DNA from: Longimicrobiales bacterium
GTDB taxonomy: Bacteria; Gemmatimonadota; Gemmatimonadetes; Longimicrobiales; Gaopeijiaceae
Direction of reading: 5' to 3'
Assembly (NCBI GenBank): GCA_951813395.1
Contig: OX638356.1
Coordinates: 3,484,501-3,548,500 of the forward strand
Length of the DNA stretch: 64,000 nucleotides
The notes under the pieces are model-generated. The model did not search any database and had not been told where the DNA came from. It saw only the letters and a program-made list of their open reading frames with translations. Position numbers and translations under genes: made by a program. Shown one piece after another: positions 1 through 64,000 of this stretch; position 1 is the first letter of the stretch, and the number at the start of each line of letters is the position of its first letter.

Positions 1-76
1 ATCACTGGGCAACCTGTCCGATTCGAACAAGCCGGAAGTCCGGAGCTTGCCGCGCACGGCCCAAACACCTTCCGTC

Positions 77-142
77 ATGCAGCAGCAGGCGGAGGTGCCG
101 CAGCTGCAGGTGCGGGCAAACCGCGAGGCGATCGTCAACGGC
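77..142 (+). pseudogene. remnant of a CzcA/CusA-type RND pump gene
   Basis: About 20 codons encode MQQQAEVPQLQVRANREAI. This closely matches the internal segment MEQQAEVPQLQVRSNRRAM of the intact CzcA-like gene on the other strand (near 3,655-3,716). On either side of this stretch the reading frame no longer resembles a pump, and it runs into unrelated sequence before the insertion sequence that begins at 259. I read it as a scrap of a second RND pump gene destroyed by rearrangement. The window edge prevents seeing whether more of it survives to the left. Confidence 0.55.
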
Positions 143-258
143 GCGGGGTCCCGCTGCCTGAAACGACCGGCAGCGAGACCCCCACCAGACGTGCGCTACG
201 AGTACGGGGCTTGCGCTGCGCGCCGCCCGAATGCCGGGAGGGCGTTGTCCTCCGGCTG

Positions 259-2235
259 CTAGCCCGAAGTTCGGGCCCGAATCGGGCTGATTCCTGGCCG
301 TAATCTGTTGTGGGCACGGGACTTGTACGCCAGTTCTCGTATGGGATATATGTACCCATGTAATAACAAGGTGATATCGTTGATATAACACATGATAGTC
401 GTTACGATCATAGTCATGTATATCGAACGCGTGCCCAATCGGAACTCCCCGCCCGCCGTCCTCCTGCGCGAGTCCTTCCGCGAGGGCGGCAAGGTCAGGA
501 AGCGCACCCTGGCCAACCTGTCGAAGTTGCCCGACGACATCGTGGACGGGCTGCGTATCCTGCTCAAGGGCGGCGTCGCCCTGAAGTCCTTCGGGGACGC
601 TTTCGAGATCCTGCGCTCCCGCCCCCACGGACACGCCGCCGCCGTGCTGGGCACGGCCCGCAAGCTGGGCCTCGAGAGACTGCTGGACCGCCGTCCGTCG
701 CGGATGCGGTCGCTGGCGCTGGCGATGATCGCGGCGCGCGTCCTCGACCCGCGCTCGAAGCTCGCCACCGCCCGCGGCCTCAGCTCCGAGACCCTGGCCG
801 ACACGCTGGGCGAGGAGACCGGCACGGCGGACGCGACGGCGGAGGAACTCTACGAGGCGATGGACTGGCTGCTCCGGCGGCAGAAGCGCATCGAGCGGAC
901 CCTGGCGGCGAAGCACATCGAGGACGGCTCGCTCGTGCTCTGCGACCTGACCTCGGTGTACTTCGAGGGCGCGAAGTGCCCGCTGGCCAAGCGCGGCTAC
1001 TCCCGCGACGGCAGGCGCGGCAAGCTGCAGATCGTCTTCGCCCTGCTCTGCGACCGGGACGGCTGTCCGGTGGCCGCCGAGGTCTTCCGTGGCAACACGG
1101 CCGATCCCGGCGCCGTGGCCTCCCAGGCCGAGAAGCTCGCCGCGCGCTTCTCGCTGTCTCGCATCGTGCTGGTCGGAGACAGGGGGCTGCTGACCGACGC
1201 CCGCATCCGCGAGGATGTCGAGCCGGCGGGGCTGCGTTGGATCACCGCGCTGCGGGCTCCGAAGATCCGCAAGCTGGTTTCCGGCGGCGACTTGCAGCTG
1301 TCGATCTTCGACACCCAGGACCTCGCCGAGATCTCCGCGCCGGAACTCTATCCGGGCGAGCGGCTCATCGTCTGCCGCAACCCGCTGCTGGCCGCCGAGC
1401 GGGCCCGCAAGCGCGAGGCGCTGCTGGCGGCCACGGAGGCCAAGCTCGACCTGGTCGTCCGGGCCACGAAGCGCGAGAACCGGCCGCTGCGGGGCGAGAA
1501 GAACATCGCCGTGCGCGCCGACCGGGCCCTGCGCGCGCACAAGGTCGGCAAGCACTTCACCACCACCGCGAGCGACGACGGCTTCTCGTGGGAGCGTGAC
1601 GAGGAGAAGATCGCCGCAGAGGCGGCGTTGGACGGCATCTACGTCATCCGCACCAACGTGGCTGCCAAGGAGCTCGGGCCCGAAGACGCGGTCCGGGCCT
1701 ATAAGAGCCTCAGCCGGGTCGAGCGTGCCTTCCGGAGCTTCAAGGGGGTGGATCTCAAGGTGCGGCCCGTCCACCACCGCCTCGAGGGGCGCGTCCGCGC
1801 CCACGTCTTCCTCTGCATGCTCGCCTACTACGTCGAGTGGCACATGCGCCGCGCGCTGGTGCCGATGCTCTTCGACGACGACGACCCGGCCGCCGCCGAA
1901 GCCGCCCGTTCCTCACCCGTCGCGCCCGCCCAGCGCTCGAAAGCCGCACGTGCCAAGGCGGGCAGGAAACGCACGCCCGACGGCCTGCCCGTCCACAGCT
2001 TCCGGAGCCTGCTCGGCGATCTCGCCACCCTGACCCGCAACCGCGTACGGCCCGCCGTCCCCGGTGCCATGACCGCCGACATGCTCGCCCGCCCCACACC
2101 GCTCCAGGCCAAGGCCTTCCGTCTCCTCGGCATCCGCCCTTGACCCGTACCCAGTAGCGTACACCCGCCGATCCGAGCTATGTCTCCGCCCTACAACGAC
2201 TTGACCCATCCCCCAACGGCCGAACTTCGGGTTAG
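259..2235 (+). mobile_element. IS1634-family insertion sequence (IS4 superfamily)
   Basis: The element is bounded by imperfect terminal inverted repeats. The left end reads CTAGCCCGAAGTTCGG (259-274). The right end read from outside is CTAACCCGAAGTTCG (2235-2221). It contains one transposase gene (416-2143) and is about 1.98 kb, which fits the family. I could not see a matching target duplication in the flanks (left ...CCGGCTG, right CCGTCGG...). The right end supplies the stop codon of the neighbouring minus-strand gene. Confidence 0.8.
416..2143 (+). CDS. IS1634-family DDE transposase
   Basis: This is the transposase of the surrounding insertion sequence, which catalyses cut-and-paste strand transfer at the element ends. 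The protein is 575 aa counted from MYIERVPNRNSPPAV, a typical N-terminus of this family; an upstream in-frame ATG at 392 would add 8 residues. The IS4-type catalytic core is visible: first Asp in VLCDLTSVYFEG, second Asp in IVLVGDRGLL, and the Y...E...K signature in YKSLSRVERAFRSFK. After it comes the usual family tail with VRAHVFLCMLAYYVEWHM. The reading frame is full length with no internal stop, so the element may still be active. No strong ribosome-binding site is seen upstream. Confidence 0.9.
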   Translation: MYIERVPNRNSPPAVLLRESFREGGKVRKRTLANLSKLPDDIVDGLRILLKGGVALKSFGDAFEILRSRPHGHAAAVLGTARKLGLERLLDRRPSRMRSLALAMIAARVLDPRSKLATARGLSSETLADTLGEETGTADATAEELYEAMDWLLRRQKRIERTLAAKHIEDGSLVLCDLTSVYFEGAKCPLAKRGYSRDGRRGKLQIVFALLCDRDGCPVAAEVFRGNTADPGAVASQAEKLAARFSLSRIVLVGDRGLLTDARIREDVEPAGLRWITALRAPKIRKLVSGGDLQLSIFDTQDLAEISAPELYPGERLIVCRNPLLAAERARKREALLAATEAKLDLVVRATKRENRPLRGEKNIAVRADRALRAHKVGKHFTTTASDDGFSWERDEEKIAAEAALDGIYVIRTNVAAKELGPEDAVRAYKSLSRVERAFRSFKGVDLKVRPVHHRLEGRVRAHVFLCMLAYYVEWHMRRALVPMLFDDDDPAAAEAARSSPVAPAQRSKAARAKAGRKRTPDGLPVHSFRSLLGDLATLTRNRVRPAVPGAMTADMLARPTPLQAKAFRLLGIRP

Positions 2236-2615
2236 CCGTCGGATCCTCCACCCAACGCGGCCACTGCCGCCCCGGCGACGCCGACAACCACGGCGCTGCC
2301 GATGGCCGCACCGACGAGCTCCGCGTCGATGGTTCCGGCTTCCACGCTGTGTGCCAAGCTCAGCAACGCCCCGTAGGTCGCTCCGGCTTTCGCACCGTCC
2401 ATCGCATCGGTCACGCCTCTCCATCCAAGTACCACGGCGAGCACGAGGCCGTGGAAGAGGCCCCCGAGCAGGCCAAAGGTAGACAAGTCGGCGTGCTCAT
2501 GGTGCCCGTGCGGGTGATGCCCGCCGACAAAAGGCACCATGTCGAGGATGTAGTCGGCCACCAGCAAAGCAACGGCTGCTACGATGGTGGGTTTCACGAG
2601 TTGCTTGATGTCCAC
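2232..2615 (-). CDS. small His-rich inner-membrane protein, possibly truncated by the IS
   Basis: The protein is about 127 aa and not assigned to a named family. It starts at a GTG (VDIKQLVKPTIV), chosen because GGGAG lies 6-7 bases upstream; an in-frame ATG further up would add an unlikely leader. Three or four hydrophobic segments are visible. A His cluster, GGHHPHGHHEHAD, follows the first one and could bind metal ions. The gene lies directly downstream of the metal-efflux operon on the same strand, so a role in metal handling is plausible but inferred. The last Gly codon and the TAA stop are made by the terminal repeat of the adjacent insertion sequence, so the natural C-terminus may have been lost. 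Confidence 0.65.
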   Translation of the reverse strand: MDIKQLVKPTIVAAVALLVADYILDMVPFVGGHHPHGHHEHADLSTFGLLGGLFHGLVLAVVLGWRGVTDAMDGAKAGATYGALLSLAHSVEAGTIDAELVGAAIGSAVVVGVAGAAVAALGGGSDG

Positions 2616-2735
2616 GGCGGTGCTCCCTTTGTGGAATGGACGGGGTACGGTGAGCCAAGCAGGCAAAATGGAGCGCGGGTCGTCGGTTCGCAAGCGCGTA
2701 CGAATTTTGTATACGAATTAGCCGCCAGGACTAGC

Positions 2736-5700
2736 TTAGCCCGTTTTCGTCGTCTCCCTCACCGGTATGTTCCCCCAACGCATGAAGAGGGCCGGAACGA
2801 CGACCATGTTGAGCAGCGTCGACGTCAGAAGGCCGCCGAGAACGACCACCGCGAGCGGCGCCTGAATCTCCTTGCCGGGTTCACCGATCCCCAAAGCGAG
2901 GGGGATCAGGGCAAGCCCGGCCGTGAGCGCAGTCATCAATATCGGACTCAGGCGTTCGACCGAGCCGCGGCGGATGGCGTCGGGGAGAGACATCCCGCCG
3001 GAGCAAAGATCCTGATACCGGCTCACGAGGAGCATCCCGTTCCGCACCGCGATGCCGAAGAGGGTGATGAAGCCGACCAGCGTGGCGACATTCACCGATC
3101 CGCCGATCAGCAGCACGGCGATCACGCCCCCCGTCAAGGCCAGCGGCAGGTTGACCATGAGGAACATGGCCGTGCTGAAGTTTCCGAACGCCCGGAACAT
3201 GATCATGAAGATCGCGCCGATCGAGAACAGCGAGAGTATGGTTATGCGGCGCGTAGCGGACTGACCGCTCTCGAACTGACCTCCGTACTGGATGTTGTAC
3301 TCGGGCGGAAGGTCCAAGTCATCGGCGATGTGTTGCTGTAGCTCGGTCACGGCGCCGATCACGTCGCGGCCGGCCACGTTGGCGCTCACGACGATTTTTC
3401 GCGACACGTTCTCCCGGGTGATCATGTTCGGCCCATGGGCCTGCACGATGGCGCCGAGCTGCGACAGCGGCACGGTCGGTCCCGCGGGAGTGGCGACCAG
3501 TGCGCCCCCGATGGCCTCCGGGTCGGCGCGGTAGTCGTCCGCATAGCGCACCATGAGATCGAAGGTCCGCTCTCCTTCGCGCACGATCGACACGACCTCG
3601 CCCTGCAGGGCGATATGCACCGCGTTCGCCAGCGTTCCCGGACTCACCCCGTAGCGAGCCATGGCGCGTCGGTTGGACCGGACCTGAAGCTGGGGCACCT
3701 CCGCCTGCTGCTCCATGGAAACGTCGACAAGGCCCTCGACCTCGTGCGCAATGGTCTCGATCTGCCCCGCGATCTGGCGCAGTTCCCGGAGATCGGGCCC
3801 GAACAGGCTGATCGCTATCGCGGCGCGCGTGCCCGAGAGCATGTGGTCGATGCGGTGGCCAATCGGCTGTCCCACCGTGATACTGGTACCCGACATCCCC
3901 GCCAGGGACTCGCGCACCTCGGCCATCACTTCGGCAAGCTCCCGATCGGTCAGATCAAGCTGCGCTTCGACGTGCGAGACGTTGACGCCCTGTGCCTCTT
4001 CGTCCAATTCCGCCCGGCCCGTGCGTCGGGCGGTGGAGACCACGGCCGGTATCCCGAGCAGCCGCGCCTCGACGCGATTGCCGATCTGGTTGGATTCCTC
4101 CAGGGAGGTGCCGGGAACGGTGATGATCGCGATTGTCAGCGACCCCTCCTGAAACTCGGGAAGGAATTCTCTGCCGAGTGTGGGAACCACCGCCAGCGTG
4201 GCGAGCAGCAGAGCCGCCGCGCCGACGAGAACCCGTCCCGAGTGCCGCAGGGACCAGCGCAGGACCCGGCTGTACAGGAACTCCAGTCCGCGTACCAGCC
4301 ATGGCTCCCGTCTTCGTCTGATCGAGCGGTCGGCCGGCAAAAGCAGATAGGAGAGCGCCGGGGTGATCGTGACTGCAATGAACAGTGACGAGAGGATGCT
4401 GATAATGTATGCCTGACCGAGCGGCATGAGCATTCGTCCCTCGACGCCGGTCAGGAAGAAGAGTGGAACGAAGACGATGGTGATGATGAGCGTCGCGTTC
4501 AGGATCGGATCGCGAATCTCTCTCGCGGCGCTGCGAATGAGCGGCAGGGTGGCGATGCGTTCGGCGGCCGGGCGGCGCAGGTTTTCGCGCAGCCGGCGAT
4601 GGACGTTCTCGACGAAGATGATCGCGTCATCGACGAGAGCTCCGATCGCTATGGCCATGCCGCCGAGCGTCATGGTGTTGACGGTACCCCCGAGGGCACG
4701 CATCACGATGATCGCAACGGCCAGCGACAGTGGGATGGCGAGCACGGAGATCAGCGTGGTCCGGACGTTCCACAGGAACAGCAGGAGGATGGCGATCACG
4801 AAGAAGGCGCCATCGCGAAGGGCGATGATCACGTTGTCGACGGCGAGCGAGATGAAGTCGGCCTGTCGGAAGATGTCCCGCTCAAAGGTGATCCCTGCGG
4901 GAAGGTCGCTCTCGATCTGATCCAGTTCGGCGTCGACCCTTCGCGTGAGTTCCAGCGTGTTCGCGCCCGCCTGCTTCTGGACCGAAAGAATGACCCCCGG
5001 CTCCCCGTTCACGGACCCTGTCCCGTAGGTGATCTTGGGGCCGATGCGCACCTCGGCCACGTCTTCAATCAGCACGGGCACTCTGTCGCGGGTCGCCACT
5101 ACCGTCACCCCGATGTCCTCGACGCTCGAGGGGCGCACCATGCCGCGGATCAGGATCTCGCGGCCACTCGACCAGTAGAGCCCGCCTGCCACGTTTTCGC
5201 TGGATCCCTCGATGGCGCCGAGCACGTCCTCCAGCCCCACCTGGTAGGCCAGGAGCCGCTGCGGATCGACCAGGACCTGGTATTCGCGCACGTCGCCGCC
5301 CTGCGAGATCACCTGGGAGACGCCGGGCACAGCCAGCAATCGGCGCCGCACGATCCAGTCAGCAGTGGTGCGCGCCTCCATCAGCTGGGATTCGGGAGCC
5401 ACCATGCCCACCAGCATGATCTCGCCCATGATTGAACTGATGGGTGCCAGGACAGGGGGATCCACCCCTTCCGGCAGATCGAGCGACTGGGCCTGAAGCC
5501 TCGCACCCACGATCTGCCTCGCGAGGTAGATGTCCGTGCCCCATTCGAAATCGGCCCATACGACGCTGATCCCCAGGGCGGACTTGGAGCGGACCCGGCG
5601 GACGCCGAGTGCGCCGTTCAGGGCGGTCTCGATGGGGAAGGTGATCGAAGTCTCGACGTCTTCCGGCGCCAGCCCATGGGCGTCGGTCACCACCGTGACA

Positions 5701-5861
5701 GTCGGAGCGGTCAGGTCGGGAAAGACATCGACCGGGAAGGTAGCGGCCACCCAGCTTCCGCCCACGAAAAGGCCCATGGCCAGAATGAGGGCCAGGAATG
5801 GATTGTTCAGGGAAGCGCTGACAAAGTGGTCGAGAATCCCCCGCCGCTCCGTTTCGTTCAT
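2736..5861 (-). CDS. czcA: CzcA/CusA-like heavy-metal RND efflux pump
   Basis: This is the inner-membrane proton-driven pump of a tripartite heavy-metal exporter. It is about 1,041 aa, the normal length for the HME-RND class. The start ATG (MNETERRGILDHFV) has GGAG at the right distance; a GTG 18 bases upstream is less likely. The sequence shows the family N-terminus (ASLNNPFLALILAMGLFV), the periplasmic porter loops with DVFPDLTAPTVTVVTDA, and the transmembrane segment 4 signature GALVDDAIIFVENVHRR with its two Asp residues near positions 411-412, which relay protons in CzcA. The second half repeats the fold and ends after a final membrane helix. The gene is third in an operon after the outer-membrane and adaptor genes, 24 bases past the adaptor. 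Metal specificity (Zn/Co/Cd versus Cu/Ag) cannot be read with certainty; the CDF neighbour favours Zn/Co/Cd. Confidence 0.92.
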   Translation of the reverse strand: MNETERRGILDHFVSASLNNPFLALILAMGLFVGGSWVAATFPVDVFPDLTAPTVTVVTDAHGLAPEDVETSITFPIETALNGALGVRRVRSKSALGISVVWADFEWGTDIYLARQIVGARLQAQSLDLPEGVDPPVLAPISSIMGEIMLVGMVAPESQLMEARTTADWIVRRRLLAVPGVSQVISQGGDVREYQVLVDPQRLLAYQVGLEDVLGAIEGSSENVAGGLYWSSGREILIRGMVRPSSVEDIGVTVVATRDRVPVLIEDVAEVRIGPKITYGTGSVNGEPGVILSVQKQAGANTLELTRRVDAELDQIESDLPAGITFERDIFRQADFISLAVDNVIIALRDGAFFVIAILLLFLWNVRTTLISVLAIPLSLAVAIIVMRALGGTVNTMTLGGMAIAIGALVDDAIIFVENVHRRLRENLRRPAAERIATLPLIRSAAREIRDPILNATLIITIVFVPLFFLTGVEGRMLMPLGQAYIISILSSLFIAVTITPALSYLLLPADRSIRRRREPWLVRGLEFLYSRVLRWSLRHSGRVLVGAAALLLATLAVVPTLGREFLPEFQEGSLTIAIITVPGTSLEESNQIGNRVEARLLGIPAVVSTARRTGRAELDEEAQGVNVSHVEAQLDLTDRELAEVMAEVRESLAGMSGTSITVGQPIGHRIDHMLSGTRAAIAISLFGPDLRELRQIAGQIETIAHEVEGLVDVSMEQQAEVPQLQVRSNRRAMARYGVSPGTLANAVHIALQGEVVSIVREGERTFDLMVRYADDYRADPEAIGGALVATPAGPTVPLSQLGAIVQAHGPNMITRENVSRKIVVSANVAGRDVIGAVTELQQHIADDLDLPPEYNIQYGGQFESGQSATRRITILSLFSIGAIFMIMFRAFGNFSTAMFLMVNLPLALTGGVIAVLLIGGSVNVATLVGFITLFGIAVRNGMLLVSRYQDLCSGGMSLPDAIRRGSVERLSPILMTALTAGLALIPLALGIGEPGKEIQAPLAVVVLGGLLTSTLLNMVVVPALFMRWGNIPVRETTKTG

Positions 5862-5885
5862 GTGGGCTCCGTTGTCCACGAACAG

Positions 5886-7718
5886 CTAGTGGGCATGACC
5901 GTCGGACGGCTCGACGACTCCAAGGGCGGCGAGGTTGACCTGGTAGGCACCCAGGGTGACGACGTGCTCGCCGGGGTCGATTCCCGACGCCACGATCGTC
6001 CAGGATCCATCCGAAGGGCCCGTTTCGACCACGCGGCGCTCGAAGGTGTCTCCGGTGAGCTTGACGTAGACGACCGGAAGATTGTTCTCGTCCTGGATTG
6101 CCGCGCTTGGAACCGCGACCCCCGGCACGGGTTGACCGAGGAGGATGTGCCCTTCAGCCAGCATTCCCACCTTCAGGTCCCCGCCGGAGTTTCCGACCGC
6201 GAAGCGGACCGGGAGGGTGCGGCTGGCCGGATCGATCATGTTGCCCACCGAGAGGACCTGGCTGGTCGTGTAGCTGCTCGTACCGCCTTCGACGGTGAAC
6301 CACGCGCCCCGGATCCGGTTCGCCTCGGCCGCGTAGCGCGCAGGCACCCGGGCGACCAGCCACAGTGTCGTCGCGTTTACGATCGTGAACGCGTGCCCGC
6401 CGATCTCCACCTGTTGGCCGAGGGCCGCGGCGCGCACCGCGACCACACCGTCGATCGGGCTTCGGAGACGGTACAGGTTCGGGTCGAGATCGTCGTTGAC
6501 GCCGTCCGCCGTACCGCCGATGGCTTCGAATGCGGCCGTGGCGACCTGGAGATTGCGCCGCGCGTCCTCCAGCCGGCGAGCCGGGATAGCGCCTTCCCCA
6601 AACAGGCGCTCGGCGCGGTCGGCCTCGAGCTGGGCGGCAGTCACGTCGGCTCGCGTGCGCACGAACGAATTGTCGAGACTGATCGGTGCGATCAGCGCCA
6701 GAAGCTGACCGGCGCGGACGAAATCGCCCGGTCCGACATGCGGGCCATCGACCTGGACGAGCCCCGCCACCGGGGCCGAAACGTGCACGAGGCCTCCTGG
6801 TGGGGCCACCAGTTCGCCGGCGGACGGAATCGAGGCCGGTATCTCCCGTTCTTCGGCTGCCGCCACGGCAAAAGGAATCGACCACTGCTCTTCCTTGGCC
6901 AGTGTGATCACCTCCGCGCCCGGGCCGCCGTCCTGGGCGTGATCGTGGCCAGCGTGCGCATCGTCCACCTCGGCGTCCGCCGGGTGATCGTGTCCCGCGT
7001 GCGGATCGTCGATCTCGTCTTCCTGGGCGTGATCGTGGCCAGCGTGCGCATCGTCCACCTCGGCGTCCGCCGGGTGGTCGTGTCCCGCGTGCGGATCGTG
7101 GGCCTCCTCCTCGGCGTGGTCGTGTCCCGCGTGGGCATCGTCCACTTCCGCGTCCGGCGGATGGTCGTGCCCCGCATGCGGATCGTCCACTTCGTCGTGC
7201 CCATGGCCCGCATGGGCGTCGGCCCCGTCGCCTGCGTGGGTGTGTCCCGCGTGTTCGTGGACCTCCTCTTCGGTTGCGAAAACCTCGACCTCGCCGCCCT
7301 CGATCAGGTAGTCACGCCCTCCGACCGACAGGGCGTATTCCGCGTGCCAGTATCCCTCCGACGGCAACGTGGGCGACGTGACATATAGGCCCGCGATTTC
7401 GGGCTCGGCGACGATTTCGTGGCGGGCGCCACGCGGCCCGTGCATCTCGATGGTGACGCTCGCGCCCTCGACCGGCCTCCAGTCATCGACCCAGGTGAGA
7501 TGAATCTCCCAGGGTTCTTCGCTCTCCACGCCCTGAATCTGATGCGGGTATTCCACGAAGAGTTCGATCCCTTCGGAGTGCTCCGTGAACGATCCGCCGC
7601 CACCGTGAGGGTCATGGCCCTGCGCAGCTTCATTCTCGCCCGCGGCGCCTCCGCATCCCGATACCGCCATAGCGATCACCGCACCCCGAACAAACGGCTT
7701 CAAAATCTTCAATCTCAT
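5886..7718 (-). CDS. czcB: CzcB-like periplasmic adaptor lipoprotein with His-rich repeat tract
   Basis: This is the membrane-fusion subunit that links the CzcA-like pump to the TolC-like channel. The start ATG (MRLKILKPF) is preceded by GGAGG. A lipoprotein signal ends in AVSGC near residue 21, so the protein should be anchored by lipid and face the periplasm. An N-terminal beta-rich domain (about residues 45-150) is followed by an exceptional His/Asp tract (about 155-262) of HAGHDH units in roughly 30-residue repeats. The classical barrel-sandwich/alpha-hairpin adaptor follows (SAPVAGLVQVDG..., LYRLRSPIDGVVAVRAA) and the protein ends with DGHAH. The family is usually 350-500 aa; the excess is the His tract and the extra N-terminal domain. 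The tract is very likely a metal sponge or sensor loop (inferred). Two bases separate this gene from the upstream outer-membrane gene. Confidence 0.9.
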   Translation of the reverse strand: MRLKILKPFVRGAVIAMAVSGCGGAAGENEAAQGHDPHGGGGSFTEHSEGIELFVEYPHQIQGVESEEPWEIHLTWVDDWRPVEGASVTIEMHGPRGARHEIVAEPEIAGLYVTSPTLPSEGYWHAEYALSVGGRDYLIEGGEVEVFATEEEVHEHAGHTHAGDGADAHAGHGHDEVDDPHAGHDHPPDAEVDDAHAGHDHAEEEAHDPHAGHDHPADAEVDDAHAGHDHAQEDEIDDPHAGHDHPADAEVDDAHAGHDHAQDGGPGAEVITLAKEEQWSIPFAVAAAEEREIPASIPSAGELVAPPGGLVHVSAPVAGLVQVDGPHVGPGDFVRAGQLLALIAPISLDNSFVRTRADVTAAQLEADRAERLFGEGAIPARRLEDARRNLQVATAAFEAIGGTADGVNDDLDPNLYRLRSPIDGVVAVRAAALGQQVEIGGHAFTIVNATTLWLVARVPARYAAEANRIRGAWFTVEGGTSSYTTSQVLSVGNMIDPASRTLPVRFAVGNSGGDLKVGMLAEGHILLGQPVPGVAVPSAAIQDENNLPVVYVKLTGDTFERRVVETGPSDGSWTIVASGIDPGEHVVTLGAYQVNLAALGVVEPSDGHAH

Positions 7719-7720
7719 TG

Positions 7721-8971
7721 TCAGTCCTCCAAGCCACCTCCCATGGCGCGAAGCAGGTCGTAGTAGGCAATCCACGCTTCGGACCGGAGAGAAAGGGCGC
7801 TCAGTTGCGCATTTTGAAACGCACTGGCTGCGTCGAGCAGTTCCAGCAACGACATTTCGAGTTCGGCGTAGGCCGCCGTCGCGGCGGACAGAAGCGTCTC
7901 TCCGTCGGCCAGCTGACCTGCCGCCACGGCTTCCAGCCGGGCCCGTCTGGCAGCGTACCGGTCCGAAGCCGTGGCCAGGTCGAACCGTGCCAGCTGCCGG
8001 CGCAGATCGAGGCGGTACGCGGCTGCGGAGCTGTAAGCTGCGGCTTCCGCCCGGGTTCCCGATCCGCGGTCGAAAAGCGGAAGCGGAAGATCCAATGCGA
8101 TGCTCGCGCCCCCGAATCCGTCCAGGTGATGCCGGTATCCAAGACCCAACGTCGGTTCTGGTATGGCGTAGGTCGCGGCGACTTCCTCCCCCGCCCGTGC
8201 GGCGTCCAGTTCCCGTGCCGCGGCCTCGAGATCGGGTCGCCCGGGCAGGGTCTGCAGGGCGGCCTCGCGAGTCAACATCGGGGGCACGCCGACTACCTCC
8301 TCGGAAGGCCCGACCTCCTCGGTCCCGGTCCCGGCGGCAATCAAGGTGGCCAGCTTTCTGCGGGCGTCGCGAGACCGCAAGGCCGCCTCGGCCACCTCCT
8401 GCTCGGCCTGTACGCGCTCCAGTCGCAACCGCAGGGTCTCGAATGCCGAGATGTCACCCGCCTCGAAGCGAAACTCGGCATCCTCGGCCACGCCCTGGAT
8501 GACCGAGGCGGTCTGGCGCACGATGCGTTCCGCCTCTTCGGCGAACCACGCCTGCACGTAGGCCTCCCGGACCTCGAAAGCCAATTCGATCGAGTCGGCG
8601 CGAAAGCGAGCGGCGCCAGCGCCGATTGCGTGAGTGGCAGCTTGCGCCCTCGCGGCCGTACGCCCAGGCCATTCCACGGGTTGCGCCAAGAGGAAGGTCT
8701 CTTCCCAGAACTTCTCATCTTCGTGGCCGAGGTCGTCGCGACCGAACGAAAATGCCGGATTGGCGTAGGCGCGGGACTGCCGTGCCGCCCCGGCAATCCG
8801 GGCGGTCTCGGACCGCGCGATCTTCAACGCAAGGCTGTTCTGGCCGAACTCCACGAGGGCCTGGGCCAGCGACACCCGGCGCACCGCATCCTGCCCATTG
8901 ACGGCCGGCGGGAGCAGGAAGAGACAGCCAAGGACCAGACCGAGGAAAGTTCGTGCTCCCGCAGTTGGCAT
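7721..8971 (-). CDS. czcC: TolC/CzcC-family outer-membrane efflux protein
   Basis: This is the outer-membrane channel of the metal exporter. The start ATG (MPTAGARTFLG) follows GGGAGGAG, giving 416 aa, normal for CzcC/TolC proteins. An N-terminal signal peptide (LGLVLGCLFLLPPAVNGQ) is followed by two internally related halves of long amphipathic helices rich in Ala, Arg and Glu (for example AARFRADSIELAFEVREAYV). Each half has the beta-strand pattern expected of the barrel, such as PAFSFGRDD and PTLGLGYRHHL. It is the first gene of the czcCBA-like operon, transcribed away from the CDF gene. The specific symbol rests on neighbourhood more than sequence. Confidence 0.85.
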   Translation of the reverse strand: MPTAGARTFLGLVLGCLFLLPPAVNGQDAVRRVSLAQALVEFGQNSLALKIARSETARIAGAARQSRAYANPAFSFGRDDLGHEDEKFWEETFLLAQPVEWPGRTAARAQAATHAIGAGAARFRADSIELAFEVREAYVQAWFAEEAERIVRQTASVIQGVAEDAEFRFEAGDISAFETLRLRLERVQAEQEVAEAALRSRDARRKLATLIAAGTGTEEVGPSEEVVGVPPMLTREAALQTLPGRPDLEAAARELDAARAGEEVAATYAIPEPTLGLGYRHHLDGFGGASIALDLPLPLFDRGSGTRAEAAAYSSAAAYRLDLRRQLARFDLATASDRYAARRARLEAVAAGQLADGETLLSAATAAYAELEMSLLELLDAASAFQNAQLSALSLRSEAWIAYYDLLRAMGGGLED

Positions 8972-9002
8972 GAGCTCCTCCCGGGCGTCTTTGCGTCTGG
9001 CA

Positions 9003-9050
9003 TCAACACTACGCAATCTCGGTCAACACTGCGACATTCGCAGTCAACAC
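9003..9050. promoter_or_regulatory. spaced TCAACAC repeats and inverted repeat in the divergent metal-efflux promoter
   Basis: Three copies of TCAACAC start at 9003, 9023 and 9044, that is 20 and 21 bases apart, or two helical turns. Nested in them is the inverted repeat ACTGCG-N5-CGCAGT (9028-9044). They lie between the efflux operon (starts at 8971, minus strand) and the CDF gene (starts at 9194, plus strand). On the minus strand the repeats read GTGTTGA, giving TTGAC-like -35 boxes for the operon. This arrangement suits a metal-responsive regulator, but no regulator gene is in the window. Confidence 0.45.
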
Positions 9051-9091
9051 GACAATCTGGCTTGCCGCGATGCAATGGACAACCGTTGCGC

Positions 9092-9120
9092 TTGACATCC
9101 GGGAAGGCGAGCGCAACACT
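9092..9120 (+). promoter_or_regulatory. possible promoter of the CDF exporter gene
   Basis: A perfect TTGACA box at 9092-9097 is followed after 17 bases by AACACT, a weak -10 match, about 75 bases before the TTG start of the CDF gene. The -35 is convincing and the -10 is poor, so this is tentative. Confidence 0.35.
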
Positions 9121-9193
9121 TTTCTCATATCTGTTTCAAACGAGCGTCGCCGGTTCCCGCGCGAGCCGATTACTTTGACCAGAATCAGGCACC

Positions 9194-10174
9194 TTGACTC
9201 CCGAACACGCTGACTTCGGCCATTCACACGGGCCCGATGCGGTCCAGGATCGTTTCCAGGAGTCGCGGGCTGCAGGCAGACGCAGCCTTACGGCGGCCCT
9301 GGTACTCACCGCCGGATACATGATCGCCGAGGTCATCGGCGGGTTCTACGCAGGCAGTCTTGCCTTGCTCGCCCACGCCGGACATATGCTCACCGACGCA
9401 GTCTTCATCATACTTGCGCTCGTCACCATGCGGTTTTCCGGCCGGTCCACCGCGGAGCACACCTACGGTTTCCACCGGACGGAGGTCCTGGCCGCGCTGA
9501 TCAATGCGCTGACCCTGTGGGGAATCTCGGTGTGGGTGCTGCTCGAAGCCTACCGGCGCATTTTGGAGACGCCCCTGGTCGACGGCACTCTTCTCCTGAT
9601 CGTCGGCGCGATCGGCCTGGTCGTGAACATCACGTCGGTGTGGATACTGCACGGCGCGGCCCAGCGGAATCCAGACGTCGAGAGCACCTTCCAGCACATG
9701 ATCACCGACCTCATGGGTTCAGTGGCCGTGGTCGTCGCAGGCGTGCTGGTGTGGGCCTTTGACTGGCATGTTTCGGACCCGGTCGTCGCCGTCCTGATCG
9801 GCATCCTGATCCTGATGAGCACCTGGCGGCTGCTCTCCCGTGTGGTGGATGTGCTGCTGGAGGGTACGCCCGAACACATCGATCTGTACTCCCTCTGTCA
9901 CAAGATCGAGGAGCTCGATGGCGTGACCGTGATTCACGATGTCCACTGCTGGACCCTGGCCCCCGGATACGTCGCATTCACCGCGCACCTGCTGGTGGAA
10001 AGCGGCTATGAGACCGAAGGAGGGCACGAGTCCCTGCTTGACCGGATTCGCGATATCGCCTACGACGAATTCGAGGTCCAGCACATCACGGTGCAACTGG
10101 AGACGAGCGCGGTTCGCTGCCATGAGGCCCACCATGTGGACCACCTGCTGGCAACGGCGCGGACACCGGTCTGA
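9194..10174 (+). CDS. czcD: CzcD-like cation diffusion facilitator (CDF) metal exporter
   Basis: This inner-membrane antiporter moves Zn2+, Cd2+ or Co2+ from cytoplasm to periplasm in exchange for protons. It is 326 aa with six predicted transmembrane helices and a C-terminal cytoplasmic domain. The metal site residues are in place: His64 and Asp68 in HMLTD of helix 2, and His168 and Asp172 in HMITD of helix 5. The N-terminus carries a short His run (HADFGHSH). The C-terminal domain contains HDVHCWTL, as in CzcD/ZitB. The start is a TTG with only a weak upstream purine stretch. It is divergent from the czcCBA-like operon and probably shares its regulation. Confidence 0.92.
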   Translation: MTPEHADFGHSHGPDAVQDRFQESRAAGRRSLTAALVLTAGYMIAEVIGGFYAGSLALLAHAGHMLTDAVFIILALVTMRFSGRSTAEHTYGFHRTEVLAALINALTLWGISVWVLLEAYRRILETPLVDGTLLLIVGAIGLVVNITSVWILHGAAQRNPDVESTFQHMITDLMGSVAVVVAGVLVWAFDWHVSDPVVAVLIGILILMSTWRLLSRVVDVLLEGTPEHIDLYSLCHKIEELDGVTVIHDVHCWTLAPGYVAFTAHLLVESGYETEGGHESLLDRIRDIAYDEFEVQHITVQLETSAVRCHEAHHVDHLLATARTPV

Positions 10175-10230
10175 GCCGGCGCGGAAGCATCGGCGGCCGA
10201 AGTACGCCGGGGTTCTTTTCCGCGTACTGC

Positions 10231-10461
10231 CTACACACCCCTCCGATATGCCCAGATGAGAACGGCGATGCCGATCACGTACGCGGTGAGCAGGTAGGTG
10301 AAGAGGAAGGGCATCCCCAGGATCCAGGGCTCGACGCGGTTGACCAGGCCGTGCACGATGGGTGGCTGGGCCAGCGCCATGGCCACGAGGAACGCGATCG
10401 ACGCGATCCAGCCGTTGCGGGTGCGGGGCAGGTAGTGGGAGCGCGGGATCTTCATGGGCAT
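10231..10461 (-). CDS. DUF3311-like small membrane protein
   Basis: This 76-aa protein has two hydrophobic helices and the motif NRVEPWILGMPFLFTYLL, which resembles DUF3311 proteins. Those are normally encoded just before a sodium:solute symporter. Here no symporter follows: the downstream neighbour is the convergent CDF gene, 56 bases away. It may be an orphan left by rearrangement. Two adjacent Met codons (10461 and 10455) could serve as start and neither has a clear ribosome-binding site. The family call is from the motif only. Confidence 0.55.
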   Translation of the reverse strand: MPMKIPRSHYLPRTRNGWIASIAFLVAMALAQPPIVHGLVNRVEPWILGMPFLFTYLLTAYVIGIAVLIWAYRRGV

Positions 10462-10499
10462 GTGGCCGGAGCGGGTGGATGCGCGGGTGATGCTTTGAA

Positions 10500-10690
10500 C
10501 AATTGGTAGTGCGCCGGCGGCGCAACCCGAATCTCCCGGCTCACCTCGTCGATGTCCTCGCCCCGCACAGCCGCAAGACCACCTCGGCCTTCCGTTGCGT
10601 GCTCCGCCGCTTCGGCAGGCCCTCCGGCCGGCCGCGGCTATTCGCCAAATCCAGGGTTGCTAAACTACTGTCCAGAGAGATCGGGGGCAC
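10500..10690 (-). pseudogene. frameshifted transposase OrfA remnant (helix-turn-helix)
   Basis: Reading the minus strand from about 10,640 gives GRPEGLPKRRSTQRKAEVVL followed by RL. The frame then slips by one base (near 10,575) into RGEDIDEVSREIRVAPP. Joined, these give a helix-turn-helix like that of OrfA proteins of IS3-type elements (pattern KAEVVLRLLRGED...VSRE). A single missing base in CTG(C)TG explains the break. Nothing of the rest of the transposase is visible, so this is a dead fragment. It lies next to the 118-bp repeat and may belong to the same lost element. Confidence 0.45.
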
Positions 10691-10733
10691 TATACCCGCT
10701 CCCGAAGTCTTGAGCCCTTACAAGAAAGCGCAT

Positions 10734-10851
10734 AGAAATTCCCGCAATCTGGCGAGATTTCCCCGCTATTTCAGCACGGCGGGAGCAACTCCAGTTTGGG
10801 AGCAAGAAACGCAGATCGTGCAGTCCTGATTGAACTTACGTGATTTCTTGC
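10734..10851. repeat. 118-bp dispersed repeat, copy 1 (unoccupied IS1111 target)
   Basis: This segment aligns over 118 bases with 45759-45876, including the well-conserved block CGCAGATCGTGC. In the other copy the homology is interrupted exactly here by an IS1111-group element and resumes after it: ...TTGC|CGTGATTC here versus ...CTGC|IS|CGTGATTC there. The repeat has no open frame I recognise. It borders both the transposase scrap and the truncated toxin gene, so it may be the end of a lost mobile element. Confidence 0.6.
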
Positions 10852-11063
10852 CGTGATTCCGACCCTTGTTGCTCCGCCGCTGAGGCCGTGCCCCGCCTAC
10901 CCAGCTTGATATACCGGTGCAGGATTTCCTGAAGAACTTCCGTCGACGTCACCAGCCGAAGGCTCTGCCGGCGCGCACCATGAAAGAACCCGCGCGCCTC
11001 GTCCCGGAGAGGATGTTCCGACCCCACGAAGTACATGAAGACGTTCGTGTCGACGAAAACCAA
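10836..11063 (-). pseudogene. truncated PIN-domain (VapC-type) toxin
   Basis: This is an N-terminal part of a PIN ribonuclease toxin. It starts at a TTG (LVFVDTNVFMYFVGSEHPLR) with the first catalytic Asp in VDTN. It continues through LVTSTEVLQEILHRYIKLG, including the conserved Glu. A PIN toxin of this type needs about 130 residues, but after some 58 codons the sequence changes into the edge of the 118-bp repeat and ends at residue 75. The later acidic residues are missing, so the enzyme should be dead. It sits directly after the antitoxin remnant. Confidence 0.7.
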
Positions 11064-11338
11064 TCGACCTCCAGGTCCGGATATCGCGTCTCCACGAGTA
11101 TCCGCTTGACCTCCGACCAATCCGGCTCCCGGGACCCGGGCGGATGCCGTGCATCGCAACGCGCGGCGAAGTCGCGCAGTTCCTCGATGGTGAACAGCCG
11201 GGGACGCGCCGACGCCAGCTTCTCCTCCGCCGCCTCGCGCATCCACCGTCCCAGCGATTTCCCCTCGCGCTCCGCCTGCGCCTAGTACCGGGCCTTTGCG
11301 GTCTCCTTCACGACAAAATGAATGCGCGACATGGCCAT
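11064..11338 (-). pseudogene. VapB-like antitoxin with premature amber stop
   Basis: From ATG 11338 the frame reads MAMSRIHFVVKETAKARY and then TAG at codon 19. It resumes in the same frame as AQAEREGKSLGRWMREAAEE and later TIEELRDFAARCDARH. The whole reads as one antitoxin of about 90 aa whose codon 19 has become a stop. The end also lacks its own stop before the toxin start and runs on into the toxin region. With the toxin also truncated, the pair is a decayed toxin-antitoxin module. Re-initiation at the internal ATG (MREAAEE) is possible but would lose the N-terminal DNA-binding part. Confidence 0.7.
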
Positions 11339-11344
11339 TCCTGT

Positions 11345-11390
11345 GCAAACAAATGGTGCATGGTGCATTATAGTGGTACAACCACGTCGG
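11345..11390 (-). promoter_or_regulatory. promoter and operator-like palindrome of the decayed toxin-antitoxin pair
   Basis: On the minus strand a perfect TATAAT (11372-11367) lies about 30 bases upstream of the antitoxin ATG. Immediately upstream of this -10 is the palindrome GTGGT-ACA-ACCAC (11373-11385). A direct repeat ATGGTGCATGGTGC follows downstream. This is the usual layout of an autoregulated toxin-antitoxin promoter. The control region looks better preserved than the genes. Confidence 0.5.
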
Positions 11391-11405
11391 GCCGTCAACC
11401 CCGGG

Positions 11406-13865
11406 CTAGCGCGCCAGCTCCAGCCTCCCGTCCACGAACACCCAGCTCGGCAAGACCCGGTAGTCGAACGGATGCCCCTCGAGGACTACGAAGTCGGCGT
11501 CCTTGCCCACCTCGATGCTGCCGATGCGGTCGGCCATGTCGAGCATCTCCGCGGCGTTCAGCGTCGCCATCTTCAGGGCTTCGACCTCGGGCACGCCGTT
11601 GCGGAACGCCCACGCCGAGTTGAGGATCGGTTCCCCGCCCAGCCGCCCGATCGGCGAGGCCCGGCGCGATGCGCCCGGGCCGTAGAACGCCACCTTCACG
11701 CCCGCGCGGGTGAGGATCGCGGGGCCCTCGACGCTCCAGCCCTCGCCGCCCCCGCGGATGTCCGATGCGTAGCTCCCGGAGTTGCCCAGAATGACGCCGG
11801 CGCCGAGGGCGGCGAGTTCGTCCGCAAAGCGGTGGGCCTCGACCCCACCGGTCAGGACGAGCCGCAGGTCGAAGAGGCGCGCCAGCGAGATCGCCGACCT
11901 GATCTCCGGGACCCGGTCGGCGTGGACGACCGCGGGAACTTCACCCAGCAGCACAGGCAGGAGCGCTTCCATGCGCGGGTTGTAGTCAGGGTCGGTGGGG
12001 CCGATGCCGGGGCTTCGGGCGTCGGCGTAGGCGCGCGCCGAGTCAAGGGTCAGCATGACCACCGTGGGTTCCGACAGGTCCCAGCGCTCGCCCGCCTCGA
12101 ACGTCATCGCGAACACCATGCTCGCCGGCTCCCGCCGCACCATCTTTTCGAAATCCATGCCGGGCGTCTTGATCACGACCCCGCTGCCGCCGACCATGTT
12201 GGCGGTGCCCGGCGTCACATGGATCGCGGTCACGCCGATGTTCGTGTTGACCCGGTACGAGGGGAACCAGGGGTCGACCGCATAGAGCGCGTTCATCTCG
12301 GGCACGACGGGTCCGGTCAGTTCGTCGTTCTGCACCTGCCACTTCAGGTCGCCGATCCAGTCGTTGGGAAAGGCGCGCGCGATGATCGTCCCGGGCATGA
12401 CGACGCGGCCGCCGACGTCCATCGCGGGCATGCCGGCAGGCGGGTCGGCCCCGGCCCGTACCACGGTGAACCGGCCGTCTTCGACCACCAGGGTCGCGTT
12501 CTCGAGCGCACCGTCGCTGATGGTGAAGACGTGGGCACCGGTGATCGCGAAGCTCTCGTCGTCCGGCCCGATCGCTCCCGTCACCGGCCCGAACGGCCCC
12601 ACCGCGCGAGGTTCGTCCGGCTGAAGCAAACGGGCGCGTTCATACTCGATTCGGCCGTCCACAATCACCCGCTCGATCCGGTCGGCCGTCAGGTCCAGGA
12701 AGTGGCCGTCGAGGAGCACCAGGTCGGCGTCCTTGCCTGCCTCTATGCTGCCCACGCGGTGCTGCAGTCCCATCGCGCGGGCGCCGTTGATGGTCATGAC
12801 CTCCAGCGCCTGCCGGTCGGTCAGGCCGTGACGCGCCAGGAAGGCCCCGTATTCGCGGAAGTCCTTGAAGTGCTGCCGTGACATGTCGGTCTGGATACTG
12901 GCGTTGACACCCGCATCGAGCAGCACCTCGAGCAGGTTGATGGGCTCGGGATCGTTGAAGTACTGCACGATCATCATCGGGCCGATGACCGGAATCACCT
13001 TGGTCCCGGCAAGGAGTTCCGCGAGCGGAAACACCTCTTCCGCGTGGGCGAGAGCCAGCCGGTCGACGAAGCCGTACTTGCGGGCCAGCCGCAGCACCAT
13101 CATGACCTCGCTGGGGTAGTGCGAGTGCGCGTGCACCATGACGTCGCCCCGGATCACCGCCGCGAAGGCTTCCAGCCGCTCGTCGGGCTCGGGCGCCGGG
13201 CCCAGGCCGGACGCGTGGGCCTCCTGCCGATCCAGGTATTGCCTCGCCCGCCGGAAATGGTCGTCCGCGGTGGCGTACCACCCCATGACCGTCTGCGGCG
13301 TCTCGCCCGGACGCAGCTTGACGAGCGGGCGCACCGCCATCTTGAGGTCGACGTAGGGCTTGAGGATCATGTCGGGCCCGGGCTCGCGCTTCATCTTGAG
13401 CGCCACCGACTGCCCGCTCGAAATGACGCCGCTGCCCGAGCGCGTGATCACCGAAGTCACCCCGCCGGAAAGCGCGACCTGGATCGTGGGGTCGTTCAGG
13501 TCGAGGTGCTCGACCGCCTTCCACTCGGCGGTGACGGGCTCATCGGGCCGCGACCAGCTCATTGGGTCCAGCGCGAAATGCGCGTGCGCGTCGATCATTC
13601 CCGGGATCACCACTTCCGCCTCGTAGACGCGCGCGTCGGGGGGCGCGGCGACCGACGTCCCCACTGCGGCAATGACCCCGTCCCGCAGCAGGATCTCGCC
13701 CGGCGTGAGGGTGCCGTTGGTGACAGTGTGGATTGTCCGGGCGCGGATCAGAATCGGCGCGTCCTGCCCGGTTGCCGGCGCCGGTGCGCCTGCAAGAAGG
13801 GTCGCGATGGCCAGCGCGGCGAGGCGACCGGCTCCCGGCCACCGGACCACGCATCCGCGGCTCAC
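11406..13865 (-). CDS. exported double-domain amidohydrolase
   Basis: The 819-aa protein has a signal peptide (LAALAIATLLAGAPAPATGQ) and two amidohydrolase-like halves in tandem. The first (about residues 35-420) has the metal-site motif GMIDAHAHF, His residues in VHAHSHYP and LAHAEE, and a late Asp in NASIQTD, followed by the family end GSIEAGKDADLVLLDGHFL. The second (about 435-819) has the same architecture and ending (GSIEVGKDADFVVLEGHPFD). Where the HxH motif should be it reads VMPGTIIARAFPND, so its metal site looks lost. The GTG start overlaps the stop of the upstream propeller gene by four bases (GTGA). Substrate is unknown; relatives include prolidase- and imidazolonepropionase-like enzymes. 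Confidence 0.8.
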   Translation of the reverse strand: MSRGCVVRWPGAGRLAALAIATLLAGAPAPATGQDAPILIRARTIHTVTNGTLTPGEILLRDGVIAAVGTSVAAPPDARVYEAEVVIPGMIDAHAHFALDPMSWSRPDEPVTAEWKAVEHLDLNDPTIQVALSGGVTSVITRSGSGVISSGQSVALKMKREPGPDMILKPYVDLKMAVRPLVKLRPGETPQTVMGWYATADDHFRRARQYLDRQEAHASGLGPAPEPDERLEAFAAVIRGDVMVHAHSHYPSEVMMVLRLARKYGFVDRLALAHAEEVFPLAELLAGTKVIPVIGPMMIVQYFNDPEPINLLEVLLDAGVNASIQTDMSRQHFKDFREYGAFLARHGLTDRQALEVMTINGARAMGLQHRVGSIEAGKDADLVLLDGHFLDLTADRIERVIVDGRIEYERARLLQPDEPRAVGPFGPVTGAIGPDDESFAITGAHVFTISDGALENATLVVEDGRFTVVRAGADPPAGMPAMDVGGRVVMPGTIIARAFPNDWIGDLKWQVQNDELTGPVVPEMNALYAVDPWFPSYRVNTNIGVTAIHVTPGTANMVGGSGVVIKTPGMDFEKMVRREPASMVFAMTFEAGERWDLSEPTVVMLTLDSARAYADARSPGIGPTDPDYNPRMEALLPVLLGEVPAVVHADRVPEIRSAISLARLFDLRLVLTGGVEAHRFADELAALGAGVILGNSGSYASDIRGGGEGWSVEGPAILTRAGVKVAFYGPGASRRASPIGRLGGEPILNSAWAFRNGVPEVEALKMATLNAAEMLDMADRIGSIEVGKDADFVVLEGHPFDYRVLPSWVFVDGRLELAR

Positions 13866-15610
13866 GGCAACCCCAGCCGGTCCAGGAACGGCCCCACCTC
13901 GAGCAGCACGATGTCGTCACGCTTCCGCAGTTCACGCAGGAACGGTCCCTTGTGACCCGCGCCGTAGGTCAGCAGAAAGCGCGCGCCTTCGCCCCGGTGC
14001 TCGTCCAGCGCGCGTTCGATGTTCGCCCAGTGCGAGGCGTTGATCGGGTCCCAGCCGCCGGGCCCCAGGTCCTCGTCGAAAAGGCGGGCGTACACCTGCA
14101 TGCGGATGTCGTAGGCCGCATCGTAGGCGTCGGTGTGGATCCAGCGGGGATCGTCCCCTGCACCGCCCGCGGCCAGCGCCTCGGCCGACTCGGCGGCGGC
14201 AGCCCGATACTGCGCCCACTGCTCCGCCCTCGCGGGATCATTCGCATACGCGTCCAGGTACACGGCCCGGAAATCCGACATCGGCTCGGTCCAGCCCGCG
14301 GTCGGAATCACCACGAAGTTCAGCTCGTCCGACAACGGGAAAAGGCCCTCCATGTACTCGGGAAACCGCCGCACACGGGGCTCTTCGACGGTGCCGGTTT
14401 CCCGGTATTCCGACCAGGCACGTTCCCACCGGTTGGGCGGGATCTCGGTCAGCCAGTAGTCCGGGTCGATCTCCCGGACCAGATCGCGGACGATCTGGAG
14501 GCTGAACAGGTCACTCGTGTTGTGGCCGCCGTGGATCACACCGACAACGACGACCTCGCTGGGCGCGGCGCCACCGGAGGCGACCGGGGCGGTTTCGGTC
14601 ACCGGAACCAGTTCGACCAGCGTGCCGGCGACCTCGTTGGCCACGAACACGCGCTCCCCGTCCGGATGCACCCGCACCACGATCGGCTGCTCTCCCACCT
14701 CGATCCGCTGGACCACCGCGCGCGCCTCGAGGTCCACCACCGACACCGTATTGCCGCCGGCGTTGTTGACGATCGCATGCCGGCCGTCTTCCGGGACCGC
14801 CACCGAAAAGGGCCGCGGCCCCAGCCCGTCGGAAACGCGCCCCGTGACCTCGAACGACGCCGTATTGACGAAGGCCAGCTCGTCGGAGCCGCCGCAAGCC
14901 ACGATGTACGTGACCTGATCGGGCGTCAGCGCCCCTCCCGGCGGACCCGGGCAGACATCGACCGTGGCATCGGTTTCGGCGTTGAGGAGGTCGATCACGG
15001 AGACGGTTCCCGCGTCCATGTTGGGCACGAACGCGTGCGAACCATCCCACATCACGTCGGCGGGATAGGGTCGGCCGCCGGTTTCGTGGGACCGGACCGG
15101 GACCCCGGTGCGGGTGTCCACGACCCAGAGACGATCGGCGAACTCGCTCGTGACCCAGGCCTGGCCGCGCACGGTGCCGGGCGTGAACAGCGACGGCCCC
15201 GCGCCCATGTTCCAGACCGCGCCGGGGATGATCCGGCCGTCCGCGCCGAGTGCGATCAGCGTGGAGTCCGTGAACTGGGTGACGAGCCAGCCGTCCCCGG
15301 CGCGGATGAGGTCGAGGGGCGTCGTGCCGGCGTCCCACCGGACGATCACCGCCGGGCCCGTGAGGTCGACGACCGCGATGCGACCGTCGCCGCTGAGCGC
15401 TACGTATGCGGTGTCGCCGTCCGCGCTGAAACGGATGCCGTGTGGGGCGGCGCCCACTTCGAGGACGGCGCCGATTCGGAAGGGACCCGTCGCAAGCTGG
15501 TCGGAGGCGGGCTCGCCGCAGGCCGAGAGGACCATGGCCGCCAGAACGGCGAGGCCGATGGCTCCAAGGGCTCGTCGGGCGCCCGGCCTGGATCCCTTCG
15601 CATTGGTCAT
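13862..15610 (-). CDS. YVTN beta-propeller lipoprotein fused to a TraB/Tiki-like domain
   Basis: The start ATG (MTNAKGSRPGARRAL) gives 582 aa; a lipoprotein signal ends in MVLSACGEP. Residues about 45-370 form a YVTN-type propeller with repeated units such as GDTAYVALSGDGRIAVVDL and NNAGGNTVSVVDLEARAV. The last 200 residues are different: VVVVGVIHGGHNTSDLFSL, an acidic LTEIPPNRWERAW segment, and LLTYGAGHKGPFLREL. The paired GxxHGGH and GAGHKG motifs suggest a TraB/Tiki/ChaN-type hydrolase fold, which I infer from motifs only. The gene is translationally coupled to the downstream double amidohydrolase, so the two may act on the same exported substrate. Confidence 0.75.
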   Translation of the reverse strand: MTNAKGSRPGARRALGAIGLAVLAAMVLSACGEPASDQLATGPFRIGAVLEVGAAPHGIRFSADGDTAYVALSGDGRIAVVDLTGPAVIVRWDAGTTPLDLIRAGDGWLVTQFTDSTLIALGADGRIIPGAVWNMGAGPSLFTPGTVRGQAWVTSEFADRLWVVDTRTGVPVRSHETGGRPYPADVMWDGSHAFVPNMDAGTVSVIDLLNAETDATVDVCPGPPGGALTPDQVTYIVACGGSDELAFVNTASFEVTGRVSDGLGPRPFSVAVPEDGRHAIVNNAGGNTVSVVDLEARAVVQRIEVGEQPIVVRVHPDGERVFVANEVAGTLVELVPVTETAPVASGGAAPSEVVVVGVIHGGHNTSDLFSLQIVRDLVREIDPDYWLTEIPPNRWERAWSEYRETGTVEEPRVRRFPEYMEGLFPLSDELNFVVIPTAGWTEPMSDFRAVYLDAYANDPARAEQWAQYRAAAAESAEALAAGGAGDDPRWIHTDAYDAAYDIRMQVYARLFDEDLGPGGWDPINASHWANIERALDEHRGEGARFLLTYGAGHKGPFLRELRKRDDIVLLEVGPFLDRLGLP

Positions 15611-15731
15611 TGCAACGTATCCCCTCACTGGCGCGCGCCCCGGCCTTGAAGCAGAATAGCGTTTCGCGGGCGCGAGCGGCAAACGCGGCGCCCGGCGACG
15701 CCAGCGTCAGTTCTACCGAGGAGGAGACTCG

Positions 15732-17168
15732 ATGATCAGGTTCCCGTTCAAGGCTGCCGCGTGCGGTCTTGCCAGCTTGTGCATGCTGTTTGCAACCGCA
15801 CTACCCGCCGAGGCCCAGCGCCCCGCCCCCGGTTCCGAGGCCGCCGCGTACATCGCCGTCGATGCGGGCACCGTGGTGCTGCAGGGCGTCACCCTGCTCG
15901 ACGGCACCGGCGCTCCCGCCGCGCGCGACCGGACCGTCGTCATCGAGGGCAACCGGATCACCGCCGTCGGCGCCGCAGGCGACGTGGCGATTCCCGACGG
16001 CGCCGAGGTGATGGATCTGTCCGGCCACACCGTCATGCCCGGGATGGTCGGCCTCCACAACCACCTTTTCTACATGGCCGCGGGCGGCCGCATGCATCCG
16101 ATGAGCTACACGGGCCAGCGGCTCTATCTCGGTTCGGGGGTCACAAGCATCCGGACGACGGGAAGCCTCGCGACGTACGCCGAGCTCAACCTGAAGGACG
16201 AGATAGAGCGCGGGCTGCAGCCGGGGCCGCGGATCCATATCACGGCGCCCTATATGACCGGCGACGAGAGCCTCAACATCATGACGCGCTTCAGGAGTCC
16301 GGAGCAGGCGCGGCGGTTCGTGCGCTACTGGGCGGCCGAGGGCGCGACGTGGCTAAAGGCCTACACAACGATCAGCGGCGAGGACCTGGCCGCGGCGATC
16401 GACGAGGCGCACAGGGTGGGACTCAAGGTCACGGGACACCTGTGTTCGATCAGCTTCACCGAGGCGGTCGAACTGGGCATCGACAACATCGAGCACGGCC
16501 TGGGGACCAACAGCGACTACGTGCCGGGCAAGGCGAAGGACGAGTGTCCGGCCGACCTTTGGGACCATGCGGAGGCGGTGGACGTGGAGGGGCCCGAGGT
16601 CGCGTCCACGTTCGACGCGATGATCGAGAACGATGTCGCGATGACCTCGACGCTGGCCGTGTACGAGCTGTTCGTGCAGGGGCGCCCGACCCGCGACGCG
16701 CGCACGCTCGCCGCGATGGCGCCGTCGGTGAGGGAAGACTACCTCGCGGCCAAGGCCCAGATCGACGAGATCGGGCGCCCGGAGGCGGGATTCCTCAACG
16801 CGATGGCCTACGAGAAGGCGTTCCATGACCGCGGCGGCATCCTGGCCGCGGGCGTGGACCCGACGGGGAACGGCGGCGCGCTGGCGGGCTACGGCGACCA
16901 GCGCAACTACGAGCTCTTCATCGAGGCGGGGTTCTCCCCCGAGGAGGCGGTGCAGGTGCTGAGCGCCAACGGCGCACGGGTGTTGGACGTGATCGACGAC
17001 CTGGGTACGGTCGAAGCCGGCAAGATCGCCGACCTCGTGGTCCTGCGGGGCGACCTGACCGCCGACCCGGCGGTGATCCGCGAAGTGACCATCGTTTTCA
17101 AGGACGGCATCGGCTATGATTCGCCCGCGATGCTTGGGGATGTGACCGGACGGGTGGGTATCAACTAG
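15732..17168 (+). CDS. exported amidohydrolase, tandem copy A
   Basis: This is a 478-aa metal-dependent amidohydrolase with a cleaved signal peptide (CMLFATALPAEAQ). A very strong ribosome-binding site (GAGGAGGAG) precedes the ATG. Metal and catalytic residues are visible: HNH in MVGLHNHLF, Lys in GATWLKAYT, His in KVTGHLCSISF and in DNIEHGLG, and Asp in AAGVDPTGNGG. The family ending GTVEAGKIADLVVLRGD follows. It is divergent from the propeller gene, with starts 121 bases apart, and is followed after 12 bases by a close paralogue. The likely substrates are N-acyl compounds or dipeptides, as in related exported enzymes (inferred). Confidence 0.88.
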   Translation: MIRFPFKAAACGLASLCMLFATALPAEAQRPAPGSEAAAYIAVDAGTVVLQGVTLLDGTGAPAARDRTVVIEGNRITAVGAAGDVAIPDGAEVMDLSGHTVMPGMVGLHNHLFYMAAGGRMHPMSYTGQRLYLGSGVTSIRTTGSLATYAELNLKDEIERGLQPGPRIHITAPYMTGDESLNIMTRFRSPEQARRFVRYWAAEGATWLKAYTTISGEDLAAAIDEAHRVGLKVTGHLCSISFTEAVELGIDNIEHGLGTNSDYVPGKAKDECPADLWDHAEAVDVEGPEVASTFDAMIENDVAMTSTLAVYELFVQGRPTRDARTLAAMAPSVREDYLAAKAQIDEIGRPEAGFLNAMAYEKAFHDRGGILAAGVDPTGNGGALAGYGDQRNYELFIEAGFSPEEAVQVLSANGARVLDVIDDLGTVEAGKIADLVVLRGDLTADPAVIREVTIVFKDGIGYDSPAMLGDVTGRVGIN

Positions 17169-17180
17169 GGAGACTGAAGA

Positions 17181-18617
17181 ATGACGATGACGAAGATCGC
17201 CGCAGCCGCGGCGTATGGCTGCACCATCGCGGCGCTTGCCGCCGCCGCCGACCTGGCTGCCCAGCGCCCCGAGGCGGGATCTGCCGCAGCGGGCTATGCA
17301 GTCGTGGACGCCGAGGCCGTCGCGCTGACCGGCGTGACCCTGATCGACGGGACCGGCACGCCCGCGCGCACCGGGCAGACGGTCGTGATTCAGGGCAGCC
17401 GCATCGGGGCGGTCGGGCCCAACGGGCAGGTGGACATCCCGGACGGCGCCGAGGTCATGGACATGTCGGGCCACACCGTCATCCCCGGGATGATCGGGCT
17501 GCACAACCACCTCTTCTACACGGCGGCGGGAGGGCGCTCGGCGCAGCTCACCTACAGCGCGCCGAGGCTGTACCTGGGCAGCGGAGTCACCTCCGTGCGC
17601 ACGACGGGGAGCCGGCAGCCGTATGCGGAACTCAACCTCCGCGCCGAGATCGAGGCCGGGAGGACGCCGGGACCGCGCATCCACATCACGGCTCCGTACA
17701 TCACGGCGGGCGGGGGCATCTCCGGGATGACCATGCTGGAGTCGCCCGAGCAGGCACGCCGTTTCGTGCGCTACTGGGCCGCCGAGGGCGCGACCTGGCT
17801 GAAGGCGTACACCAACATCCGCACCGAGGAGCTGAGCGCGGCGATCGACGAAGCGCACAGCCAGGGGATCAAGGTGACGGGCCACCTCTGCTCGATCAGC
17901 TTCACCGAGGCCGTCGCGCTCGGAATCGACAACATCGAGCACGGCCTGGCCACGAACAGCGACTATTCGCCGGGCCGCGGCAAGGACGAGTGTCCGTCCA
18001 GCCTCTGGGACGACGCCACCTCGGTCGACGTCGAGGGGCCCGAGGCGCAGGCGACCTTCCAGGCCATGATCGACGCGGACGTGGCGATGACCTCGACGCT
18101 GGCGGTCTACGAACTCTTTATCCAGGGCAGGCCCACGCGGGATCAGCGTTCGCTGGACGCGATGTCGCCCGCGGTGCGCGAGGACTACCTGGCGGCGAAG
18201 GCCCAGATCGACGAGATCGGGCGCTCCCCGGACGAGTTCACGACCGCCATGGCCTACGAGAAGGCGTTCTACGATGCCGGCGGCGTACTCGCGGCGGGCG
18301 TCGATCCCACGGGCAACGGCGGTGCGCTTCCCGGCTACGGGGACCAGCGCAACTACGAGCTGCTCGCGGAGGCGGGGTTCGCCCCCCATGAAGCCGTCCA
18401 GGTGCTCAGCGCCAACGGCGCGCGCGTCCTCGACGTGTTCGGGGACCTGGGGACGGTCGAGGCGGGCAAGGTCGCCGACCTCGTGGTGATGAGCGGCGAC
18501 CTGAGCGCCGATCCCTCCGTGATCCGCAATGTGACGATTGTCTTCAAGGATGGAGTCGGGTACGACTCGCCGGCCATGCTGGAGGACGTCCGTGGGAGGG
18601 TGGGAATCAGCGAGTGA
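17181..18617 (+). CDS. exported amidohydrolase, tandem copy B
   Basis: The 478-aa protein is a close paralogue of the preceding gene over its whole length and shares long identical blocks such as SPEQARRFVRYWAAEGATWL. All metal-site residues are kept (MIGLHNHLF, WLKAYT, TGHLCS, IEHGL, GVDPTG). Differences are concentrated in the signal peptide and in the loop after the HNH motif (MHPMSYTGQ in copy A versus SAQLTYSAP here), next to the active site. This suggests altered substrate choice after duplication. Ribosome-binding site GGGAG precedes the ATG, and 12 bases separate the two genes, so they form an operon. Confidence 0.88.
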   Translation: MTMTKIAAAAAYGCTIAALAAAADLAAQRPEAGSAAAGYAVVDAEAVALTGVTLIDGTGTPARTGQTVVIQGSRIGAVGPNGQVDIPDGAEVMDMSGHTVIPGMIGLHNHLFYTAAGGRSAQLTYSAPRLYLGSGVTSVRTTGSRQPYAELNLRAEIEAGRTPGPRIHITAPYITAGGGISGMTMLESPEQARRFVRYWAAEGATWLKAYTNIRTEELSAAIDEAHSQGIKVTGHLCSISFTEAVALGIDNIEHGLATNSDYSPGRGKDECPSSLWDDATSVDVEGPEAQATFQAMIDADVAMTSTLAVYELFIQGRPTRDQRSLDAMSPAVREDYLAAKAQIDEIGRSPDEFTTAMAYEKAFYDAGGVLAAGVDPTGNGGALPGYGDQRNYELLAEAGFAPHEAVQVLSANGARVLDVFGDLGTVEAGKVADLVVMSGDLSADPSVIRNVTIVFKDGVGYDSPAMLEDVRGRVGISE

Positions 18618-18785
18618 GTCTGCATCTTCATCTGACCGATGACCCGGCCGCGCCCGTCCCCCTTCCGCGTCGCACGAGCGGTGACCGCGGTCCGGTTGCC
18701 CCGGATTGGGCCAGCGCCATAGACTTGGAAGCCGCATCGCTTTACAATCCGCCGAAATTGTCGCAACTCCAGCCGGTATTGTCGT

Positions 18786-20411
18786 ATGACGCAGCCCCGC
18801 ACCGCCACGAGCCTGTTCCTCGTTCTCGCCGCAGTCACCGCTTCCGCCTCATGCGGCGGAGACGGCGGGACGACGGTTCCACCGGTTGATCCTCCACCGC
18901 AGAACCAGGCCCCGGTCGCGGTAGGCTCGATTGCGGCCGTCACCGTTGACGTCGGAGCCACCGAAACGACGGATGTCGCGTCGAATTTCAACGATCCGGA
19001 TGGTGACGCGCTCACCTATTCGGCGGCCACCTCCGACGGCGGTGTCGCTACCGCGACCGTGTCGGGCAGCGCGGTGACCACCACCGGCGTCGCAGCCGGC
19101 TCCGCGACCGTCACGATCACGGCCCGCGATCCCGGCGGCCTGACCGCCACGCAGACCATGGCCGTCACCGTGGAGGCGGTGAACAGCGCGCCGATGGTGG
19201 CCGGAATGCTGGACGATCAGACCCTCAATACGGGCGACACGCTCACCGCCGATGTCGCCGAGTTCTTCACCGACCCGGATGGAGACGCGCTCACCTTCGC
19301 CGCGACCAGCTCCGACGCGGGCGTGGCGACCGCTTCGATCTCGGAATCCACGTTGACGGTCGAAGCCGTCGCAACCGGCAGCGCCATGGTAACGGTGTCC
19401 GCCACGGACCCCGGCGACCTTTCCGCCGAGTTCAATTTCACGGTGACCGTCAGCCAGCCCAACCGGGCACCGGAAGTCGCCGACACGATCCCGGCGCAGA
19501 CACTGAACGTCACCGACACCGTCATGCTGGTCGTGTCCATGTACTTCACGGATCCCGACGGCGACGATCTCAGCTACGAGGCCGTGAGTTCGGATACCGG
19601 CGTCGCCGCGGCGCTGGCGATAGGTGACACCGTGCAGATCGCGGCCATGATGGCGGGCGCGGCAACCGTGGCCGTGACGGCCAGCGACCCCGAGGGCCTG
19701 ACCGTCAAGCAGGATATCCCGGTCACGGTGCAGCCGCCCCAGAACCGCGCCCCCGAGGCGGCCGACTCGATTCCCGCCCATGACGTGGTCTCGGACAGCG
19801 CGGTCGTGCTCGATGTGTCCGCGTATTTCAGCGATCCGGATGGGGATGAACTGACCTACTCCGCGGAAACCTCCGATGCGGCGATCGCCACGGTCTCCGT
19901 CGATGGCGCCGTGGTGACCACCAGCGGGGTGTCGGCCGGCGAGGAGGGCGTACAGATGGCGACCCTGATGGTGACGGCAAGCGATCCCGAAGGCCTTTCG
20001 GTCACGCAGGAGGTGGATGTGTTCGTGGCCGCGGTGGACTATGAGGTATGGGAGGGGCTGAGCATCATCGACGAGGGCGAGGACAAGGGCAAGCTTCAGT
20101 TCAGTGCAATCATCCTTAGCGCGTGCGTGCAAGGAACGCTGGTGGCCCTTTTTGACTCGACACTCCAGATCAACTGGAGCGAGTGGCAGATCCGGAGAGG
20201 CACGGGCTGGGTCCGGGTGCCGGGTACGCGCCAAGAGCCGGCAGATGCGACCGAGGACGTGATCTGTGGCTACACGCCCCTTGCTGACGGCAGCGCGGCC
20301 GCGGGCACCTACCGGGTCGTTGGCGAGGTTACGATCACCGAAGAGGGGAAGGACCCGGTCCGCACCCGTCGCAAAACGGAGAACGAGTTCACGCACGATC
20401 CCGGGAGCTGA
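18786..20411 (+). CDS. lipoprotein with four cadherin/Ig-like repeats
   Basis: The 541-aa protein has a lipoprotein signal ending in TASASCGGDGG. It is followed by a Pro-rich spacer (TTVPPVDPPPQNQAP) and four tandem domains of about 90-95 residues. Each begins with NxAP and contains the calcium-binding-like motif DPDGD(A/D/E)L and a closing VTASDPEGL-type strand, as in cadherin-like/Ig-like bacterial surface proteins. The last 130 residues (VDYEVWEGLSIIDEG onward, with two Cys) are a distinct C-terminal domain I do not recognise. The protein probably sits on the outer surface and mediates adhesion or holds partners. The next ORF is a fragment of a related repeat protein. Confidence 0.8.
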   Translation: MTQPRTATSLFLVLAAVTASASCGGDGGTTVPPVDPPPQNQAPVAVGSIAAVTVDVGATETTDVASNFNDPDGDALTYSAATSDGGVATATVSGSAVTTTGVAAGSATVTITARDPGGLTATQTMAVTVEAVNSAPMVAGMLDDQTLNTGDTLTADVAEFFTDPDGDALTFAATSSDAGVATASISESTLTVEAVATGSAMVTVSATDPGDLSAEFNFTVTVSQPNRAPEVADTIPAQTLNVTDTVMLVVSMYFTDPDGDDLSYEAVSSDTGVAAALAIGDTVQIAAMMAGAATVAVTASDPEGLTVKQDIPVTVQPPQNRAPEAADSIPAHDVVSDSAVVLDVSAYFSDPDGDELTYSAETSDAAIATVSVDGAVVTTSGVSAGEEGVQMATLMVTASDPEGLSVTQEVDVFVAAVDYEVWEGLSIIDEGEDKGKLQFSAIILSACVQGTLVALFDSTLQINWSEWQIRRGTGWVRVPGTRQEPADATEDVICGYTPLADGSAAAGTYRVVGEVTITEEGKDPVRTRRKTENEFTHDPGS

Positions 20412-20462
20412 GCGGGCGGCTTTTCGCGTCGGGCTGACCCGTGAGGCATCCTGGGTCGGCGT

Positions 20463-20792
20463 TTGGCGCTAGCTTTGGGCATGCCTCCGGGGCTGGAGGC
20501 GTTGGCCGCGGCGAGCACACTCGCAGTCACAGCCATCGGGCAGGGCGAGGCGGAGGTCACGGTGACCGCCACCGACGACGAGGGCCTGAGCGCCGCGCAG
20601 AGCTTCCTTGTCACCGTGCCCAACCGGAGACCGGTCGTGGCGGACGAAATCCCCGCGCAGACGCTCTACAAGCGGGAAACGGCACCACTGGACCTGAGCG
20701 ACCACTTCAGCGACCCGGACGGCGACGCCCTCGCCTACATTGCCGAGACGACGGACCCGAGCGTGGCCAGGGCGGGGCGTGGCCGGCGCTAG
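20463..20792 (+). pseudogene. fragment of a second Ig-repeat protein
   Basis: This short frame encodes one and a half of the same kind of repeat as the previous gene (EVTVTATDDEGLSAAQSFLV, then NRRPVVADEIPAQTL and FSDPDGDALAYIAETTDPS). It has no signal peptide, begins in mid-domain and breaks off into Arg/Gly-rich sequence. It is the remnant of a duplicated or recombined Ig-repeat gene. The transporter gene starts 5 bases after its stop. Confidence 0.65.
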
Positions 20793-20796
20793 CGTC

Positions 20797-22176
20797 ATGA
20801 CGCGCCGATTCCGGTTCCCGGTGCCGCACCCGCTGGTCCTTCTCACTGCCTGCGTCATCCTGGCGGCGTTGGCCAGCCATGTGCTCCCGGCGGGCGAGTA
20901 CGAGCGACGCGACGACGAAGGGACGGGCAGGAGCGTCGTCGTGGCGGGCACCTACCGCGAAGTCGACCCGAGCCCCGTCGGGTTCTTCGAGGCCATCGTG
21001 GCCCTTCCCCGCGGCATGGCGGACGCCGCCGAAGTCATCTTCCTGGTCTTCCTGATCGGCGGGGCCTTCACCGTCGTGGACGAGACCGGGGCACTCAAGC
21101 GCGGCGTCACGTCGCTGATCCGGTCGCTCAGGGGGCGGGATCTGCTGGTGATCCCGGTCGTGTCGCTGTTTTTCGCGACGGGGGGTGTGGTCGAGAACAT
21201 GCAGGAAGAGATCATTCCGCTGATTCCGGTGCTCCTGATCCTCACCCGCAGGCTCGGCTTCACCCCGATGGTGGCCGTTGCGATGAGCGCGGGGGCCGCG
21301 TTCGTCGGGTCGGCCTTCAGTCCCATAAACCCGTTCCAGGTGTCGATCGCCCAACGGCTGGCGGAGTTGCCGCTGGCGTCGGGGGCACGATTCCGGATCG
21401 TCTTCCTGCTGATCGCGCTGACCTTCTGGATCGGCATGACGATGCGCTACGCGCGGCGGACACGGGGGACGGGAGAACGCGGGGACGAAGGGACTGACGG
21501 CACTGGGAGCACCGCTGGCTCAGCCGAGGGCGTCCGGACCTCCGACCTGGGCATCTTCGCACTCGTGGGGGCCACGTTCGTGGTAGTGGTCCTGGGGATG
21601 ATGCGCTGGCACTGGGGGTTCAACGAGCTGTCGGCCGCGTTCTTCATCATGGGCGTGATCGTCGGCCTGCTGTCGGGGATGAAGATCGGCGGCACGGCCG
21701 AGGCGTACGTGCGCGGCTTTCGCAGCATGGCCTACGCGGGACTCCTGATCGGCTTCGCGCGCGCCATCTACGTCGTGCTGCAGGACGGACGCGTCGTGGA
21801 CACGATCGTGCACGCGATGTTCACGCCGCTCGAAGGCCTGCCCGTACTCGCCTCCAGCTTCGGCATGGCGGCGGCGCAGACGGCCATTCACGTGCCCGTT
21901 CCCAGCGTGAGCGGGCAGGCCGTGCTGACCATGCCCCTGCTGGTGCCGCTGTCGGACCTGCTCGGCATGTCGCGCCAGGTCACCGTACTGGCGTACCAGT
22001 ACGGCGCGGGGCTATGCGAACTGCTGACGCCCACGAACGGCGCGCTGATGGCGATTCTCGCGTCGGCCGGCATCCGGTACGAGGACTGGATCCGGCACGT
22101 GTTTCCGCTCTATGTGGGCCTCGTCGCGCTCGGCCTGCTGGCGATCGCGGTGGCGCTGGGAATCGGGCTGCAGTAG
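20797..22176 (+). CDS. YfcC-family (DcuC/ArcD-like) carrier
   Basis: A polytopic inner-membrane protein of 459 aa from ATG 20797 (MTRRFRFPVPHPLVLL). It resembles the YfcC/C4-dicarboxylate anaerobic carrier group, whose members move amino acids or dicarboxylates. Visible family features are the N-terminal FPVPHPLVLLTACVILAAL with ASHVLPAGEYER just after it, the segment GGVVENMQEEIIPLIPVL, and the C-terminal substrate-site-like stretch PVPSVSGQAVLTMPLLVPL followed by LCELLTPTNGALMAILA. A charged, Gly/Thr-rich cytoplasmic loop (RRTRGTGERGDEGTDG) divides the two halves. Its neighbours are peptidases and an aminotransferase, so an amino-acid or peptide-derived substrate is plausible. It converges on the TPR gene with a single base between stops. 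Confidence 0.8.
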   Translation: MTRRFRFPVPHPLVLLTACVILAALASHVLPAGEYERRDDEGTGRSVVVAGTYREVDPSPVGFFEAIVALPRGMADAAEVIFLVFLIGGAFTVVDETGALKRGVTSLIRSLRGRDLLVIPVVSLFFATGGVVENMQEEIIPLIPVLLILTRRLGFTPMVAVAMSAGAAFVGSAFSPINPFQVSIAQRLAELPLASGARFRIVFLLIALTFWIGMTMRYARRTRGTGERGDEGTDGTGSTAGSAEGVRTSDLGIFALVGATFVVVVLGMMRWHWGFNELSAAFFIMGVIVGLLSGMKIGGTAEAYVRGFRSMAYAGLLIGFARAIYVVLQDGRVVDTIVHAMFTPLEGLPVLASSFGMAAAQTAIHVPVPSVSGQAVLTMPLLVPLSDLLGMSRQVTVLAYQYGAGLCELLTPTNGALMAILASAGIRYEDWIRHVFPLYVGLVALGLLAIAVALGIGLQ

Positions 22177-22177
22177 C

Positions 22178-23803
22178 CTACCGGCGCGAGCTCCCGCTCC
22201 CCCCGGCGGCGGCCTGCTCGTCCACGAACCCACGGGCCTCGTCGAGCCCCGCGATGCCGTCACGTCCCTCCCACAGCGCGGCCACTTTCGAGTAGTTCTC
22301 GAGCGCGACCATGGTGTTGCCCATCGCCGCATTGGCGCGCGCCAGCCCCAGGAGCGAGCGCGGGCGGCCGGCCATGCGCATCAGCGAGGTCTCGAACATC
22401 TCGGCCGCGTCCTCGGGGCGGTCGAGTTCGAGCAGGAGCTCGCCGTACAGCTCGTGCACGGGCTTGACCGGGTTGGCGGAGCCGCGGGGCGGCGCCATGG
22501 CCTCGACCGCCTCGACGGCCCTGTCCATGAAGCCGGTCGCCACGTCGGCGTGGCCCATGCCCTGGTGCAGCAGCGCGCTCACCTGCATGTGCATGACGTG
22601 ATCGTACCCGCTGCCGTCGGACTCCTCGGCCAGCGCCTTCTCGGCAGCCGCGAGGGTCTCCTGGTCACCGGTCCGCGCCGCACTGAGCCCGGTGGCGAGC
22701 AATTCGACGGTGCGCATGTCGTCGGTCACGGGCCGCACATCCCACTCCTCGGTCTCGACCGTGTAGCGGGATTTCAGGAGCGGCACGGCGCCCCGCGCCC
22801 GGGCCGTCCCGGCCGACCCCCGCGCGCCGCCGACCTCGAAGCCCTCGTGCTCGACCATGGACTCGATGCGCTCGATCCACAGCCGCGCCTTCTCGTAGTC
22901 GCCGCGCTGCAGATCGCCGTACTGGCCCCAGTCAAGCGAATGCACCGCGTCACCCAGGGCGTCGCCGGGCTCCCAGAGCTCGACCGCGACGTCGAAGGCG
23001 GACTGGTTGTGGCCCGAGACCAGGTCCCACATGCCGTGCTGGATGAAGATGTGCGTGGGCATGTGGCGGGCGTGCGACACCGCGGGCGCGATGCCGGCGA
23101 ACGCGTAGGCCGCTTCCAGCGCCAGCGGGGCGTTGATCGGATGGTCGAAGGAGTGGATGGTGTAGTGGGCCGCGCCCGGGTGGACCGGGTTGTCGTTCAG
23201 CAGCCTGAGCGCGATCGTGCCGGCGCGGATGTTGTACCGTTCCGTCACGTTGCCGTTCAGGCGGTTGACGCCCAGCAGCGACAGCGCGTAGAAGGCCGCG
23301 ATCTCGGGATCGTCCGGGTACGTCTCGTGGAGGTCGCCCATCGCCTCCATGTACTCGAAGCGGCGCTTGCCGTGGTCGCCGTCGCCCCAGAGGGTCTCGA
23401 CGGCGCGCATGAGCCCCTTCTCGCGCTCGGTCGGCGCCTTGGCGATGCGCTCCTCGGCGGTCGGCGCAAGACGCTCCAGCGCCTTCCTGGGCTCGGTCGG
23501 GTCCATGTTCGTGACCAGCGGGTGGTTGTAGGCGAGCGACTCGCCCCAGTAGGCCAGCGCGAAGTCGGGATCGATCGCCTGGGCCGCGTGGAACTGCTCG
23601 CGCGCCTGCTTCCAGCCGAAGCTGTGCAGGATCGCGACGCCGCGCAGGAAGTGGGCCTGCGCCTCGCCGGTCGCCGAGGTCGGGAAGGTAATGACCCCGA
23701 CATCCTCGAACTGCGCCTGCGCTGCGGGCGGGACGGCCACGGAAGCCAGGATAAGGGTGGCGAAGGCAGCCGTGCTCCAAACGTTCGCGCTCAATCTCTT
23801 CAT
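22178..23803 (-). CDS. exported TPR-repeat protein
   Basis: The protein is about 541 aa, counted from MKRLSANVWSTAAF with GAGGA upstream; an ATG 9 bases earlier overlaps the previous stop as ATGA. A signal peptide (ASVAVPPAAQAQ) is followed by TPR-like helices: AHFLRGVAILHSFGWKQARE, FALAYWGESLAYNHPL and, at the C-terminus, ELYGELLLELDRPEDAAEMF. A central segment has conserved His/Asp motifs (GAAHYTIHSFDHP, SHARHMPTHIFIQHG) that could bind a metal; this HARHMPTHIF pattern recurs in bacterial TPR proteins of unknown role. It follows the aminotransferase gene with a short overlap, so the two are probably co-translated. Confidence 0.75.
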   Translation of the reverse strand: MKRLSANVWSTAAFATLILASVAVPPAAQAQFEDVGVITFPTSATGEAQAHFLRGVAILHSFGWKQAREQFHAAQAIDPDFALAYWGESLAYNHPLVTNMDPTEPRKALERLAPTAEERIAKAPTEREKGLMRAVETLWGDGDHGKRRFEYMEAMGDLHETYPDDPEIAAFYALSLLGVNRLNGNVTERYNIRAGTIALRLLNDNPVHPGAAHYTIHSFDHPINAPLALEAAYAFAGIAPAVSHARHMPTHIFIQHGMWDLVSGHNQSAFDVAVELWEPGDALGDAVHSLDWGQYGDLQRGDYEKARLWIERIESMVEHEGFEVGGARGSAGTARARGAVPLLKSRYTVETEEWDVRPVTDDMRTVELLATGLSAARTGDQETLAAAEKALAEESDGSGYDHVMHMQVSALLHQGMGHADVATGFMDRAVEAVEAMAPPRGSANPVKPVHELYGELLLELDRPEDAAEMFETSLMRMAGRPRSLLGLARANAAMGNTMVALENYSKVAALWEGRDGIAGLDEARGFVDEQAAAGGSGSSRR

Positions 23804-23808
23804 GTCGA

Positions 23809-25191
23809 TCATCCTCGTGCTTCGGCCACTGCCGCGGCCATGTTGTTCAATGCCCTCTCCACAATAACTCGCGGAGAAGCCAGATTCATGCGCATGTATC
23901 CCTCACCGCCGGTCCCGTAGTTGGAGCCGGGGTTCAGGAACACCCCGGCGCGCTTCGCGAACCAGCGCTGCACGATCTTCTCGGCGGTGACATCCGCCGA
24001 GCCCTCGGCGCTCTCGCGGGCGGCGGTCCCGGCGGCTCCGATCCGGTCGGCGAACTCGGCGACGTTCAGCCACGCCAGGTAGGTCCCCTGCCCCTTGCGG
24101 TGGGTGATCCCCGGCAGCTTGTCACCCACGTACGACTCGACGAAGTCGTGATTCGCGTCGAGGTAGGCGAGCAGGTCATCGAGCCAGGGTTCGCCCTCCT
24201 TCAGCGCGGCGCGGCTGGCCACCATGCCCAGCGTGCTGAGGTCGGCGCGGGTGTTGAGCTTCACGCGCTCCAGCAGGTCGGGGTTGGTGGTGTGGTACCA
24301 GGCGACTTTCATCGCGGCCAGGCTGAACGACTTGCTCGACGAAGTGAAGGTCATGCTGTTGTCGACGAGTTCCCTGTCCAGGCTGGCAAAGGGCGTGTAG
24401 GCGTTGCCGCTGGTCACGAAGTCGCGGTGGATCTCGTCGGCAAGCACGATCACCCGGTGCCTGAGGCAGATCTCGCCCATGCGCGTGAGGTCCTCGGCGG
24501 ACCAGCAGTTGCCGGTCGGGTTCTGCGGGTTGCACAAAATGAAGGTGTTGCAGCGGCGCGCGCGGCGCTCGAAGTCGTCGAAGTCGATCGAGTAGCGGCC
24601 CTCGGCGTCGACCAGCATTGGGCTGTCGTCGGCGACGGTGCGGGTGAAGCGGGTGTCGGTGTAGAAGCCGGCGTAGGTCGGGGTCTGCAGCAGGACGCGG
24701 GTGCCGGGAGGCGAGAAGGTGTGAAGCGCGGCGATCAGGCCGGGGTGGACGCCGGTGGTGAAGACGATGGTTGAGGGGTCGACCTCGAGGCCGTAGCGGC
24801 GGCGTTCCCACTCGGCCACCGCCTCTGCATAGGAATCGGGACGGTGCATGTAGCCCCAATTCTCGTGCGTACATCGCTCGGCCAGCGCGCGGGTGACGCA
24901 CGGGGCGGCGCGGAAGTCCATGTCCGCAACGCCCATCCCCGCCACGACCTCGTCGCCGAACTGCTCGACTGCGCGGTCCCAGCGCACGCTGTCCGTGCCC
25001 ATCCGGTCGTACACCTCGTCGAAGTCGTAGTCGTCGAGGGCGGGGGGGAAGGGTCGGGCGGGCGAGCGCTGCCCGGCGATCGTGTGAGCCGCGGCGTTGG
25101 TGGCGCTCGCGGCGCCCGCCGCACCGACGAGGGCCGTGGTTCCCGCGCTTCTGAGGAATGTCCTGCGGCTCAGGCCTGTACGTCGCGGCAT
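23809..25191 (-). CDS. Tat-exported MalY/PatB-like PLP enzyme (C-S lyase or aminotransferase)
   Basis: The 460-aa protein begins with a twin-arginine signal (LSRRTFLRSAGTTALVGAAG). The fold-type I PLP domain follows, with VADMDFRAAPCVTRAL near the N-terminus as in MalY/PatB cystathionine beta-lyases. Other features are NPQNPTGNCW, the Asp in VLADEIHRDF that pairs with the cofactor ring, and the Schiff-base Lys in SSSKSFSLAAMKVAW. The closing Arg that binds the substrate carboxylate is in YMRMNLASP. Export by Tat fits a folded cofactor-bearing enzyme, which is unusual for this family. It may release sulfur or amino groups from amino acids produced by the exported peptidases nearby (inferred). 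Confidence 0.82.
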   Translation of the reverse strand: MPRRTGLSRRTFLRSAGTTALVGAAGAASATNAAAHTIAGQRSPARPFPPALDDYDFDEVYDRMGTDSVRWDRAVEQFGDEVVAGMGVADMDFRAAPCVTRALAERCTHENWGYMHRPDSYAEAVAEWERRRYGLEVDPSTIVFTTGVHPGLIAALHTFSPPGTRVLLQTPTYAGFYTDTRFTRTVADDSPMLVDAEGRYSIDFDDFERRARRCNTFILCNPQNPTGNCWSAEDLTRMGEICLRHRVIVLADEIHRDFVTSGNAYTPFASLDRELVDNSMTFTSSSKSFSLAAMKVAWYHTTNPDLLERVKLNTRADLSTLGMVASRAALKEGEPWLDDLLAYLDANHDFVESYVGDKLPGITHRKGQGTYLAWLNVAEFADRIGAAGTAARESAEGSADVTAEKIVQRWFAKRAGVFLNPGSNYGTGGEGYMRMNLASPRVIVERALNNMAAAVAEARG

Positions 25192-25328
25192 GGGAGTGGC
25201 CTCCAGGGTTGTCCGCTCGTGTTGTGCGCCGGTGCTTACGCCGTTTTCGTGCGCTCTCTCACTGTTTTTGGGTCGTGGTTAGAGTGCGGGTTGGAGGGGT
25301 GGTGCGCAAGCGGGCCCACTCCATGCGC

Positions 25329-28300
25329 CTACCGCCTTTCCGGCCTGTTTTCAGCCTCTTCCTCCTCCGCCACCATCTCCTCCGGGGCCACGGACAGCGC
25401 GTCGTGGTGCATCAGCGTGTTGAAGAGCAGCGCGTACGAGCCGTGGGTGTGGGACCGCCAGAACGGATTGAACGAGAACATGACCACGTGGCCGTCGCCG
25501 AGCGGGACGTCCACCACCGCCGGTGCGTTGGCCATGAGCCGGCCGTTCCTGAGACCCCCGCTGATCAGCAAGTCACCGGGGTTGGCCGCGAACCGCATGA
25601 CGACCCGGATGTGGTCGGTCTGCGGGCCGGCCGAGAACCTTGCGCCGGGGGTCTCGTCATCATCCTCCTGTGCCTCGCGGAAGGCTTCGACGCCCGCCTC
25701 GCCCAGATCGCGGGCCCTGCCCTGCACTACATCCTGCTCGTCGGTGCCGCCGCGGCCGGTGCGCCGGGCCGTGGTGTCGCCCGGGCCGCGGTTCTGCTGG
25801 TTCGCGCCGCCCCCGCCGAAGAAGGCGGCAAATCCGCCGCCGCCACCGCCGACCCGGAACACGGGTGCCGAGTTGAATGCCACCCCGAGGTCGTCGTAGC
25901 CGTACGCGATCGGGCTGTCGTCGTCGGTGACCCGCGTGGCGAAGACGCCTCCCCGCGCCCAGAGGCCGGGTGTCTCACGGATGCTAACGCCGTCGGCCAG
26001 GCCGAAGTGGACGGGAAGCTGCGAGGCGCGCGCCATCGTGACGAACACGCCGCCCGCTTCGACGAAGCGCTGCAGATGGAGTACGCCTTCGAGACCCAGG
26101 CCGCCCCGCATGTCGTCGGTCGAGGCCTGGCGCCCGATGTTGGGCGTGATCCCGGTGGCCTTCCAGGGGATCGGGTCGTCGCCTTGCAGTCCGCGCACGA
26201 GCGCCATGGCGTCGCCGCGCTGCTGTCCCATCACGATGACGTCGTACGCGTCGTGCAGCCGCGGGTCGTCGCGCACGTCGTGCACCGAGATGTAGTCGTG
26301 GGGGATTCCGTATTCGTCCAGGCCGACGCGAAGCCACCCCTCGTCCTGCGTGTTCGTCCAGGTGTGCAGGACGGCGACGCGCGGCGTGCGGGTCGGGTGG
26401 ATGGCGACTTCGAGGTCCGAGCGGGTGCGGTGGGCGGTGAAACCGTACTCGGCGCCGGCCTGGTCGAGGACCGTCGCGAGGTCGACCGCGGGGTTGTCCT
26501 CCTCGCGGATCACGAAGGTCCCCGCGCTGAACTCGCGGTCGTCGTCGGTGAAGGCGGCCTCGGCCGCGTGGATGACCAGATCGTCGTGCGCGAAGCGGAA
26601 GGCCGCCAGCGTGTTGTCGGCGTTGTAGTCGACCAGGTACGTGCCGCCGCGGCCGCCTTCGACCCCACCGGCGACCGTCACCGACTCCACGAGCGTCATC
26701 TCGGCGTCGAGAATCGCGGTGTCCTCGATGCGCACGGTCTGCGCGTTGAAGAGCGGACCGACGGTCCACCCGACATCGTCATAGGGGCGCGGGTCGTCGG
26801 GGTTGTAGTACTGCTTGTCAAGGAGCATGTCCGCACCCCGCGAGAAGGGCTGGTCCATGCGAACGACGTAGCTGCCCTCGGGGAAGACGGTCTCGCCGAT
26901 TTCGATGTCCTCGTCGGCACGGTGCACCTCGAAGGCGTGGTCGGCCATGAGCCCGAGCAGCCGCGCCTGCTGGCCGGGGCGCGGGTCGTCGGCCGGCAGC
27001 ACGTAGGCGGCGGGGCCCTCGTTGCTTGCCTTCGCGATCGACCGCTGTGACTTCGTGTAGAAGTTGCGCAGGAACTCGTCGCGGTTGGTGGCGACCTCGT
27101 GCATCGCGATGAGAACCGCGCTCTGCTGCAGATTCACGTTGTTGCGGATCCCCCAGACCACTTCCCTCAGTGGCGTGCTCGGGCGGTGCCACTGGCGCTG
27201 CACGTTCGATCGGATGATCCGGGTCGACGCATCCCCCGCGCCCTGCGTCTCGTAGAAGCGCCCGATCGAGTTGCGCATGTGCGCGACCCACATCATGTAG
27301 TTGGCGCCCCAGCCGTCGTAGAAGTCGTGCGTGTAGACGCCCGGGACGCCGAACGCCGTCATGTCCTTCACTTCCTTGTAGGCGAGGCGGTTCCACTCGT
27401 TGATGACGATGGGATCGAGCCACGCGTTGTAGGGGCCGCGCCCGGTGGAGGTGTAGAGGTGCGACGCCGACTCGTGGTGGTCGTGGAAGACGGTGGGACG
27501 GTACTCCAGGTACGTGCTGGTGACCGCGCGAGAGAGCGCGAGGGCCTGCCCGATGTTGTCGCGGTTGTTGTCGTGCGCGACGTACTTGCCCCAGTATAGC
27601 GGCCGCGTGGGCAGGTTGGCGTCGGGATCCCTGCGCTTGCCCATGTGCAGGTCGACGACCTTCGCCCGCCCGTCCGGCTCGATGACCGGGGTCATCATGT
27701 AGATCACGCCGTCGCGGATCTCGCGGATGAAATCGCTCTCGCCGACGGCCAGCCGGTACGCCAGCTCCATGAACATCTCGGGCGACCCCGTCTCGGGCGA
27801 GTGGATCGCGCCCGCCGACCAGTAGATCGGCTTTGCGGCCGCGACGATCTCCTCGGCCTGCTCGGGCGTCGTAACGCGGGGATCGGCCAGCGCGCGGAGC
27901 GCGGCCTTGTTGGCTTCCAGCCCGGCGATCGACTCCTCCGAGCCGACCACGACCAGGATCATCTCGCGGCCTTCCTCGGAGGTGCCCATGGTGAAGACCT
28001 CGACGCGGGGCGAGGCGGCGGCCAGCGCCCGCATGTACGAGTGCACCTCTTCCGGGTAGCTGAGGATGTCGGGCGCGCCGGAGATGTGGCCGAGGTGGTC
28101 GAGCGGCGTGGGAACCGTCTCGCTGTGCGGCAGGTGGTCGACGAGCGGCGTCGAGAAGAAGGGCTCGGTGGTGAATTCGCGGATTTGCGCCGTGTACTCC
28201 TCGTCGACGGACTGCTGGGCGGCGAGGGGCACGGCCGCGAGGGTGACCACCGCGCAGAGCGTGCCGAAGACGATTCCAGGGCGGGCTGCGGATGTGGCCG

Positions 28301-28337
28301 GGCTGGCCGGGGCTGGCGACTGACGCTGCATCGACAT
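25329..28337 (-). CDS. large exported M14-family zinc carboxypeptidase
   Basis: The 1,002-aa protein starts at an ATG preceded by GAGGA and has a signal peptide ending in VPLAAQQ. The M14 catalytic domain lies in the first 400 residues. Its zinc ligands are His and Glu in GAIHSPETGSPEM (near residue 180) and a later His in TVFHDHHESASHLY. The rest is far longer than a classical carboxypeptidase. It includes a beta-rich middle and a glutamine-amidotransferase-like region (IHPTRTPRVAVLHTW, YDVIVMGQQRGD) interrupted by a Gly-rich low-complexity stretch (RVGGGGGGFAAFFGGGG). The end resembles other gemmatimonad M14 proteins (FSFNPFWRSHTHGSYALLFN). It should trim peptides in the periplasm or outside the cell. 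Confidence 0.85.
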   Translation of the reverse strand: MSMQRQSPAPASPATSAARPGIVFGTLCAVVTLAAVPLAAQQSVDEEYTAQIREFTTEPFFSTPLVDHLPHSETVPTPLDHLGHISGAPDILSYPEEVHSYMRALAAASPRVEVFTMGTSEEGREMILVVVGSEESIAGLEANKAALRALADPRVTTPEQAEEIVAAAKPIYWSAGAIHSPETGSPEMFMELAYRLAVGESDFIREIRDGVIYMMTPVIEPDGRAKVVDLHMGKRRDPDANLPTRPLYWGKYVAHDNNRDNIGQALALSRAVTSTYLEYRPTVFHDHHESASHLYTSTGRGPYNAWLDPIVINEWNRLAYKEVKDMTAFGVPGVYTHDFYDGWGANYMMWVAHMRNSIGRFYETQGAGDASTRIIRSNVQRQWHRPSTPLREVVWGIRNNVNLQQSAVLIAMHEVATNRDEFLRNFYTKSQRSIAKASNEGPAAYVLPADDPRPGQQARLLGLMADHAFEVHRADEDIEIGETVFPEGSYVVRMDQPFSRGADMLLDKQYYNPDDPRPYDDVGWTVGPLFNAQTVRIEDTAILDAEMTLVESVTVAGGVEGGRGGTYLVDYNADNTLAAFRFAHDDLVIHAAEAAFTDDDREFSAGTFVIREEDNPAVDLATVLDQAGAEYGFTAHRTRSDLEVAIHPTRTPRVAVLHTWTNTQDEGWLRVGLDEYGIPHDYISVHDVRDDPRLHDAYDVIVMGQQRGDAMALVRGLQGDDPIPWKATGITPNIGRQASTDDMRGGLGLEGVLHLQRFVEAGGVFVTMARASQLPVHFGLADGVSIRETPGLWARGGVFATRVTDDDSPIAYGYDDLGVAFNSAPVFRVGGGGGGFAAFFGGGGANQQNRGPGDTTARRTGRGGTDEQDVVQGRARDLGEAGVEAFREAQEDDDETPGARFSAGPQTDHIRVVMRFAANPGDLLISGGLRNGRLMANAPAVVDVPLGDGHVVMFSFNPFWRSHTHGSYALLFNTLMHHDALSVAPEEMVAEEEEAENRPERR

Positions 28338-28472
28338 CGTGTGGTCCTCGGGTGGTGGGCGCGGAATCCGCCGCGACGGTGCCAATCTCACTTCCGGGAA
28401 GCGGTGGAAGCATCCTCCATTGTTCCCTGCGAGGCGCCGGTCGGCAAGCGCGACCCCCCGGCACGCTGGGCA

Positions 28473-28499
28473 ATAGCACTATGCTATCATATTGCTATC
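28473..28499 (-). promoter_or_regulatory. AT-rich promoter/operator of the M14 gene
   Basis: In an otherwise GC-rich region this stretch has the palindrome ATAGCA-CTA-TGCTAT (28473-28487) followed by another TGCTATC (28493-28499), so the half-site occurs three times in 27 bases. It lies about 135 bases upstream of the M14 start, just past the end of the upstream propeller gene. On the minus strand it offers a TATGAT -10 box. Regulator unknown. Confidence 0.4.
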
Positions 28500-28500
28500 G

Positions 28501-29691
28501 TCAATTGGCCCGTTCGAGTCTCCACACGTCGACGTGGTCGAGATCGAGGTTGTCCTGGCGGATCGTGGCGAGGTATTCCCCGCGGAAAACGGGGACCGTG
28601 CGCTCCTTGTAGGGAACCGCGGGAACGCTGCCGAGCAGTCTGCCTTCGGCGTCGAAGAACTCCCAGAGATTGCCGGCGCTGCGGATCACCTCGACCCACA
28701 GCTTGCCGTCGGGGGCGACGAAGATCTCTTCAACGAAGGGCTTGCGGTCCGGCCGGGTGAAGGTCCGGGGGTTGCAGGAGGCGTTGGGAAACCGTTCCCG
28801 GAACAGGTCGTACTCCTCGCTGCTTCCGTCAGCCCATTCCTTGTCGGAAACCGGCTCGGCCGGCAGTGTGCGCTCGATGATCCGCAGGGTGTCGCCGGCT
28901 GCGGTGACGGCGATCCGGTAGAAGTATCCCCACGCGGAGTAGACGACGCCGCCCGAACCCGGGTGCTGCACGGACTTCGGAGCGAATGGCGCCCCAAAGA
29001 AGCCGAACGCCCCTTCGCCCTCGCAGAGAATGGGCCGGATCGCGCCGGGAGAGGGAGCCACCGGATTGCGCGGCCCGGGCACGGTGTCGCCCGTGTCTCC
29101 GCCTCCGTGATGGCCCACCCACACCACTTCACGCTCGCGACCGTACGCGAAGCGGAAGACCTCGTTCATGCCAACCGGGTAGAAGCGGATGAATGCCGGC
29201 GAGCCGGAGAACCCCGCCATCACCGTCCTTCTCTGGCCGAGCCACTCCCCCTCGGCCGAGAATTCGCCGATGCGGCCCAGGCGCGGGTCCAGAGTGAGAA
29301 GCCTGTCCCCCACCCAGGCGAGCGAATAGAGACTCCTGAACTCGCCCGGTCCTTCACCCTCCCGGCCAAAAGTCCGCCGATGCGCCCCGTCGAGACCGAA
29401 CACCCGCACCTCGCTGTTGTGTTCGTCCGCGATGAACACGGTCTCACCGGGGCCGAAGGCCACCGCGCTGACCCGGCCGAATTCGTCGGGAGCGTCCTGG
29501 TCCGTGAGCGTCGCCGGCCCGAAGGAGGTAACCGGCACAAGACGCCACTCGGGTGCGGTTCCGGCGTTGGTGACGTGGATGACGCCGGCGATGGTGTCGA
29601 GGGTGGTTGTGAGGGTGCTGGTCTCGGCGTCGGTCCCGTTCTGCGCGCAGCCGGCGGTCAGGGAGGCCGTGAGCAAGCAGATTCCTCGCAC
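28501..29691 (-). CDS. 6-bladed beta-propeller lipoprotein
   Basis: The 396-aa protein starts at a GTG three bases after the upstream gene's stop. A lipoprotein signal (LLTASLTAGCAQ) is followed by repeated propeller blades such as FIADEHNSEVRVFGLDGAHR and GEGPGEFRSLYSLAWVGDRL, the pattern of 6-bladed propeller lipoproteins (6-bladed NHL-like). The C-terminal blades (ELFVAPDG-type: EEIFVAPDGKLWVEVIRSAG) end in VDVWRLERAN. It is the closest paralogue in the window of the IS-split gene at 34650-37232. Such proteins probably bind ligands or partners at the outer membrane. It is the last gene of the run that includes the ECF sigma module. Confidence 0.8.
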   Translation of the reverse strand: MRGICLLTASLTAGCAQNGTDAETSTLTTTLDTIAGVIHVTNAGTAPEWRLVPVTSFGPATLTDQDAPDEFGRVSAVAFGPGETVFIADEHNSEVRVFGLDGAHRRTFGREGEGPGEFRSLYSLAWVGDRLLTLDPRLGRIGEFSAEGEWLGQRRTVMAGFSGSPAFIRFYPVGMNEVFRFAYGREREVVWVGHHGGGDTGDTVPGPRNPVAPSPGAIRPILCEGEGAFGFFGAPFAPKSVQHPGSGGVVYSAWGYFYRIAVTAAGDTLRIIERTLPAEPVSDKEWADGSSEEYDLFRERFPNASCNPRTFTRPDRKPFVEEIFVAPDGKLWVEVIRSAGNLWEFFDAEGRLLGSVPAVPYKERTVPVFRGEYLATIRQDNLDLDHVDVWRLERAN

Positions 29692-29694
29692 CAG

Positions 29695-30987
29695 TCAGTC
29701 CCCCGCACGCGCGGCATCGTCCACCTCGATCCGGTAACGGACCACCCGCTCGACCCCCAACTCATCCCTGGCCACCGCCCAGACGTAGTCGCCGTCGAAG
29801 ACAGGTTTCGGGGACGCGGAAAACTCATCCGGTGGTACCACCACGCCCAGATAGGTCCCGTCGGATTCGAACACGTCGTAGCGTATCGATGTACGCCAGG
29901 TGACGGGATCCGAAAAGGGATTCTCCGGGTCGTAGTCCTCGTTTTCCACGCGCTGCCCTTCGGTTGACAACCTCACCAGGATTCGGCCATCCCGGCCGAC
30001 GAGCAGATCCTGGAAGACCGGTTTGTGGTCCGGGATCCGCGACCCGTCCCAAGTCCAGCCCGGCACACTGAACCGTATCATCCTGACGAGGGATTCGCGC
30101 TCATGGTCGCGCTCTCCGTCCGACACGGGCACCGGGTCGTAGTTGCGTTCGATTCGGAGCACCCCTTCGTCACGCCCGAGGTCGACCCTGTAGTCCGACG
30201 AGAGACCGGTCAGGAAATGACCGCCGGGGTGCACCGCCCAGAAGAATCCGTGTGTGAACGGCACGCGAGCGGTCACCGAAGAACTGGACTCCCCGGTGGT
30301 CTGCTCGGCCCTGACCGTGAATTGCTCGTAGTCCATGGAGGGTTCGGGAAGCGTGTCCAGATGTGTGCCGTCGGATCCGAGTACGATGACGACGTCTTCT
30401 CTCGACTGGTCGCTCGTCAACAGGAACGTTCGTCCGCGCACATCGGTGTACAGGGGGGCACCAGCCCGGTAGTGGTTGCCGGAATTGTACTCCCACTCTT
30501 CCGTCTGGCCTGTAACCGGGTCGAATAGCTGCACCCGCATGTTGCCTGGATCCCGCACGGCCAACCGCCCGTCCGGGAAGACGGCGATGGCCTCTGCACG
30601 GTCGAACTCGCCGGGGCCCTCGCCTCTTCCACCCAGAGTCCGCACGTACGTCCCGACGGCGTCGAAGACACGGACGTGCTGCGCCTGCTCGTCGAAGACG
30701 TAGACGTTGCGGTCATTGTCGACCGCAAGGGACCAGATCCGTCCGAACAGATACTCGTCGGGTCCTTCCAGCTCACCGATCGACACTTCCGGCACAAGTG
30801 TCGCCTCGGAACCCCAAACACTTCCCGACAGCGTGCGCACGATGGTGGTGTCGCCGATCGTCTCGATCTCGACACTCGGCCCGCCGGGCGAGGCGCCGGA
30901 GCCACAGGCGACGGCGCCGAGTGAGGTTGCGGTGAGGAGTAGCGTCAGGCGGGCGGGCGTGCTTCGGCGCACGGTTGCGGCACTCAT
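29695..30987 (-). CDS. 6-bladed beta-propeller lipoprotein
   Basis: The protein is 430 aa with a lipoprotein signal ending in LGAVACGSG. Propeller blades include NDRNVYVFDEQAQHVRVFDA, GTYVRTLGGRGEGPGEFDRA and RLAVRDPGNMRVQLFDP, the GEGPGEF hallmark of this family. The C-terminal half contains KPVFQDLLVGRDGRILVRLS and ends in Arg-rich strands. It lies one base after the stop of the secretin-like gene and three bases before the next propeller gene, so it belongs to the sigma-factor operon. A specific ligand cannot be inferred. Confidence 0.8.
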   Translation of the reverse strand: MSAATVRRSTPARLTLLLTATSLGAVACGSGASPGGPSVEIETIGDTTIVRTLSGSVWGSEATLVPEVSIGELEGPDEYLFGRIWSLAVDNDRNVYVFDEQAQHVRVFDAVGTYVRTLGGRGEGPGEFDRAEAIAVFPDGRLAVRDPGNMRVQLFDPVTGQTEEWEYNSGNHYRAGAPLYTDVRGRTFLLTSDQSREDVVIVLGSDGTHLDTLPEPSMDYEQFTVRAEQTTGESSSSVTARVPFTHGFFWAVHPGGHFLTGLSSDYRVDLGRDEGVLRIERNYDPVPVSDGERDHERESLVRMIRFSVPGWTWDGSRIPDHKPVFQDLLVGRDGRILVRLSTEGQRVENEDYDPENPFSDPVTWRTSIRYDVFESDGTYLGVVVPPDEFSASPKPVFDGDYVWAVARDELGVERVVRYRIEVDDAARAGD

Positions 30988-30988
30988 G

Positions 30989-31570
30989 CTACGGATCGAT
31001 CCTGGGCGTCACGACAAGGATGAGCACGGGTTCGTCGGCGGTCCGGCGGGCCGATCCCAGCACCACTCTCTGGCCATCGCGCATGGTGACCGAGGCTTCG
31101 AGAAGGGGGGGCCGTTCGTTGGCAAACAGGATCTCTCCCGTTGGCCGTGTGGTTTCGTCAGAGAGGGTCACCTCGGCGCGAACGGTTTCCACGGAACGCC
31201 CCGAGCTGTACACCCTGGCCCGGATCGTCATCGGTTCTTCCAGGTCGTTCGACACGATTCTCTGCGAACCGTCGCCGACCGCGAACCTCCCCGAGGAATT
31301 GCTTATCAGACCGACGTTGAATACCGAAGTCGAAAGCAGCCGGTACCCCCTGAAGTTGAACAGTTTCCTGAGCTCGCTCACGACGTCGCTGATTTCCGGA
31401 TCCTGATCCGTGAAGCCATCCGCCTGGACCAGGTGAAAGGTGAGCAGCACGTTACGGATATCCTGCCCGTAAGCCTCGCTCTCCTGCGCGCTTGCGACTC
31501 CCGCGAGAGCTCCCAGCGCCAATGCAGCAATCAGCGCACATCGATTACTTCTCTTCACCATCTCGGTCAT
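30989..31570 (-). CDS. exported secretin-like protein of the ECF operon, unrecognised family
   Basis: The 193-aa protein has a signal peptide (LIAALALGALAGVASAQ). The mature part begins with a strand-helix unit (DIRNVLLTFHLVQADG, EISDVVSELRKLFNFRGYRL) resembling a secretin N-domain. It ends with beta-strands VTMRDGQRVVLGSARR and VLILVVTPRIDP, and the VTPRI ending is reminiscent of secretins, but it is far too short to form a pore. The start overlaps the anti-sigma stop as TGATG. Its position between the anti-sigma gene and two propeller lipoproteins suggests that it is part of, or controlled by, the ECF pathway. Function unknown. Confidence 0.65.
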   Translation of the reverse strand: MTEMVKRSNRCALIAALALGALAGVASAQESEAYGQDIRNVLLTFHLVQADGFTDQDPEISDVVSELRKLFNFRGYRLLSTSVFNVGLISNSSGRFAVGDGSQRIVSNDLEEPMTIRARVYSSGRSVETVRAEVTLSDETTRPTGEILFANERPPLLEASVTMRDGQRVVLGSARRTADEPVLILVVTPRIDP

Positions 31571-31929
31571 CAGTCGCTCTCCTTTGCGTTGAGCAGCCAT
31601 ACCACGGCTATGTCGGGATTGTTTGTGGGAAAGACCACGAAGGGCCTGTCGGCCTCCACGTCCATCTCCGCCATCATGCTCGGTGCGCGCGGTGCGCCTG
31701 CGGAAGTGACGGGTCCGTGGCTCTCGTCGATTCCTCCGCCACGCGCCAGGATCAATGCCGCGACGACCGCGGCGGCAGCGAGCGGCCCCAGGGTCCACCA
31801 CCTGCGGGCGCGCCATCGACGGGCAGGCAGGCCCTCGCCATGCGTCGCAGCCGGGAGCCCTTCGCCGATCTGCCCCGCCATCGCCGCCAGCACCGCATCC
31901 ATATTCCGTTCGTCACGATGATCCCTCAT
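31570..31929 (-). CDS. probable anti-sigma factor, single membrane span
   Basis: This 119-aa protein follows the ECF sigma gene with a four-base ATGA overlap, the usual arrangement for a cognate anti-sigma factor. It has a short charged N-terminal part (MRDHRDERNMDAVLAAM), one transmembrane helix (WWTLGPLAAAAVVAALILA) and a small periplasmic domain with FVVFPTNNPDIAVVWLLN. It lacks the HxxxCxxC zinc motif of ZAS-type anti-sigmas. The FVVFPTNNPDIAVVWLL segment is typical of a small group of gemmatimonad proteins encoded beside ECF factors. Role inferred from position and topology. Confidence 0.7.
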   Translation of the reverse strand: MRDHRDERNMDAVLAAMAGQIGEGLPAATHGEGLPARRWRARRWWTLGPLAAAAVVAALILARGGGIDESHGPVTSAGAPRAPSMMAEMDVEADRPFVVFPTNNPDIAVVWLLNAKESD

Positions 31930-32507
31930 CCCCCCACCCCTCCATATCCCTGGCCCCGGGCCAGCATCTCCCTGCGCATCGTGCGCCGAGCGCGCAGCAG
32001 GTGCACCCGCACCGTGTTCGCGTTCATCTCCAGCATCTGTGCCGCTTCCCTGGGCTTCAGTCCCTGCAGGTCCACAAGGTCGAAGACCTCCCGCTGCCTC
32101 AGGGACAGCTCCCCAAGCAGCGTCCGAATCAGCCGCAATGTTCTCTTCATCTCCATGTCGTCCAGCGGATCCTCGAGCCGGGGCGCCGCTGCCCGGGCCA
32201 GCCGCCCCAGCTTGTCGGCCAGCCTCCGGTCCTGCCCCCGTCTGCGCAGATGATCCAGGCTGGCGTTTCGGGTGATGCGGTAGACCCAGCTGGTAACCTT
32301 CGACCGACCATCGAAGTCCTCCATCGATTCCGCCATTTTCATCAACACGAACTGCGCAACGTCCTCCGCGTCGTCGGGATCACCGGTAATGACCAGCGCC
32401 CAACGGCAGATCAGGGGGCGGAGGGCACCCGCCAGCCTTCCAAGCGCCTCCCGTTCTCCCTTCCTGGCCCTTTCGGCCAACTCCAAGGTCTCTCGGTCGG
32501 AGAGCAT
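31926..32507 (-). CDS. ECF-type RNA polymerase sigma factor
   Basis: The 193-aa protein is an extracytoplasmic-function sigma factor. Region 2 is in GDPDDAEDVAQFVLMKMAE and KVTSWVYRITRNASLDHLRR, which bind core polymerase and the -10 element. Region 4 is in LSLRQREVFDLVDLQGLKPR with the helix-turn-helix EAAQMLEMNANTVRVHLLRA, which reads the -35 element. An Arg-rich linker with a predicted acidic patch (RLEDPLDDMEMKRTL) joins them. It overlaps the anti-sigma gene and probably turns on the downstream secretin-like and propeller genes, perhaps its own operon too. The signal is unknown. Confidence 0.92.
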   Translation of the reverse strand: MLSDRETLELAERARKGEREALGRLAGALRPLICRWALVITGDPDDAEDVAQFVLMKMAESMEDFDGRSKVTSWVYRITRNASLDHLRRRGQDRRLADKLGRLARAAAPRLEDPLDDMEMKRTLRLIRTLLGELSLRQREVFDLVDLQGLKPREAAQMLEMNANTVRVHLLRARRTMRREMLARGQGYGGVGG

Positions 32508-32588
32508 GGCGCTCTCGGTCCTTTGTCCGCTTGTGAGGGTTCGGGAGGTAGGACGATGGCAGGGGCGGGATCGTTTACCTGAACGCGT

Positions 32589-33803
32589 TTAGCCCGCGGC
32601 GCGGTCCAGTGGCCAGAGGTGCACCCGTTCGACGCCGAGTGCGTCGGTCATGCCGCCCAGAATGTAGTCCTCGCCGATTTCGAACACCTCGGCGTCGCGC
32701 GGCGTCTCGACAAATCCCTGAACGCGCCCGTCCGCGTCGAAGACCGTCCAGATGTTCTCAACCTGCTCCGGGAACCTGTATTCCCGAACCCAGAGGTAGC
32801 CGCGGGGATCGGACAGCAGCGCCGCAAACGCGGGATAGAACTCCACGAGCGTCATTCCCGCGGCGAGCCCACGAAGCCTTTCTTGATCTTCCTCCGATCT
32901 GTCGGCCCAGCTGTCTGCGAGCCAGGCGTCCAGCTCGCCCTGCGTCGGTGCGCGCAATTCATGTTCACGCCGGACGATCTTCGCCAGGTTGCCGTCCCTG
33001 TCCCAGGCCCGGATCTCGTAGCGGTCGTTCGCGGTAACGACGGCCAGCGGGCCCCACACCGTCGCGAGGACCGACCGGCCGAACGGGTGAGGTCGCGCAC
33101 TCGGACTGGTGGCCGAGAAGAACCACTCGTCTCCGGCCCGGGTTCCCAGAGAGGCGTGAATCTCTCCCGTGGGCATCACGATGGCGAACTCGGCATCCTG
33201 TCGCTTAAGCGTCGAGCCGCCGGCCCCGAATTGCATCCCGACCGGCAGGCCGGGCTTCGCCAGGATCTCGCCGCCCGGCATGAGTCCAAGCAGCGAGAAG
33301 CGTGCTCCTCCCAGCGTTGCGTTGCGTCCATGGTTGCCGTCCGCATCGAAGATCACGACCTGTCCGCGCCACCATGAGGCGCCGGCAATCGAGTCCCCCG
33401 GCCATGCGCTGACGGCCTCGGGATCGAACTGGGCGAATTCACCCGGCCCCTCGCCGACCCCTCCCCAACTGTCCAGGTGCCCACCGTCCCCCGAGAACAC
33501 CCGCAACTCCGAGGTCCCGGCGTTGGCGACCACAATCCTGCCGTCAGACAGCCGGGTGGCGTCGTCGACTCCGTACAGCTGGTACGCCTCGTCGCCCTCC
33601 CGACGGCCAATGGACACGGCCGGGGCTGCGCCGACCCGCCAATCCAGCCGTGACCCCGTGGCGGGCCGCGCGTTCTCGACGATCGTGACGCCTGCGCTGT
33701 CGCGGACCTCGGACCGGAGTGCGGGTCCGGAATAGCTCCCGGTGTCGCAGGCGGTGAAAAGCACGACCAGCAGTCCCGCCAGGCGAATTCGCGACTCTCT
33801 CAT
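32589..33803 (-). CDS. 6-bladed beta-propeller lipoprotein
   Basis: The 404-aa protein has a lipoprotein signal ending in LLVVLFTACDTG. The N-terminal strand has the typical DSAGVTIVENARP motif of 6-bladed propeller lipoproteins of this group. Blades follow: GRIVVANAGTSELRVFSGDG with GHLDSWGGVGEGPGEFAQFD, and in the C-terminal half LLSDPRGYLWVREYRFPEQ and WTVFDADGRVQGFVETP. It lies upstream of the sigma-factor gene on the same strand with an 81-base gap, so it could be its own unit or the head of the operon. Confidence 0.8.
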   Translation of the reverse strand: MRESRIRLAGLLVVLFTACDTGSYSGPALRSEVRDSAGVTIVENARPATGSRLDWRVGAAPAVSIGRREGDEAYQLYGVDDATRLSDGRIVVANAGTSELRVFSGDGGHLDSWGGVGEGPGEFAQFDPEAVSAWPGDSIAGASWWRGQVVIFDADGNHGRNATLGGARFSLLGLMPGGEILAKPGLPVGMQFGAGGSTLKRQDAEFAIVMPTGEIHASLGTRAGDEWFFSATSPSARPHPFGRSVLATVWGPLAVVTANDRYEIRAWDRDGNLAKIVRREHELRAPTQGELDAWLADSWADRSEEDQERLRGLAAGMTLVEFYPAFAALLSDPRGYLWVREYRFPEQVENIWTVFDADGRVQGFVETPRDAEVFEIGEDYILGGMTDALGVERVHLWPLDRAAG

Positions 33804-33881
33804 CGGATCCTCGTTTCATGGCGCCGCGAGGCGTTCAGCGGCTGGTGTCGACACTTGCCAGACACACCGTGACCGCCCTGC

Positions 33882-33929
33882 GGTTGCTCGGTGGCAACCT
33901 TTTGAGCGCACCCCGAGTATCATTATGGT
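33882..33929 (+). promoter_or_regulatory. promoter and inverted repeat upstream of the lipase-like gene
   Basis: An inverted repeat GGTTGC-N6-GCAACC (33882-33899) sits just before a likely promoter: TTGAGC (33902-33907), 16 bases, TATGGT (33924-33929). This is about 20 bases before the ATG of the alpha/beta hydrolase gene, after a ribosome-binding site AGAGG. The repeat could be an operator. Confidence 0.4.
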
Positions 33930-33949
33930 GTGTTCAAGAGGTAAGTGTC

Positions 33950-34657
33950 ATGAAGAAGGCATTCCTGTTCCTGCTGGCTCTTGCGCTCCCGCTAGGGGGG
34001 TGCAGCGGTCCCGATCCAGGGGAAGAGGCCGTGGTGCTGGTTCACGGGCTGGGGCGCTCGAAGGCGTCCATGATGGTCCTGGCCCAGCGGCTTGAGTGGG
34101 CCGGGTACGGAGTCGTCACCGTGGGGTACAGATCACTCAGCACTCCGTTCCCCGAAATCGTGGAGACCGTCCGGGCGGCGGTCGAGCGGTGCTGTGCCGA
34201 GTCGCCGCGGATTCACTTTGTCGGGCACTCGCTCGGTGGGCTGGTGATCCGCGGCTACCTCGCCGAGACCCCGCCGGAACGGCTTGGCCGGGTCGTCCTG
34301 GTGGCGCCGCCGAACCAGGGCAGCCTTTTCGTCGATTGGCTGGGTGATATCCCCGCCGCGACGGAAGTGCTGGGGCCCGTGGGGAGTGCGCTCGGGACCG
34401 ACAGCACGCACATTCCCGCTACCCTGCCCCCGCCGGACTACGAGATGGGCATCATCGCCGGAAACCGCAGTATCCAGCCCATCGGCCACCTGGCGATACC
34501 CGGACCCGACGACGGGATCGTGAGCGTCGAGCAGACGCGGGTCGAGGGTGTCCCGGTGATCGTACTGCCTCGGTCGCACGCGTTCATCACGAGCAGCCGG
34601 TACACCGCCCAGGCCGTGATCGAGTTCCTGCGGACGGGCGAATTCGGGGTCAGTTGA
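33950..34657 (+). CDS. alpha/beta-hydrolase lipoprotein (lipase/acyltransferase-like)
   Basis: The 235-aa protein starts at ATG 33950 with AGAGG upstream; a longer in-frame opening has no support. A lipoprotein signal (LLALALPLGGCSG) is followed by a compact alpha/beta-hydrolase of the triacylglycerol-lipase type. The oxyanion motif is in VVLVHGLGRS, the nucleophile Ser in HFVGHSLGGLVIRGYL, the acid in IPGPDDGIVSV, and the His in LPRSHAFI. It probably cleaves lipids or esters at the outer membrane. It converges on the split propeller gene with an 8-base overlap of the 3' ends. Confidence 0.85.
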   Translation: MKKAFLFLLALALPLGGCSGPDPGEEAVVLVHGLGRSKASMMVLAQRLEWAGYGVVTVGYRSLSTPFPEIVETVRAAVERCCAESPRIHFVGHSLGGLVIRGYLAETPPERLGRVVLVAPPNQGSLFVDWLGDIPAATEVLGPVGSALGTDSTHIPATLPPPDYEMGIIAGNRSIQPIGHLAIPGPDDGIVSVEQTRVEGVPVIVLPRSHAFITSSRYTAQAVIEFLRTGEFGVS

Positions 34658-35326
34658 TGCGCCAGACGTCCACGTAGTCGATCTCCAGGCTGTCCTGGCG
34701 AATCGTGACCATATGATCGGGGCCGAAAGCGGGCACGGACCGGTCCTTCCACTCGCGCGCGGGCAGGGTGGCCAGGAGTCGACCCTCGGAATCGAACACT
34801 TCCCACCTGTTTCCGGCCGTGCGCATGACTTCGACCCAGATTCTGCCGTCGGGCGCGACGAACAGTTCCTCGATGAAAGGCTTGGCCGCGGACCGAATGG
34901 GCCGGCGGGGCGTGCAGGTGGCCCGCGGCAATTCGTCCCGGAAGGCTTCGAAATCCGCCGTGGCCAGATCCCATTCCTCGTCCGTGATCGGCTCCGCGGG
35001 CAGCGGGCGTTCGATCACGCGAAGCGTATCGGCGCCACGGGTCACCGCAATACTGTAGACATCGGTCGTCGCGGAGTACATCGAGGCGTCCGGGCCCGGA
35101 TGGGAAACGAGCCTGGGACTGTAGATGATGTCGAAGCCCCTGGACCATCCGTCGTCCCATTCGCAGCGAACCCCGTGATCCCAGGGCGCCGAGGGCGGGT
35201 AAAGGGTGTCGCCGGTCTCGCCCGCCATGTTCTGGCCTACGTATACGAATTCCGAACCGCCATCTGTACCTACCAGCGCCTCGGCATAGACCTCGTCGTT
35301 CCCCACCGGATAGAGCCCTCTGGAGT
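34650..35326 (-). pseudogene. propeller lipoprotein gene, 3' part (split by IS3 element)
   Basis: This is the C-terminal half of a 6-bladed propeller lipoprotein, beginning at RGLYPVGNDEVYAEALV and ending in EIDYVDVWRIN. It aligns with the second half of the intact paralogue at 28501-29691 (FYPVGMNEV... to VDVWRLERAN). The other half lies at 36710-37232, beyond an inserted IS3-family element (35327-36709). Joining the two flanks directly keeps the frame, so the gene was intact until insertion. On its own this half has no signal peptide and should not be made properly. Confidence 0.85.
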
Positions 35327-35378
35327 TGCCCCGCTCTGACGGACACCTTTTCCTTTGGGCCAACCGAGGAGGTGAGCC

Positions 35379-35696
35379 ATGGCGGGAAGGAGACGAGGGC
35401 GGTATTCGCCCGAGTACAAGGAGCGGATCGTCGAGCTGGCGAGGGCCGGGCGTAGTGCGGGATCGCTGGCCCGGGAGTTTGAGCCGTCTGAGCAGACGAT
35501 CCGCAACTGGGTGAAGCAGGCGGACCTGGACGAGGGCCGCCGGAGCGACGGACTGACGACCGAGGCGCGCAAGGAGATGCGGCGCCTGAAGCGGGAGAAC
35601 AAGCGGCTGCGGATGGAGCGGGACATCCTAAAGCGAGCCGCGGCCTGGTTCGCGAAGGAGAGCGGATCGATCCCCAGCGGGGGTATGCGTTCATGA
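35379..35696 (+). CDS. IS3-family transposase OrfA
   Basis: This is the 105-aa DNA-binding partner of the transposase. It has a Lys/Arg-rich N-terminus (MAGRRRGRYSPEYKERIVEL), a helix-turn-helix (SAGSLAREFEPSEQTIRNWV) and a leucine-zipper-like coiled coil (RRLKRENKRLRMERDILKRA). The stop overlaps the orfB start by four bases (ATGA). orfB is in the -1 frame, so a full-length OrfAB fusion by frameshifting is possible. Ribosome-binding site GAGGAGG precedes the ATG. Confidence 0.92.
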   Translation: MAGRRRGRYSPEYKERIVELARAGRSAGSLAREFEPSEQTIRNWVKQADLDEGRRSDGLTTEARKEMRRLKRENKRLRMERDILKRAAAWFAKESGSIPSGGMRS

Positions 35697-36544
35697 AGGC
35701 GAACCTGGCCGCGTTCCCGTTGGCAGCCATGTGCCGGGTGCTGGGTCTCTCCACCAGCGGGTACAATGACTGGCTGCGCCGTCCGCCGTCGGCGCGGGCT
35801 GGGCGTGACGCGGAGCTCAAGGGCAGGATCCTGACGATCTGGGTTGAGAGCGGCGGGGTCTACGGCTCCCCGCGGATCCACGCGGCGCTCTTGGCCGAGC
35901 GCGAGCGGGTGGGCCGCAAGCGGGTGGCGCGGCTGATGAGGGAACTGGGTATCGAGGGTGTGACGCGCAGGCGCTTCAGGAGGGGCACGACGCTCAGGGA
36001 CGCCAAGGCCAAGCCCGCGCCGGACCTTGTGAACCGGGACTTCTCGGCCGAAGGGCCCGACCAGTTGTGGGTGGCCGACATCACCTACGTGCCCACTTGG
36101 GCGGGCTGGCTCTACCTCGCGGTCGTGCTCGACGCGTGGAGCCGCCGGATCGTCGGCTGGGCGATGGCGCCCCGGATGCCGGCCGATCTGGTTGGCGACG
36201 CGCTGTCGATGGCGATCGCCTGCCGTCAGCCGGAGGGTCCGGTGATCCATCATTCCGACCAGGGCTCGCAGTACACGTCGCTGGCCTTCGGGAGGCGGTG
36301 CCGCGCGGCGGGCGTCGTGCAGTCGATGGGCTCGGTCGGCGACGCGTACGACAATGCGATGTGCGAGAGCTTCTTCGCGACGCTCGAGTGCGAACTCCTC
36401 GACCGGCGGCGCTTTCGCACGATGGCCGAGGCGCGGCGGGAAGTCTTCTGCTTCATCGAAGGCTTCTACAACACCCGACGGCTCCACTCGGCGCTCGGCT
36501 ACACGTCGCCGGCGAACTTCGAGAAACTCAACCATGCGGCCTGA
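35693..36544 (+). CDS. IS3-family transposase OrfB (DDE integrase domain)
   Basis: The 283-aa catalytic subunit has the N-terminal HTH_21-like segment GVYGSPRIHAALLAERERVG and the rve integrase core. The DDE residues are in VADITYVPTWAGW (Asp), HHSDQGSQYTS (Asp) and MCESFFATLECE (Glu). It ends with the usual FCFIEGFYNTRRLHSALGY and SPANFE. The reading frame is undamaged, so with the intact ends and in-frame target the element looks recently active. Confidence 0.93.
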   Translation: MKANLAAFPLAAMCRVLGLSTSGYNDWLRRPPSARAGRDAELKGRILTIWVESGGVYGSPRIHAALLAERERVGRKRVARLMRELGIEGVTRRRFRRGTTLRDAKAKPAPDLVNRDFSAEGPDQLWVADITYVPTWAGWLYLAVVLDAWSRRIVGWAMAPRMPADLVGDALSMAIACRQPEGPVIHHSDQGSQYTSLAFGRRCRAAGVVQSMGSVGDAYDNAMCESFFATLECELLDRRRFRTMAEARREVFCFIEGFYNTRRLHSALGYTSPANFEKLNHAA

Positions 36545-36709
36545 AGCGAACCAGCAGCGCCGGAGCGACCCGAAGCTCTCTGGGCTTCTCTGGCCCGCTC
36601 GCTTCTCCGGGCTCGCTCGTCGCCCCTCTCCACCGCTGCAGGAGGGGGCGAAGAAACTACTTCACACACCATCAACCCCCAAAAACCAACCGTCCGTGAA
36701 AGCGGGGCA

Positions 36710-37232
36710 GGTCCACTCCACGGCCGGAGCCACCCCAATACGCTGTCGCCGGCCGTTGGCCCAGGGGTTGTCCCTCCGGGGAGAACTCGTTGATCCTGCC
36801 CCCGATCAGGTCGAGGGCCAGCAGCCGGTCTCCGACCCAGGCCACCGATTCGATCGAGGCGAATTCCCCAGGGCCCTCCCCATGCCGGCCGAACGTACGA
36901 CGGTGCGCTCCATCGAGTCCGAAGACCCTGACTTCGGCGTTGTAGCCATCCGAAACGTACAGGGCGGCTTCCGGCCCGAGAGAAGCGCTCGAAGCCATCC
37001 CGAATTCCTCCGGACCGCCCTCGCCCACCCCGAATTCGCGGGGCCCGATGGTGATCAGGCGAGTCAGGCTCCACTCCGGTGCGGTACCGGTGTTCGTGAC
37101 CCGGACGACGCCGCCGACGGTGTCGATGGTGATCGTGAGGTCATCCCCACCCGCCGCGGGATCGCCCTGGCAGCCCGCGGCAGCCAGCGTTGCGACGCAG
37201 AGTGCGAAGGCGGCGGACCTGGTGGGCGCCAT
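36710..37232 (-). pseudogene. propeller lipoprotein gene, 5' part (split by IS3 element)
   Basis: This is the N-terminal half of the split gene. The ATG (MAPTRSAAFALCVATLAAAG) follows GGGAGGA, with the lipobox Cys right after. Blades include ALYVSDGYNAEVRVFGLDGA and GRHGEGPGEFASIESVAWVG, close to the paralogue at 28501-29691. At 36710 the frame runs into the IS end and would stop some 17 codons later inside the element. A truncated, perhaps still secreted, lipoprotein of about 190 aa could be produced. Confidence 0.85.
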
Positions 37233-37319
37233 GAGTTCCTCCCGTGGGTTCATTCGTGCGGTGCTCGGTATCGAGACACGCCCGGGACCCCACGAGGTTG
37301 CACGACCGCCTTTCAGGCC

Positions 37320-38420
37320 CTACCCGCCTGCCTCGTGCCACTCCGCCAGCAACTTCGCCTCGGTCGCGGAGTCGAGCCCCGTGCGCAACCGGTACTCACC
37401 GCCCACTTCCCGGCTGCGGTGCCAGTCCAGCGTGTCCTCCGCGATCACGGCCAGGGGGCGGAAGGTGAGCCCGGCCGCGATCCCGCGACTGCTGTCCATG
37501 CGGCCATAGTTGAGGTAGCGACCGCTCGGCGGCTGCCAGAAGGGAAGCTGCCGCTGGGGCATCTGGTCGCGCTCGGCGAGGAAGTCCCAGTCCACCCAGG
37601 TGAACGAGACGGGCGCAGAGCTGATGGCCCGGATCCCGTACGCCAGCTCGGCGGACGAGAGGGGTGCCCCCGGACCCACGCTGTTGAAGATGCCCGCCGT
37701 CTGTTGTTCCAGCAGGTGAATGTAGAACTCCGACAGATCGCGCACGTCGATGAACTGGACGGGGTCGGTCGGGGCGCCCTGCACGAGGATTTCGCCGCCG
37801 GCGTCGATCCGGTCGGGCCAGTAGGTGAAGCGGTCGCTGCGGTCGCCGGGTCCCACGATGACCGGGGGCCGGACGACGAGCGTCCGCTCGCCGAATCCAT
37901 CCTCGACCGCCCGCTCGGCGAGGACCTTTGCGGGCCCGTACGCGGTCCACTCGCTCTCGGGAAGGTCCCCTGGACCGATCGGCGCGTCCTCGTTCATGAC
38001 TTCGGCAGTGAAATCCGTGTACACCGCGCGCGTTGAGGTGAACAGATACTGGTCGGTGGCGCCATTGAGGAGGTCCACCGAGAGGCCGACCTGGTGCGGC
38101 GTGTAGCCGGAGTTGTCGATCACGGCGTCCCAGCGGCGCCCTTCCAGCGCTGTGAGGTCGGTGTTGCGGTCGCCCACGAGCTTCTCCACCTCGGGGAAGA
38201 GGTGGGTGTTGGTGCGGCCCCGGTTGAACAGCGTGATCCGGTGGCCCCGGGCGAGCGCGTGGCGCACCACGTGGGGGCCGATGAAGCCCGTCCCGCCCAG
38301 GATGAGAATGGTCATGCCCTGCTGGCGCCTTGCCGCCGGTCCCCGCGTGGAACCGAGGCCGAGTGCCGCGGCGCCTGCCGCGACGCCCGCTTGCCCAATG
38401 AACTCCCGCCGTGTCGTCAT
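37320..38420 (-). CDS. NAD-dependent epimerase/dehydratase with Tat signal
   Basis: The 366-aa protein starts MTTRREFIGQAGVAAGAAAL, a twin-arginine leader, after an AGGAG ribosome-binding site. A short-chain extended Rossmann domain follows: dinucleotide-binding GGTGFIGPHVVRHAL, DAVIDNSGYTPHQ, and the substrate/catalytic region LFTSTRAVYTDF with WTAYGPAKVLAERAV (Tyr-x3-Lys reads YGPAK). Export of an NAD-dependent enzyme by Tat is unusual but recurs for such proteins in this phylum; start at the internal MTILILGGTG would make it cytoplasmic. Substrate is likely a nucleotide sugar or polyol (inferred). Confidence 0.8.
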   Translation of the reverse strand: MTTRREFIGQAGVAAGAAALGLGSTRGPAARRQQGMTILILGGTGFIGPHVVRHALARGHRITLFNRGRTNTHLFPEVEKLVGDRNTDLTALEGRRWDAVIDNSGYTPHQVGLSVDLLNGATDQYLFTSTRAVYTDFTAEVMNEDAPIGPGDLPESEWTAYGPAKVLAERAVEDGFGERTLVVRPPVIVGPGDRSDRFTYWPDRIDAGGEILVQGAPTDPVQFIDVRDLSEFYIHLLEQQTAGIFNSVGPGAPLSSAELAYGIRAISSAPVSFTWVDWDFLAERDQMPQRQLPFWQPPSGRYLNYGRMDSSRGIAAGLTFRPLAVIAEDTLDWHRSREVGGEYRLRTGLDSATEAKLLAEWHEAGG

Positions 38421-38585
38421 TCCTGGCTGCTCCTGGTAGGTTCGCGTTGCATTTGCGACCTCGGTCGCTCTCCAACCCACATTACCTCCGCCGACCGCAT
38501 CTCCGCACCTTCTGTCGGCCAAACCGGCGGGTCGTTATTGATGAAATGAAACCTCCCTGGCCGCAAACCCATTCCGGAGACCACC

Positions 38586-41500
38586 GTGAAACACCGCCGC
38601 CCATTCCCGACCCGCGCCCTTTCCGCCGCCGGCGCTTTGGCCGCCCTGCTGCTCGGGTCGCTATCGCCGGACCCCGCAGACGCCCAGGACGCCCCGGCCG
38701 ACCCCACTCGGCAGGCCACTGCCGCGCTGAAGTTTCGCACGATCGGCCCCACGATCATGGGGGGGCGCGTCGCGGACCTCGCGGTCGTCGAGGACGACCC
38801 GCGGACCTTCTATGTGGCGGTCGCAACCGGTGGCGTGTGGAAGACCGAGAACGCCGGAATCACGTTCACGCACGTCTTCAGGGACGAAGCGACCGCGTCG
38901 GTGGGCGACGTGACGGTGGCGCCGTCGAACCCGAACGTGGTGTGGGTGGGGACCGGCGAGCCGAACAACCGGCAGAGTTCGCCATGGGGCAACGGGGTGT
39001 ACCGGTCCACGGACGCCGGGCGCACGTGGACGCATCTGGGGCTGGAAGACACGCACCACATCGCGCGGATCCAGGTGCATCCGCGCGATCCCGACGTGGC
39101 GTACGTGGCGGCGGTCGGACGTCTCTGGGGTCCGAACCCCGAGCGGGGCGTGTACCGCACCACCGACGGCGGCGAGACATGGGAGCGCGTGCTCTTCATC
39201 AACGACGACACCGGCGCGACCGAACTGGTGATGGATCCGGGCGACCCGCGCACCCTCTTCGCGGCCACGTACCAGCGCCGGCGGCGGGCCTGGGGATTCA
39301 ATGGCGGGGGTCCGGGCAGCGGAATCCATCGCACGACGGACGGCGGCGACACGTGGACCGAGCTGACCGAGGGCCTGCCGGAAGGCGACAAGGGACGGAT
39401 CGGGCTCGACATCTACCGCCGGGACGGCAACCTGATCTACGCGCTCGTCGAGGCGGACGCCCGCGTCCCTGGCCAGGGCTTTGGCGGCGGAGGCGGCAGC
39501 GACGCGAAGAACGGCGTCTATCGTTCGACCGACCGCGGCGGGACGTGGGAGCATCTGTCCACGACCAACAACCGCCCCATGTACTACAGCCAGATCCGGA
39601 TCGATCCCAACGACCCCGAGCGGCTCTACCTCGGCGGCTCCAGCCTGTTTCGCTCGTCCGACGGCGGGCGGAACTTCACCCCCGACGCGGCCGCCGGAGT
39701 CCACCTGGACCACCACGCCCTCTGGATCGATCCGGCAGACTCCGACCACCTGATCCTGGCCGGCGATGGCGGCGTTTCGGTCAGCTGGGACCGCTCCGAC
39801 AACTGGTACCAGCTGCGCAACCTGCCGATCGGTCAGTTCTACGAGATCGGCGTCGACATGCGCGACCCGTATCATGTCTGCGGCGGTCTGCAGGACAACG
39901 GATCGTGGTGCGCGCCGTCGGACACCTGGTCCAACCAGGGGATTCGCACACGCGACTGGTACAACGTGGGCTCGGGCGACGGCTTCTTCACGGTCATGCA
40001 CCCCACGAACCCCGACCTGATGCTAGCGGAGTCTCAGGGGGGGAATCTCATGCGCGTGGATCTCGGCACCGGGGAGCGCGCACGCATCCGCCCCCTGCCC
40101 CGTCCCACCGCGGAGGAAGACGAGCGCAGCCTGCGCTGGAACTGGGACACGCCGATGCTGCTGTCGGCGCATGACGACCAGGTCGTGTATGCGGGCTCGA
40201 ACATCCTCTTCCGTTCCACGGACCTTGGCCAGAGCTGGGAGGAGATCAGCGGCGACCTGACGTACGCGATCGACCGCGATACGCTCACGCTCATGGGCGT
40301 CGCGGGCTCGGAGCCGCAGATGTCGCGCAACGACGGACAGTCCAGCTACGGCAACCTGACCGCGATCGCGGAATCTCCGCTGGACTTCTCGGTGCTGTAC
40401 ACGGGGAGCGACGACGGGCGGCTGCATGTGACGCGGGACGCCGGCGCGAGCTGGACGGACATCACGGGCAACGTGCCCGAGCTGCCGCCGTTCACCTACG
40501 TGACTCGCCTCGTGGCGTCGCGCGGAGCCCAGGGAGAGGTCTTCGCCGCATTCGACGGGCACCGAAGCGACGATTTCGCGCCGTACGTCTACGCCAGCTC
40601 GGACTTCGGCGAGACCTGGGAGCGCATCACCGACGGGCTCCCCGCCACCTCCATGAACGCGCTCGCCCAGCACCCCCGCGCCCACAACCTCCTCTTCGCG
40701 GGCAGCGAGGTCGGCGTGCACTTCTCGATCGACCGGGGCGCGACCTGGCACGACCTCATGAACGGCCTTCCCACCGTGCCGGTCGACGACATCGTCGTGC
40801 ATCCCCGCGACAACGACCTTGTGGTCGGTACTCACGGGCTCGGGATCTGGATCATGGACGACATCGCGCCGCTCGAACACCTGACCAGCGAGGTCATGGC
40901 CTCGGCCGCGCACCTGTATCCGGTCCGCCGCGCGACCTCCTACAATCTGTACACGCCGCAGGGCTGGACGCCCGGCATCTACGCGGCCCCCAATCCGCCC
41001 GCCGGGGCTCGGATCCGGTATCATCGCGACGCCGATGGCGACAGCGTTACGGTGACGATCCGCGACGGCGGGGAGACGGTACGGGAGCTGAAGGGGGGCG
41101 GCGAGGCCGGACTCAACGAAGTCATCTGGGACCTGCGGCTGGCGGCCGAGGGCGGTGACGGCGAGGCGGTGGATCCGGGTCCGCGAGTGCTGCCGGGCCG
41201 GTACACCGTGGCGCTGGCCGCCGGCGACGCGACGCTGGAGGCGTCCGTAGAGGTTCGACTGGATCCGCGCGCGGAGATCTCGCGGAGCGACCTGATGGCG
41301 CGGCACGCGGCCATGATGGATTCGTATCGGCTGTCGGGGATGGTGAGCGACGCACGGGAGCGTATGCAGGGCATGCAACGCCAACTCGGCCAGATCGACG
41401 ATCGCGTCGCGGCGGCGGCGGAGGCACCCGAAGCGTTGACCGACGAGATCGAGGCCTTCCGCGAGGACCTGGAGGCACTTCAGGAGGAGGTCGGTGGCGG

Positions 41501-41753
41501 CGGTGGCTTCGGCGGCTTCAGCGGACCCGCGGCGGGCGCCTTCGTCTGGCAGACGATCGAACGCGCGACCAGTCCCCCCACGGCCGATCAACTCTGGCAG
41601 ATCGACCGCTCGTGGGAAGAGCTTCCCGCCCTCGTCGAGCAACTGAACGAGTTGGTCACCGAGCGCATGCCCGCGCTCAACGCGAAGGTCTACGCGGAGG
41701 GGCTCCGACCGGAGGTGGCCGAAGCGGTGGAGATGCCGAGAAGGGGACGGTAG
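38586..41753 (+). CDS. large exported BNR/Asp-box repeat protein (VPS10/sialidase-like propeller)
   Basis: The 1,055-aa protein has a GTG start with GGAGA upstream and a signal peptide (ALAALLLGSLSPDPADAQ). The first 750 residues form propellers with many Asp-boxes of the form S-x-D-x-G-x-T-W: VYRSTDAGRTWTHL, VYRTTDGGETWERV, IHRTTDGGDTWTEL, VYRSTDRGGTWEHL, LFRSTDLGQSWEEI, YASSDFGETWERI. After this come a FlgD/Ig-like beta domain (GGEAGLNEVIWDLRL, GRYTVALAAGDATLEASV) and a C-terminal coiled-coil part with a Gly run (EEVGGGGGFGGF). Enzymatic activity is not evident; it may be a scaffold or glycan/peptide-binding protein. It is divergent from the epimerase gene, starts 166 bases apart. Confidence 0.85.
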   Translation: MKHRRPFPTRALSAAGALAALLLGSLSPDPADAQDAPADPTRQATAALKFRTIGPTIMGGRVADLAVVEDDPRTFYVAVATGGVWKTENAGITFTHVFRDEATASVGDVTVAPSNPNVVWVGTGEPNNRQSSPWGNGVYRSTDAGRTWTHLGLEDTHHIARIQVHPRDPDVAYVAAVGRLWGPNPERGVYRTTDGGETWERVLFINDDTGATELVMDPGDPRTLFAATYQRRRRAWGFNGGGPGSGIHRTTDGGDTWTELTEGLPEGDKGRIGLDIYRRDGNLIYALVEADARVPGQGFGGGGGSDAKNGVYRSTDRGGTWEHLSTTNNRPMYYSQIRIDPNDPERLYLGGSSLFRSSDGGRNFTPDAAAGVHLDHHALWIDPADSDHLILAGDGGVSVSWDRSDNWYQLRNLPIGQFYEIGVDMRDPYHVCGGLQDNGSWCAPSDTWSNQGIRTRDWYNVGSGDGFFTVMHPTNPDLMLAESQGGNLMRVDLGTGERARIRPLPRPTAEEDERSLRWNWDTPMLLSAHDDQVVYAGSNILFRSTDLGQSWEEISGDLTYAIDRDTLTLMGVAGSEPQMSRNDGQSSYGNLTAIAESPLDFSVLYTGSDDGRLHVTRDAGASWTDITGNVPELPPFTYVTRLVASRGAQGEVFAAFDGHRSDDFAPYVYASSDFGETWERITDGLPATSMNALAQHPRAHNLLFAGSEVGVHFSIDRGATWHDLMNGLPTVPVDDIVVHPRDNDLVVGTHGLGIWIMDDIAPLEHLTSEVMASAAHLYPVRRATSYNLYTPQGWTPGIYAAPNPPAGARIRYHRDADGDSVTVTIRDGGETVRELKGGGEAGLNEVIWDLRLAAEGGDGEAVDPGPRVLPGRYTVALAAGDATLEASVEVRLDPRAEISRSDLMARHAAMMDSYRLSGMVSDARERMQGMQRQLGQIDDRVAAAAEAPEALTDEIEAFREDLEALQEEVGGGGGFGGFSGPAAGAFVWQTIERATSPPTADQLWQIDRSWEELPALVEQLNELVTERMPALNAKVYAEGLRPEVAEAVEMPRRGR

Positions 41754-42032
41754 ACGGCGAGCGGATCGGGACTGGGCGAGGGAGGGGGCCTCCCGTTTGA
41801 AACGCGGGCGCGGCCCGGGCAGAGGGCTGGAGGGGGGCTGGAGCGCGTCGATGGAGCGCCGGGCGGGCGGGCGGCGGTCAAGTTGGCGGGCGGGCGGGTG
41901 TTGGAGGGGTCGGCAGCGGGCGATGGAGCGGGTTGGCGGCGGGCGACGGAGCGGGTTGGCGGCGGGCGGGTCTGACAGCGGGCGGGCAGAGAGCGGGTGG
42001 CCGGTTGAGCCCGTCAGGCGGCTGGCCAATAG

Positions 42033-42080
42033 GGGCGCCCATTCGAGCATGCGGGTGTCCCGGGATTTGCCGCGGAAACG
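42033..42080 (+). repeat. dispersed repeat B, copy 1
   Basis: The core reads GTGTCCCGGGATTTGCCGCG, preceded by GCCCATTCGAGCATGC. Two other copies are at 42242-42291 (same strand) and 48908-48955 (opposite strand). The strong conservation of the core with variable flanks indicates a short mobile or recombinogenic repeat, REP-like in size. Confidence 0.6.
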
Positions 42081-42241
42081 TGGGGGTTGGGCGAGGCTGG
42101 CGGGTTGCGGGCGAATCCGCAGCGGGCGGGCCAGCAGCGGGCGGCGCGCCCAGCGGCGAGCGGGCCAACAGCTGGGTGGGGCTGGTTGCGGGTGGGGCTG
42201 ACGGCACGCGGGCATGGCAGCGGGTTTTGGACTGGCAGCGG

Positions 42242-42291
42242 GGCGGGCGCCCATACAAGCATGCCGGTGTCCCGGGATTTGCCGCGGAACC
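42242..42291 (+). repeat. dispersed repeat B, copy 2
   Basis: GCGCCCATACAAGCATGCC is followed by the same core GTGTCCCGGGATTTGCCGCG as in the copy 209 bases upstream. The two copies are separated by G-rich low-complexity DNA. Confidence 0.6.
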
Positions 42292-42299
42292 TCCATGGC

Positions 42300-42516
42300 C
42301 CTTCTGGCCACCCCATAGTCTGGAAACTAAGCTGGAGTCTGGGGACAGAGGTCGTAAGCGTTTCTGGTGCATTGAAAGCCCGACGCGGAACCTGACCTGG
42401 GCGTTCCGAGGGACCCCGTAGTGCTGACCGGCCCGAGCGGCCGCAATCGCGTATAGGAAATTCGACAACCATGAACGCCCTCCCCGATCCACTGGAGCCC
42501 GTGAAAGGAGGCGGGA
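42300..42516 (+). other. left end of the IS110-like element; possible bridge-RNA region
   Basis: In IS110-group elements the non-coding left end, before the recombinase gene, encodes the bridge RNA that specifies donor and target sites. The 200 bases before the chimeric gene have the position and size for that, and end with a strong ribosome-binding site (AAAGGAGG). I cannot fold it or fix its outer border by eye. Because the downstream gene lacks its C-terminal half, any RNA here is probably a relic. Confidence 0.3.
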
Positions 42517-43626
42517 ATGGATGTCATGATCGAACGGTGCGCGGGCCTCGACGTGCACAAGAAGACCGTGGTGGCGTGCGTTCGTACGCCGGGCAGGGAG
42601 GTGGCCGGCCGGCACAAGGCTGTCCGCACGTTCGCGACGACGCTGGCGGGACTGGAGGCGCTCCGGGAGTGGCTTCGGGGCAACGGCGTGACCCATGTGG
42701 CGATGGAGTCGACGGGCGTGTACTGGAGGCCGGTCTACGTCGTGCTTGAGGACGACTTCGAGCTGTTGCTCGTCAACGCCCGCCACATCAAGCACGTTCC
42801 GGGGAGGAAGACGGATGTCCGTGATTGCGAGTGGGTCGCGCGGCTGCTGGAGTGCGGCCTGCTCAGAGGGAGCTTCGTTCCGCCGCCGGAGATCCGCGAT
42901 CTGCGAGACCTGACCCGTCTGCGGAAGTCGCTGATCGGCGAGCGGAGCCGCCAGATCAACCGGGTGGCGAAGACGCTCGAGATGGCCAACATCAAGCTGG
43001 GCTCGGTCGTGACGGACATCATGGGGAAGACGGGGCGGGGGATCCTGGATGCTCTGGCGGCAGGCGTCGAAGCCCCGGAAGCGCTCGCCCGGCTGGCACA
43101 GGGGTCGCTGAAGAAGAAGCGCAAGGAGCTGGCCGAAGCTACCGCCGGCCGGATGACGGAACACTACCGCTTCATGCTGGGCCACCGAGCCCGGCTCTTC
43201 GGCGACGTCGTCGCCAAGATCTCCATCGTTGCCTTCGATGCCCTCGTCGCCCAGGTGATGGCCCGTGAACCCTACCGGTCCGCCGAGCGCGTCTTCTGGA
43301 TCGTCGATGGCGGCACGATCCATCGCGGCCAGCGCGCCGCCGACCGTCTCCAGGCACGGTTCGACAACCTCACCCTGGTGCATCTGCCCACGCACGCCAG
43401 CTGGATGAACCAGATCGAGATCTACTTCTCGATCCTCCAGCGCAAGGCACTCACCCCCGCCCACTTCTCTTCCCAGGACGCAGTCGCCGAGCGCATCCTC
43501 GACTTCCAGCAGCACTACCAACAAATCGCCTCGCCCTTCGAATGGAAGTTCACCCGCTGCGATCTCAACCGCCTCCTGGCCCGCTCGCCCACCCCCGCCC
43601 ATCCCTCACTCCGCGAAGCCGCATGA
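42517..43626 (+). CDS. chimeric transposase: IS110 N-terminal half fused to IS630 C-terminal part
   Basis: The 369-aa reading frame is uninterrupted and preceded by AAAGGAGG. Residues 1 to about 222 are an IS110 recombinase RuvC-like domain with its complete DEDD tetrad: Asp12 (AGLDVHKKTV), Glu64 (AMESTGVYW), Asp100 and Asp103 (GRKTDVRDCEWVA). The linker helices (LRDLTRLRKSLIGERSRQIN) follow. From about residue 226 (LFGDVVAKISIVAFDALVAQ) it is an IS630-type DDE transposase: WIVDGGTIHRGQRAADRLQA (Asp264), HASWMNQIEIYFSILQRKAL (Glu301), and the family tail FEWKFTRCDLNRLLAR. The IS110 C-terminal serine domain and the IS630 N-terminal half with its first Asp are absent. Neither activity is expected, yet the fusion is seamless and in frame. 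Confidence 0.85.
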   Translation: MDVMIERCAGLDVHKKTVVACVRTPGREVAGRHKAVRTFATTLAGLEALREWLRGNGVTHVAMESTGVYWRPVYVVLEDDFELLLVNARHIKHVPGRKTDVRDCEWVARLLECGLLRGSFVPPPEIRDLRDLTRLRKSLIGERSRQINRVAKTLEMANIKLGSVVTDIMGKTGRGILDALAAGVEAPEALARLAQGSLKKKRKELAEATAGRMTEHYRFMLGHRARLFGDVVAKISIVAFDALVAQVMAREPYRSAERVFWIVDGGTIHRGQRAADRLQARFDNLTLVHLPTHASWMNQIEIYFSILQRKALTPAHFSSQDAVAERILDFQQHYQQIASPFEWKFTRCDLNRLLARSPTPAHPSLREAA

Positions 43627-43630
43627 GAAT

Positions 43631-43659
43631 ACGTCACCGAACTTCTGAACCGGTGTACC
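43631..43659 (-). repeat. likely right end of an IS630-type element
   Basis: Just after the chimeric gene lies TCACCGAACTTCTGAACCGG and then TGTACC, followed by TA. IS630-type elements insert at TA and carry terminal repeats there; read inward it is GGTACACCGGTTCAGAAG. The matching left end is missing, as expected if the IS110 segment replaced it. The TA plus the first G of this end also form the TAG stop of the minus-strand neighbour. Confidence 0.45.
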
Positions 43660-45505
43660 TAGTCGGCATTGCGACGGGAACGAAACTCCTCCAGGGCCCG
43701 AGCGCGGATCTCCTCGAACCTATGCTTCAGATAGGGATTCGGCCCAAGGGCGGCGGGCTCGTACCGATCAATGAGCCAATTGCCAAGGGACTCCTCGCGG
43801 TACGAGCGGTCTTCCAGCCGGGCCATCAAGATGTCATGCAGGCGGATCCCAGCCGCGAGGAGTGTCTCCAGCGTCTCCACGTCTCCCACATCTGCCCATT
43901 GGACGGGCTTAGCCTTCGGACTCTGAAGCATCACTCGCCGCCGCGTCCGTTGCTCGACGAGCCCGTACACCATGAAGTCGTTGGGCATGGTCTCCAACGT
44001 AACGACCAACGGCAGGTAGCTCTCGATACGTGACGGATCGACACCCTTCTCCGCGAGATGTCCTTCCTCGATGAGCCGAATCGTACCGGCAAACTGTTCA
44101 GCGGAATCACCGATGATGTCGTCGATCTTGCCGGACAGCGCTCCGATGTCGCCGTCTCTCCAAACGGGAAGATGCAACAGCGTTGCCTTGGCCTCGATCA
44201 GCACCACCGAGCCCTCGTAGACGATCACTGCGTCGCATTTCTTCGAGCCCGGGAGCGCAGGGTTGTCCAGGAATTCCGGCCCAAGGTATCGGCCTGATCC
44301 CCTCGGAAAGACACGACGAAGCAATCTGTCGATGTAGTCCTCGAAAACAGGTCCCATGTAGCCGAGGAACCTCCCGCTCTCTCTGCGGTCTTGGAGCCCC
44401 GTCAGGAAAATGTGAAACAAGCCTCGGGTCATCTTCCGGTGGAGGGAAGCGACCGACGGGCAATACGCTTTACCGTCATGAACGACGACAGGTGTGTCTC
44501 CCAACGGTAGGGGATCGAAGACGCGTAGATCGTCCACCCCACAACCACGACTCATCAGTTTCTGGCGGAGTACGTCAGCCCGCTCGGAGAAAAGGGCGAA
44601 GACTGCCCTTTCCTCATCGGAACGCAGATTGAGTGCCTCAAGAAAGGTGTCGACCGTCAGAAGCACCTTCGGGTGGTCGGTCTCTGTATTCGCAAGAGCA
44701 CCGAACATCGCCACGCTGGCTAGGGCGGGTGCGACATGGGTGATTCGCTCAAACAGCGCCAGCAGGTCGACGTAGCCGGCCTTGCTGCGTAGGTGCTGAC
44801 GGTCAGTTAGGTACAGGTCATGCGCGCGAGCGATGGCATGTTTGAAATTGCCGCCGTCGTGGAACAGCCGATTCGGCACGACATACCTGACCCATCGCAG
44901 AAGGTCGGCTCGTTCACGGATGCCTTGGGGCAACTCGTGGCTTCTCGTGTGCGTGGCGAGCAAATCGTTGACCATTAGCAGGGCCTCGCCGAACGCTTGG
45001 AGAGTAGCCGGGCCGCTTGCGGAGGCTGGAGGTACTTCGAGAAGTGCGATCTTGGCCGCGGTCACAACCTGAAGTTCGTGGAACACCTTGACAATCGGTG
45101 GAGCACCGAACTCTGAATCTGCGACCCTTGCGCGCCAAGCCTCGATATCGTTTTCGAGTTGGCCGGGGTCGTCAAACACACGGGAGATGAGCTCGCGCTG
45201 GGGCTTGATAGCGTCGTGATCCCCAGGCATCGAGATCCTCCAACTGATCGCGCCGAGGGTCGCGAGAACCATTTCGAGCCCGTAAGGCCGAAACCTTGCC
45301 ACGACATCATCATAGGTTGGAGCTGACCCGTGCAGGTCGGACCAAGATACGGAACTTGGGAGTTGTCCATAACGCTTGGTGTAAGATCGGAAGTCTGTTG
45401 GCCGTGACCCAGAGAATTGCGCAAGGGCAGGAAGAGGCCGCTTGCAGGGGAGCGATAGAAGGCGTAGTCGGGCTTGGGGAGCGGATCCCACGGGTCGTTG
45501 GTCAT
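43659..45505 (-). pseudogene. unrecognised protein with PD-(D/E)XK-like motif; apparent frameshift near the N-terminus
   Basis: I do not recognise the family. The main frame covers about 580 residues. Its C-terminal third has GSKKCDAVIVYEGSVVLIEAKAT, a good D-x(n)-ExK nuclease core (cut here: Asp in KKCDAVIVY, Glu and Lys in IEAKAT). The N-terminus seems to begin in another frame at ATG 45505 (MTNDPWDPLPKPDYAFYRSP, then LFLPLRNSLG) and to switch at a GGG run near 45410 into SRPTDFRSYTKRYGQ; one extra G would join them. If real, the gene is frameshifted; if not, translation starts inside. Its last codons touch the IS630-like end. Codon use is less GC-biased than neighbours, suggesting transfer. 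A role in DNA defence is a guess from the nuclease motif and the mobile setting. Confidence 0.6.
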
Positions 45506-45758
45506 GCGCGTCGTACGATCCGGTTAGACTGAAGGACTGCTGGTCGCGGCAGATGGGAGTAAAAGGTCGAGAACTCCGCGTCGTGAGGCAATCTACTGGG
45601 CAGCGGGAACGACAGCGGTGCGGCATCTGTCTCCCGAGTCAGTGTTCGGTCGGGCCTACGCGGAGGACGCCGCTGCGGAATGCTTGCGTAGTGCGCCGAT
45701 TTCAGCGACTTGGATCGGACGGCTGGATCGCTGGGCCACTTGGGCACAGATGGCGTGG

Positions 45759-45876
45759 AGGAGTCCCGCCATTCTAATCCGGTTTTCCCGCTTTCGCGGC
45801 ACGGTCCAGCAAGATCCAGTAGCACGACAGAAAGCGCAGATCGTGCGGCCCTGTAAGTAGTTAGACGATCTTCTGC
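45759..45876. repeat. 118-bp dispersed repeat, copy 2 (occupied by IS1111 element)
   Basis: This copy matches 10734-10851 over its full 118 bases and stops exactly where the IS1111-group element begins. The homology resumes on the far side at 47285 (CGTGATTC). It is the target site of the element. No coding capacity is evident. Confidence 0.6.
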
Positions 45877-45968
45877 CGATGGAGTGGACGCCCCCTCCCG
45901 GCGGCATCGCAATGTGCCAAGATGGTACTGAAGCGATTAGTCGACCATCTGAGGGAGGAGAGATCCAC

Positions 45969-46991
45969 ATGGAAGAGGTTAGCATCATCGGGATCGATCT
46001 GGCAAAGCGCAGCTTTCAGGTACACGGGGCGAGGGCGGACGGGTCGGTGGCGTACCGCAGAAAGCTGAGCCGGGGGAAGCTGCTGGGCTTTCTCGCCTCG
46101 CAACCGGGGTGTACGGTAGCGATGGAGGCGTGCGCCAGCGCCCACTACTGGGGCCGGGAGATCACATCGCTCGGCCACGAGGTGAGGCTGGTTCCCCCAA
46201 TCTACGTAAAGCCCTTTGTCAAGCGGCAGAAAAATGACGCTGCGGACGCGGAGGCGATCACGGAAGCGGCGCGGCGTCCGACCATGCACTTCGTGGCGGT
46301 CAAGTCAGAAGCCCAGCAGGCGCAGGGGATGCTCTTTCACACGCGTGACCTGCTGGTGCGCCAGCGCACGCAGACGATCAACGCGCTTCGGGGTCACCTG
46401 GCCGAGTACGGCGTGGTCGCTCCGCAGGGCAGAGCCCGGATCGGGGACTTGGCCGGAGTGCTGGAAGATGTGGACTCCGGCCTGCCGGGGGCGGTCGCCG
46501 AGCTGGGCCGGCTGCTGCTCGGGCGGATCGACGAGCTCAACGACAAGATCGATGGACTCGACCGGAAGATCCGGACGAGCGCGCGGGAGAACGAAGAGAC
46601 GGCGCGCCTGATGACGATCCCGGGAGTCGGGCCGGTCACCGCGATGGCACTGCAGGCCTTCGCACCGCCCATGGAGAGCTTCCGGTGCGGACGCGACTTC
46701 TCGGCCTGGCTCGGCCTCGTGCCGCGGCAGCACACGACCGGCGGCAAGCCGAGGCTGGGCAGGATATCGAAGATGGGCCAGCGAGACCTGAGACGCCTCC
46801 TGGTCATGGGAGCCATGACTGTTGTTCGGCACGCGAGCCGGCGCGGCGAGATCACGGATCGTTGGCTGGCCGGGATGTTGGCGCGCAAGCCGAAGATGGT
46901 GGTCGCGGTGGCGCTCGCCAACAGGACGGCGCGGAGGGTCTGGGCGCTGGCCACAAGGAAGGAGACCTATCAAGTTCGCACCGCCGCCTGA
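45969..46991 (+). CDS. IS1111-group (IS110 family) DEDD recombinase
   Basis: The 340-aa recombinase starts after GGGAGGAG. The RuvC-like domain carries Asp10 (IIGIDLAKRSFQVHG), Glu53 (VAMEACASAHYWGRE), Asp90 and Asp93 (QKNDAADAEAITEA). A coiled linker (LLLGRIDELNDKIDGLDRKI) leads to the Transposase_20 domain: MTIPGVGPVTAMALQAFA, then CGRDFSAWLGLVPRQHTTGG with the conserved Ser, and GRISKMGQRDLRRLLVMGA. All parts needed for RNA-guided recombination are present, in contrast to the chimera 2 kb upstream. The element should be competent to move. Confidence 0.93.
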   Translation: MEEVSIIGIDLAKRSFQVHGARADGSVAYRRKLSRGKLLGFLASQPGCTVAMEACASAHYWGREITSLGHEVRLVPPIYVKPFVKRQKNDAADAEAITEAARRPTMHFVAVKSEAQQAQGMLFHTRDLLVRQRTQTINALRGHLAEYGVVAPQGRARIGDLAGVLEDVDSGLPGAVAELGRLLLGRIDELNDKIDGLDRKIRTSARENEETARLMTIPGVGPVTAMALQAFAPPMESFRCGRDFSAWLGLVPRQHTTGGKPRLGRISKMGQRDLRRLLVMGAMTVVRHASRRGEITDRWLAGMLARKPKMVVAVALANRTARRVWALATRKETYQVRTAA

Positions 46992-47281
46992 GCGGTCGGC
47001 GAAAGGAGAGAAGCGAAAAGCAGAGAAGCTGACGGGAGAAGTGGGCAGTAGGACGGAAGGAACGGGGTAAGGGCAAACGGTCGACAAGACGGGGTCGGAA
47101 AAACCAGTGAATCACGGAGGGCCTATGAGCCCGGCCTGCCGATTTGGATCCGATCTCACGAACACCATACGGGCCCGCGGCCACAGATGGCTGCATCAAG
47201 AGGCCGGACATACGACAGTACCTGACCAGACTGCCACCAACTCGGTTCCGAAGACACGCTTGCCCACCCGGGGGCGTCCAC
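46992..47281 (+). ncRNA. candidate bridge RNA region of the IS1111 element
   Basis: In the IS1111 group the guide (bridge) RNA is encoded between the recombinase gene and the right end. Here 290 non-coding bases follow the stop codon: first a purine-rich run (GGCGAAAGGAGAGAAGCG), then mixed sequence including GGATCCGATCTCACGAACAC and CAAGAGGCCGGACATACGAC. The location and size agree with known cases. I could not fold it or match its loops to the target by eye, so the exact RNA limits are unknown. Confidence 0.45.
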
Positions 47282-47284
47282 ATA

Positions 47285-47634
47285 CGTGATTCTGGCCTCT
47301 GGCGATCCGCTGGGGGGAGGGCGGTCCGCCGGACCACCAACCCGCCGGCCGGTTCTCAAGCCAACGCCTGTCCCAAAACGCGGGAACGCAGTCCCATCCA
47401 GCTATGGACGGGTTCTGAAATGGCGGTTTCGGTGAGGTCCCGGACCTCTGCCACAATGGCCGCCAGGGGCCACAGGATGCCCCGGGCGGGGCGATCGGCG
47501 GTGCGGGACCCATTCGAAGCCGTCCCGAGGCGAGTTTTCGTGTCCTGGGCCATTACAGAGGGCCGAAAAACGGTAGTTAACTTATGGGGACAAATGCTAA
47601 CCCTTTGCCGGAACCCTACTTGGAGGATCAGAAC
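47285..47634. other. intergenic region upstream of the HNH gene
   Basis: The first 30 or so bases continue the target-site homology seen at 10852-10885. The remainder has no gene I would defend; a 65-codon minus-strand frame (47553-47356) lacks a ribosome-binding site. The last 60 bases are AT-richer (GGTAGTTAACTTATGGGG) and probably hold the promoter of the HNH gene. Confidence 0.4.
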
Positions 47635-48900
47635 ATGACCATCGCCCAACTTGGCGAGCGTATCGTCGAACTCGCCGCACGGATCAACATCGCCACCTAC
47701 GAGATGCTCACCCTCATCGCCGAGTTCGACCGTCGCGAGGGGTGGGCCGACGCCTTCAACTCCTGCGCCGAGTGGCTCGCCTGGAGCACCGGACGCACGC
47801 TCGGCACCTGCCGCGAGAACGTGCGGGTCGCCCACGCGCTACAGGACCTGCCCAAGACCTCGGCCGAGATGGAGGCCGGGCGGCTCTCCTACACCAAGGT
47901 GCGGGCGATCACCCGGGTGGCCACGAAGGCAACGGAAGGTGAACTGCTCGAACTGGCCGACAAGGTCTCCGCCGCCGAGCTCGAGCGGAGGGTGCGGGGA
48001 TGGCGGCACCTGTCGCGCGACGGCGAGTTGACGGCCGAGGAGGTGCGGCACCAGCGGCGCGCGTTCTCGGTGGTGATCGACGCCGACGGGACGTACGTGG
48101 TGCGCGGAAGGCTCGAGCCCGAGGCGGGGGCCGTGCTGATGCGGGCGATCGAGGCCGCAACGGACGCGCTGTACCGGGGCGAGGACCCCGCGGCGCGGCC
48201 GACGAGCCGCCAGCGCAGGGCCGATGCGGCGGGACTGGTGGCCGAGCGGGCGCTGGCGGCGGGGCTGAAGGCGGCGCACAGCGGGACGCGGGCCGAGCGG
48301 TACCAGGTGACGGTGCATGCCGAGATGGCCACGCTGGAGGAGCACGGCGAGGGTGGCCGGTCGGAGGTCGACGGGGTGCGGGTGAGCGCGGAGACGTCGC
48401 GGCGCATGGCGTGCGATGCGTCGCTGGTGCAAATGCTGCACCGGGAGGGGAAGGTAGTCAGCGTGGGGCGGAAGACGCGGACGATCCCGCCGCACCTCAG
48501 GCGCGCGCTCGAGGAGCGGGACCGGGGCTGCCGGTATCCGGGCTGCGGGGGCCGGTTCACGGAGGCGCATCATGTCAGGCACTGGGCCGACGGCGGGGAG
48601 ACGAGTCTGGCGAACACGGTGCTGCTCTGCCGGCGGCACCACCGGCTCGTGCACGAAGGGCGGGTGCGGATGGCGCTCGACGCGAAGGGTCAGGCGGTGT
48701 TCTTCACGCGCGGCGGCAAGATGCTGGGGAGCGTGCCGCCGCCGGTGAACGAGCCGAAGCTGACGCCGGCCCTGCCCCCCGCCCCACCGCTTCGGCCCGG
48801 GCAGATGTACAACGGCGCGGCCCGGCTCGCGGCCGGGGCGGTCCCGTGGGAGATCGAGGCCGCGGCGAGGGAGGCCGTCGAGGCAGGCGCCGGCGGGTGA
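47635..48900 (+). CDS. DUF222/HNH endonuclease-like protein (13E12 repeat family)
   Basis: The 421-aa protein starts at ATG 47635 with GGAGGA upstream; an earlier in-frame ATG at 47584 is less supported. The N-terminal DUF222 region is helical (EMLTLIAEFDRREGWADAFN, RAITRVATKATEGELLELAD). The C-terminal HNH domain is complete: RGCRYPGCGGRFTEAHHVRH, then WADGGETSLANTVLLCRRHH, RLVHEG, with Cys pairs and the HH...N...H catalytic/metal residues. Members are often multicopy and carried near mobile elements; the cellular role is not established. A Pro-rich tail (LTPALPPAPPLRPG) ends the protein. Downstream are the third copy of repeat B and a tandem repeat. Confidence 0.87.
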   Translation: MTIAQLGERIVELAARINIATYEMLTLIAEFDRREGWADAFNSCAEWLAWSTGRTLGTCRENVRVAHALQDLPKTSAEMEAGRLSYTKVRAITRVATKATEGELLELADKVSAAELERRVRGWRHLSRDGELTAEEVRHQRRAFSVVIDADGTYVVRGRLEPEAGAVLMRAIEAATDALYRGEDPAARPTSRQRRADAAGLVAERALAAGLKAAHSGTRAERYQVTVHAEMATLEEHGEGGRSEVDGVRVSAETSRRMACDASLVQMLHREGKVVSVGRKTRTIPPHLRRALEERDRGCRYPGCGGRFTEAHHVRHWADGGETSLANTVLLCRRHHRLVHEGRVRMALDAKGQAVFFTRGGKMLGSVPPPVNEPKLTPALPPAPPLRPGQMYNGAARLAAGAVPWEIEAAAREAVEAGAGG

Positions 48901-48907
48901 CGGCGCG

Positions 48908-48955
48908 CCCGCAGCCGCGCTTCCGCGGCAAATCCAGGGACACGGGCATGTCTCG
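48908..48955 (-). repeat. dispersed repeat B, copy 3 (inverted)
   Basis: On the minus strand this reads CCCATCGAGACATGCCCGTG followed by TCCCTGGATTTGCCGCGG, matching the copies at 42033 and 42242 with two or three changes. It lies 8 bases after the stop codon of the HNH gene. Confidence 0.6.
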
Positions 48956-48981
48956 ATGGGACAGGGCGGACAGCGAAGGCT

Positions 48982-49030
48982 CCGCTGTGGCCGACGGGGG
49001 CCGCTGTGGCCGACGGGGAACCGCTGTGGC
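48982..49030 (+). repeat. short tandem repeat, 2.5 copies
   Basis: CCGCTGTGGCCGACGGGG is repeated at 48982 and 49001, with a partial third copy CCGCTGTGGC at 49021. Unit length is 19-20 bases, in the intergenic space between the HNH gene and the TolB-amidohydrolase gene. Confidence 0.65.
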
Positions 49031-49139
49031 TCGTGCTCGCTCGGCGACACATGGACTCGCCGCACGGCCACGTGTCCCGCGCCCTTGCTCCGGCATCGGC
49101 CCGGCTCCAATCTCAAGGTCAGAGCCCCATCCGAGCGAC

Positions 49140-49160
49140 ACCCTGACGTTACGTCAGGGT
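49140..49160. promoter_or_regulatory. perfect 21-bp palindrome upstream of the TolB-amidohydrolase gene
   Basis: ACCCTGACGT-T-ACGTCAGGGT is perfectly symmetric around one T, 30 bases before the ATG of the next gene and close to its ribosome-binding site (GTGGAGGA). It may be a regulator operator around TGACGT half-sites. A transcription terminator is less likely because the stem has no T tail. Confidence 0.5.
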
Positions 49161-49189
49161 CGCCCCGCGACGTATCCGTGGAGGATTCC

Positions 49190-52100
49190 ATGCGCTGTTC
49201 CAGCCCCTCGGTCACCCATTCGGCCCGGCAGGCCGCCTTCTCGGTGGCCTCCAACCGTCTTCCCGTGTCGGCCCGTTTGCCCACACTCGCCGCCGCCGCG
49301 CTCCTCGCCGCCCCAATGTTCGCCGCCCCAATGTTCGCGGCCCCCCTCTCCGCGCAGGACACCGAGAACGGCGACGACTGGGACGTGACCCTCGCCCGGG
49401 GCGAGACCCGCGAGATCGATTTCACCACCGCAGAGGGAACGTGGATGTCGATGGACATCTCGCCCGACGGGAGCTGGATCCTGTTTGACCTGCTCGCTCA
49501 CGTCTACCGGGTTCCGGCGGACGGAGGGGGCGAGGCCGAACTTCTCACGGGCGGTACCGGTGTCGCCACGAACTACCACCCGCGCTACTCGCCCGACGGG
49601 TCGACGGTCGCGTTCATCAGCGACCGGGAGGGACAGAACAACCTGTGGCTGATGGACCCCGATGGCTCCAACCCGCGCCAGGTCTTCACCGACCTCGCGA
49701 CACGCGCCGTCGAGCCGGCCTGGTCCGCCGACGGCGAGTACATCTTCGTCAAGCTGCAGGACGTGGCCGCGGGTCGCGGCGCCACCGGGCGCAGCGGCAT
49801 CTGGATGTACCACAAGGACGGCGGCGACGGGATCCAGGTCGTCGGCGACCAGCCGCAGGCCGCGTGGCCCTCCCCGTCGGAAGACGGCCGGTATCTGTAC
49901 TTTCACGTCTACACGGGCCCGCCCGGACTGCAGGGCCGCGACGCGCTCGCGGGGCACTGGCAGGTGCGGCGCAAGGATCTGCGCACCGGCGAGATCGTCA
50001 ACATTACGGCCGGCACCGCCGCGCAGCAGGTGCGCGCCTCAAGCGGCAGCGCCTACGCGGCCGAGATCTCGCCCGACGGCCGCCACCTGGCCTTCGCCCG
50101 TCGGATCGCCGGCGGCACGATCTCGTACCGCGGCCACACGTTCGGCCCGCGCGCCGCGCTCTGGATCCGCGACCTCGAAACCGGGCGCGAACGCGTCGCG
50201 ATGGACCCCATCACCGTCGACAACGCCGAGGGGATCAAGACGATGCGCATCCTGCCCGGCTACAGCTGGAGCGCGGACGGGTCCCGCATTGTCATCACGC
50301 AGGGCGGCAAGATCCGGATGCTCGATGTCGCCAGCGGCGACGTGACCACCGTGCCGTTCACCGCCCGCATACAGCGTACCATCTCCGAGCTTGCCCGGGC
50401 CGACTTCCGCATCGACGACGGCCCCTTCGAGGCGAGGATGCTGCGCTGGTACGGCGCCTCGCGGGACGGCTCGCAAATCGCCTTCCAGTCCGTGGGCCGG
50501 GTCTGGATCGCTCCGGCTGACGGCGGCAACCCAACCCGCCTCACCAGCGGCGACGGCCCCCACGAATTCTCGCCTTCCTGGTCACCTGATGGACAGTGGA
50601 TCGCGTACACCACCTGGGACGGCGGCGAGGGCGGCCACGTCTGGAAGATCCCGGCCGGGGGCGGCACGCCCCAGCAACTCACCACTTCGCCGTCCGAGTA
50701 CGCCCACCCCGTGTGGGCCCCCGACGGCTCGGAGATCGTGGTGACGCGCGGCAGCGGCGCGGCGTCCCGCGCCAGGTCGGCTACGCAGAACCCGTACTGG
50801 GAGCTGTGGCGGGTCGCGGCCGACGGCGCCGGCGAAGAGCGCATCATGACCATCCCGGCCGGCGGCCCGGGCGGGTTGCTCGGCAACCGGCAGCAGATCA
50901 CGCGGGTGTCGTTCGGCCCGCAGGGGCGGATCCACTTCCCGGCGGGGCACACCTCGGGCGACGGCCCGGGCGCCACCGCCCTGATGTCGGTGCGCGGAGA
51001 CGGATCCGACCTGCAGGTGCACGCGACCATACCGTTTGGAGACGAGTTCGTGGTCTCACCGGAAGGGAACCGTGTGGCCTTCCAGGAGGGCGACAACGTT
51101 TTCTGGGCGCCACTGCCCCCGGGCGGGACGGGCGGCGATCCCGTTGCGCTCAGGAAGAGGGGCGCGCCGGTGCCGGTCACGCAGCTCACCACCGAGGGTG
51201 GCCTCTACCCCCGCTGGCTCGACAACGACCGGCTCGAATACGGGAGCGGCCAGAGCTTCTTCATCCACGACGCCGCGACGGGCGAAACCGACACCATGAC
51301 CATCCGGCTCAGCGTCGATCGCGTGATTCCGGAAGGCTCACTCGCCCTCACCAATGCACGCATCATCACCCTCGACAACCGCGCGGTCCACGACAACGCC
51401 ACCCTCGTCATCGAGGGCAGCCGGATCGCGTGCGTGGGCGACTGCGACACGTCGGGCGCCGACCGCACGATGGACATGACCGGCAAGACCATCGTACCCG
51501 GCTTCATCGACATGCACGCCCACCACTACCGCGAGCACAAGGGCCTCATCCCGAAGCGCGACTTCGAGTCGGCCATCTACCTCGCCTACGGGGTGACCGC
51601 CAACCTCGACAATTCGATGTGGTCGCAGAACGTGTTCGCCAGCGCCGAAATGATCCGCGCGGGTGCGGTCGTGGGCCCGAGAACCTACTCCACCGGCGAC
51701 CCCCTCTACCGCGGCGACGCCACCCGCCAGAACGACCTCTCCAGCTACGAGGTCGCCGAACAGAACATCAACCGCCTCGCATCGTGGGGCGCAACCGCGC
51801 TCAAGCAGTACCTGCAGCCGCGCCGCGACCAGCGCCAGTGGGTCTCGGACATCGCCCGCCGGAAGAACCTCATGGTCACGTCCGAGAACAACGATATTCC
51901 GTACACGATCGGGATGATGATGGACGGGCAGACCGCGTTCGAGCACCCCATGACGTACCTGCCGATGTACCGCGACCTGAGCACCTTCCTGGGCCAGGCC
52001 GAAGCAACGTACTCGCCGACCTTCGTCGTCGGCGGCATCGGTCCCTGGAACGAAGAATACTTCTTCGCCGAAGACGAGGTCTGGCTCGATCCGAAGCAGC

Positions 52101-52606
52101 GCGAATGGCTGCCCTGGCGCCAGGTTATCCCGCACATGCGCCGCCGCTGGGAGCGCCCCGACACCGACTACACGTATCCGCTCATCGCACTGGGAATGAT
52201 GGACGTGATCGAAGCCGGCGGCTGGGGTGCAATCGGCTCACACGGGCAGGCTCACGGGATCGCCTCACACTGGGAGATCTGGATGGTCGAAGCCGCCGCG
52301 GGGCCCATGGCCGCACTCGAGGTCGCGAGCCTGCACGGGGCCACCTTTCTCGGCGCCCAACGGGACATCGGTTCGATCGAGGTGGGCAAGCTGGCGGACG
52401 TACTCGTGCTGAACTCGAATCCCCTCGACGACATCCGCAACACGACCGACATCATGTACGTGGTGCAGGGCGGCATCGTGCGCGACGGCCTGACGCTCGA
52501 CGAGCTGTGGCCCAACCAGGTGCCCTACGGCGAGCACTGGTGGGTGGACCCGGCCGCGTGGCTGATGGACGACCGGCCGGTGGACTACTGGGACGGGAGG
52601 CGATAA
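49190..52606 (+). CDS. exported TolB/PD40 beta-propeller fused to amidohydrolase
   Basis: The 1,138-aa protein starts at ATG 49190 after GGAGGA; the longer upstream frame is unsupported. A signal region with a repeated AAPMFAAPMFAAPLSAQ precedes the mature part. Residues about 60-680 contain PD40/TolB-like blades with the S-P-D-G motif: DISPDGSWILFDL, RYSPDGSTVAFISDREGQNN, AWSADGEYIFVKL, SWSPDGQWIAYTTWDGG, VWAPDGSEIVVTRG. Residues about 690-1110 are an amidohydrolase with the metal motif FIDMHAHHYREHKG, an active-site Lys in ATALKQYLQP, His in IGSHGQAHGIASHWE, and the ending GSIEVGKLADVLVLNSNPLD. This fusion occurs widely in Gemmatimonadota and Bacteroidota; peptides or modified amino acids are likely substrates (inferred). 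Confidence 0.9.
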   Translation: MRCSSPSVTHSARQAAFSVASNRLPVSARLPTLAAAALLAAPMFAAPMFAAPLSAQDTENGDDWDVTLARGETREIDFTTAEGTWMSMDISPDGSWILFDLLAHVYRVPADGGGEAELLTGGTGVATNYHPRYSPDGSTVAFISDREGQNNLWLMDPDGSNPRQVFTDLATRAVEPAWSADGEYIFVKLQDVAAGRGATGRSGIWMYHKDGGDGIQVVGDQPQAAWPSPSEDGRYLYFHVYTGPPGLQGRDALAGHWQVRRKDLRTGEIVNITAGTAAQQVRASSGSAYAAEISPDGRHLAFARRIAGGTISYRGHTFGPRAALWIRDLETGRERVAMDPITVDNAEGIKTMRILPGYSWSADGSRIVITQGGKIRMLDVASGDVTTVPFTARIQRTISELARADFRIDDGPFEARMLRWYGASRDGSQIAFQSVGRVWIAPADGGNPTRLTSGDGPHEFSPSWSPDGQWIAYTTWDGGEGGHVWKIPAGGGTPQQLTTSPSEYAHPVWAPDGSEIVVTRGSGAASRARSATQNPYWELWRVAADGAGEERIMTIPAGGPGGLLGNRQQITRVSFGPQGRIHFPAGHTSGDGPGATALMSVRGDGSDLQVHATIPFGDEFVVSPEGNRVAFQEGDNVFWAPLPPGGTGGDPVALRKRGAPVPVTQLTTEGGLYPRWLDNDRLEYGSGQSFFIHDAATGETDTMTIRLSVDRVIPEGSLALTNARIITLDNRAVHDNATLVIEGSRIACVGDCDTSGADRTMDMTGKTIVPGFIDMHAHHYREHKGLIPKRDFESAIYLAYGVTANLDNSMWSQNVFASAEMIRAGAVVGPRTYSTGDPLYRGDATRQNDLSSYEVAEQNINRLASWGATALKQYLQPRRDQRQWVSDIARRKNLMVTSENNDIPYTIGMMMDGQTAFEHPMTYLPMYRDLSTFLGQAEATYSPTFVVGGIGPWNEEYFFAEDEVWLDPKQREWLPWRQVIPHMRRRWERPDTDYTYPLIALGMMDVIEAGGWGAIGSHGQAHGIASHWEIWMVEAAAGPMAALEVASLHGATFLGAQRDIGSIEVGKLADVLVLNSNPLDDIRNTTDIMYVVQGGIVRDGLTLDELWPNQVPYGEHWWVDPAAWLMDDRPVDYWDGRR

Positions 52607-52825
52607 CGGGTCACCCGCCGGCGGCTTCCGTGGGGCAAACGGGGACGACCGCGCACGCCAGCAGAAGCATATTGCGGTCACCTCTGCTGGACACCTGGGA
52701 GCCGGAGATTCGCATGACCGCTTTGAACTGGGGCCGCAACCGTCAGGAGAGGGCGATGGTGGCCGCCGCGATGACGTCCGCGAATCGTGCAGGTGGGCGT
52801 GGCCGACACGGCCTGAATCCGCCCG

Positions 52826-53647
52826 TCAGACAACCCGGCCGCGCATCGCCACCGCCCCTGTGGGGTCCAACGCTTCCACGACGCCGGATTCGGGCCGCCC
52901 CACCAGCGTGATCGGTTCATCCGCGAACAGCGGCGCCCGCGCCCGATAGCAGAAGCGCGACAGCGGCGCCCGGGCGTGCCGCCGGGCCGCATCGAGGAGC
53001 AGCAGCGCCGTGAGGGGGCCGTGCACGAGGAGGCCGCGGTAGCCCTCCCGTTCGGTGACGTATGGGTGGTCGTAGTGGATGCGGTGGCCATTGTACGTCA
53101 GCGCCGAGAACTGGAAGAGCGTGACGGTCGTCGGCAGGAACGTCTCGGTCCAGGCGTTGGGGACGGCCGGGGCGGCGTCAGGATTCCCGCGCGGGGCGGC
53201 TGACTCGGGCCCCGAGGCCGCGCGCCGTTCTGCATCCCGGTAGACGATCACCTGCTCTTCCTCCACACACGCGTCGCCGTCCTGCAGCAGCGTGTGGCCG
53301 ACCGTGACGAAAACGAGGCGGCCGCTCTTCCCCCTCTTCTCCTCCACTCCACGGACGCGGGATCGGAGTTGGGCGCGCGCTCCGATCCGCGCCGGGCGAA
53401 GCGAACGCAGCGCGCCACCCGCCCACATCCGCCGAGGCAGGCCGGTTTCGGGCATGAAGCTGCCCCGCCGCTCGTGTCCGTCGGGACCGAGGCTGGACGT
53501 GCGAACGGGTTTTCTGAAGTAGAGCCAGTGCCACCCGAGCGGGAGCGGATCGTCCTCACCAATGCCGGCCGGATCCCGGTCCAGAAGAGCCTGCATGGCC
53601 TGAGCCGGCCAGGGCGACAGAACCTCGGCGCGCACCCGCGTGTTCAT
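52826..53647 (-). CDS. MaoC/FAS1-like hotdog dehydratase (mesaconyl/itaconyl-CoA hydratase-like)
   Basis: This 273-aa double-hotdog protein is of the FAS1-like/HTD2 group, which includes mesaconyl-C4-CoA and itaconyl-CoA hydratases. The N-terminal hotdog contains PLPLGWHWLYFRKPV and MPETGLPRRMWAGG. The C-terminal one has the catalytic motif FQFSALTYNGHRIHYDHPYV followed by EGYRGLLVHGPLTALLL, with the hydratase Asp and His. It overlaps the upstream CitE-like gene by four bases (ATGA). Together with that lyase and the acyl-CoA dehydrogenase, it suggests degradation of a branched C5 dicarboxylyl-CoA. Confidence 0.82.
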   Translation of the reverse strand: MNTRVRAEVLSPWPAQAMQALLDRDPAGIGEDDPLPLGWHWLYFRKPVRTSSLGPDGHERRGSFMPETGLPRRMWAGGALRSLRPARIGARAQLRSRVRGVEEKRGKSGRLVFVTVGHTLLQDGDACVEEEQVIVYRDAERRAASGPESAAPRGNPDAAPAVPNAWTETFLPTTVTLFQFSALTYNGHRIHYDHPYVTEREGYRGLLVHGPLTALLLLDAARRHARAPLSRFCYRARAPLFADEPITLVGRPESGVVEALDPTGAVAMRGRVV

Positions 53648-54501
53648 GTGCCCGCTCGTCTGCGTTCAAGCACCCGCCGCGCCGCCTCCACAACCGGCCG
53701 GTCCACCATCCTGCCATCGAGGGACACGGCGCCTCCGCCCGCGCCCCGATCCGCCTCGATGATCCTCCGGGCCTGCTCCACCTCTTCCGGCGAGGGAGTG
53801 AAGACATCGTGAATGAACGGGACCTGCGCGGGGTGGATGGCCACCTTCCCCGTGAAGCCCAGCCGGCGGGCCCTTTCGGCCTCGGTGCGCAGCCTCGACA
53901 CGTCCCGGAAGTCGCGCGACGGCATGTCGATCACGTCCAGTCCGCCCAGGGCCGCGGCGTGCACAACCCTGGAGCGCGCGTAGAGGAGCGGCTCCCATTC
54001 GGGCTCGGCGCCCAGTTCCGCCGAGAGGTCGAAACCGCCGAACATGAGCGCCGCGACGGCGGGGCTGGCCATCCCGATGCCCGCCGCATTCTCGAGCGCG
54101 CGGGCGGTCTCGATGATCGGGAGGAGGGGAATGTCCTCGCCCAGGAGCTGTTGCGCCCTTCGGATCCCGTCCGCGGCCGCGACCTTGGGGATCATGAAGG
54201 CGTCGGGCTGCGGACAGCCGCCCAGGGCGGCCGCATCCATCCGGCCCTCGTTCGAGCCCGGTTCGTTGACGCGCACGATCACCGGGGGCCGGCGCCCGTG
54301 GCTGGCCGTATCGCACCTCGCAAGGAATGCGGCCACCGAATCACGCGCGCCCGCCTTCGCCGCCGGCGCGACCGCGTCCTCCAGGTCGACGCAGACCGCG
54401 TCGGCCCCCGCGGCCATGGCCTTGTCGCATCGGTCCGGGCGGTCGCCAGGCACAAAGAGGACCGAGCGGCAGGGCGGGAATCGCACTCGCGGCCCGGACA
54501 T
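53644..54501 (-). CDS. CitE-like CoA-ester lyase (HpcH/HpaI aldolase superfamily)
   Basis: The 285-aa (beta/alpha)8 lyase is of the citrate-lyase-beta/malyl-CoA lyase type. Visible features are CRSVLFVPGDRPDRCDKAM at the N-terminus, ADAVCVDLEDAVAP, the Arg in VIVRVNEPG, the metal-binding Glu in LLPIIETARALENA, and MFGGFDLSAELGAE for the second acidic ligand. GKVAIHPAQVPFIHDVFTPS closes the barrel as in family members. It cleaves a malyl- or citramalyl-CoA-type ester to acetyl-CoA or pyruvate plus partner. It overlaps the acyl-CoA dehydrogenase stop as TGATG. Confidence 0.88.
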   Translation of the reverse strand: MSGPRVRFPPCRSVLFVPGDRPDRCDKAMAAGADAVCVDLEDAVAPAAKAGARDSVAAFLARCDTASHGRRPPVIVRVNEPGSNEGRMDAAALGGCPQPDAFMIPKVAAADGIRRAQQLLGEDIPLLPIIETARALENAAGIGMASPAVAALMFGGFDLSAELGAEPEWEPLLYARSRVVHAAALGGLDVIDMPSRDFRDVSRLRTEAERARRLGFTGKVAIHPAQVPFIHDVFTPSPEEVEQARRIIEADRGAGGGAVSLDGRMVDRPVVEAARRVLERRRAGT

Positions 54502-55652
54502 CAGAACGACCGCGGCATGCCCAGCACATGCGTTGCCACATGGCTGAGCACCAGGTTGTTGGCCACGGGGGCGACCATGTAGAGCCGCGCCTCGCGGAAC
54601 TTGCGCTCGATCCCGTACTCCGACGCCATTCCCCAGCCCCCGAAGGTGTCCATCGCCGCGTTGGCCGCCTTCCAGGCCGCCCTGGACGCAAGGTACTTGG
54701 CCATGTTGGGACCGTGCCCGCGCGTCTCGCCGGCGTCGTACTCGCGGGCCGCCTCGTCCCTGACCGCAGCCGCCGCGCGCACGTCCATGTACGCGTCCGC
54801 GATCGGGAACTGGACCCCCTGGTTCTCGCCGATCGGGCGGTCGAAAACCTTGCGGGCGCTCGCGTAGTCGGACGCGCGGTCGACGAAGTACAGGCCGTCG
54901 CCGATGGACTCGGACGCCAGCAGGATGCGCTCGGCGTTCATCCCGGACATGATATGGCGGAAGCCTCTGCCCTCCTCGCCGATGCGATTCGCGGCCGGCA
55001 CCTCCAGGCCGTCGAAGAAGACCTCGCAGCTCTCGTGGTTGATCATCGTGTCGATGGCGCCGACGCGCACCCGGTCCCCGGCGTCCCGCAGGTCGACGAT
55101 GAACACGGAAAGGCCGCCGGTGCGCTTCTCGACCTCCGGCAGCGGCGTGGTTCGGGCCAGCAGAACCATCAGGTCGGACTGGCGCACGCGCGAGATGAAC
55201 ACCTTCTGCCCCCGAACCACGTACGTGTCGCCGCGGCGCTCGGCGAAGGTGCGGATGCGCGTGGTGTCCGAGCCGGCGTCGGGCTCGGTGACCGCAAATG
55301 CCTGCAACCGGAGTTCGCCCGCCGCGATCCCGGGCAGGAATCGCTGCTTCTGCTCGTCGGAGCCGTGCCGCAGCAGCGTCCCCATCGTGTACATCTGCGC
55401 GTGGCAGGCCCCCGAGTTCGCGCCCGACCGGTTGATCTCCTCAAGGATCACGCACGCCTCCCGCACCCCGAGGCCCATCCCGCCGTACTCCTCCGGGATC
55501 AGGCACGCCAGGTAGCCGGCCTCGGTCAGCGCGTCGACGAATTCGTGCGGGTACGCGCGCTCGTCGTCGGCGGCCTGCCAGTAGTCGTTGCCAAAGTCGG
55601 CGCAGAGGGCCCGTACGGCCGTCCGGAGCTGGTCGCGAAAGGGGTCGCTCAA
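54501..55652 (-). CDS. acyl-CoA dehydrogenase
   Basis: A 383-aa FAD-dependent acyl-CoA dehydrogenase. The N-terminal helical part contains EYGGMGLGVREACVILEEIN; the flavin/substrate region reads LQAFAVTEPDAGSDTTRIRT and VVRGQKVFISRVRQSD. The C-terminal helices have AMDTFGGWGMASEYGIERKF with the usual REARLYMVAPVAN. The start is a TTG whose TTGA overlaps the stop of the upstream amidohydrolase gene. It probably makes the unsaturated CoA ester that the MaoC-like enzyme hydrates and the lyase cleaves. The CoA-activating enzyme is not in the window. Confidence 0.9.
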   Translation of the reverse strand: MSDPFRDQLRTAVRALCADFGNDYWQAADDERAYPHEFVDALTEAGYLACLIPEEYGGMGLGVREACVILEEINRSGANSGACHAQMYTMGTLLRHGSDEQKQRFLPGIAAGELRLQAFAVTEPDAGSDTTRIRTFAERRGDTYVVRGQKVFISRVRQSDLMVLLARTTPLPEVEKRTGGLSVFIVDLRDAGDRVRVGAIDTMINHESCEVFFDGLEVPAANRIGEEGRGFRHIMSGMNAERILLASESIGDGLYFVDRASDYASARKVFDRPIGENQGVQFPIADAYMDVRAAAAVRDEAAREYDAGETRGHGPNMAKYLASRAAWKAANAAMDTFGGWGMASEYGIERKFREARLYMVAPVANNLVLSHVATHVLGMPRSF

Positions 55653-56968
55653 TGTCCCGTCGAGTGCATGTCGCGCCCACCCATGACGTGCTTGATCACC
55701 TGGCCGCCCAGCATGACGAAGCGCACGTCCCTCGTGACCTCGATGTCGTCGAGCGGGTTGCCGGGCACGGCGATGATGTCCGCGAGCAGCCCCTCCGCAA
55801 GGCGGCCGCGGTCGGGCGTGTCGAGGAGGTCGGCGGCGTGGATCGTCGCGGTGCGGAGCGCGTCCAGCTCGCTCATTCCCAGCTGCACGTAGATCCCGAA
55901 CTCGCCCGCGTTCTCGCCGTGCGGAAACACGCCCGCGTCCGTGCCGAACGCGATGGGCACGCCGCGCTCGATCGCCCGCTCCAGGCTCACGCGCATGACC
56001 GGAAGGATCTCCTCGGCCTTGCTGCGCACCAGCGCCGGGAGCGCGTCAAGGTCGATTCGGTCGGCGAGATACGTGGTCGGGACGAGGTACGTACCCTTCT
56101 CGATCATGAGGTTCATGATCTCGTCGGTGAGGATCGAGCCGTGCTCGATCGAGGCCACCCCGGCCTGCACCGCCGCCAGGATCCCCTCGGAGCCGTGCGC
56201 GTGGGCGGCGACCTTGATTCCGTGCCGCGCGGCCTCGTCGACCATCGCCGTGAGCTCTTCCAGCGTGTACTGCTGCGCGCCGACCGGGCCCTCCATGGAC
56301 AGCACGCCCGCCGTCGCGCACGTCTTGATCACCTGCGCGCCGTGCTTGATCTGGTAGCGGACCGCCTCGACGACCTCCCAGGGCCCGTCCGCGACGCCCT
56401 CCTCAACCCCGCCCTCACGCACGCCGGGCGCAAATCCCGTCACGTCGCAGTGGCCGCCCGTGATACCGAGCGGATGGCGCGAAGGGACCACCCGCGGCGC
56501 GGTGATGTGCCCGCTTTCGACCGCGTGCCCCAGCTCGACCGTGACGTCGCCCCCGTAGTCGCGCACGGTGGTGAATCCCGCCCGCACGGTGCGCCCGCCG
56601 AAGACGACCGCGTTGTATGCGCCCCACGCCTCGGTGCGCGTGACCGCATCGGTGAACGAGGTCGCGCTGATCTGGCCGGCGAGGTGCGTATGCGCGTCGA
56701 TGAAGCCGGGAAGCAGCGTCACGTCGCCGAGGTCCATGTCGTGCATCGCGTCGGGCACGGTCTCGGGGTTGACCGCCGTGATCACGCCGTCCTCGACGAC
56801 GATCACCGCGTCCGCGTGCATGGTGCCGGTCTCGACGTCGAGCATGCGCGCGGCGCGCAGCACGGTGGGGCCGTCGTACATGCCGTGGTGCTCCTGCGCG
56901 GCGATGGGCGTGGGTTGGAAGATTGCGGCAAGGGTCAGCAGCGCGAACAGAACTCGGTATTGCTTCAT
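55649..56968 (-). CDS. exported amidohydrolase (Xaa-Pro dipeptidase/imidazolonepropionase-like)
   Basis: The 439-aa protein starts at ATG 56968 (MKQYRVLFALLTLAAIFQPT) with a signal peptide ending in IAAQE. The amidohydrolase site is complete: FIDAHTHLAGQ, the carboxylated Lys in HGAQVIKTCATAGVLS, His in KVAAHAHGSEG and ASIEHGSILT, and Asp in AFGTDAGVFPHG. The segment SRHPLGITGGHCDVTGF is typical of prolidase-like members. It is the first gene of a four-gene overlapping operon with acyl-CoA dehydrogenase, lyase and dehydratase. The coupling of an exported hydrolase to a cytoplasmic CoA pathway is odd and may reflect shared nutrient supply. Confidence 0.88.
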   Translation of the reverse strand: MKQYRVLFALLTLAAIFQPTPIAAQEHHGMYDGPTVLRAARMLDVETGTMHADAVIVVEDGVITAVNPETVPDAMHDMDLGDVTLLPGFIDAHTHLAGQISATSFTDAVTRTEAWGAYNAVVFGGRTVRAGFTTVRDYGGDVTVELGHAVESGHITAPRVVPSRHPLGITGGHCDVTGFAPGVREGGVEEGVADGPWEVVEAVRYQIKHGAQVIKTCATAGVLSMEGPVGAQQYTLEELTAMVDEAARHGIKVAAHAHGSEGILAAVQAGVASIEHGSILTDEIMNLMIEKGTYLVPTTYLADRIDLDALPALVRSKAEEILPVMRVSLERAIERGVPIAFGTDAGVFPHGENAGEFGIYVQLGMSELDALRTATIHAADLLDTPDRGRLAEGLLADIIAVPGNPLDDIEVTRDVRFVMLGGQVIKHVMGGRDMHSTGH

Positions 56969-57063
56969 GGGTACCCATGCGGTTGGGGGATTGCCGACTG
57001 TTGAGGGCAGAGAGCAGAATAGATCCGATGTGGGGGCGTGACGCAACCGTGCTCCTCGCGGGA

Positions 57064-57200
57064 TCAGTCTCCCCTCCGTTTCGCCAGGTTCTCCGCATAC
57101 ATCGACGACTTTTCCAGCACCGGGTTCCGGTTGTAAGCTTCGGACTGCCCGGGTGGGATGCTGAGGTACTCCCACTCTTCCCCGCGGAAGGACCTGAAGC
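57064..57200 (-). pseudogene. possible C-terminal gene remnant
   Basis: On the minus strand a frame without start reads GEEWEYLSIPPGQSEAYNRN and then PVLEKSSMYAENLAKRRGD before a TGA at 57066-57064. The composition looks like a real protein end rather than noise. Upstream it runs into the M48 gene on the other strand, so only about 45 codons could remain. I do not recognise the family. Confidence 0.3.
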
Positions 57201-57212
57201 GGAGCGAAGCTG

Positions 57213-58364
57213 ATGCCCTGGACACTCGCGTTCACCGTCCTCGCGATGATCGGGATCGTGACCCTGGCGCTCGTACGCACCCTGCGTCCCGACCGCCAGG
57301 CGAGCGGATTGACCGAGTTCGGTGTTCTTCTGGCGGCCTACGCCGCCGTGTACGGGCCGGTGGGCCTCGGGTTCGTGATGGTCTACGAAATCGACCCCGA
57401 CCTCTCGGGTCTGTCGCCGTTCGTCGCTGGTGCGACGATGGGGGGCCTGATTGCCGTCCTGGTGGCCGGCGGCCTTTGGCTGGCAACGGCGCTGGCTCTG
57501 TGGGTGCTGCGCCGTCCACTCGAACTGCCCTCGAGGCGGGTGGGCGTGCGATGGGCGGTGCTGTTGGTTGGTGCCGTCGCCCTGGTGTTCGGCTTGGCGA
57601 TGCCGGTGTTCGAAGCACTGGAAGACCGCAGTTCGGCATGGCTGTGGATCGCCATGGGCCTGTTCTACGCCGCCTTCTTCATGGCTCAGTCGTTTGTGGT
57701 GCCATGGTTGACGTTCCTCCGTCTGCCGCGCCTGGGTGAATCGCCGGATTCCGGAGATCTGCAGCCGTGGGTGGACAAGGTCATGATCCGTCACGGGAAG
57801 CGGCCGATTGTAGTACGGGTGTACGAAGGCAGCCTGGTGAACGCGTTCGTGCTGTGGGGGATCCGCGGGCCGTGGCTGCTGGTCGGGGAAGGTCTGCTTC
57901 GGAAGATGTCGCGCAGTGAGGTGCGGGCCGTCCTCGCGCACGAGATCGCCCACCTCCTTCGCCGCGACCACGTGCGGCTGTTGCTCTCGGGAATGGTGTG
58001 GGCAGCAGCGATGACCGTGTGCACCATGCTCGTGATTGCCCCGCTCTACGAAGCTGATCGCGACGTATTCGGGGTCATGGCAACTGCTACCGCCAATACA
58101 CTGTACTTCGTGGCCCTTGGGTTTGCTATGCGCCGCATGGAGTACGCGACGGATCGCGTGGCGGTCGGCTTGCTGGACGGACAGGACGGACCGCTCGCCA
58201 CTGCCCTTGAGAAGTTGGCCCTGCTAAAGAAGACGCCGTTGAATCACAAGAGCTTGACGCACCCGTCCGTGCAGGATCGGATCGAGGCGATCAACAGGGA
58301 ATCCATGCAAAGGCAGCAGACCTCACCTGCGCTGACGGAGTGCTCGGATCATACGCTGGCATAA
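57213..58364 (+). CDS. M48-family membrane metalloprotease
   Basis: A 383-aa integral membrane protease. Four hydrophobic helices occupy the first half (AFTVLAMIGIVTLALVRTL to FYAAFFMAQSFVVPWLTFL). The zinc motif HEIAH lies in SEVRAVLAHEIAHLLRRDHV, with a third ligand Glu in FAMRRMEYATDRVAVGLLD. Before it is VNAFVLWGIRGPWLLVGEGL, as in HtpX/M48 proteases. Two more helices follow the zinc motif, and HPSVQDRIEAINRE is the usual M48 ending. It probably degrades misfolded membrane proteins. It is divergent from the amidohydrolase operon with 244 bases between starts. Confidence 0.88.
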   Translation: MPWTLAFTVLAMIGIVTLALVRTLRPDRQASGLTEFGVLLAAYAAVYGPVGLGFVMVYEIDPDLSGLSPFVAGATMGGLIAVLVAGGLWLATALALWVLRRPLELPSRRVGVRWAVLLVGAVALVFGLAMPVFEALEDRSSAWLWIAMGLFYAAFFMAQSFVVPWLTFLRLPRLGESPDSGDLQPWVDKVMIRHGKRPIVVRVYEGSLVNAFVLWGIRGPWLLVGEGLLRKMSRSEVRAVLAHEIAHLLRRDHVRLLLSGMVWAAAMTVCTMLVIAPLYEADRDVFGVMATATANTLYFVALGFAMRRMEYATDRVAVGLLDGQDGPLATALEKLALLKKTPLNHKSLTHPSVQDRIEAINRESMQRQQTSPALTECSDHTLA

Positions 58365-58421
58365 TGACTGCATATTAGCTACACTATGCTTTCGCTATTC
58401 GAACACGGAGGCATGGCACAG

Positions 58422-58811
58422 ATGGGCGTACTCACCATCAGGAACGTGGACGACAAGGTCATCGCCGCGCTCAAGGCGCGAGCCAGGAAGAATCACCGCT
58501 CGCTGGAGGGCGAACTGCGCTACCTGCTGAGCCGCTTCGCAGTCCCGGATTCCGGCCTCGGACTGGTGCGCGAGCGAGCCCGCGCCGCCTACGGCCCGGC
58601 TCCGGTGGCCCATCACGACACGACCGACGTCCCGTCCGAGACCACCGACCCAGGGCCGGATGCCGAGGCCGCACGCGTGGAATGGCTGGGTGCCATGCGG
58701 GACATGGGAGAGATCACGGGCGACATCATCTCTCCTGCATCCGAGCTGTCCGATTGGGACGTGTACCGTTCGGACGCGACGTCCGGCGAAGAGGGTGGCG
58801 AGGCGCCGTGA
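58422..58811 (+). CDS. FitA/VapB-like ribbon-helix-helix antitoxin
   Basis: The 129-aa antitoxin starts at ATG 58422 with GGAGG 10 bases upstream; the ATG at 58413 is too close to that site. The ribbon-helix-helix DNA-binding domain is VLTIRNVDDKVIAALKARAR followed by NHRSLEGELRYLLSRF, as in FitA. The acidic C-terminal part (TGDIISPASELSDWDVYRSD) should bind the toxin; it is longer than in usual FitA proteins. The stop overlaps the toxin GTG as GTGA. The upstream sequence (ATATTAGCTACACTATGCT) is AT-rich and holds the promoter. Confidence 0.87.
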   Translation: MGVLTIRNVDDKVIAALKARARKNHRSLEGELRYLLSRFAVPDSGLGLVRERARAAYGPAPVAHHDTTDVPSETTDPGPDAEAARVEWLGAMRDMGEITGDIISPASELSDWDVYRSDATSGEEGGEAP

Positions 58812-59203
58812 ACCTGCTGCTCGACACCCACATCTGGCTCTGGAGCCAGTTGGAGCCGGAACGGCTGTCCGCCCCGGCGGGCGATGCCGTGACCGACCCG
58901 GCGAACATGCTCGCTCTTTCCCCCGTGAGCATCTGGGAGACGCTTCTGCTCGCGGAAAAGGGCCGGGTCGACCTTGCTCCCGATCCGTGGAGCTGGATCC
59001 GCATGGCCCTCGCGACCAGGGCGATGCGGGAGTTCTCCGTGACCCACGAGGTTGCGCTCCGCAGCCGCAGCGTCCGCCTTCCCCATGACGACCCGGCCGA
59101 CCGCTTCATTGCGGCGACGGCCATGGTTCACGGACTCACACTGGTAACGGCGGACAGGTCACTGCTCGAGTGTCCCGACATCAGGGTGCTGCCCGGCGCC
59201 TGA
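58808..59203 (+). CDS. VapC-like PIN-domain ribonuclease toxin
   Basis: The 131-aa toxin starts at a GTG that overlaps the antitoxin stop. The PIN-domain acidic residues are present: Asp in LLLDTHIWLW, Glu in SPVSIWETLLLAEKGRVDLA, Asp pair in LPHDDPADRFIAATAMVHGL and the last in LVTADRSLLECPDI. It should cleave RNA when the antitoxin is degraded. Unlike the pair at 10.8-11.3 kb, this module is complete and probably functional. Confidence 0.9.
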   Translation: MNLLLDTHIWLWSQLEPERLSAPAGDAVTDPANMLALSPVSIWETLLLAEKGRVDLAPDPWSWIRMALATRAMREFSVTHEVALRSRSVRLPHDDPADRFIAATAMVHGLTLVTADRSLLECPDIRVLPGA

Positions 59204-59270
59204 CAAGGGGGATCGCCTGACCGGCCGGGCGCGCGACCATGGCGGCCGCGACGCCCGGCCTCCTCACCCG

Positions 59271-61685
59271 TCAGTCCCCCGGGTCCAGCACCGCGTCGAT
59301 GCGGGCGATGGCGTCCTCGAAGTGGAGCCGCGTGGCGCGGTGGGAGGTGCCGCCGGAGGCGGCCGCAAGCTCACCGCGCAGGGTGCCAAGCTGACCGCGC
59401 GCGAACGGAACCACGTCCGACTGCATCGCCTCTTCGTCCTCCATCAGCTCCTTCATGCGCTCGAGCCAGGCACGCTGCAGATTGCGCCGGTAGGCATCGG
59501 TGGCGCGGCCCGAGCCGACCTCGGACCAGACGCCGGTGCGCAGATCGTCGAGCATCTCGCCCAGCGAGTACGCGTCGTTGCCGTGGAAAACCTCCTGCTC
59601 CACGAGCCGCTTCATGCGGCCGACGTTCAGGACCTGGTTGAGCGCCTGCGTCTGCCGGTTCCGCACGAGTTCGACGGCGCCGGTTCCCTGGAAGCGGTCC
59701 AGGATGTCGGCTTCGAGGAGCCACTCGGGGGTGGCGAAGACCTGCCGGTTGAGGTATTCCAACGCCCGCTGCTGACGGTCGCGGTCGACCATTGCGTAGG
59801 GGACGCCGTCCTGGCCCTGGCGCTTCCGGGTGCGCACGACGCCGCCCACGTTGGCGACCACGTGCCCCGTGTAGCGGCCCCACTGGCCCACCACGTTGTT
59901 GTAGAGTTCCTGGAGCTGCGCGTAGTCCTCGCCCTCTTCGTACGTCCAGTCGGTGAGGTTGTCGACGATGCGCTTGAGGTTCTCGACCCCGTAGTCTGAC
60001 GCGCGCATGGCGTCGTCGCCGATGGCTTCGGTGAGCGCCGAGGGATCGGAGCCGGTCGGGCTGGAGAACTGATAGATCGGGTCCTCCTGCATCTCCGTCA
60101 CCATCGCGCGCAGGTCCTCGCGTTCGGTCAGGCGGTCCCTGCCGGGGAAGTACGTGTACCCCCACTCGATGGCGAACTTGTCGTAGGGCCCGACGAGCGG
60201 CAGGTAGCAGGTGTCGTCGCCGGGCTGGGCCACGTAGTTGAAGCGCGCGTAGTCCATGATCGAGGGCGCAACGCCCATCTCGCAGACGAAGCGGGTGCGC
60301 AGATCCTCGACCGGGTAGGCGGCCGACGCCTGCATGTTGTGCTGGAGCCCGATCGTGTGCCCCACCTCGTGGGCCGAGACGAAGCGGATGAGCTCGCCCA
60401 TTACCTCGTCGTCGAACCTGATCCCGCGCGCCTCCTCGTTGGCCGGGGCTGTCTGCACGAAGTACCAGTTGCGCACAAGGTTCATGACGTTGTGGTACCA
60501 CTGGATGTCGCTCTCGAGGATCTCGCCGGTGCGCGGATCGTGCACGTGGGGACCCGACGCGTTCTGGACGGGTGAGGCCAGGTAGCGGATCACCGAGTAG
60601 CGCGCGTCCTCGGGGCTCCAGTCGGGGTCGTCGGTGGGCGCGTCCGCCGCGATGATCGCGTTGCTGAAGCCGGCCTGCTCGAAGGCGGGCTGCCAGTCCA
60701 CGACGCCCTGCTTGAGGTAGGGCACCCACTTCGGCGGCGTGGCCGGGTCGATGTAGTAGACGATCGGCTTGACCGGATCGACGAGTTCGCCGCGCGCGTG
60801 GGCCTCGGGGTCGCTGGGCTCCAGGCGCCACCGCGTGACGAGGCAGCGGGTGACCGCGCGCTGTTCGTCGAGGCCGTAGTCGATCTGACTGGTGCTGAAG
60901 AAGCCGACGCGCTCGTCGCAGAGGCGGGGCTCCATGGGGTCGTCGGGAAGGAGCAGCATCGAGTGATGCATCTCCATCGACAGCGTGTTGCTGGCGGCGT
61001 TGGAGGGGGCCTCGGTGGCGTCGTAGGTCAGGACGCGCCGCACCTCGACGTTCGTGGGGTAGGCGTTGGCGCGCACCACGTACGTGCGGTCGCCGTCGAT
61101 TCGCCTCACACCGTACGCCTGGCGGCGGAAGCTCGGCAGGCCGAGCAGCGTGATGTCCTCGGTGAAGAGGTCGGTGACTTCCACGACCAGGGCGGTCGAA
61201 TCGTCGTTCATCACCTCCACATCGAACGCCATGATGATCGGCTCGAAGTTCGAGTTGCGGACCGCCCCCGCGATGGCCGTGGTGTCGTCGGCCACGTTGT
61301 CATAGCTGACCAGCCGCAGCCGGACGCGGTCGCCGTCGTGCTCCCAGCGGACGGTCGAGGTGTTGGCCTTGGAGCCCCCGTAGCCGGCGCCGTCGGGGGT
61401 GCGCGCGATGCGGGTCAGCAGGAGCATCTCGCGGCCGATCATGTCGAGCGGGATCTCGTAGAAGAGGTCGCCGTCGATCATGTGGGTGTCGAAGAGGCCC
61501 TCGCTGGTGATCGCGTCCTCGGTTATGACGTCGGAGTAGGTCGTCGTCGTGTCCTGCTCTTCCTCCTCGCCGGCGGCCTCCTGCTCCTGCGGTGGGAGCG
61601 GGGAGGCGGTCAGCGCGCCGGGAGTGACGAGAAGGGCGGAGCCGAGGATCAGGAAGAAGAGGGTCGAGGCGGTCGCGTTGCGCAT
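59271..61685 (-). CDS. exported zinc metalloprotease (DUF5117/DUF4953 family)
   Basis: The 804-aa protein starts at ATG 61685 (MRNATASTLFFLILGSALLV) after GGAAGGA, with a signal peptide. The N-terminal DUF5117-like part contains IDGDLFYEIPLDMIGREMLL and the strand-rich region to MEMHHSMLLLPDDPMEPRLC. The catalytic motif is HEVGHTIGLQHN (HExxHxxGxxH, metzincin-like) followed by MQASAAYPVEDLR and SIMDYARFNYVAQP, the Met-turn. The C-terminal DUF4953 part ends in a helical region. It is in the same orientation as the M1 gene upstream. It probably digests proteins outside the cytoplasm. Confidence 0.9.
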   Translation of the reverse strand: MRNATASTLFFLILGSALLVTPGALTASPLPPQEQEAAGEEEEQDTTTTYSDVITEDAITSEGLFDTHMIDGDLFYEIPLDMIGREMLLLTRIARTPDGAGYGGSKANTSTVRWEHDGDRVRLRLVSYDNVADDTTAIAGAVRNSNFEPIIMAFDVEVMNDDSTALVVEVTDLFTEDITLLGLPSFRRQAYGVRRIDGDRTYVVRANAYPTNVEVRRVLTYDATEAPSNAASNTLSMEMHHSMLLLPDDPMEPRLCDERVGFFSTSQIDYGLDEQRAVTRCLVTRWRLEPSDPEAHARGELVDPVKPIVYYIDPATPPKWVPYLKQGVVDWQPAFEQAGFSNAIIAADAPTDDPDWSPEDARYSVIRYLASPVQNASGPHVHDPRTGEILESDIQWYHNVMNLVRNWYFVQTAPANEEARGIRFDDEVMGELIRFVSAHEVGHTIGLQHNMQASAAYPVEDLRTRFVCEMGVAPSIMDYARFNYVAQPGDDTCYLPLVGPYDKFAIEWGYTYFPGRDRLTEREDLRAMVTEMQEDPIYQFSSPTGSDPSALTEAIGDDAMRASDYGVENLKRIVDNLTDWTYEEGEDYAQLQELYNNVVGQWGRYTGHVVANVGGVVRTRKRQGQDGVPYAMVDRDRQQRALEYLNRQVFATPEWLLEADILDRFQGTGAVELVRNRQTQALNQVLNVGRMKRLVEQEVFHGNDAYSLGEMLDDLRTGVWSEVGSGRATDAYRRNLQRAWLERMKELMEDEEAMQSDVVPFARGQLGTLRGELAAASGGTSHRATRLHFEDAIARIDAVLDPGD

Positions 61686-61807
61686 GGTGGTCCTTCCGGT
61701 CGGTGGGTTTTGGTACGCTGCGGTGGATGGATGGCCGCGCTGGTGGCGCGGACCGGGGCCCAAAGAGTAGGGAGCCGGGCGGGCGCGGGCCAGCGGTGGG
61801 CAGACCG

Positions 61808-63505
61808 TTACGGCCCCCGGCCGAACTCCGCCCGGAAGAGCGCCCGGGTGTTCGGATCGAGCCGGACATCCGACGGTTCGGCCGAAACCGGGATGACGAA
61901 GCGGTTCGCCCCGGGGCGCAGGTCGATGGTGGTCAGCTGCGCGGGCAGCGCATCGCCGTTCAGGTAGACGCCGACTTCGAGAGGGAGGTCGAACCGGCCC
62001 ACCGGCTGTACCTGCTCCAGTTCGATTTCGACCGCGCGCGCCTCCGCGTCGTAGGTCCACGACCCCGCCAGCCGCGGGTTCCCGCCCTGCCGCAGCCACT
62101 GGTCGAAGAACGCCTGGAGATCGTCGTCCGAAGCTTCCTCCATGGCGTGCATGAAGTCGTCGGTGGTCGCGGTCCCGTTGAAATGGCGGTCGTAGTAGAG
62201 ACGGATGCCCCGCCAGAACGCTTCGTCGCCGAGCCGCCCGCGCAGCATGTGGAGGACCCAGGCGCCCTTCTGGTAGGTCGCGACGCTGGTCACGCGCGAC
62301 ATGTCGGTGAGGTTGTCGTGGACGATCCGGTAGTCCGGGTTCTCGTCGTACCAGCGCCAGACGCGATCCGCCGCTTCACGGAGCCCGGCCACGAAGTCGT
62401 CGCGGCCGTAGGCGTGCTCGCGGAAAAGCAGGGTGAAGTACGTCGCGAAGCCCTCGCTGAGCCACACGTCGTCCCACTCGGACTCGGTGACCGAGTTGCC
62501 GAACCACTGGTGCGCGATCTCGTGGATGATCACGTTGCGCCAGCGCACCGACCGCTCGCCCGTGACCGAGTTCTCGCCGTACATCAGCGCGGTGGCCGCC
62601 TCCATGCCACCGCCCGTCGCCGGCGAGGTGATGTTCGCCAGTTTCTCGTACGCAAACGGGCCTATGTACGCGTCGTAGAAGTGGAGGACCTCCATGGTGG
62701 GCACGGCGAAGTCATGGAAGCCCGCGTCCCGGTCGCGCGCGTATACCCAGGTCTGCACGGGCAGGCCCTTGAACTCGCCCAGGTGCTGTACGGCGAAGCG
62801 GGCCACGCCCACGACGTAGAGCCACGGGGAGATCGCCACCGACTGCCGCCAGTGCGTCAGGCGCATGCCGCCGTCGATGTCGGTTTCCTCGACGAGGCGC
62901 CCGTTCGACACGACCTGGTACCGGGCGGGCGCGGTGATCACGAACTCGCACGTCGCCTTGTCGCCGATATGATCCACGGTGGGCAGCCAGTTGCGCGCCC
63001 GATTGGGCCAGTTGTCGCTGAAAAAGGTGCGCTCGCCGTACTTGTTGGGCCCGATGCGGAGGCCGGATGCGGGAATGCCCCGGTAGCTGACCGTGAACGA
63101 GGTGCGGGCGCCGGTCGTGCCGGGTTCCGGGAGATGGACGGTGAGGAGGTCGTCTTCATGGCTGTGGGCGAGCGCACCGCCGCTGCCGGGCCCGTTCCCA
63201 CCGCCGCGGGTCACCGCGACGACCTCCATGCCGCGCCCATCTTCGCCGAGCCCGATCAGGTCGAGGGGCACCTCGGTGACGCCATCGGCAGTGAAGCGCA
63301 GGGTGATGGTGGCCCTGCCGGCGATGGCGTCCGTGTCGTCGCGCAGCGTGAGTTCGAACCGGTACGCCTCGATGTCGATGCCGGGCCGGCTGGGGCCGTC
63401 CTGCGCCGCGAGCGGAGCCGTGCCGATGGGTAGCGTCGCGAGCAGGATCGCCAGGAGCGTTGGGACGAAGGGTGGCGCGTGTCGTGCGGTGCGACCGTGA
63501 TGCAA
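61808..63505 (-). CDS. exported M1-family aminopeptidase
   Basis: The 565-aa protein has a TTG start after AGGAGG and a signal peptide (LLAILLATLPIGTAPLAAQ). The M1 zinc site is HEIAHQWFGNSVTESEWDDV followed by WLSEGFATYF (HExxH-18-E). The catalytic Tyr lies in TSVATYQKGAWVLHML. The exopeptidase motif, normally GAMEN, reads GGMEAATALMYGE, so the N-terminus-binding residue is shifted or altered. It should release amino acids from peptides in the periplasm. The next gene downstream is the DUF5117 protease, 122 bases away. Confidence 0.9.
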   Translation of the reverse strand: MHHGRTARHAPPFVPTLLAILLATLPIGTAPLAAQDGPSRPGIDIEAYRFELTLRDDTDAIAGRATITLRFTADGVTEVPLDLIGLGEDGRGMEVVAVTRGGGNGPGSGGALAHSHEDDLLTVHLPEPGTTGARTSFTVSYRGIPASGLRIGPNKYGERTFFSDNWPNRARNWLPTVDHIGDKATCEFVITAPARYQVVSNGRLVEETDIDGGMRLTHWRQSVAISPWLYVVGVARFAVQHLGEFKGLPVQTWVYARDRDAGFHDFAVPTMEVLHFYDAYIGPFAYEKLANITSPATGGGMEAATALMYGENSVTGERSVRWRNVIIHEIAHQWFGNSVTESEWDDVWLSEGFATYFTLLFREHAYGRDDFVAGLREAADRVWRWYDENPDYRIVHDNLTDMSRVTSVATYQKGAWVLHMLRGRLGDEAFWRGIRLYYDRHFNGTATTDDFMHAMEEASDDDLQAFFDQWLRQGGNPRLAGSWTYDAEARAVEIELEQVQPVGRFDLPLEVGVYLNGDALPAQLTTIDLRPGANRFVIPVSAEPSDVRLDPNTRALFRAEFGRGP

Positions 63506-63782
63506 TGGGGCCTCCTGTCGGTGAGCGGAGCGGGCAAGATGCTCCCGGTGAGGGTGCCGGGCAACCGGGCCTCGCGGGCGTGGCGCCTAGGAGCGTGCGC
63601 CGCAGAAGCGCAGTGGATGTGACAGAGAGGCGTGAGGATCGGCGGCGGGCAGACTGCTTCGAGGAGCGAGGGGGTGGGGATCCGCGCCGCTGAGGGGCTG
63701 AGGGAGGCCGCAGGCCGTGAATTGGGGTGGCGAGGGTCTTCGAGAGCGCCGGGGCCGGCGTCGGTGGTGAACGATCACGGTC

Positions 63783-64000
63783 TCATGCTGCCTGAAGGGT
63801 GTGCAGCCGCTTCACATTGAGCGCCAGACACACGAGAGTCCACTCGGCCTGGACCTTCTCGAGGCCCCGGAAGCTGAATCGCCGAAAGCCCATCGCCTCC
63901 TTGATCCATCCGATGGGCGCCTCCGCCTGCCACTTGCGACGCCCGTAGCGTCTTCGGCCCTCATCCGTCGCCAGCTTGTCGGCCATGCGCGCCCTTGCGG
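63783..64000 (-). CDS. IS1182-like transposase, C-terminal end (cut by window edge)
   Basis: Only the last 71 codons are in the window. The frame is open to the right edge and ends at 63783. The sequence RRRYGRRKWQAEAPIGWIKE and then AMGFRRFSFRGLEKVQAEWT with LVCLALNVKRL is the conserved C-terminal part of IS5/IS1182-type DDE transposases, including the final catalytic Glu region. The right part of the element lies outside. I could not identify its terminal repeat in 63506-63782. Confidence 0.8.
   Translation of the reverse strand, partial: ARARMADKLATDEGRRRYGRRKWQAEAPIGWIKEAMGFRRFSFRGLEKVQAEWTLVCLALNVKRLHTLQAA

What the first reader, a model, noticed from the sequence alone, without database searches (positions are those of the whole stretch)
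42517..43659. In-frame chimera of an IS110 recombinase and an IS630 transposase
A single intact 369-codon gene joins the complete DEDD catalytic domain of an IS110 recombinase (Asp12, Glu64, Asp100, Asp103) to the last third of an IS630 DDE transposase (Asp264, Glu301). The junction lies around codons 222-228. These families use unrelated chemistry, one RNA-guided recombination and the other cut-and-paste at TA. The fusion is seamless, has a strong ribosome-binding site, and ends at what looks like an IS630 terminal repeat. It either arose by IS110 inserting into an IS630 copy followed by deletion, or is a new protein with a retained RuvC-like domain.
Basis: partly seen in the sequence, partly recalled or inferred. 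Interest (0 to 1): 0.75.

Follow-up and report, generated by a model that had tools for sequence, protein, structure and literature searches.

The report
Accidental fusion of two transposon remnants
A deletion between two neighbouring, very young mobile elements left the front half of one transposase gene joined in frame to the back third of another; the joint is real in the assembly, but the product lacks essential parts of both enzymes and looks like debris rather than a new protein.

Summary
Window 42517-43626 is one open frame of 369 codons: IS110 DEDD domain (PF01548, 3e-28), then the end of an IS630 DDE domain (PF13358, 3.3e-11). The same genome supplies both parents intact. Four 1,545-bp IS110 copies match the left half; two of them match at 894/894 bases (42290-43183). 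Seven IS630 copies (1,282 bp counting their flanking CTAG) match the right part (43182-43662), the closest differing only by one extra C at the terminus. The halves meet at codons 222/223 over a 2-bp overlap, CC (43182-43183). Each outer end is a normal insertion boundary. The IS110 left end sits in its usual dispersed repeat. The IS630 right end sits on a CTAG that overlaps the stop codon of the next gene. Neither element lies inside the other. Simplest history: two adjacent insertions, then a deletion of at least 1.45 kb removing the IS110 Tnp/serine domain and right end, and the IS630 HTH, first catalytic Asp and left end. The protein therefore lacks required parts of both chemistries, and neither remnant has both ends. 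No second copy was found in 121 family genomes, 395 phylum genomes, or a genome-collection scan. Assembly error is unlikely but untested without reads.

The parts
42048..42077 (+). unoccupied copy of the dispersed repeat that IS110 uses as its target (continues GCCGCGGAA|ACGTGG)
   Evidence: pattern found at 20 places in the genome, 0 in the reversed-pattern control; sequence
42260..42289 (+). left half of the IS110 target repeat at this insertion, ending in GCCGCGGAA
   Evidence: same left flank at all four intact IS110 copies
42290..42516 (+). IS110 left non-coding end, 227 bp, where the IS110 group carries its bridge RNA
   Evidence: same length in all four intact copies; bridge RNA not recognised by Rfam; two 7-nt matches ending at the GGAA core, CGCGGAA at 42384 (target) and ATAGGAA at 42453 (donor), are suggestive only
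42290..43183 (+). truncated IS110 element, 894 of 1,545 bp, right end missing
   Evidence: 0 mismatches to copies L003 and L005; 4 and 3 to L002 and L004
42517..43626 (+). 369-codon chimeric ORF: IS110 residues 1-222 + IS630 residues 223-369
43182..43183 (.). junction with 2-bp overlap (CC) between the two elements
   Evidence: direct alignment with intact IS110 (GGGCC|GGC) and intact IS630 (GTCC|ACC)
43182..43662 (+). truncated IS630 element: last 480 of 1,282 bp (CTAG counted) plus one extra C; left end, HTH and first catalytic Asp missing
   Evidence: 0 mismatches to copy L013 before the terminus; one extra C next to the terminus relative to all seven copies
43659..43662 (.). CTAG target of the IS630 insertion, overlapping the stop codon of the downstream minus-strand gene
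   Evidence: all intact IS630 copies lie between CTAG ends; the homologue in relative G020 also ends ...GCCGACTAG with no IS630 matching there
43659..45626 (-). flanking gene, 655 aa, no Pfam match; marks the right flank as non-IS110 DNA
   Evidence: relatives in 9 other genomes of the genus

Best explanation
This is a recent deletion scar between two neighbouring insertion sequences lying in the same orientation. An IS110 element inserted at its usual repeat (left end at 42290). An IS630 element inserted independently at a CTAG at the end of the downstream gene (right end at 43658). A later deletion of at least about 1.45 kb, with 2 bp of shared sequence at its ends, removed the back of the IS110 and the front of the IS630 and happened to keep the reading frame. 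The identities and boundaries are shown; the order of events and the end-joining or slippage mechanism are inferred. The encoded protein should be inactive for both reactions. It has the IS110 RuvC-like and coiled-coil part without the Tnp domain that carries the catalytic serine, and two of the three IS630 catalytic acids without the first Asp or the DNA-binding domain. Neither remnant has both ends, so neither can move as a unit.
For: Intact parents in the same genome: 4 copies of the 410-aa IS110 and 7 copies of the IS630 with its 321-aa frame. DNA identity 894/894 to two IS110 copies, and no mismatch to IS630 copy L013 before the terminal extra C. The junction is a 2-bp overlap with no other homology. 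Both outer boundaries are canonical for each element, and the missing inner ends are nowhere else in the window. The intact IS110 parent has Transposase_20 at 254-339 and the intact IS630 parent has DDE_3 from profile position 5 plus a sub-threshold HTH_32; the chimera has neither Transposase_20, nor HTH_32, nor the start of DDE_3. The fusion occurs once in the genome and in no other genome searched. In IS621 the RuvC domain needs S241 of the Tnp domain to form the active site (PMC11208158).
Against: No private substitutions mark the fused copy, so its reality as a chromosome feature rests on the assembly. The DNA originally between the elements is not known, so the deletion is inferred; no relative carries the two flanks next to each other. 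The extra C beside the IS630 terminus (43658/43659) is not explained by a standard insertion.
Confidence: 0.9

Rival explanations
1. Assembly artefact: a chimeric join between an IS110 copy and an IS630 copy.
For: Both halves belong to multi-copy repeats and show no private substitutions.
Against: The two elements share only 2 bp at the junction, so repeat confusion would not create the join. The genome is one contig with different flanks on each side. Both outer boundaries are canonical, and the IS630 end carries one extra base not seen in the other copies.
Confidence: 0.06
2. A functional new protein, for instance an inhibitor of the intact IS110 copies: the retained RuvC-like and coiled-coil part could pair with full-length recombinase, or bind its bridge RNA, without cutting.
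For: The frame is open, the IS110 ribosome-binding site is intact, and four intact IS110 copies are present as possible partners. In IS621 the coiled coil mediates dimerisation (PMC11208158).
Against: Single copy, no conservation, too young for selection to show. No sigma-70-like promoter was found. In IS110 elements a promoter is rebuilt across the joined right and left ends of the circle (PMC11208160), and the right end is missing here.
Confidence: 0.03
3. IS110 inserted into an IS630 copy, followed by deletion.
For: The two elements are adjacent and truncated.
Against: The IS110 left flank is its usual dispersed repeat rather than IS630 DNA, and no IS630 left end lies upstream; no IS110 right end lies downstream.
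Confidence: 0.01

Closest known systems
IS110 family, IS110 group (IS621-like RNA-guided recombinase)
   Same: N-terminal 222 residues identical to an intact 410-aa IS110 recombinase of the same genome; DEDD motif; 227-bp left non-coding end; insertion in a dispersed repeat
   Different: Tnp domain with the catalytic serine, and the right end, are gone
IS630/Tc1-mariner family (e.g. ISY100)
   Same: C-terminal 147 residues identical to the intact IS630 transposase of the same genome; GTGTAC terminus at CTAG/TA
   Different: HTH, first catalytic Asp and left end are gone

Membership tests
IS110 recombinase | DEDD RuvC-like domain (PF01548) | tested here: met
   9-155, 3e-28; D12/E64/D100/D103 present
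IS110 recombinase | Tnp domain with catalytic serine (PF02371) | tested here: not met
   absent from the chimera, present in the intact parent at 254-339
IS110 element | both ends with core, at a specific target | tested here: not met
   left end only; no right end in the window
IS110 element | bridge RNA in the left non-coding end | tested here: inconclusive
   no Rfam match; 7-nt matches to target and donor, which chance can give
IS630 transposase | complete DDE triad | tested here: not met
   D264 and E301 present; first Asp (ISADEK in the parent) lost; DDE_3 covered from profile position 62 by the tail (parent from 5)
IS630 transposase | N-terminal HTH DNA-binding domain | tested here: not met
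   lies in the deleted part; the parent has only a sub-threshold HTH_32 match, 24.1 bits against a cut-off of 33.7
IS630 element | two terminal inverted repeats flanked by TA (here CTAG) | tested here: not met
   right terminus only

The most novel reading that the evidence does not exclude
The in-frame fusion is expressed and acts in trans as a dominant-negative of the intact IS110 copies through its retained RuvC-like and coiled-coil part.
Probability: 0.02. Interest if true: 0.45.

Novelty: new member of a known kind. Interest (0 to 1): 0.1.

Why it matters
As a protein it probably does not matter. It illustrates how recent deletions between adjacent insertion sequences in a GC-rich genome can leave long, clean-looking chimeric ORFs that annotation may read as new domain architectures. 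The parents identified on the way are more useful: an IS110 with exact ends, a natural target repeat present at 20 sites and a 227-bp left end.

Tried and rejected
Rfam for a bridge RNA or other RNA at 41800-43800: nothing. Exact 41-base junction in genome contigs: nothing, though the window's own genome may be left out there. Plasmid tblastn: the one record covering at least 80% (NZ_CP108048, 35% identity, one piece) is annotated as an IS110 family transposase; its domains were not checked. Phage tblastn: at most 64% coverage, 4 records. IS110 nested in IS630, or IS630 nested in IS110: rejected because the outer flanks are not the other element. The downstream gene as a reference for the deleted DNA: relatives keep the gene but not next to the left-hand gene, so the original spacing could not be recovered. 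Full-text search for an IS110-IS630 chimeric transposase: 90 papers hold at least two of the three terms; the 15 listed do not contain 'chimeric transposase'.

Full report
Observation. Window 42517-43626 encodes 369 residues in one frame without a stop. The named catalytic residues are all present at the stated positions. Pfam finds DEDD_Tnp_IS110 in residues 9-155 and DDE_3 in 222-322, both above their curated cut-offs; NCBIfam finds IS110 up to residue 221 and IS630 from 236, the IS630 match below its whole-protein cut-off.

Parents. A search of the window's own genome (one contig, 4,091,820 bases) finds this fusion once, four intact IS110 copies that match it to codon 222, and seven intact IS630 copies that match codons 223-369, six at 100% and one at 99%. 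The IS110 element is 1,545 bp and encodes 410 aa; the IS630 element is 1,282 bp, counting the flanking CTAG, with a 321-aa frame preceded by a separate HTH-like ORF in another frame. The IS110 half (42290-43183) has 0 mismatches in 894 bases to two copies. The IS630 part has no mismatch to one copy apart from one extra C next to the terminus.

Junction. The sequence reads CTTCATGCTGGG-CC-ACCGAGCCCGG. Intact IS110 reads CTTCATGCTGGGCCGGCATC and intact IS630 reads GACGTCCACCGAGCCCGG. The two share only CC at 43182-43183. An in-frame result is expected in one of three such deletions; joined in the other two frames the ORF would still have run 246 or 249 codons, because GC-rich DNA has few stops.

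Outer boundaries. All four intact IS110 copies start after ...TTTGCCGCGGAA and end in ...CATAGGAA before ACG, which is how the unoccupied repeat continues (GCCGCGGAA|ACGTGG at 42069-42083). This repeat pattern occurs at 20 places in the genome, five of them at the left end of this IS110, the fused copy included. All IS630 copies lie between CTAG...CTAG ends; the fused copy ends GTGTAC-CTAG, one C more than the others. The CTAG overlaps the stop codon of the downstream minus-strand gene, and a relative of that gene in G020 ends with the same GCCGACTAG. No IS110 right end and no IS630 left end exist elsewhere in the window. So neither element was inserted into the other.

Mechanism. Two adjacent insertions in the same orientation, then one deletion of at least 651 + 802 = 1,453 bp plus whatever lay between, is the shortest history. 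End joining or replication slippage at 2 bp is inferred.

Activity. In IS621 the RuvC domain spans residues 1-122, the coiled coil 123-188 and the Tnp domain 189-326, and the active site is composite, with D11/E60/D105 and S241 of the Tnp domain (PMC11208158). The fused protein lacks Transposase_20. On the IS630 side, ISY100 shows that the N-terminal HTH domain binds the inverted repeats and the C-terminal domain is the DDE catalytic domain (PMC2170065); here the HTH and the first Asp are missing. In IS110 elements a promoter is rebuilt across the joined right and left ends of the circle (PMC11208160); the right end is lost here and no sigma-70-like promoter was found. The DNA is identical to the parents, so there has been no time for selection to leave a mark.

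Distribution. No full-length match to the fusion was found in 23 genomes of the genus, 121 of the family or 395 of the phylum other than the window's own (some genomes overlap between these sets), nor the exact junction in genome contigs. No convincing fusion appeared in plasmids or phages; one Streptomyces plasmid hit covers 91% of the query at 35% identity and is annotated as an IS110 transposase.

Verdict. It is best filed as a young IS-IS deletion scar with an incidental ORF. The remaining doubt is assembly error, which only reads can exclude.

Noticed in passing
window 42048-42077 and 42260-42289; 20 places in the genome: A dispersed repeat (CATGCNNGTGTCCCNGNNTTTGCCGCGGAA|ACG) is the insertion target of the 1,545-bp IS110: all four intact copies and the truncated one follow it in the same orientation. 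Matches of about 40-55 bp to this repeat region also appear in most genomes of the genus. It resembles the REP targeting of IS621.
   Followed up: partly
window 42384-42393 and 42453-42459: The IS110 left end contains CGCGGAACCT (matches target left half plus core) and ATAGGAA (matches the donor left side plus core), possible bridge-RNA guides; each 7-nt match could be chance.
   Followed up: partly
window 45879-46991 (+): A second IS110-family gene of a different subgroup, 370 aa, with complete DEDD and Transposase_20 domains.
   Followed up: no
window 42290-47366: In relative G019 DNA matching 47367-47998 follows the left-hand gene and its repeats almost directly, so the stretch between may be an island specific to this lineage.
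   Followed up: no
window 43659-45626 (-): A 655-aa protein with no Pfam match, related to proteins in nine other genomes of the genus at 36-76% identity.
   Followed up: no
window 41878-43602 (-): A 574-codon antisense ORF overlaps the chimera; an effect of GC-rich DNA rather than a gene.
   Followed up: no

Follow-up and report, generated by a model that had tools for sequence, protein, structure and literature searches.

The window, a 64,000-nucleotide stretch of the Longimicrobiales assembly GCA_951813395.1 (contig OX638356.1), carries a gene for a GAPS1-like nuclease on the minus strand, interrupted by a one-base frameshift and lying between insertion sequences (Table 1). An earlier note, made from the sequence alone, had described one IS-flanked gene with less GC-biased codon use at this position. 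Both of its ends were correct, although the strand was not given; the gene itself is real, but it does not form a single open frame, the frameshift having gone unseen. The departure in composition was borne out, with a GC content of 0.595 in the gene against 0.675 in the window and a GC3 of 0.70 in the nuclease frame, which lies under both the median (0.87) and the minimum (0.75) of 43 called genes. A simple scan of 43400-46000 returned no promoter-like site, which is weak evidence, and a terminator scan of the locus was likewise unproductive.

Table 1. Features of the nuclease locus (window positions) and defence-related genes beside its relatives
Feature	Position	Strand	Remarks
Insertion of ~5 kb	42290..47366		Contains the two IS remnants together with the nuclease gene; missing in relative G347
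Chimeric ORF	42517..43626	plus	N-terminal part of IS110 transposase fused in frame to C-terminal part of IS630 transposase
IS630 remnant	43182..43662	plus	Right end at CTAG overlapping the nuclease stop codon
GAPS1-like nuclease gene, one-base frameshift	43659..45505	minus	Start codon 45505, stop codon 43659-43661
Main protein part, second frame	43659..45352	minus	Helical region, then nuclease domain
PD-(D/E)XK-type active site	44094..44342	minus	Glu 44340-44342, Asp 44232-44234, Glu-x-Lys 44187-44195, Gln 44094-44096; in register with GAPS1 motifs
Approximate site of frame loss	45350..45365	minus	By DNA alignment with three intact relatives
N-terminal part, own frame (MTNDPW...)	45360..45505	minus	Matches N-termini of intact relatives
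IS110-family transposase	45879..46991	plus	Right-hand IS flank
Complete type I R-M set			Beside L022
Fused BsuBI/PstI-type R-M gene			134 bases from L023
HsdR-like gene			Beside L052
Type IIG or DrmMI-like gene			Beside L055
DISARM-like DrmD and DrmMI			Beside L059

The left-hand neighbour, correctly recognised in the earlier note as an IS110/IS630 remnant, is a chimera whose IS110 part (about 42300-43183) recurs unchanged at four further places in the genome and whose IS630 part (43182 to about 43658) recurs at seven others with 99-100% identity; the element on the right, labelled IS1111 in the earlier note, encodes a transposase of the IS110 family. Together with the nuclease gene these remnants make up an IS-borne insertion, and in relative G347 about 60 bases separate the matches to its left and right flanks. 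Upstream of the nuclease gene, the sequence still matches that of the related locus L022 out to 45804. We rejected the nuclease gene as a component of an IS element, as the other copies of these elements in the genome come without a second copy of it. The insertion site falls between two conserved large genes, the spacing of which ranges from about 0.1 kb (G066) to 12 kb (G173) in relatives, and the contents of this variable site (window 41753-49316 and L110-L114) differ among them. A 45-base repeat at 42033-42077, 42245-42289 and 48918-48960, found also at the same site in G347 (L110), may be a dispersed repeat. A gene at 47584-48900 resembles an HNH-type nuclease by eye and has a similar counterpart at the same site in G347.

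The span of the nuclease gene (1847 bases) is not a multiple of three, and its ATG lies in a different frame from the nuclease part. The frame opened by this ATG reads MTNDPWDPLPKPDYAFYRSPASGLFLP... and matches the start of the intact relatives at L022, L023 and L024, in which the frame is unbroken; by about 45350 these relatives match another frame, open through to the stop codon, and alignment of the DNA with all three loci reveals a one-base shift between the two parts. A longer ORF (43659-45626, 655 residues) begins with about 92 out-of-frame residues before the true protein is entered, and for that reason its ATG at 45626 was rejected as the native start. As the assembly reads, the full protein cannot be made in this genome from the native start, and at best an N-terminally shortened nuclease would arise from an internal codon, ATG 45272.

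Among the four copies of the window's own clade (clade A, the window and the three relatives; about 560 codons), dN/dS was 0.20-0.25, a sign of purifying selection and of more conservation than expected by chance. The window branch (about 0.23, from about 0.05/0.22) did not differ from its sister (about 0.25, from about 0.07/0.28). Selection acted on the gene until recently, the break being either recent or an assembly error; broken where its relatives are intact, and with dN/dS still about 0.23, the window copy is probably a recent remnant. The earlier note had offered a single-gene system or a remnant; a remnant is most likely, and no constant partner gene was observed in the window's clade. 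On balance we consider it unlikely that the frameshift is an error of sequencing or assembly and that the gene is intact in the living organism, where it would encode a functional GAPS1-like nuclease some 615 residues long. Such an error would fit with selection that looks no weaker than in the intact sister, with two frame parts that still match relatives along their length and with a genome assembled as a single 4.09 Mb contig by an unstated method, but the break lies outside any homopolymer and most of the remaining gene calls in the window are long and unbroken. Furthermore, the codons adjoining the break differ from the HVWVSW stretch common to the three relatives, which suggests a real change.

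The earlier note had placed this presumed remnant in an unknown family, a view overturned by a match of the long ORF to NCBIfam model NF047931 (antiphage_GapS1, E 4.3e-8), the only family match obtained across Pfam, NCBIfam and PADLOC, with none in Pfam or PADLOC. GAPS1, a bacterial protein known to act against phages, was reportedly described by Mahata et al. 2024. All six intact relatives tested also matched NF047931 (E 3.3e-14 to 4.5e-4, 19.2-52.6 bits) and matched no other defence family. The window protein scored 32.5 bits against a curated cut-off of 320, whilst six true GAPS1 proteins reached 393-510 bits. GAPS1 is mentioned in passages of PMC12908700 and PMC12774648, the latter naming a Klebsiella phage that carries it; this phage provided one of our six GAPS1 references, which were completed with five more proteins from related phage and plasmid sequences, 17 phage and 5 plasmid records having been found. 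In the Klebsiella phage, where the GAPS1 gene lies beside an integrase, a weak GapS4b match was also observed (L040:26579-27658, E 6.8e-6).

Profile alignment by hhalign of 12 intact Gemmatimonadota relatives, with the window protein excluded, against the six GAPS1 proteins matched 379 columns at a probability of 98.8 (E 1.1e-16) and brought the catalytic residues into register, establishing homology over the C-terminal two thirds. The aligned part covers GAPS1 positions 99-488 of 513 and includes part of the upstream helical region. Against one GAPS1 protein alone the probability was still 94.6, compared with 0.1-0.2 for three neighbour proteins, each aligned alone as controls. In a phylogenetic tree with several long branches, the six GAPS1 proteins formed one clade (100/99) with the window protein outside, grouping instead with plasmid-borne relatives from several phyla. 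Membership in GAPS1 proper was rejected on the cut-off and on this topology; by its sequence, the gene falls outside NCBI's definition of the GAPS1 subfamily and is placed in a sister group. The two share a C-terminal PD-(D/E)XK-type active site, a helical region upstream, the 379 alignable columns and a single-gene make-up, and GAPS1 itself is carried by phages and plasmids. They differ in that identity is 15%, the window protein and its relatives reach 19-53 bits where the cut-off is 320, proteins of the window family are about 100 residues longer, and their Glu-x-Lys is replaced in most GAPS1 proteins by Asp-x-Lys. Judged by its sequence, the gene would work like GAPS1.

The active-site pattern of PD-(D/E)XK nucleases (Glu, Asp, Glu/Asp-x-Lys) is present in the window protein, and all 13 rows of the alignment carry the Asp, Glu-x-Lys and Gln, the first Glu being found in 12. 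The D...IEAKA motif on which the earlier note had based a nuclease core is thus present in the gene, and the core gains further support from GapS1 homology with catalytic residues matching those of GAPS1. Structure prediction was of low confidence, AlphaFold2 with four sequences giving a pLDDT of 37 overall (best in residues 471-500, at 62-70) and a single-sequence model giving 35. Within the AlphaFold2 model, helices and strands of residues 374-503 nevertheless follow the order of the alpha-beta-beta-beta-alpha-beta core of PD-(D/E)XK nucleases, with core blocks at pLDDT 36-70. The earlier note had proposed a Foldseek comparison of this region, and the outcome was mixed: the best-ranked matches were mostly what we take to be PD-(D/E)XK nucleases, mainly archaeal Hjc, but the top match (2wiw, Hjc) had an E value of 0.07 and none fell under 0.05. 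A sequence search against solved structures returned nothing meaningful. The low-confidence model and the Foldseek ranking support a PD-(D/E)XK fold without proving it.

Matches to the window ORF were detected in 17 of 395 genomes of the phylum, of which 14, the window's own included, hold the gene or a large part of it; matches of only 37-41 residues in G042, G059 and G209 were excluded from all gene counts. Searching the same 395 genomes with the GapS1 model yielded 12 genomes, all at places of the window family and none above the cut-off. Each intact relative is a single protein, about 612-620 residues long. An isolated 41-residue stretch in two genomes of another family (L015:1501-1623 and L016:1501-1623) shares 78% identity with the window ORF (residues 203-243) and looks like a remnant. 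The record holding L023 is titled Gammaproteobacteria, whilst a genome search puts the genome in the window's own family.

Beyond the phylum, plasmid-borne GAPS1-like proteins occur in Nostoc, Kovacikia, Rhodococcus, Streptomyces, Pseudomonas and Pseudarthrobacter. These align with the window family (hhalign 99.8, E 2.9e-29, 426 columns) and likewise match GapS1 weakly (40-94 bits), but they are shorter (about 485-560 residues) and belong to other phyla; where annotated, they appear as 'hypothetical protein' or 'nuclease-related domain-containing protein'. Many of the wider relatives are plasmid-borne, some near recombinases. No relatives were found in phages, nor in plasmids when the window protein was the query, and searches of viral_contigs found one place and no new locus. 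PADLOC 2.0.0 (2023) misses the group: the eight proteins submitted to it, including one true GAPS1, gave no match.

Genes of R-M or DISARM-like systems lie beside 5 of 14 relative loci (from a scan of 10 of 117 called neighbour proteins, picked by eye and with no control regions; Table 1), and the Pseudarthrobacter plasmid relative adjoins a helicase and a methyltransferase. The earlier note had suggested a link to defence and a survey of genomic neighbours; the survey, uncontrolled as it is, supports such a link, as does GapS1 homology, and we regard a defence role for the group as likely. It is improbable that the nuclease serves mobile elements or DNA metabolism (in restriction, repair or transposition) instead of phage defence and was carried along by IS elements: the IS flanks of the window gene, the plasmids and recombinases of the wider relatives and the weak Foldseek similarity to Holliday-junction resolvases fit with it, but the flanking elements occur elsewhere in the genome without the gene, the flanking transposases have no match at L022-L024, and both the kinship with GAPS1 and the R-M or DISARM-like neighbours run counter to it.

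The earlier note had found no recognised partner gene, which is true of the window, but the sister clade (clade B) does possess a constant one. At all eight clade-B loci (L051-L057 and L061, of the same genus), a Schlafen-type gene of about 409 residues lies tail-to-tail with the nuclease gene on the opposite strand, the gene ends being 5-9 bases apart, as for example in L054 (8502-9731 beside 9738-11423). SLFN_AlbA_2 and HATPase_c_4 domains were identified in the one of eight copies scanned, an architecture like that of bacterial Schlafen proteins with AlbA_2 and a C-terminal histidine-kinase-type ATPase; the copy beside L051 contains one internal stop. Across 23 genomes of the genus, orthologues of the partner (76-100% identity) were found in exactly the eight clade-B genomes, always at the nuclease locus, and the search of the other 15 genomes returned no orthologue and nothing reaching E 1e-120 except 65% paralogues in G017 and G233. 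The flanking genes of clade B represent about five different settings, and the identities of the nuclease and Schlafen genes correlate (Mantel r 0.60, p 0.0006). This correlation is not strict: between L052 and L056 the nuclease genes are 91% identical but the Schlafen genes no more than 79%, which suggests that the partner has been exchanged while the pairing persisted.

A passage of PMC12839542, citing Taboada et al. 2025, places Schlafen-type proteins of the AlbA_2 and HATPase build near BREX and describes them as anti-phage, and Schlafen proteins are also treated in part of PMC6299218. Among the papers searched, none treated GAPS1 together with Schlafen, and further searches on GAPS1 listed no such pair. 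No Schlafen-type gene lies beside the window gene or at L022-L024, and we rejected it as a component of the window's system. Tentatively, and at a strength that falls a little short of probable, we suggest that in this genus the GAPS1-like nuclease and its Schlafen-type neighbour make up a defence module of two genes, arranged tail-to-tail, in which the Schlafen partner can be exchanged and the pairing persists; the window gene would be a broken, solo member of the clade sister to these loci.

Overall, we interpret the window gene with good confidence as a divergent defence nuclease of GAPS1-like type, in a copy that carries a frameshift and is probably dead. Its intact relatives would consist of a helical N-terminal half followed by a C-terminal PD-(D/E)XK domain with an active site of Glu, Asp, Glu-x-Lys and Gln. 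The N-terminal half may keep the nuclease idle until phage infection, upon which the enzyme would cleave DNA or RNA and so stop the phage or the cell. It is very doubtful that a shortened second-frame protein is still made from an internal start and works without its first ~78 residues, for although in-frame ATG codons at 45272 and 45230 and a stop-free nuclease part of low dN/dS would allow it, the first ~60 residues are retained in the three relatives (dN/dS 0.15-0.28 among them), and the negative promoter scan points, weakly, the same way.

Whilst the window copy alone carries little weight, its family brings defence proteins of the GAPS1 type into Gemmatimonadota, and its wider relatives take them further, onto plasmids of Cyanobacteriota, of Actinomycetota and of Pseudomonas, most of these members having no name. 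Should the pairing with Schlafen seen in the sister clade prove functional, it would offer a directly testable two-gene system.

What the first reader, a model, noticed from the sequence alone, without database searches (positions are those of the whole stretch)
45877..47284. IS1111 element mapped to the base, with a related empty site in the same window
The 12-bp sub-terminal repeats predict ends at 45877 and 47284. Removing that interval joins ...CTGC to CGTGATTC, which matches the uninterrupted sequence ...TTGC|CGTGATTC at 10851/10852. The matching 118-bp flank confirms that both loci are copies of one target. This gives a natural occupied/unoccupied pair to define target recognition. The shared CG at the junctions is a candidate core dinucleotide.
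Basis: partly seen in the sequence, partly recalled or inferred. Interest (0 to 1): 0.72.

Follow-up and report, generated by a model that had tools for sequence, protein, structure and literature searches.

The report
RNA-guided IS1111 element in a repeat
This is a small jumping gene of the known IS1111 family whose own RNA carries two short address labels matching the exact spot where it landed, one end of a repeated mobile element in a Gemmatimonadota genome; it is a well-documented new member of a known RNA-guided kind, not a new mechanism.

Summary
The element spans 45877-47284, with 12-bp sub-terminal inverted repeats and the 7-bp and 3-bp extensions that IS1111 requires. Joining the flanks restores a 143-bp repeat with about 15 other copies (some partial) in this genome and many in same-genus genomes; the best match runs gap-free through the junction. 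The 10.7-kb copy is a paralogous empty site, not an allele. Across 40 distinct guide pairs in relatives, guides match their own flanks far better than swapped ones (sum 500 vs 237, sd 10; maximum 295 in 20,000 permutations). The RNA fold has compensatory changes in 11 of 15 pairs. The element's first two bases equal those of the right flank in 39 of 43 relatives (CG, TG or AG), supporting a programmable core. The target repeat is most likely one end of an integrase-bearing element family; one copy carries a complete Zorya set. Expression and transposition are inferred. New member of a known kind.

The parts
45877..47284 (+). IS1111-family insertion sequence, 1408 bp
   Evidence: sub-terminal repeats, gap-free junction with empty copies, same ends in other copies
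45877..45878 (+). left copy of the core dinucleotide CG
   Evidence: equal to 47285-47286; the same rule holds in 39 of 43 relatives
45884..45895 (+). left sub-terminal inverted repeat GTGGACGCCCCC
45969..46991 (+). transposase, 340 aa, DEDD plus PF02371 domains
46992..47284 (+). 3' non-coding region
   Evidence: ORF list; scaffold conserved in relatives
47088..47162 (+). predicted seekRNA scaffold: outer helix 47092-47099/47149-47156, inner helix 47104-47106/47145-47147, hairpin 47119-47122/47129-47132
   Evidence: alignment of 52 elements, 11 of 15 pairs with changes on both sides
47109..47116 (+). right guide GAATCACG, reverse complement of right target CGTGATTC
47135..47141 (+). left guide CCTGCCG; CTGCCG equals left flank plus core
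47270..47281 (+). right sub-terminal inverted repeat GGGGGCGTCCAC
47285..47286 (+). right copy of the core dinucleotide CG
45760..45876 (+). left 117 bp of the interrupted 143-bp target repeat
47285..47310 (+). right 26 bp of the interrupted target repeat
10734..10885 (+). uninterrupted (empty) paralogous copy of the target repeat; insertion point would be 10851/10852

Best explanation
An apparently intact IS1111-family element. Its transposase uses an RNA folded from the element's 3' non-coding region (inferred from conserved structure). One RNA segment (GAATCACG) is complementary to the top strand right of the insertion point, the other (CCTGCCG) to the bottom strand left of it; together they direct the circular form of the element into TGC|CG|TGATTC near the 3' edge of a 143-bp dispersed repeat (the match is shown; RNA expression, circle and reaction are inferred from the family). 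The dinucleotide at the exchange point ends up on both sides. Relatives with other guide segments sit in other, matching sites. The target repeat is most likely one end of integrase-bearing mobile elements (inferred).
For: IS1111 anatomy. Joined flanks match empty copies gap-free across the junction. Conserved RNA scaffold: 96.8% of cells paired against 88.0% shuffled, 11 of 15 pairs with changes on both sides; RNAalifold gives the same structure unaided. Guides against own flanks: 43 elements, mean exact match 6.2/6.5 against 2.9/2.8 for other flanks, sum 545 against permuted 256.7 (sd 11.5, max 307 of 10,000); one element per guide pair: 500 against 237.3 (sd 10.5, max 295 of 20,000), own flanks uniquely best for 30 of 40, window element 14 against at most 8 elsewhere. 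Core equal on both sides in 39 of 43 and equal to the guide core in 38 of 43. Repeat and integrase: 9 of 10 integrase genes with intact 5' part have an inverted repeat copy within 20 kb upstream, random mean 0.25, max 4.
Against: Only one occupied copy of this repeat was found, so the element's own target consensus rests on one insertion plus relatives. Single-sequence folding of the RNA is not better than shuffles (z -0.19). No sigma-70-like promoter in the element. Donor-binding segments were not identified. Four of 43 elements break the equal-core rule.
Confidence: 0.93

Rival explanations
1. The element recognises the hairpin structure of the repeat (GGCAGGAAA...TTTCCTGCC), as a structure-specific recombinase would, and the guide match is incidental.
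For: The repeat has an inverted repeat and the insertion falls in its right arm.
Against: Relatives with nearly identical transposases sit in unrelated sites that match their own guides; permutation excludes chance.
Confidence: 0.03
2. The flank similarity reflects segmental duplication of one locus, not a dispersed repeat with a defined insertion point.
For: The two window loci are about 67% identical over some 140 bp.
Against: Copies at about 15 further places in this genome and in same-genus genomes share only the 143-bp unit and have unrelated surroundings.
Confidence: 0.02
3. About the target only: the repeat is an ordinary REP-like extragenic palindrome with no link to a mobile element.
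For: Short, palindromic, dispersed; REP sequences are known IS110/IS1111 targets (PMC11208160).
Against: Inverted pairing with an integrase in 9 of 10 cases; shared 16-mer just upstream of the integrase start; copies whose 3' edge abuts truncated integrase genes; a GGCGGGAATC motif after the integrase stop that matches the other edge of the repeat.
Confidence: 0.2

Closest known systems
IS1111 family with seekRNA (ISEc11, ISKpn4, ISPa11; Siddiquee et al. 2024, PMC11187229)
   Same: DEDD transposase of 330-350 aa, 12-bp sub-terminal repeats, 7/3-bp extensions, long 3' non-coding region, seekRNA with top-strand match 5' of bottom-strand match, natural retargeting among relatives
   Different: Different guide and target: a 143-bp repeat of a Gemmatimonadota genus; about 40 distinct guide pairs in one lineage
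IS621 / IS110 bridge RNA recombinases (Durrant et al. 2024, PMC11208160)
   Same: Two-sided RNA guide, core dinucleotide shared by both junctions, PF01548 plus PF02371
   Different: Non-coding RNA lies 3' of the gene, guide order is reversed, long sub-terminal repeats are present; core is NG here, CT in IS621
IS1111 elements in attC sites (ISKpn4, ISPst6, ISPa25)
   Same: Insertion into a palindromic, recombination-site-like repeat linked to a tyrosine recombinase
   Different: The repeat is linked to a 386-aa phage-type integrase and is not shown to be an attC site
IS4321/IS5075 in Tn21 terminal repeats
   Same: IS1111 element addressed to the end of another mobile element
   Different: The hit element here appears to be an integrase-bearing element, not a Tn3-family transposon

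Membership tests
IS1111 | DEDD RuvC-like N-terminal and PF02371 C-terminal domains, 330-350 aa | tested here: met
   PF01548 and PF02371 above cut-off, 340 aa; NF033542, 325 bits against cut-off 140
IS1111 | sub-terminal inverted repeats of 11-13 bp | tested here: met
   12 bp, perfect
IS1111 | asymmetric extensions of 7 bp (left) and 3 bp (right) | tested here: met
   45877-45883 and 47282-47284; junction fixed by empty copies
IS1111 | longer non-coding region downstream of the transposase gene | tested here: met
   293 bp downstream against 92 bp upstream
IS1111 | GL-P----S(t)G motif in the C-terminal domain | tested here: met
   GLVPRQHTTG in the translation
IS1111 | seekRNA with segments matching both target strands, top-strand complement first | tested here: met
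   sequence, covariation and flank-swap test
IS1111 | RNA expressed and bound by the transposase | not testable with these tools
   needs RNA co-purification
IS1111 | circular intermediate | not testable with these tools
   needs reads or PCR across the circle junction
IS110 in the strict sense (IS621 type) | longer non-coding region upstream of the gene; no long sub-terminal repeats | tested here: not met
IS1111-attC group | target is an integron attC site (RYYYAAC ... GTTRRRY) | tested here: inconclusive
   GTTAGAC lies near the site but no matching RYYYAAC arm was seen by eye; associated integrase matches only PF00589; no specific attC or IntI test was run

The most novel reading that the evidence does not exclude
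In this genus the IS1111 lineage has diversified by exchange of guide segments so that different copies address conserved sites of different mobile elements (ends and integrase genes of integrase-bearing elements; IS3, IS21, IS30, IS630 and IS110 transposases). They would act as RNA-guided hyperparasites that break the ends of defence-carrying integrative elements, with a guide repertoire that follows the mobile elements present.
Probability: 0.25. Interest if true: 0.6.

Novelty: new member of a known kind. Interest (0 to 1): 0.42.

Why it matters
It gives a natural data set (40 distinct guide pairs with their own insertion flanks, plus very many empty copies of one target) from which the pairing rules of IS1111 guides, including the allowed core dinucleotides, can be worked out. 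It also points to an integrase-bearing, defence-carrying element family in a Gemmatimonadota genus as the thing being hit. The mechanism itself is already published.

Tried and rejected
Chance similarity of the two loci: rejected. A true allelic empty site in another genome of the genus: searched with joined flanks; only paralogous repeat copies were found. Other occupied copies of this repeat: none seen among the listed matches (the lists are cut). Rfam at gathering threshold: nothing in the window. Single-sequence folding energy as support for the RNA: uninformative. Sigma-70-like promoter within the element: none. A first version of the guide test had wrong left anchors for some elements and was replaced, which leaves out elements whose ends could not be parsed. 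Donor-binding segments: CCATACG (near 47164) and ACATACG (near 47206) resemble right end plus core, but donor ends are too conserved for a swap test, so no claim is made.

Full report
SETTING. The window is 3,484,501-3,548,500 of a single-contig 4.09-Mb genome. The closest named relatives of the element are Gemmatimonadota MAGs; by coordinates, one complete genome of the same genus (G022) is record OX639991.1, labelled Longimicrobiales.

THE ELEMENT. A perfect 12-bp inverted repeat lies at 45884-45895 and 47270-47281. The transposase (45969-46991, 340 aa) has the DEDD and PF02371 domains and passes the NCBI model for IS110-family RNA-guided transposases. Other copies in this genome are partial: an interrupted 87% copy, left-end remnants starting at the same base, and a right-end remnant ending CATA followed by CG.

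THE TARGET. Joined flanks are significantly similar to the 10.7-kb site; both belong to a 143-bp repeat (45760-45876 plus 47285-47310). This genome has 16 matches to the repeat consensus, the occupied one included and some of them partial, and 21 of the 22 other genomes of the genus show copies in the listed matches. A gap-free alignment across the junction with the copy at 27 kb fixes the insertion point to the base, apart from the shared 2-bp core. The exact 12-mer CTGCCGTGATTC occurs once in the genome outside the occupied site, and that place is a repeat copy.

THE GUIDE RNA. In the 3' non-coding region a scaffold (GGG.TCGG.AAAACCAG, variable segment, hairpin, variable segment, ATTTGGA.CCGATC) recurs in relatives from Gemmatimonadota to Alphaproteobacteria. 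In 52 aligned elements 15 pairs form three helices; 96.8% of cells are paired (88.0% after shuffling), 11 pairs show changes on both sides, and sliding the partners by one column drops pairing below 50%. RNAalifold predicts the same structure unaided. The variable segments are the guides. Here they read GAATCACG, the reverse complement of the right flank CGTGATTC, and CCTGCCG, of which CTGCCG equals left flank plus core. The guide complementary to the top strand lies 5' of the other, the order reported for IS1111 and opposite to IS110 (PMC11187229).

THE TEST. For 43 elements with recognisable ends, the longest exact match of each guide with its own flank averages 6.2 (left) and 6.5 (right), against 2.9 and 2.8 for flanks of other elements; the sum is 545, while 10,000 permutations give 256.7, sd 11.5, maximum 307. 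With one element per distinct guide pair (40) the sum is 500 against 237.3, sd 10.5, maximum 295 in 20,000; own flanks are the single best match for 30 of 40, and the window element scores 14 on its own flanks and at most 8 on any other. Guide positions come from the scaffold and were not searched for, so scanning adds no multiplicity.

THE CORE. The first two bases of the element equal the first two of the right flank in 39 of 43 elements (CG 17, TG 20, AG 2), and the left guide carries the same dinucleotide in 38 of 43. Two exceptions (L129, L130) have right flanks CA and CC that match their own right guide, while the left end is CG. The core is therefore best read as guide-determined on each side and usually identical.

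WHAT THE REPEAT IS. It contains GCAGATCGTGCAGTCC, which occurs 2-47 times in each of 23 genomes and never in the reversed control. The 16-mer has two contexts: inside this repeat, and just upstream of the start of a multi-copy 386-aa tyrosine integrase. In the two complete genomes, 9 of 10 integrase genes with an intact 5' part have the repeat in inverted orientation within 20 kb upstream (random mean 0.25, maximum 4). Between repeat and integrase lie varied genes: a complete Zorya A-B-C-D set, a relaxase, a TmtA-like protein. In G001 and G008 the 3' edge of the repeat abuts truncated integrase genes. The simplest reading is one end of an integrative, perhaps mobilisable, element family. This is inference: no segment was shown to move.

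TARGETS OF RELATIVES. Joined flanks of relatives translate into IS30 (three elements), IS630 (two), IS21 (one, weak) and IS110 (one) transposases. The 87% copy in this genome carries guides that match an IS3-like transposase site in which a left-end remnant lies, and another left-end remnant sits between two fragments of the integrase gene. Five copies in G022 share one guide pair and one target motif. That IS110/IS1111 elements insert into repeats and other mobile elements is already known (PMC11208160, PMC11187229).

VERDICT. Observation confirmed, interpretation supported, and the missing piece, the guide RNA, found and tested by swapping flanks. Expression of the RNA, its binding by the transposase and the transposition reaction are inferred from the family. 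New member of a known kind, useful as a natural retargeting data set.

Noticed in passing
window 10811-10826 and 45836-45851; all 23 genomes of the genus: The 16-mer GCAGATCGTGCAGTCC occurs 2-47 times per genome (reversed control 0), both in the target repeat and about 25 nt upstream of a multi-copy 386-aa tyrosine integrase gene.
   Followed up: partly
L264 (genome 3,261,500-3,277,500): ZorD 1178-4567, ZorC 4516-6057, ZorB 6054-6926, ZorA 6945-8804, all minus: A complete type I Zorya defence set lies between a copy of the target repeat and the integrase.
   Followed up: partly
L266:5001-6998 and L270:1373-3160 (G022): Relaxase (PF03432) and a TmtA-like protein near repeat copies and integrases: the elements may be mobilisable and carry varied cargo.
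   Followed up: partly
window 43659-45626 (-): 655-aa protein next to the occupied repeat; weak match, far below cut-off, to the antiphage GapS1 family (32.5 bits against 320).
   Followed up: no
window 42517-43626 (+): One open frame joins the N-terminal half of an IS110-type transposase to the C-terminal part of an IS630-type DDE transposase; probably an insertion or deletion fusion.
   Followed up: no
window 47311-47584, upstream of the gene 47584-48900 (+): A 240-310 bp repeat with at least 9 further copies in this genome at 90-96% identity lies upstream of a DUF222-HNH gene and abuts the target repeat.
   Followed up: no
L048, L049, L050, L127, L146 (G022): Five copies of a related element share one guide pair and sit at the same motif (TCCACG / CGGACTGCTAG); the same motif follows integrase genes or repeat copies elsewhere.
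   Followed up: partly
downstream of integrase stop codons, e.g. L264 after 13481, L262 after 5802: GGCGGGAGTC / GGCGGGAATC motifs, the reverse complement of the first bases of the target repeat; possible recombinase arm sites.
   Followed up: no
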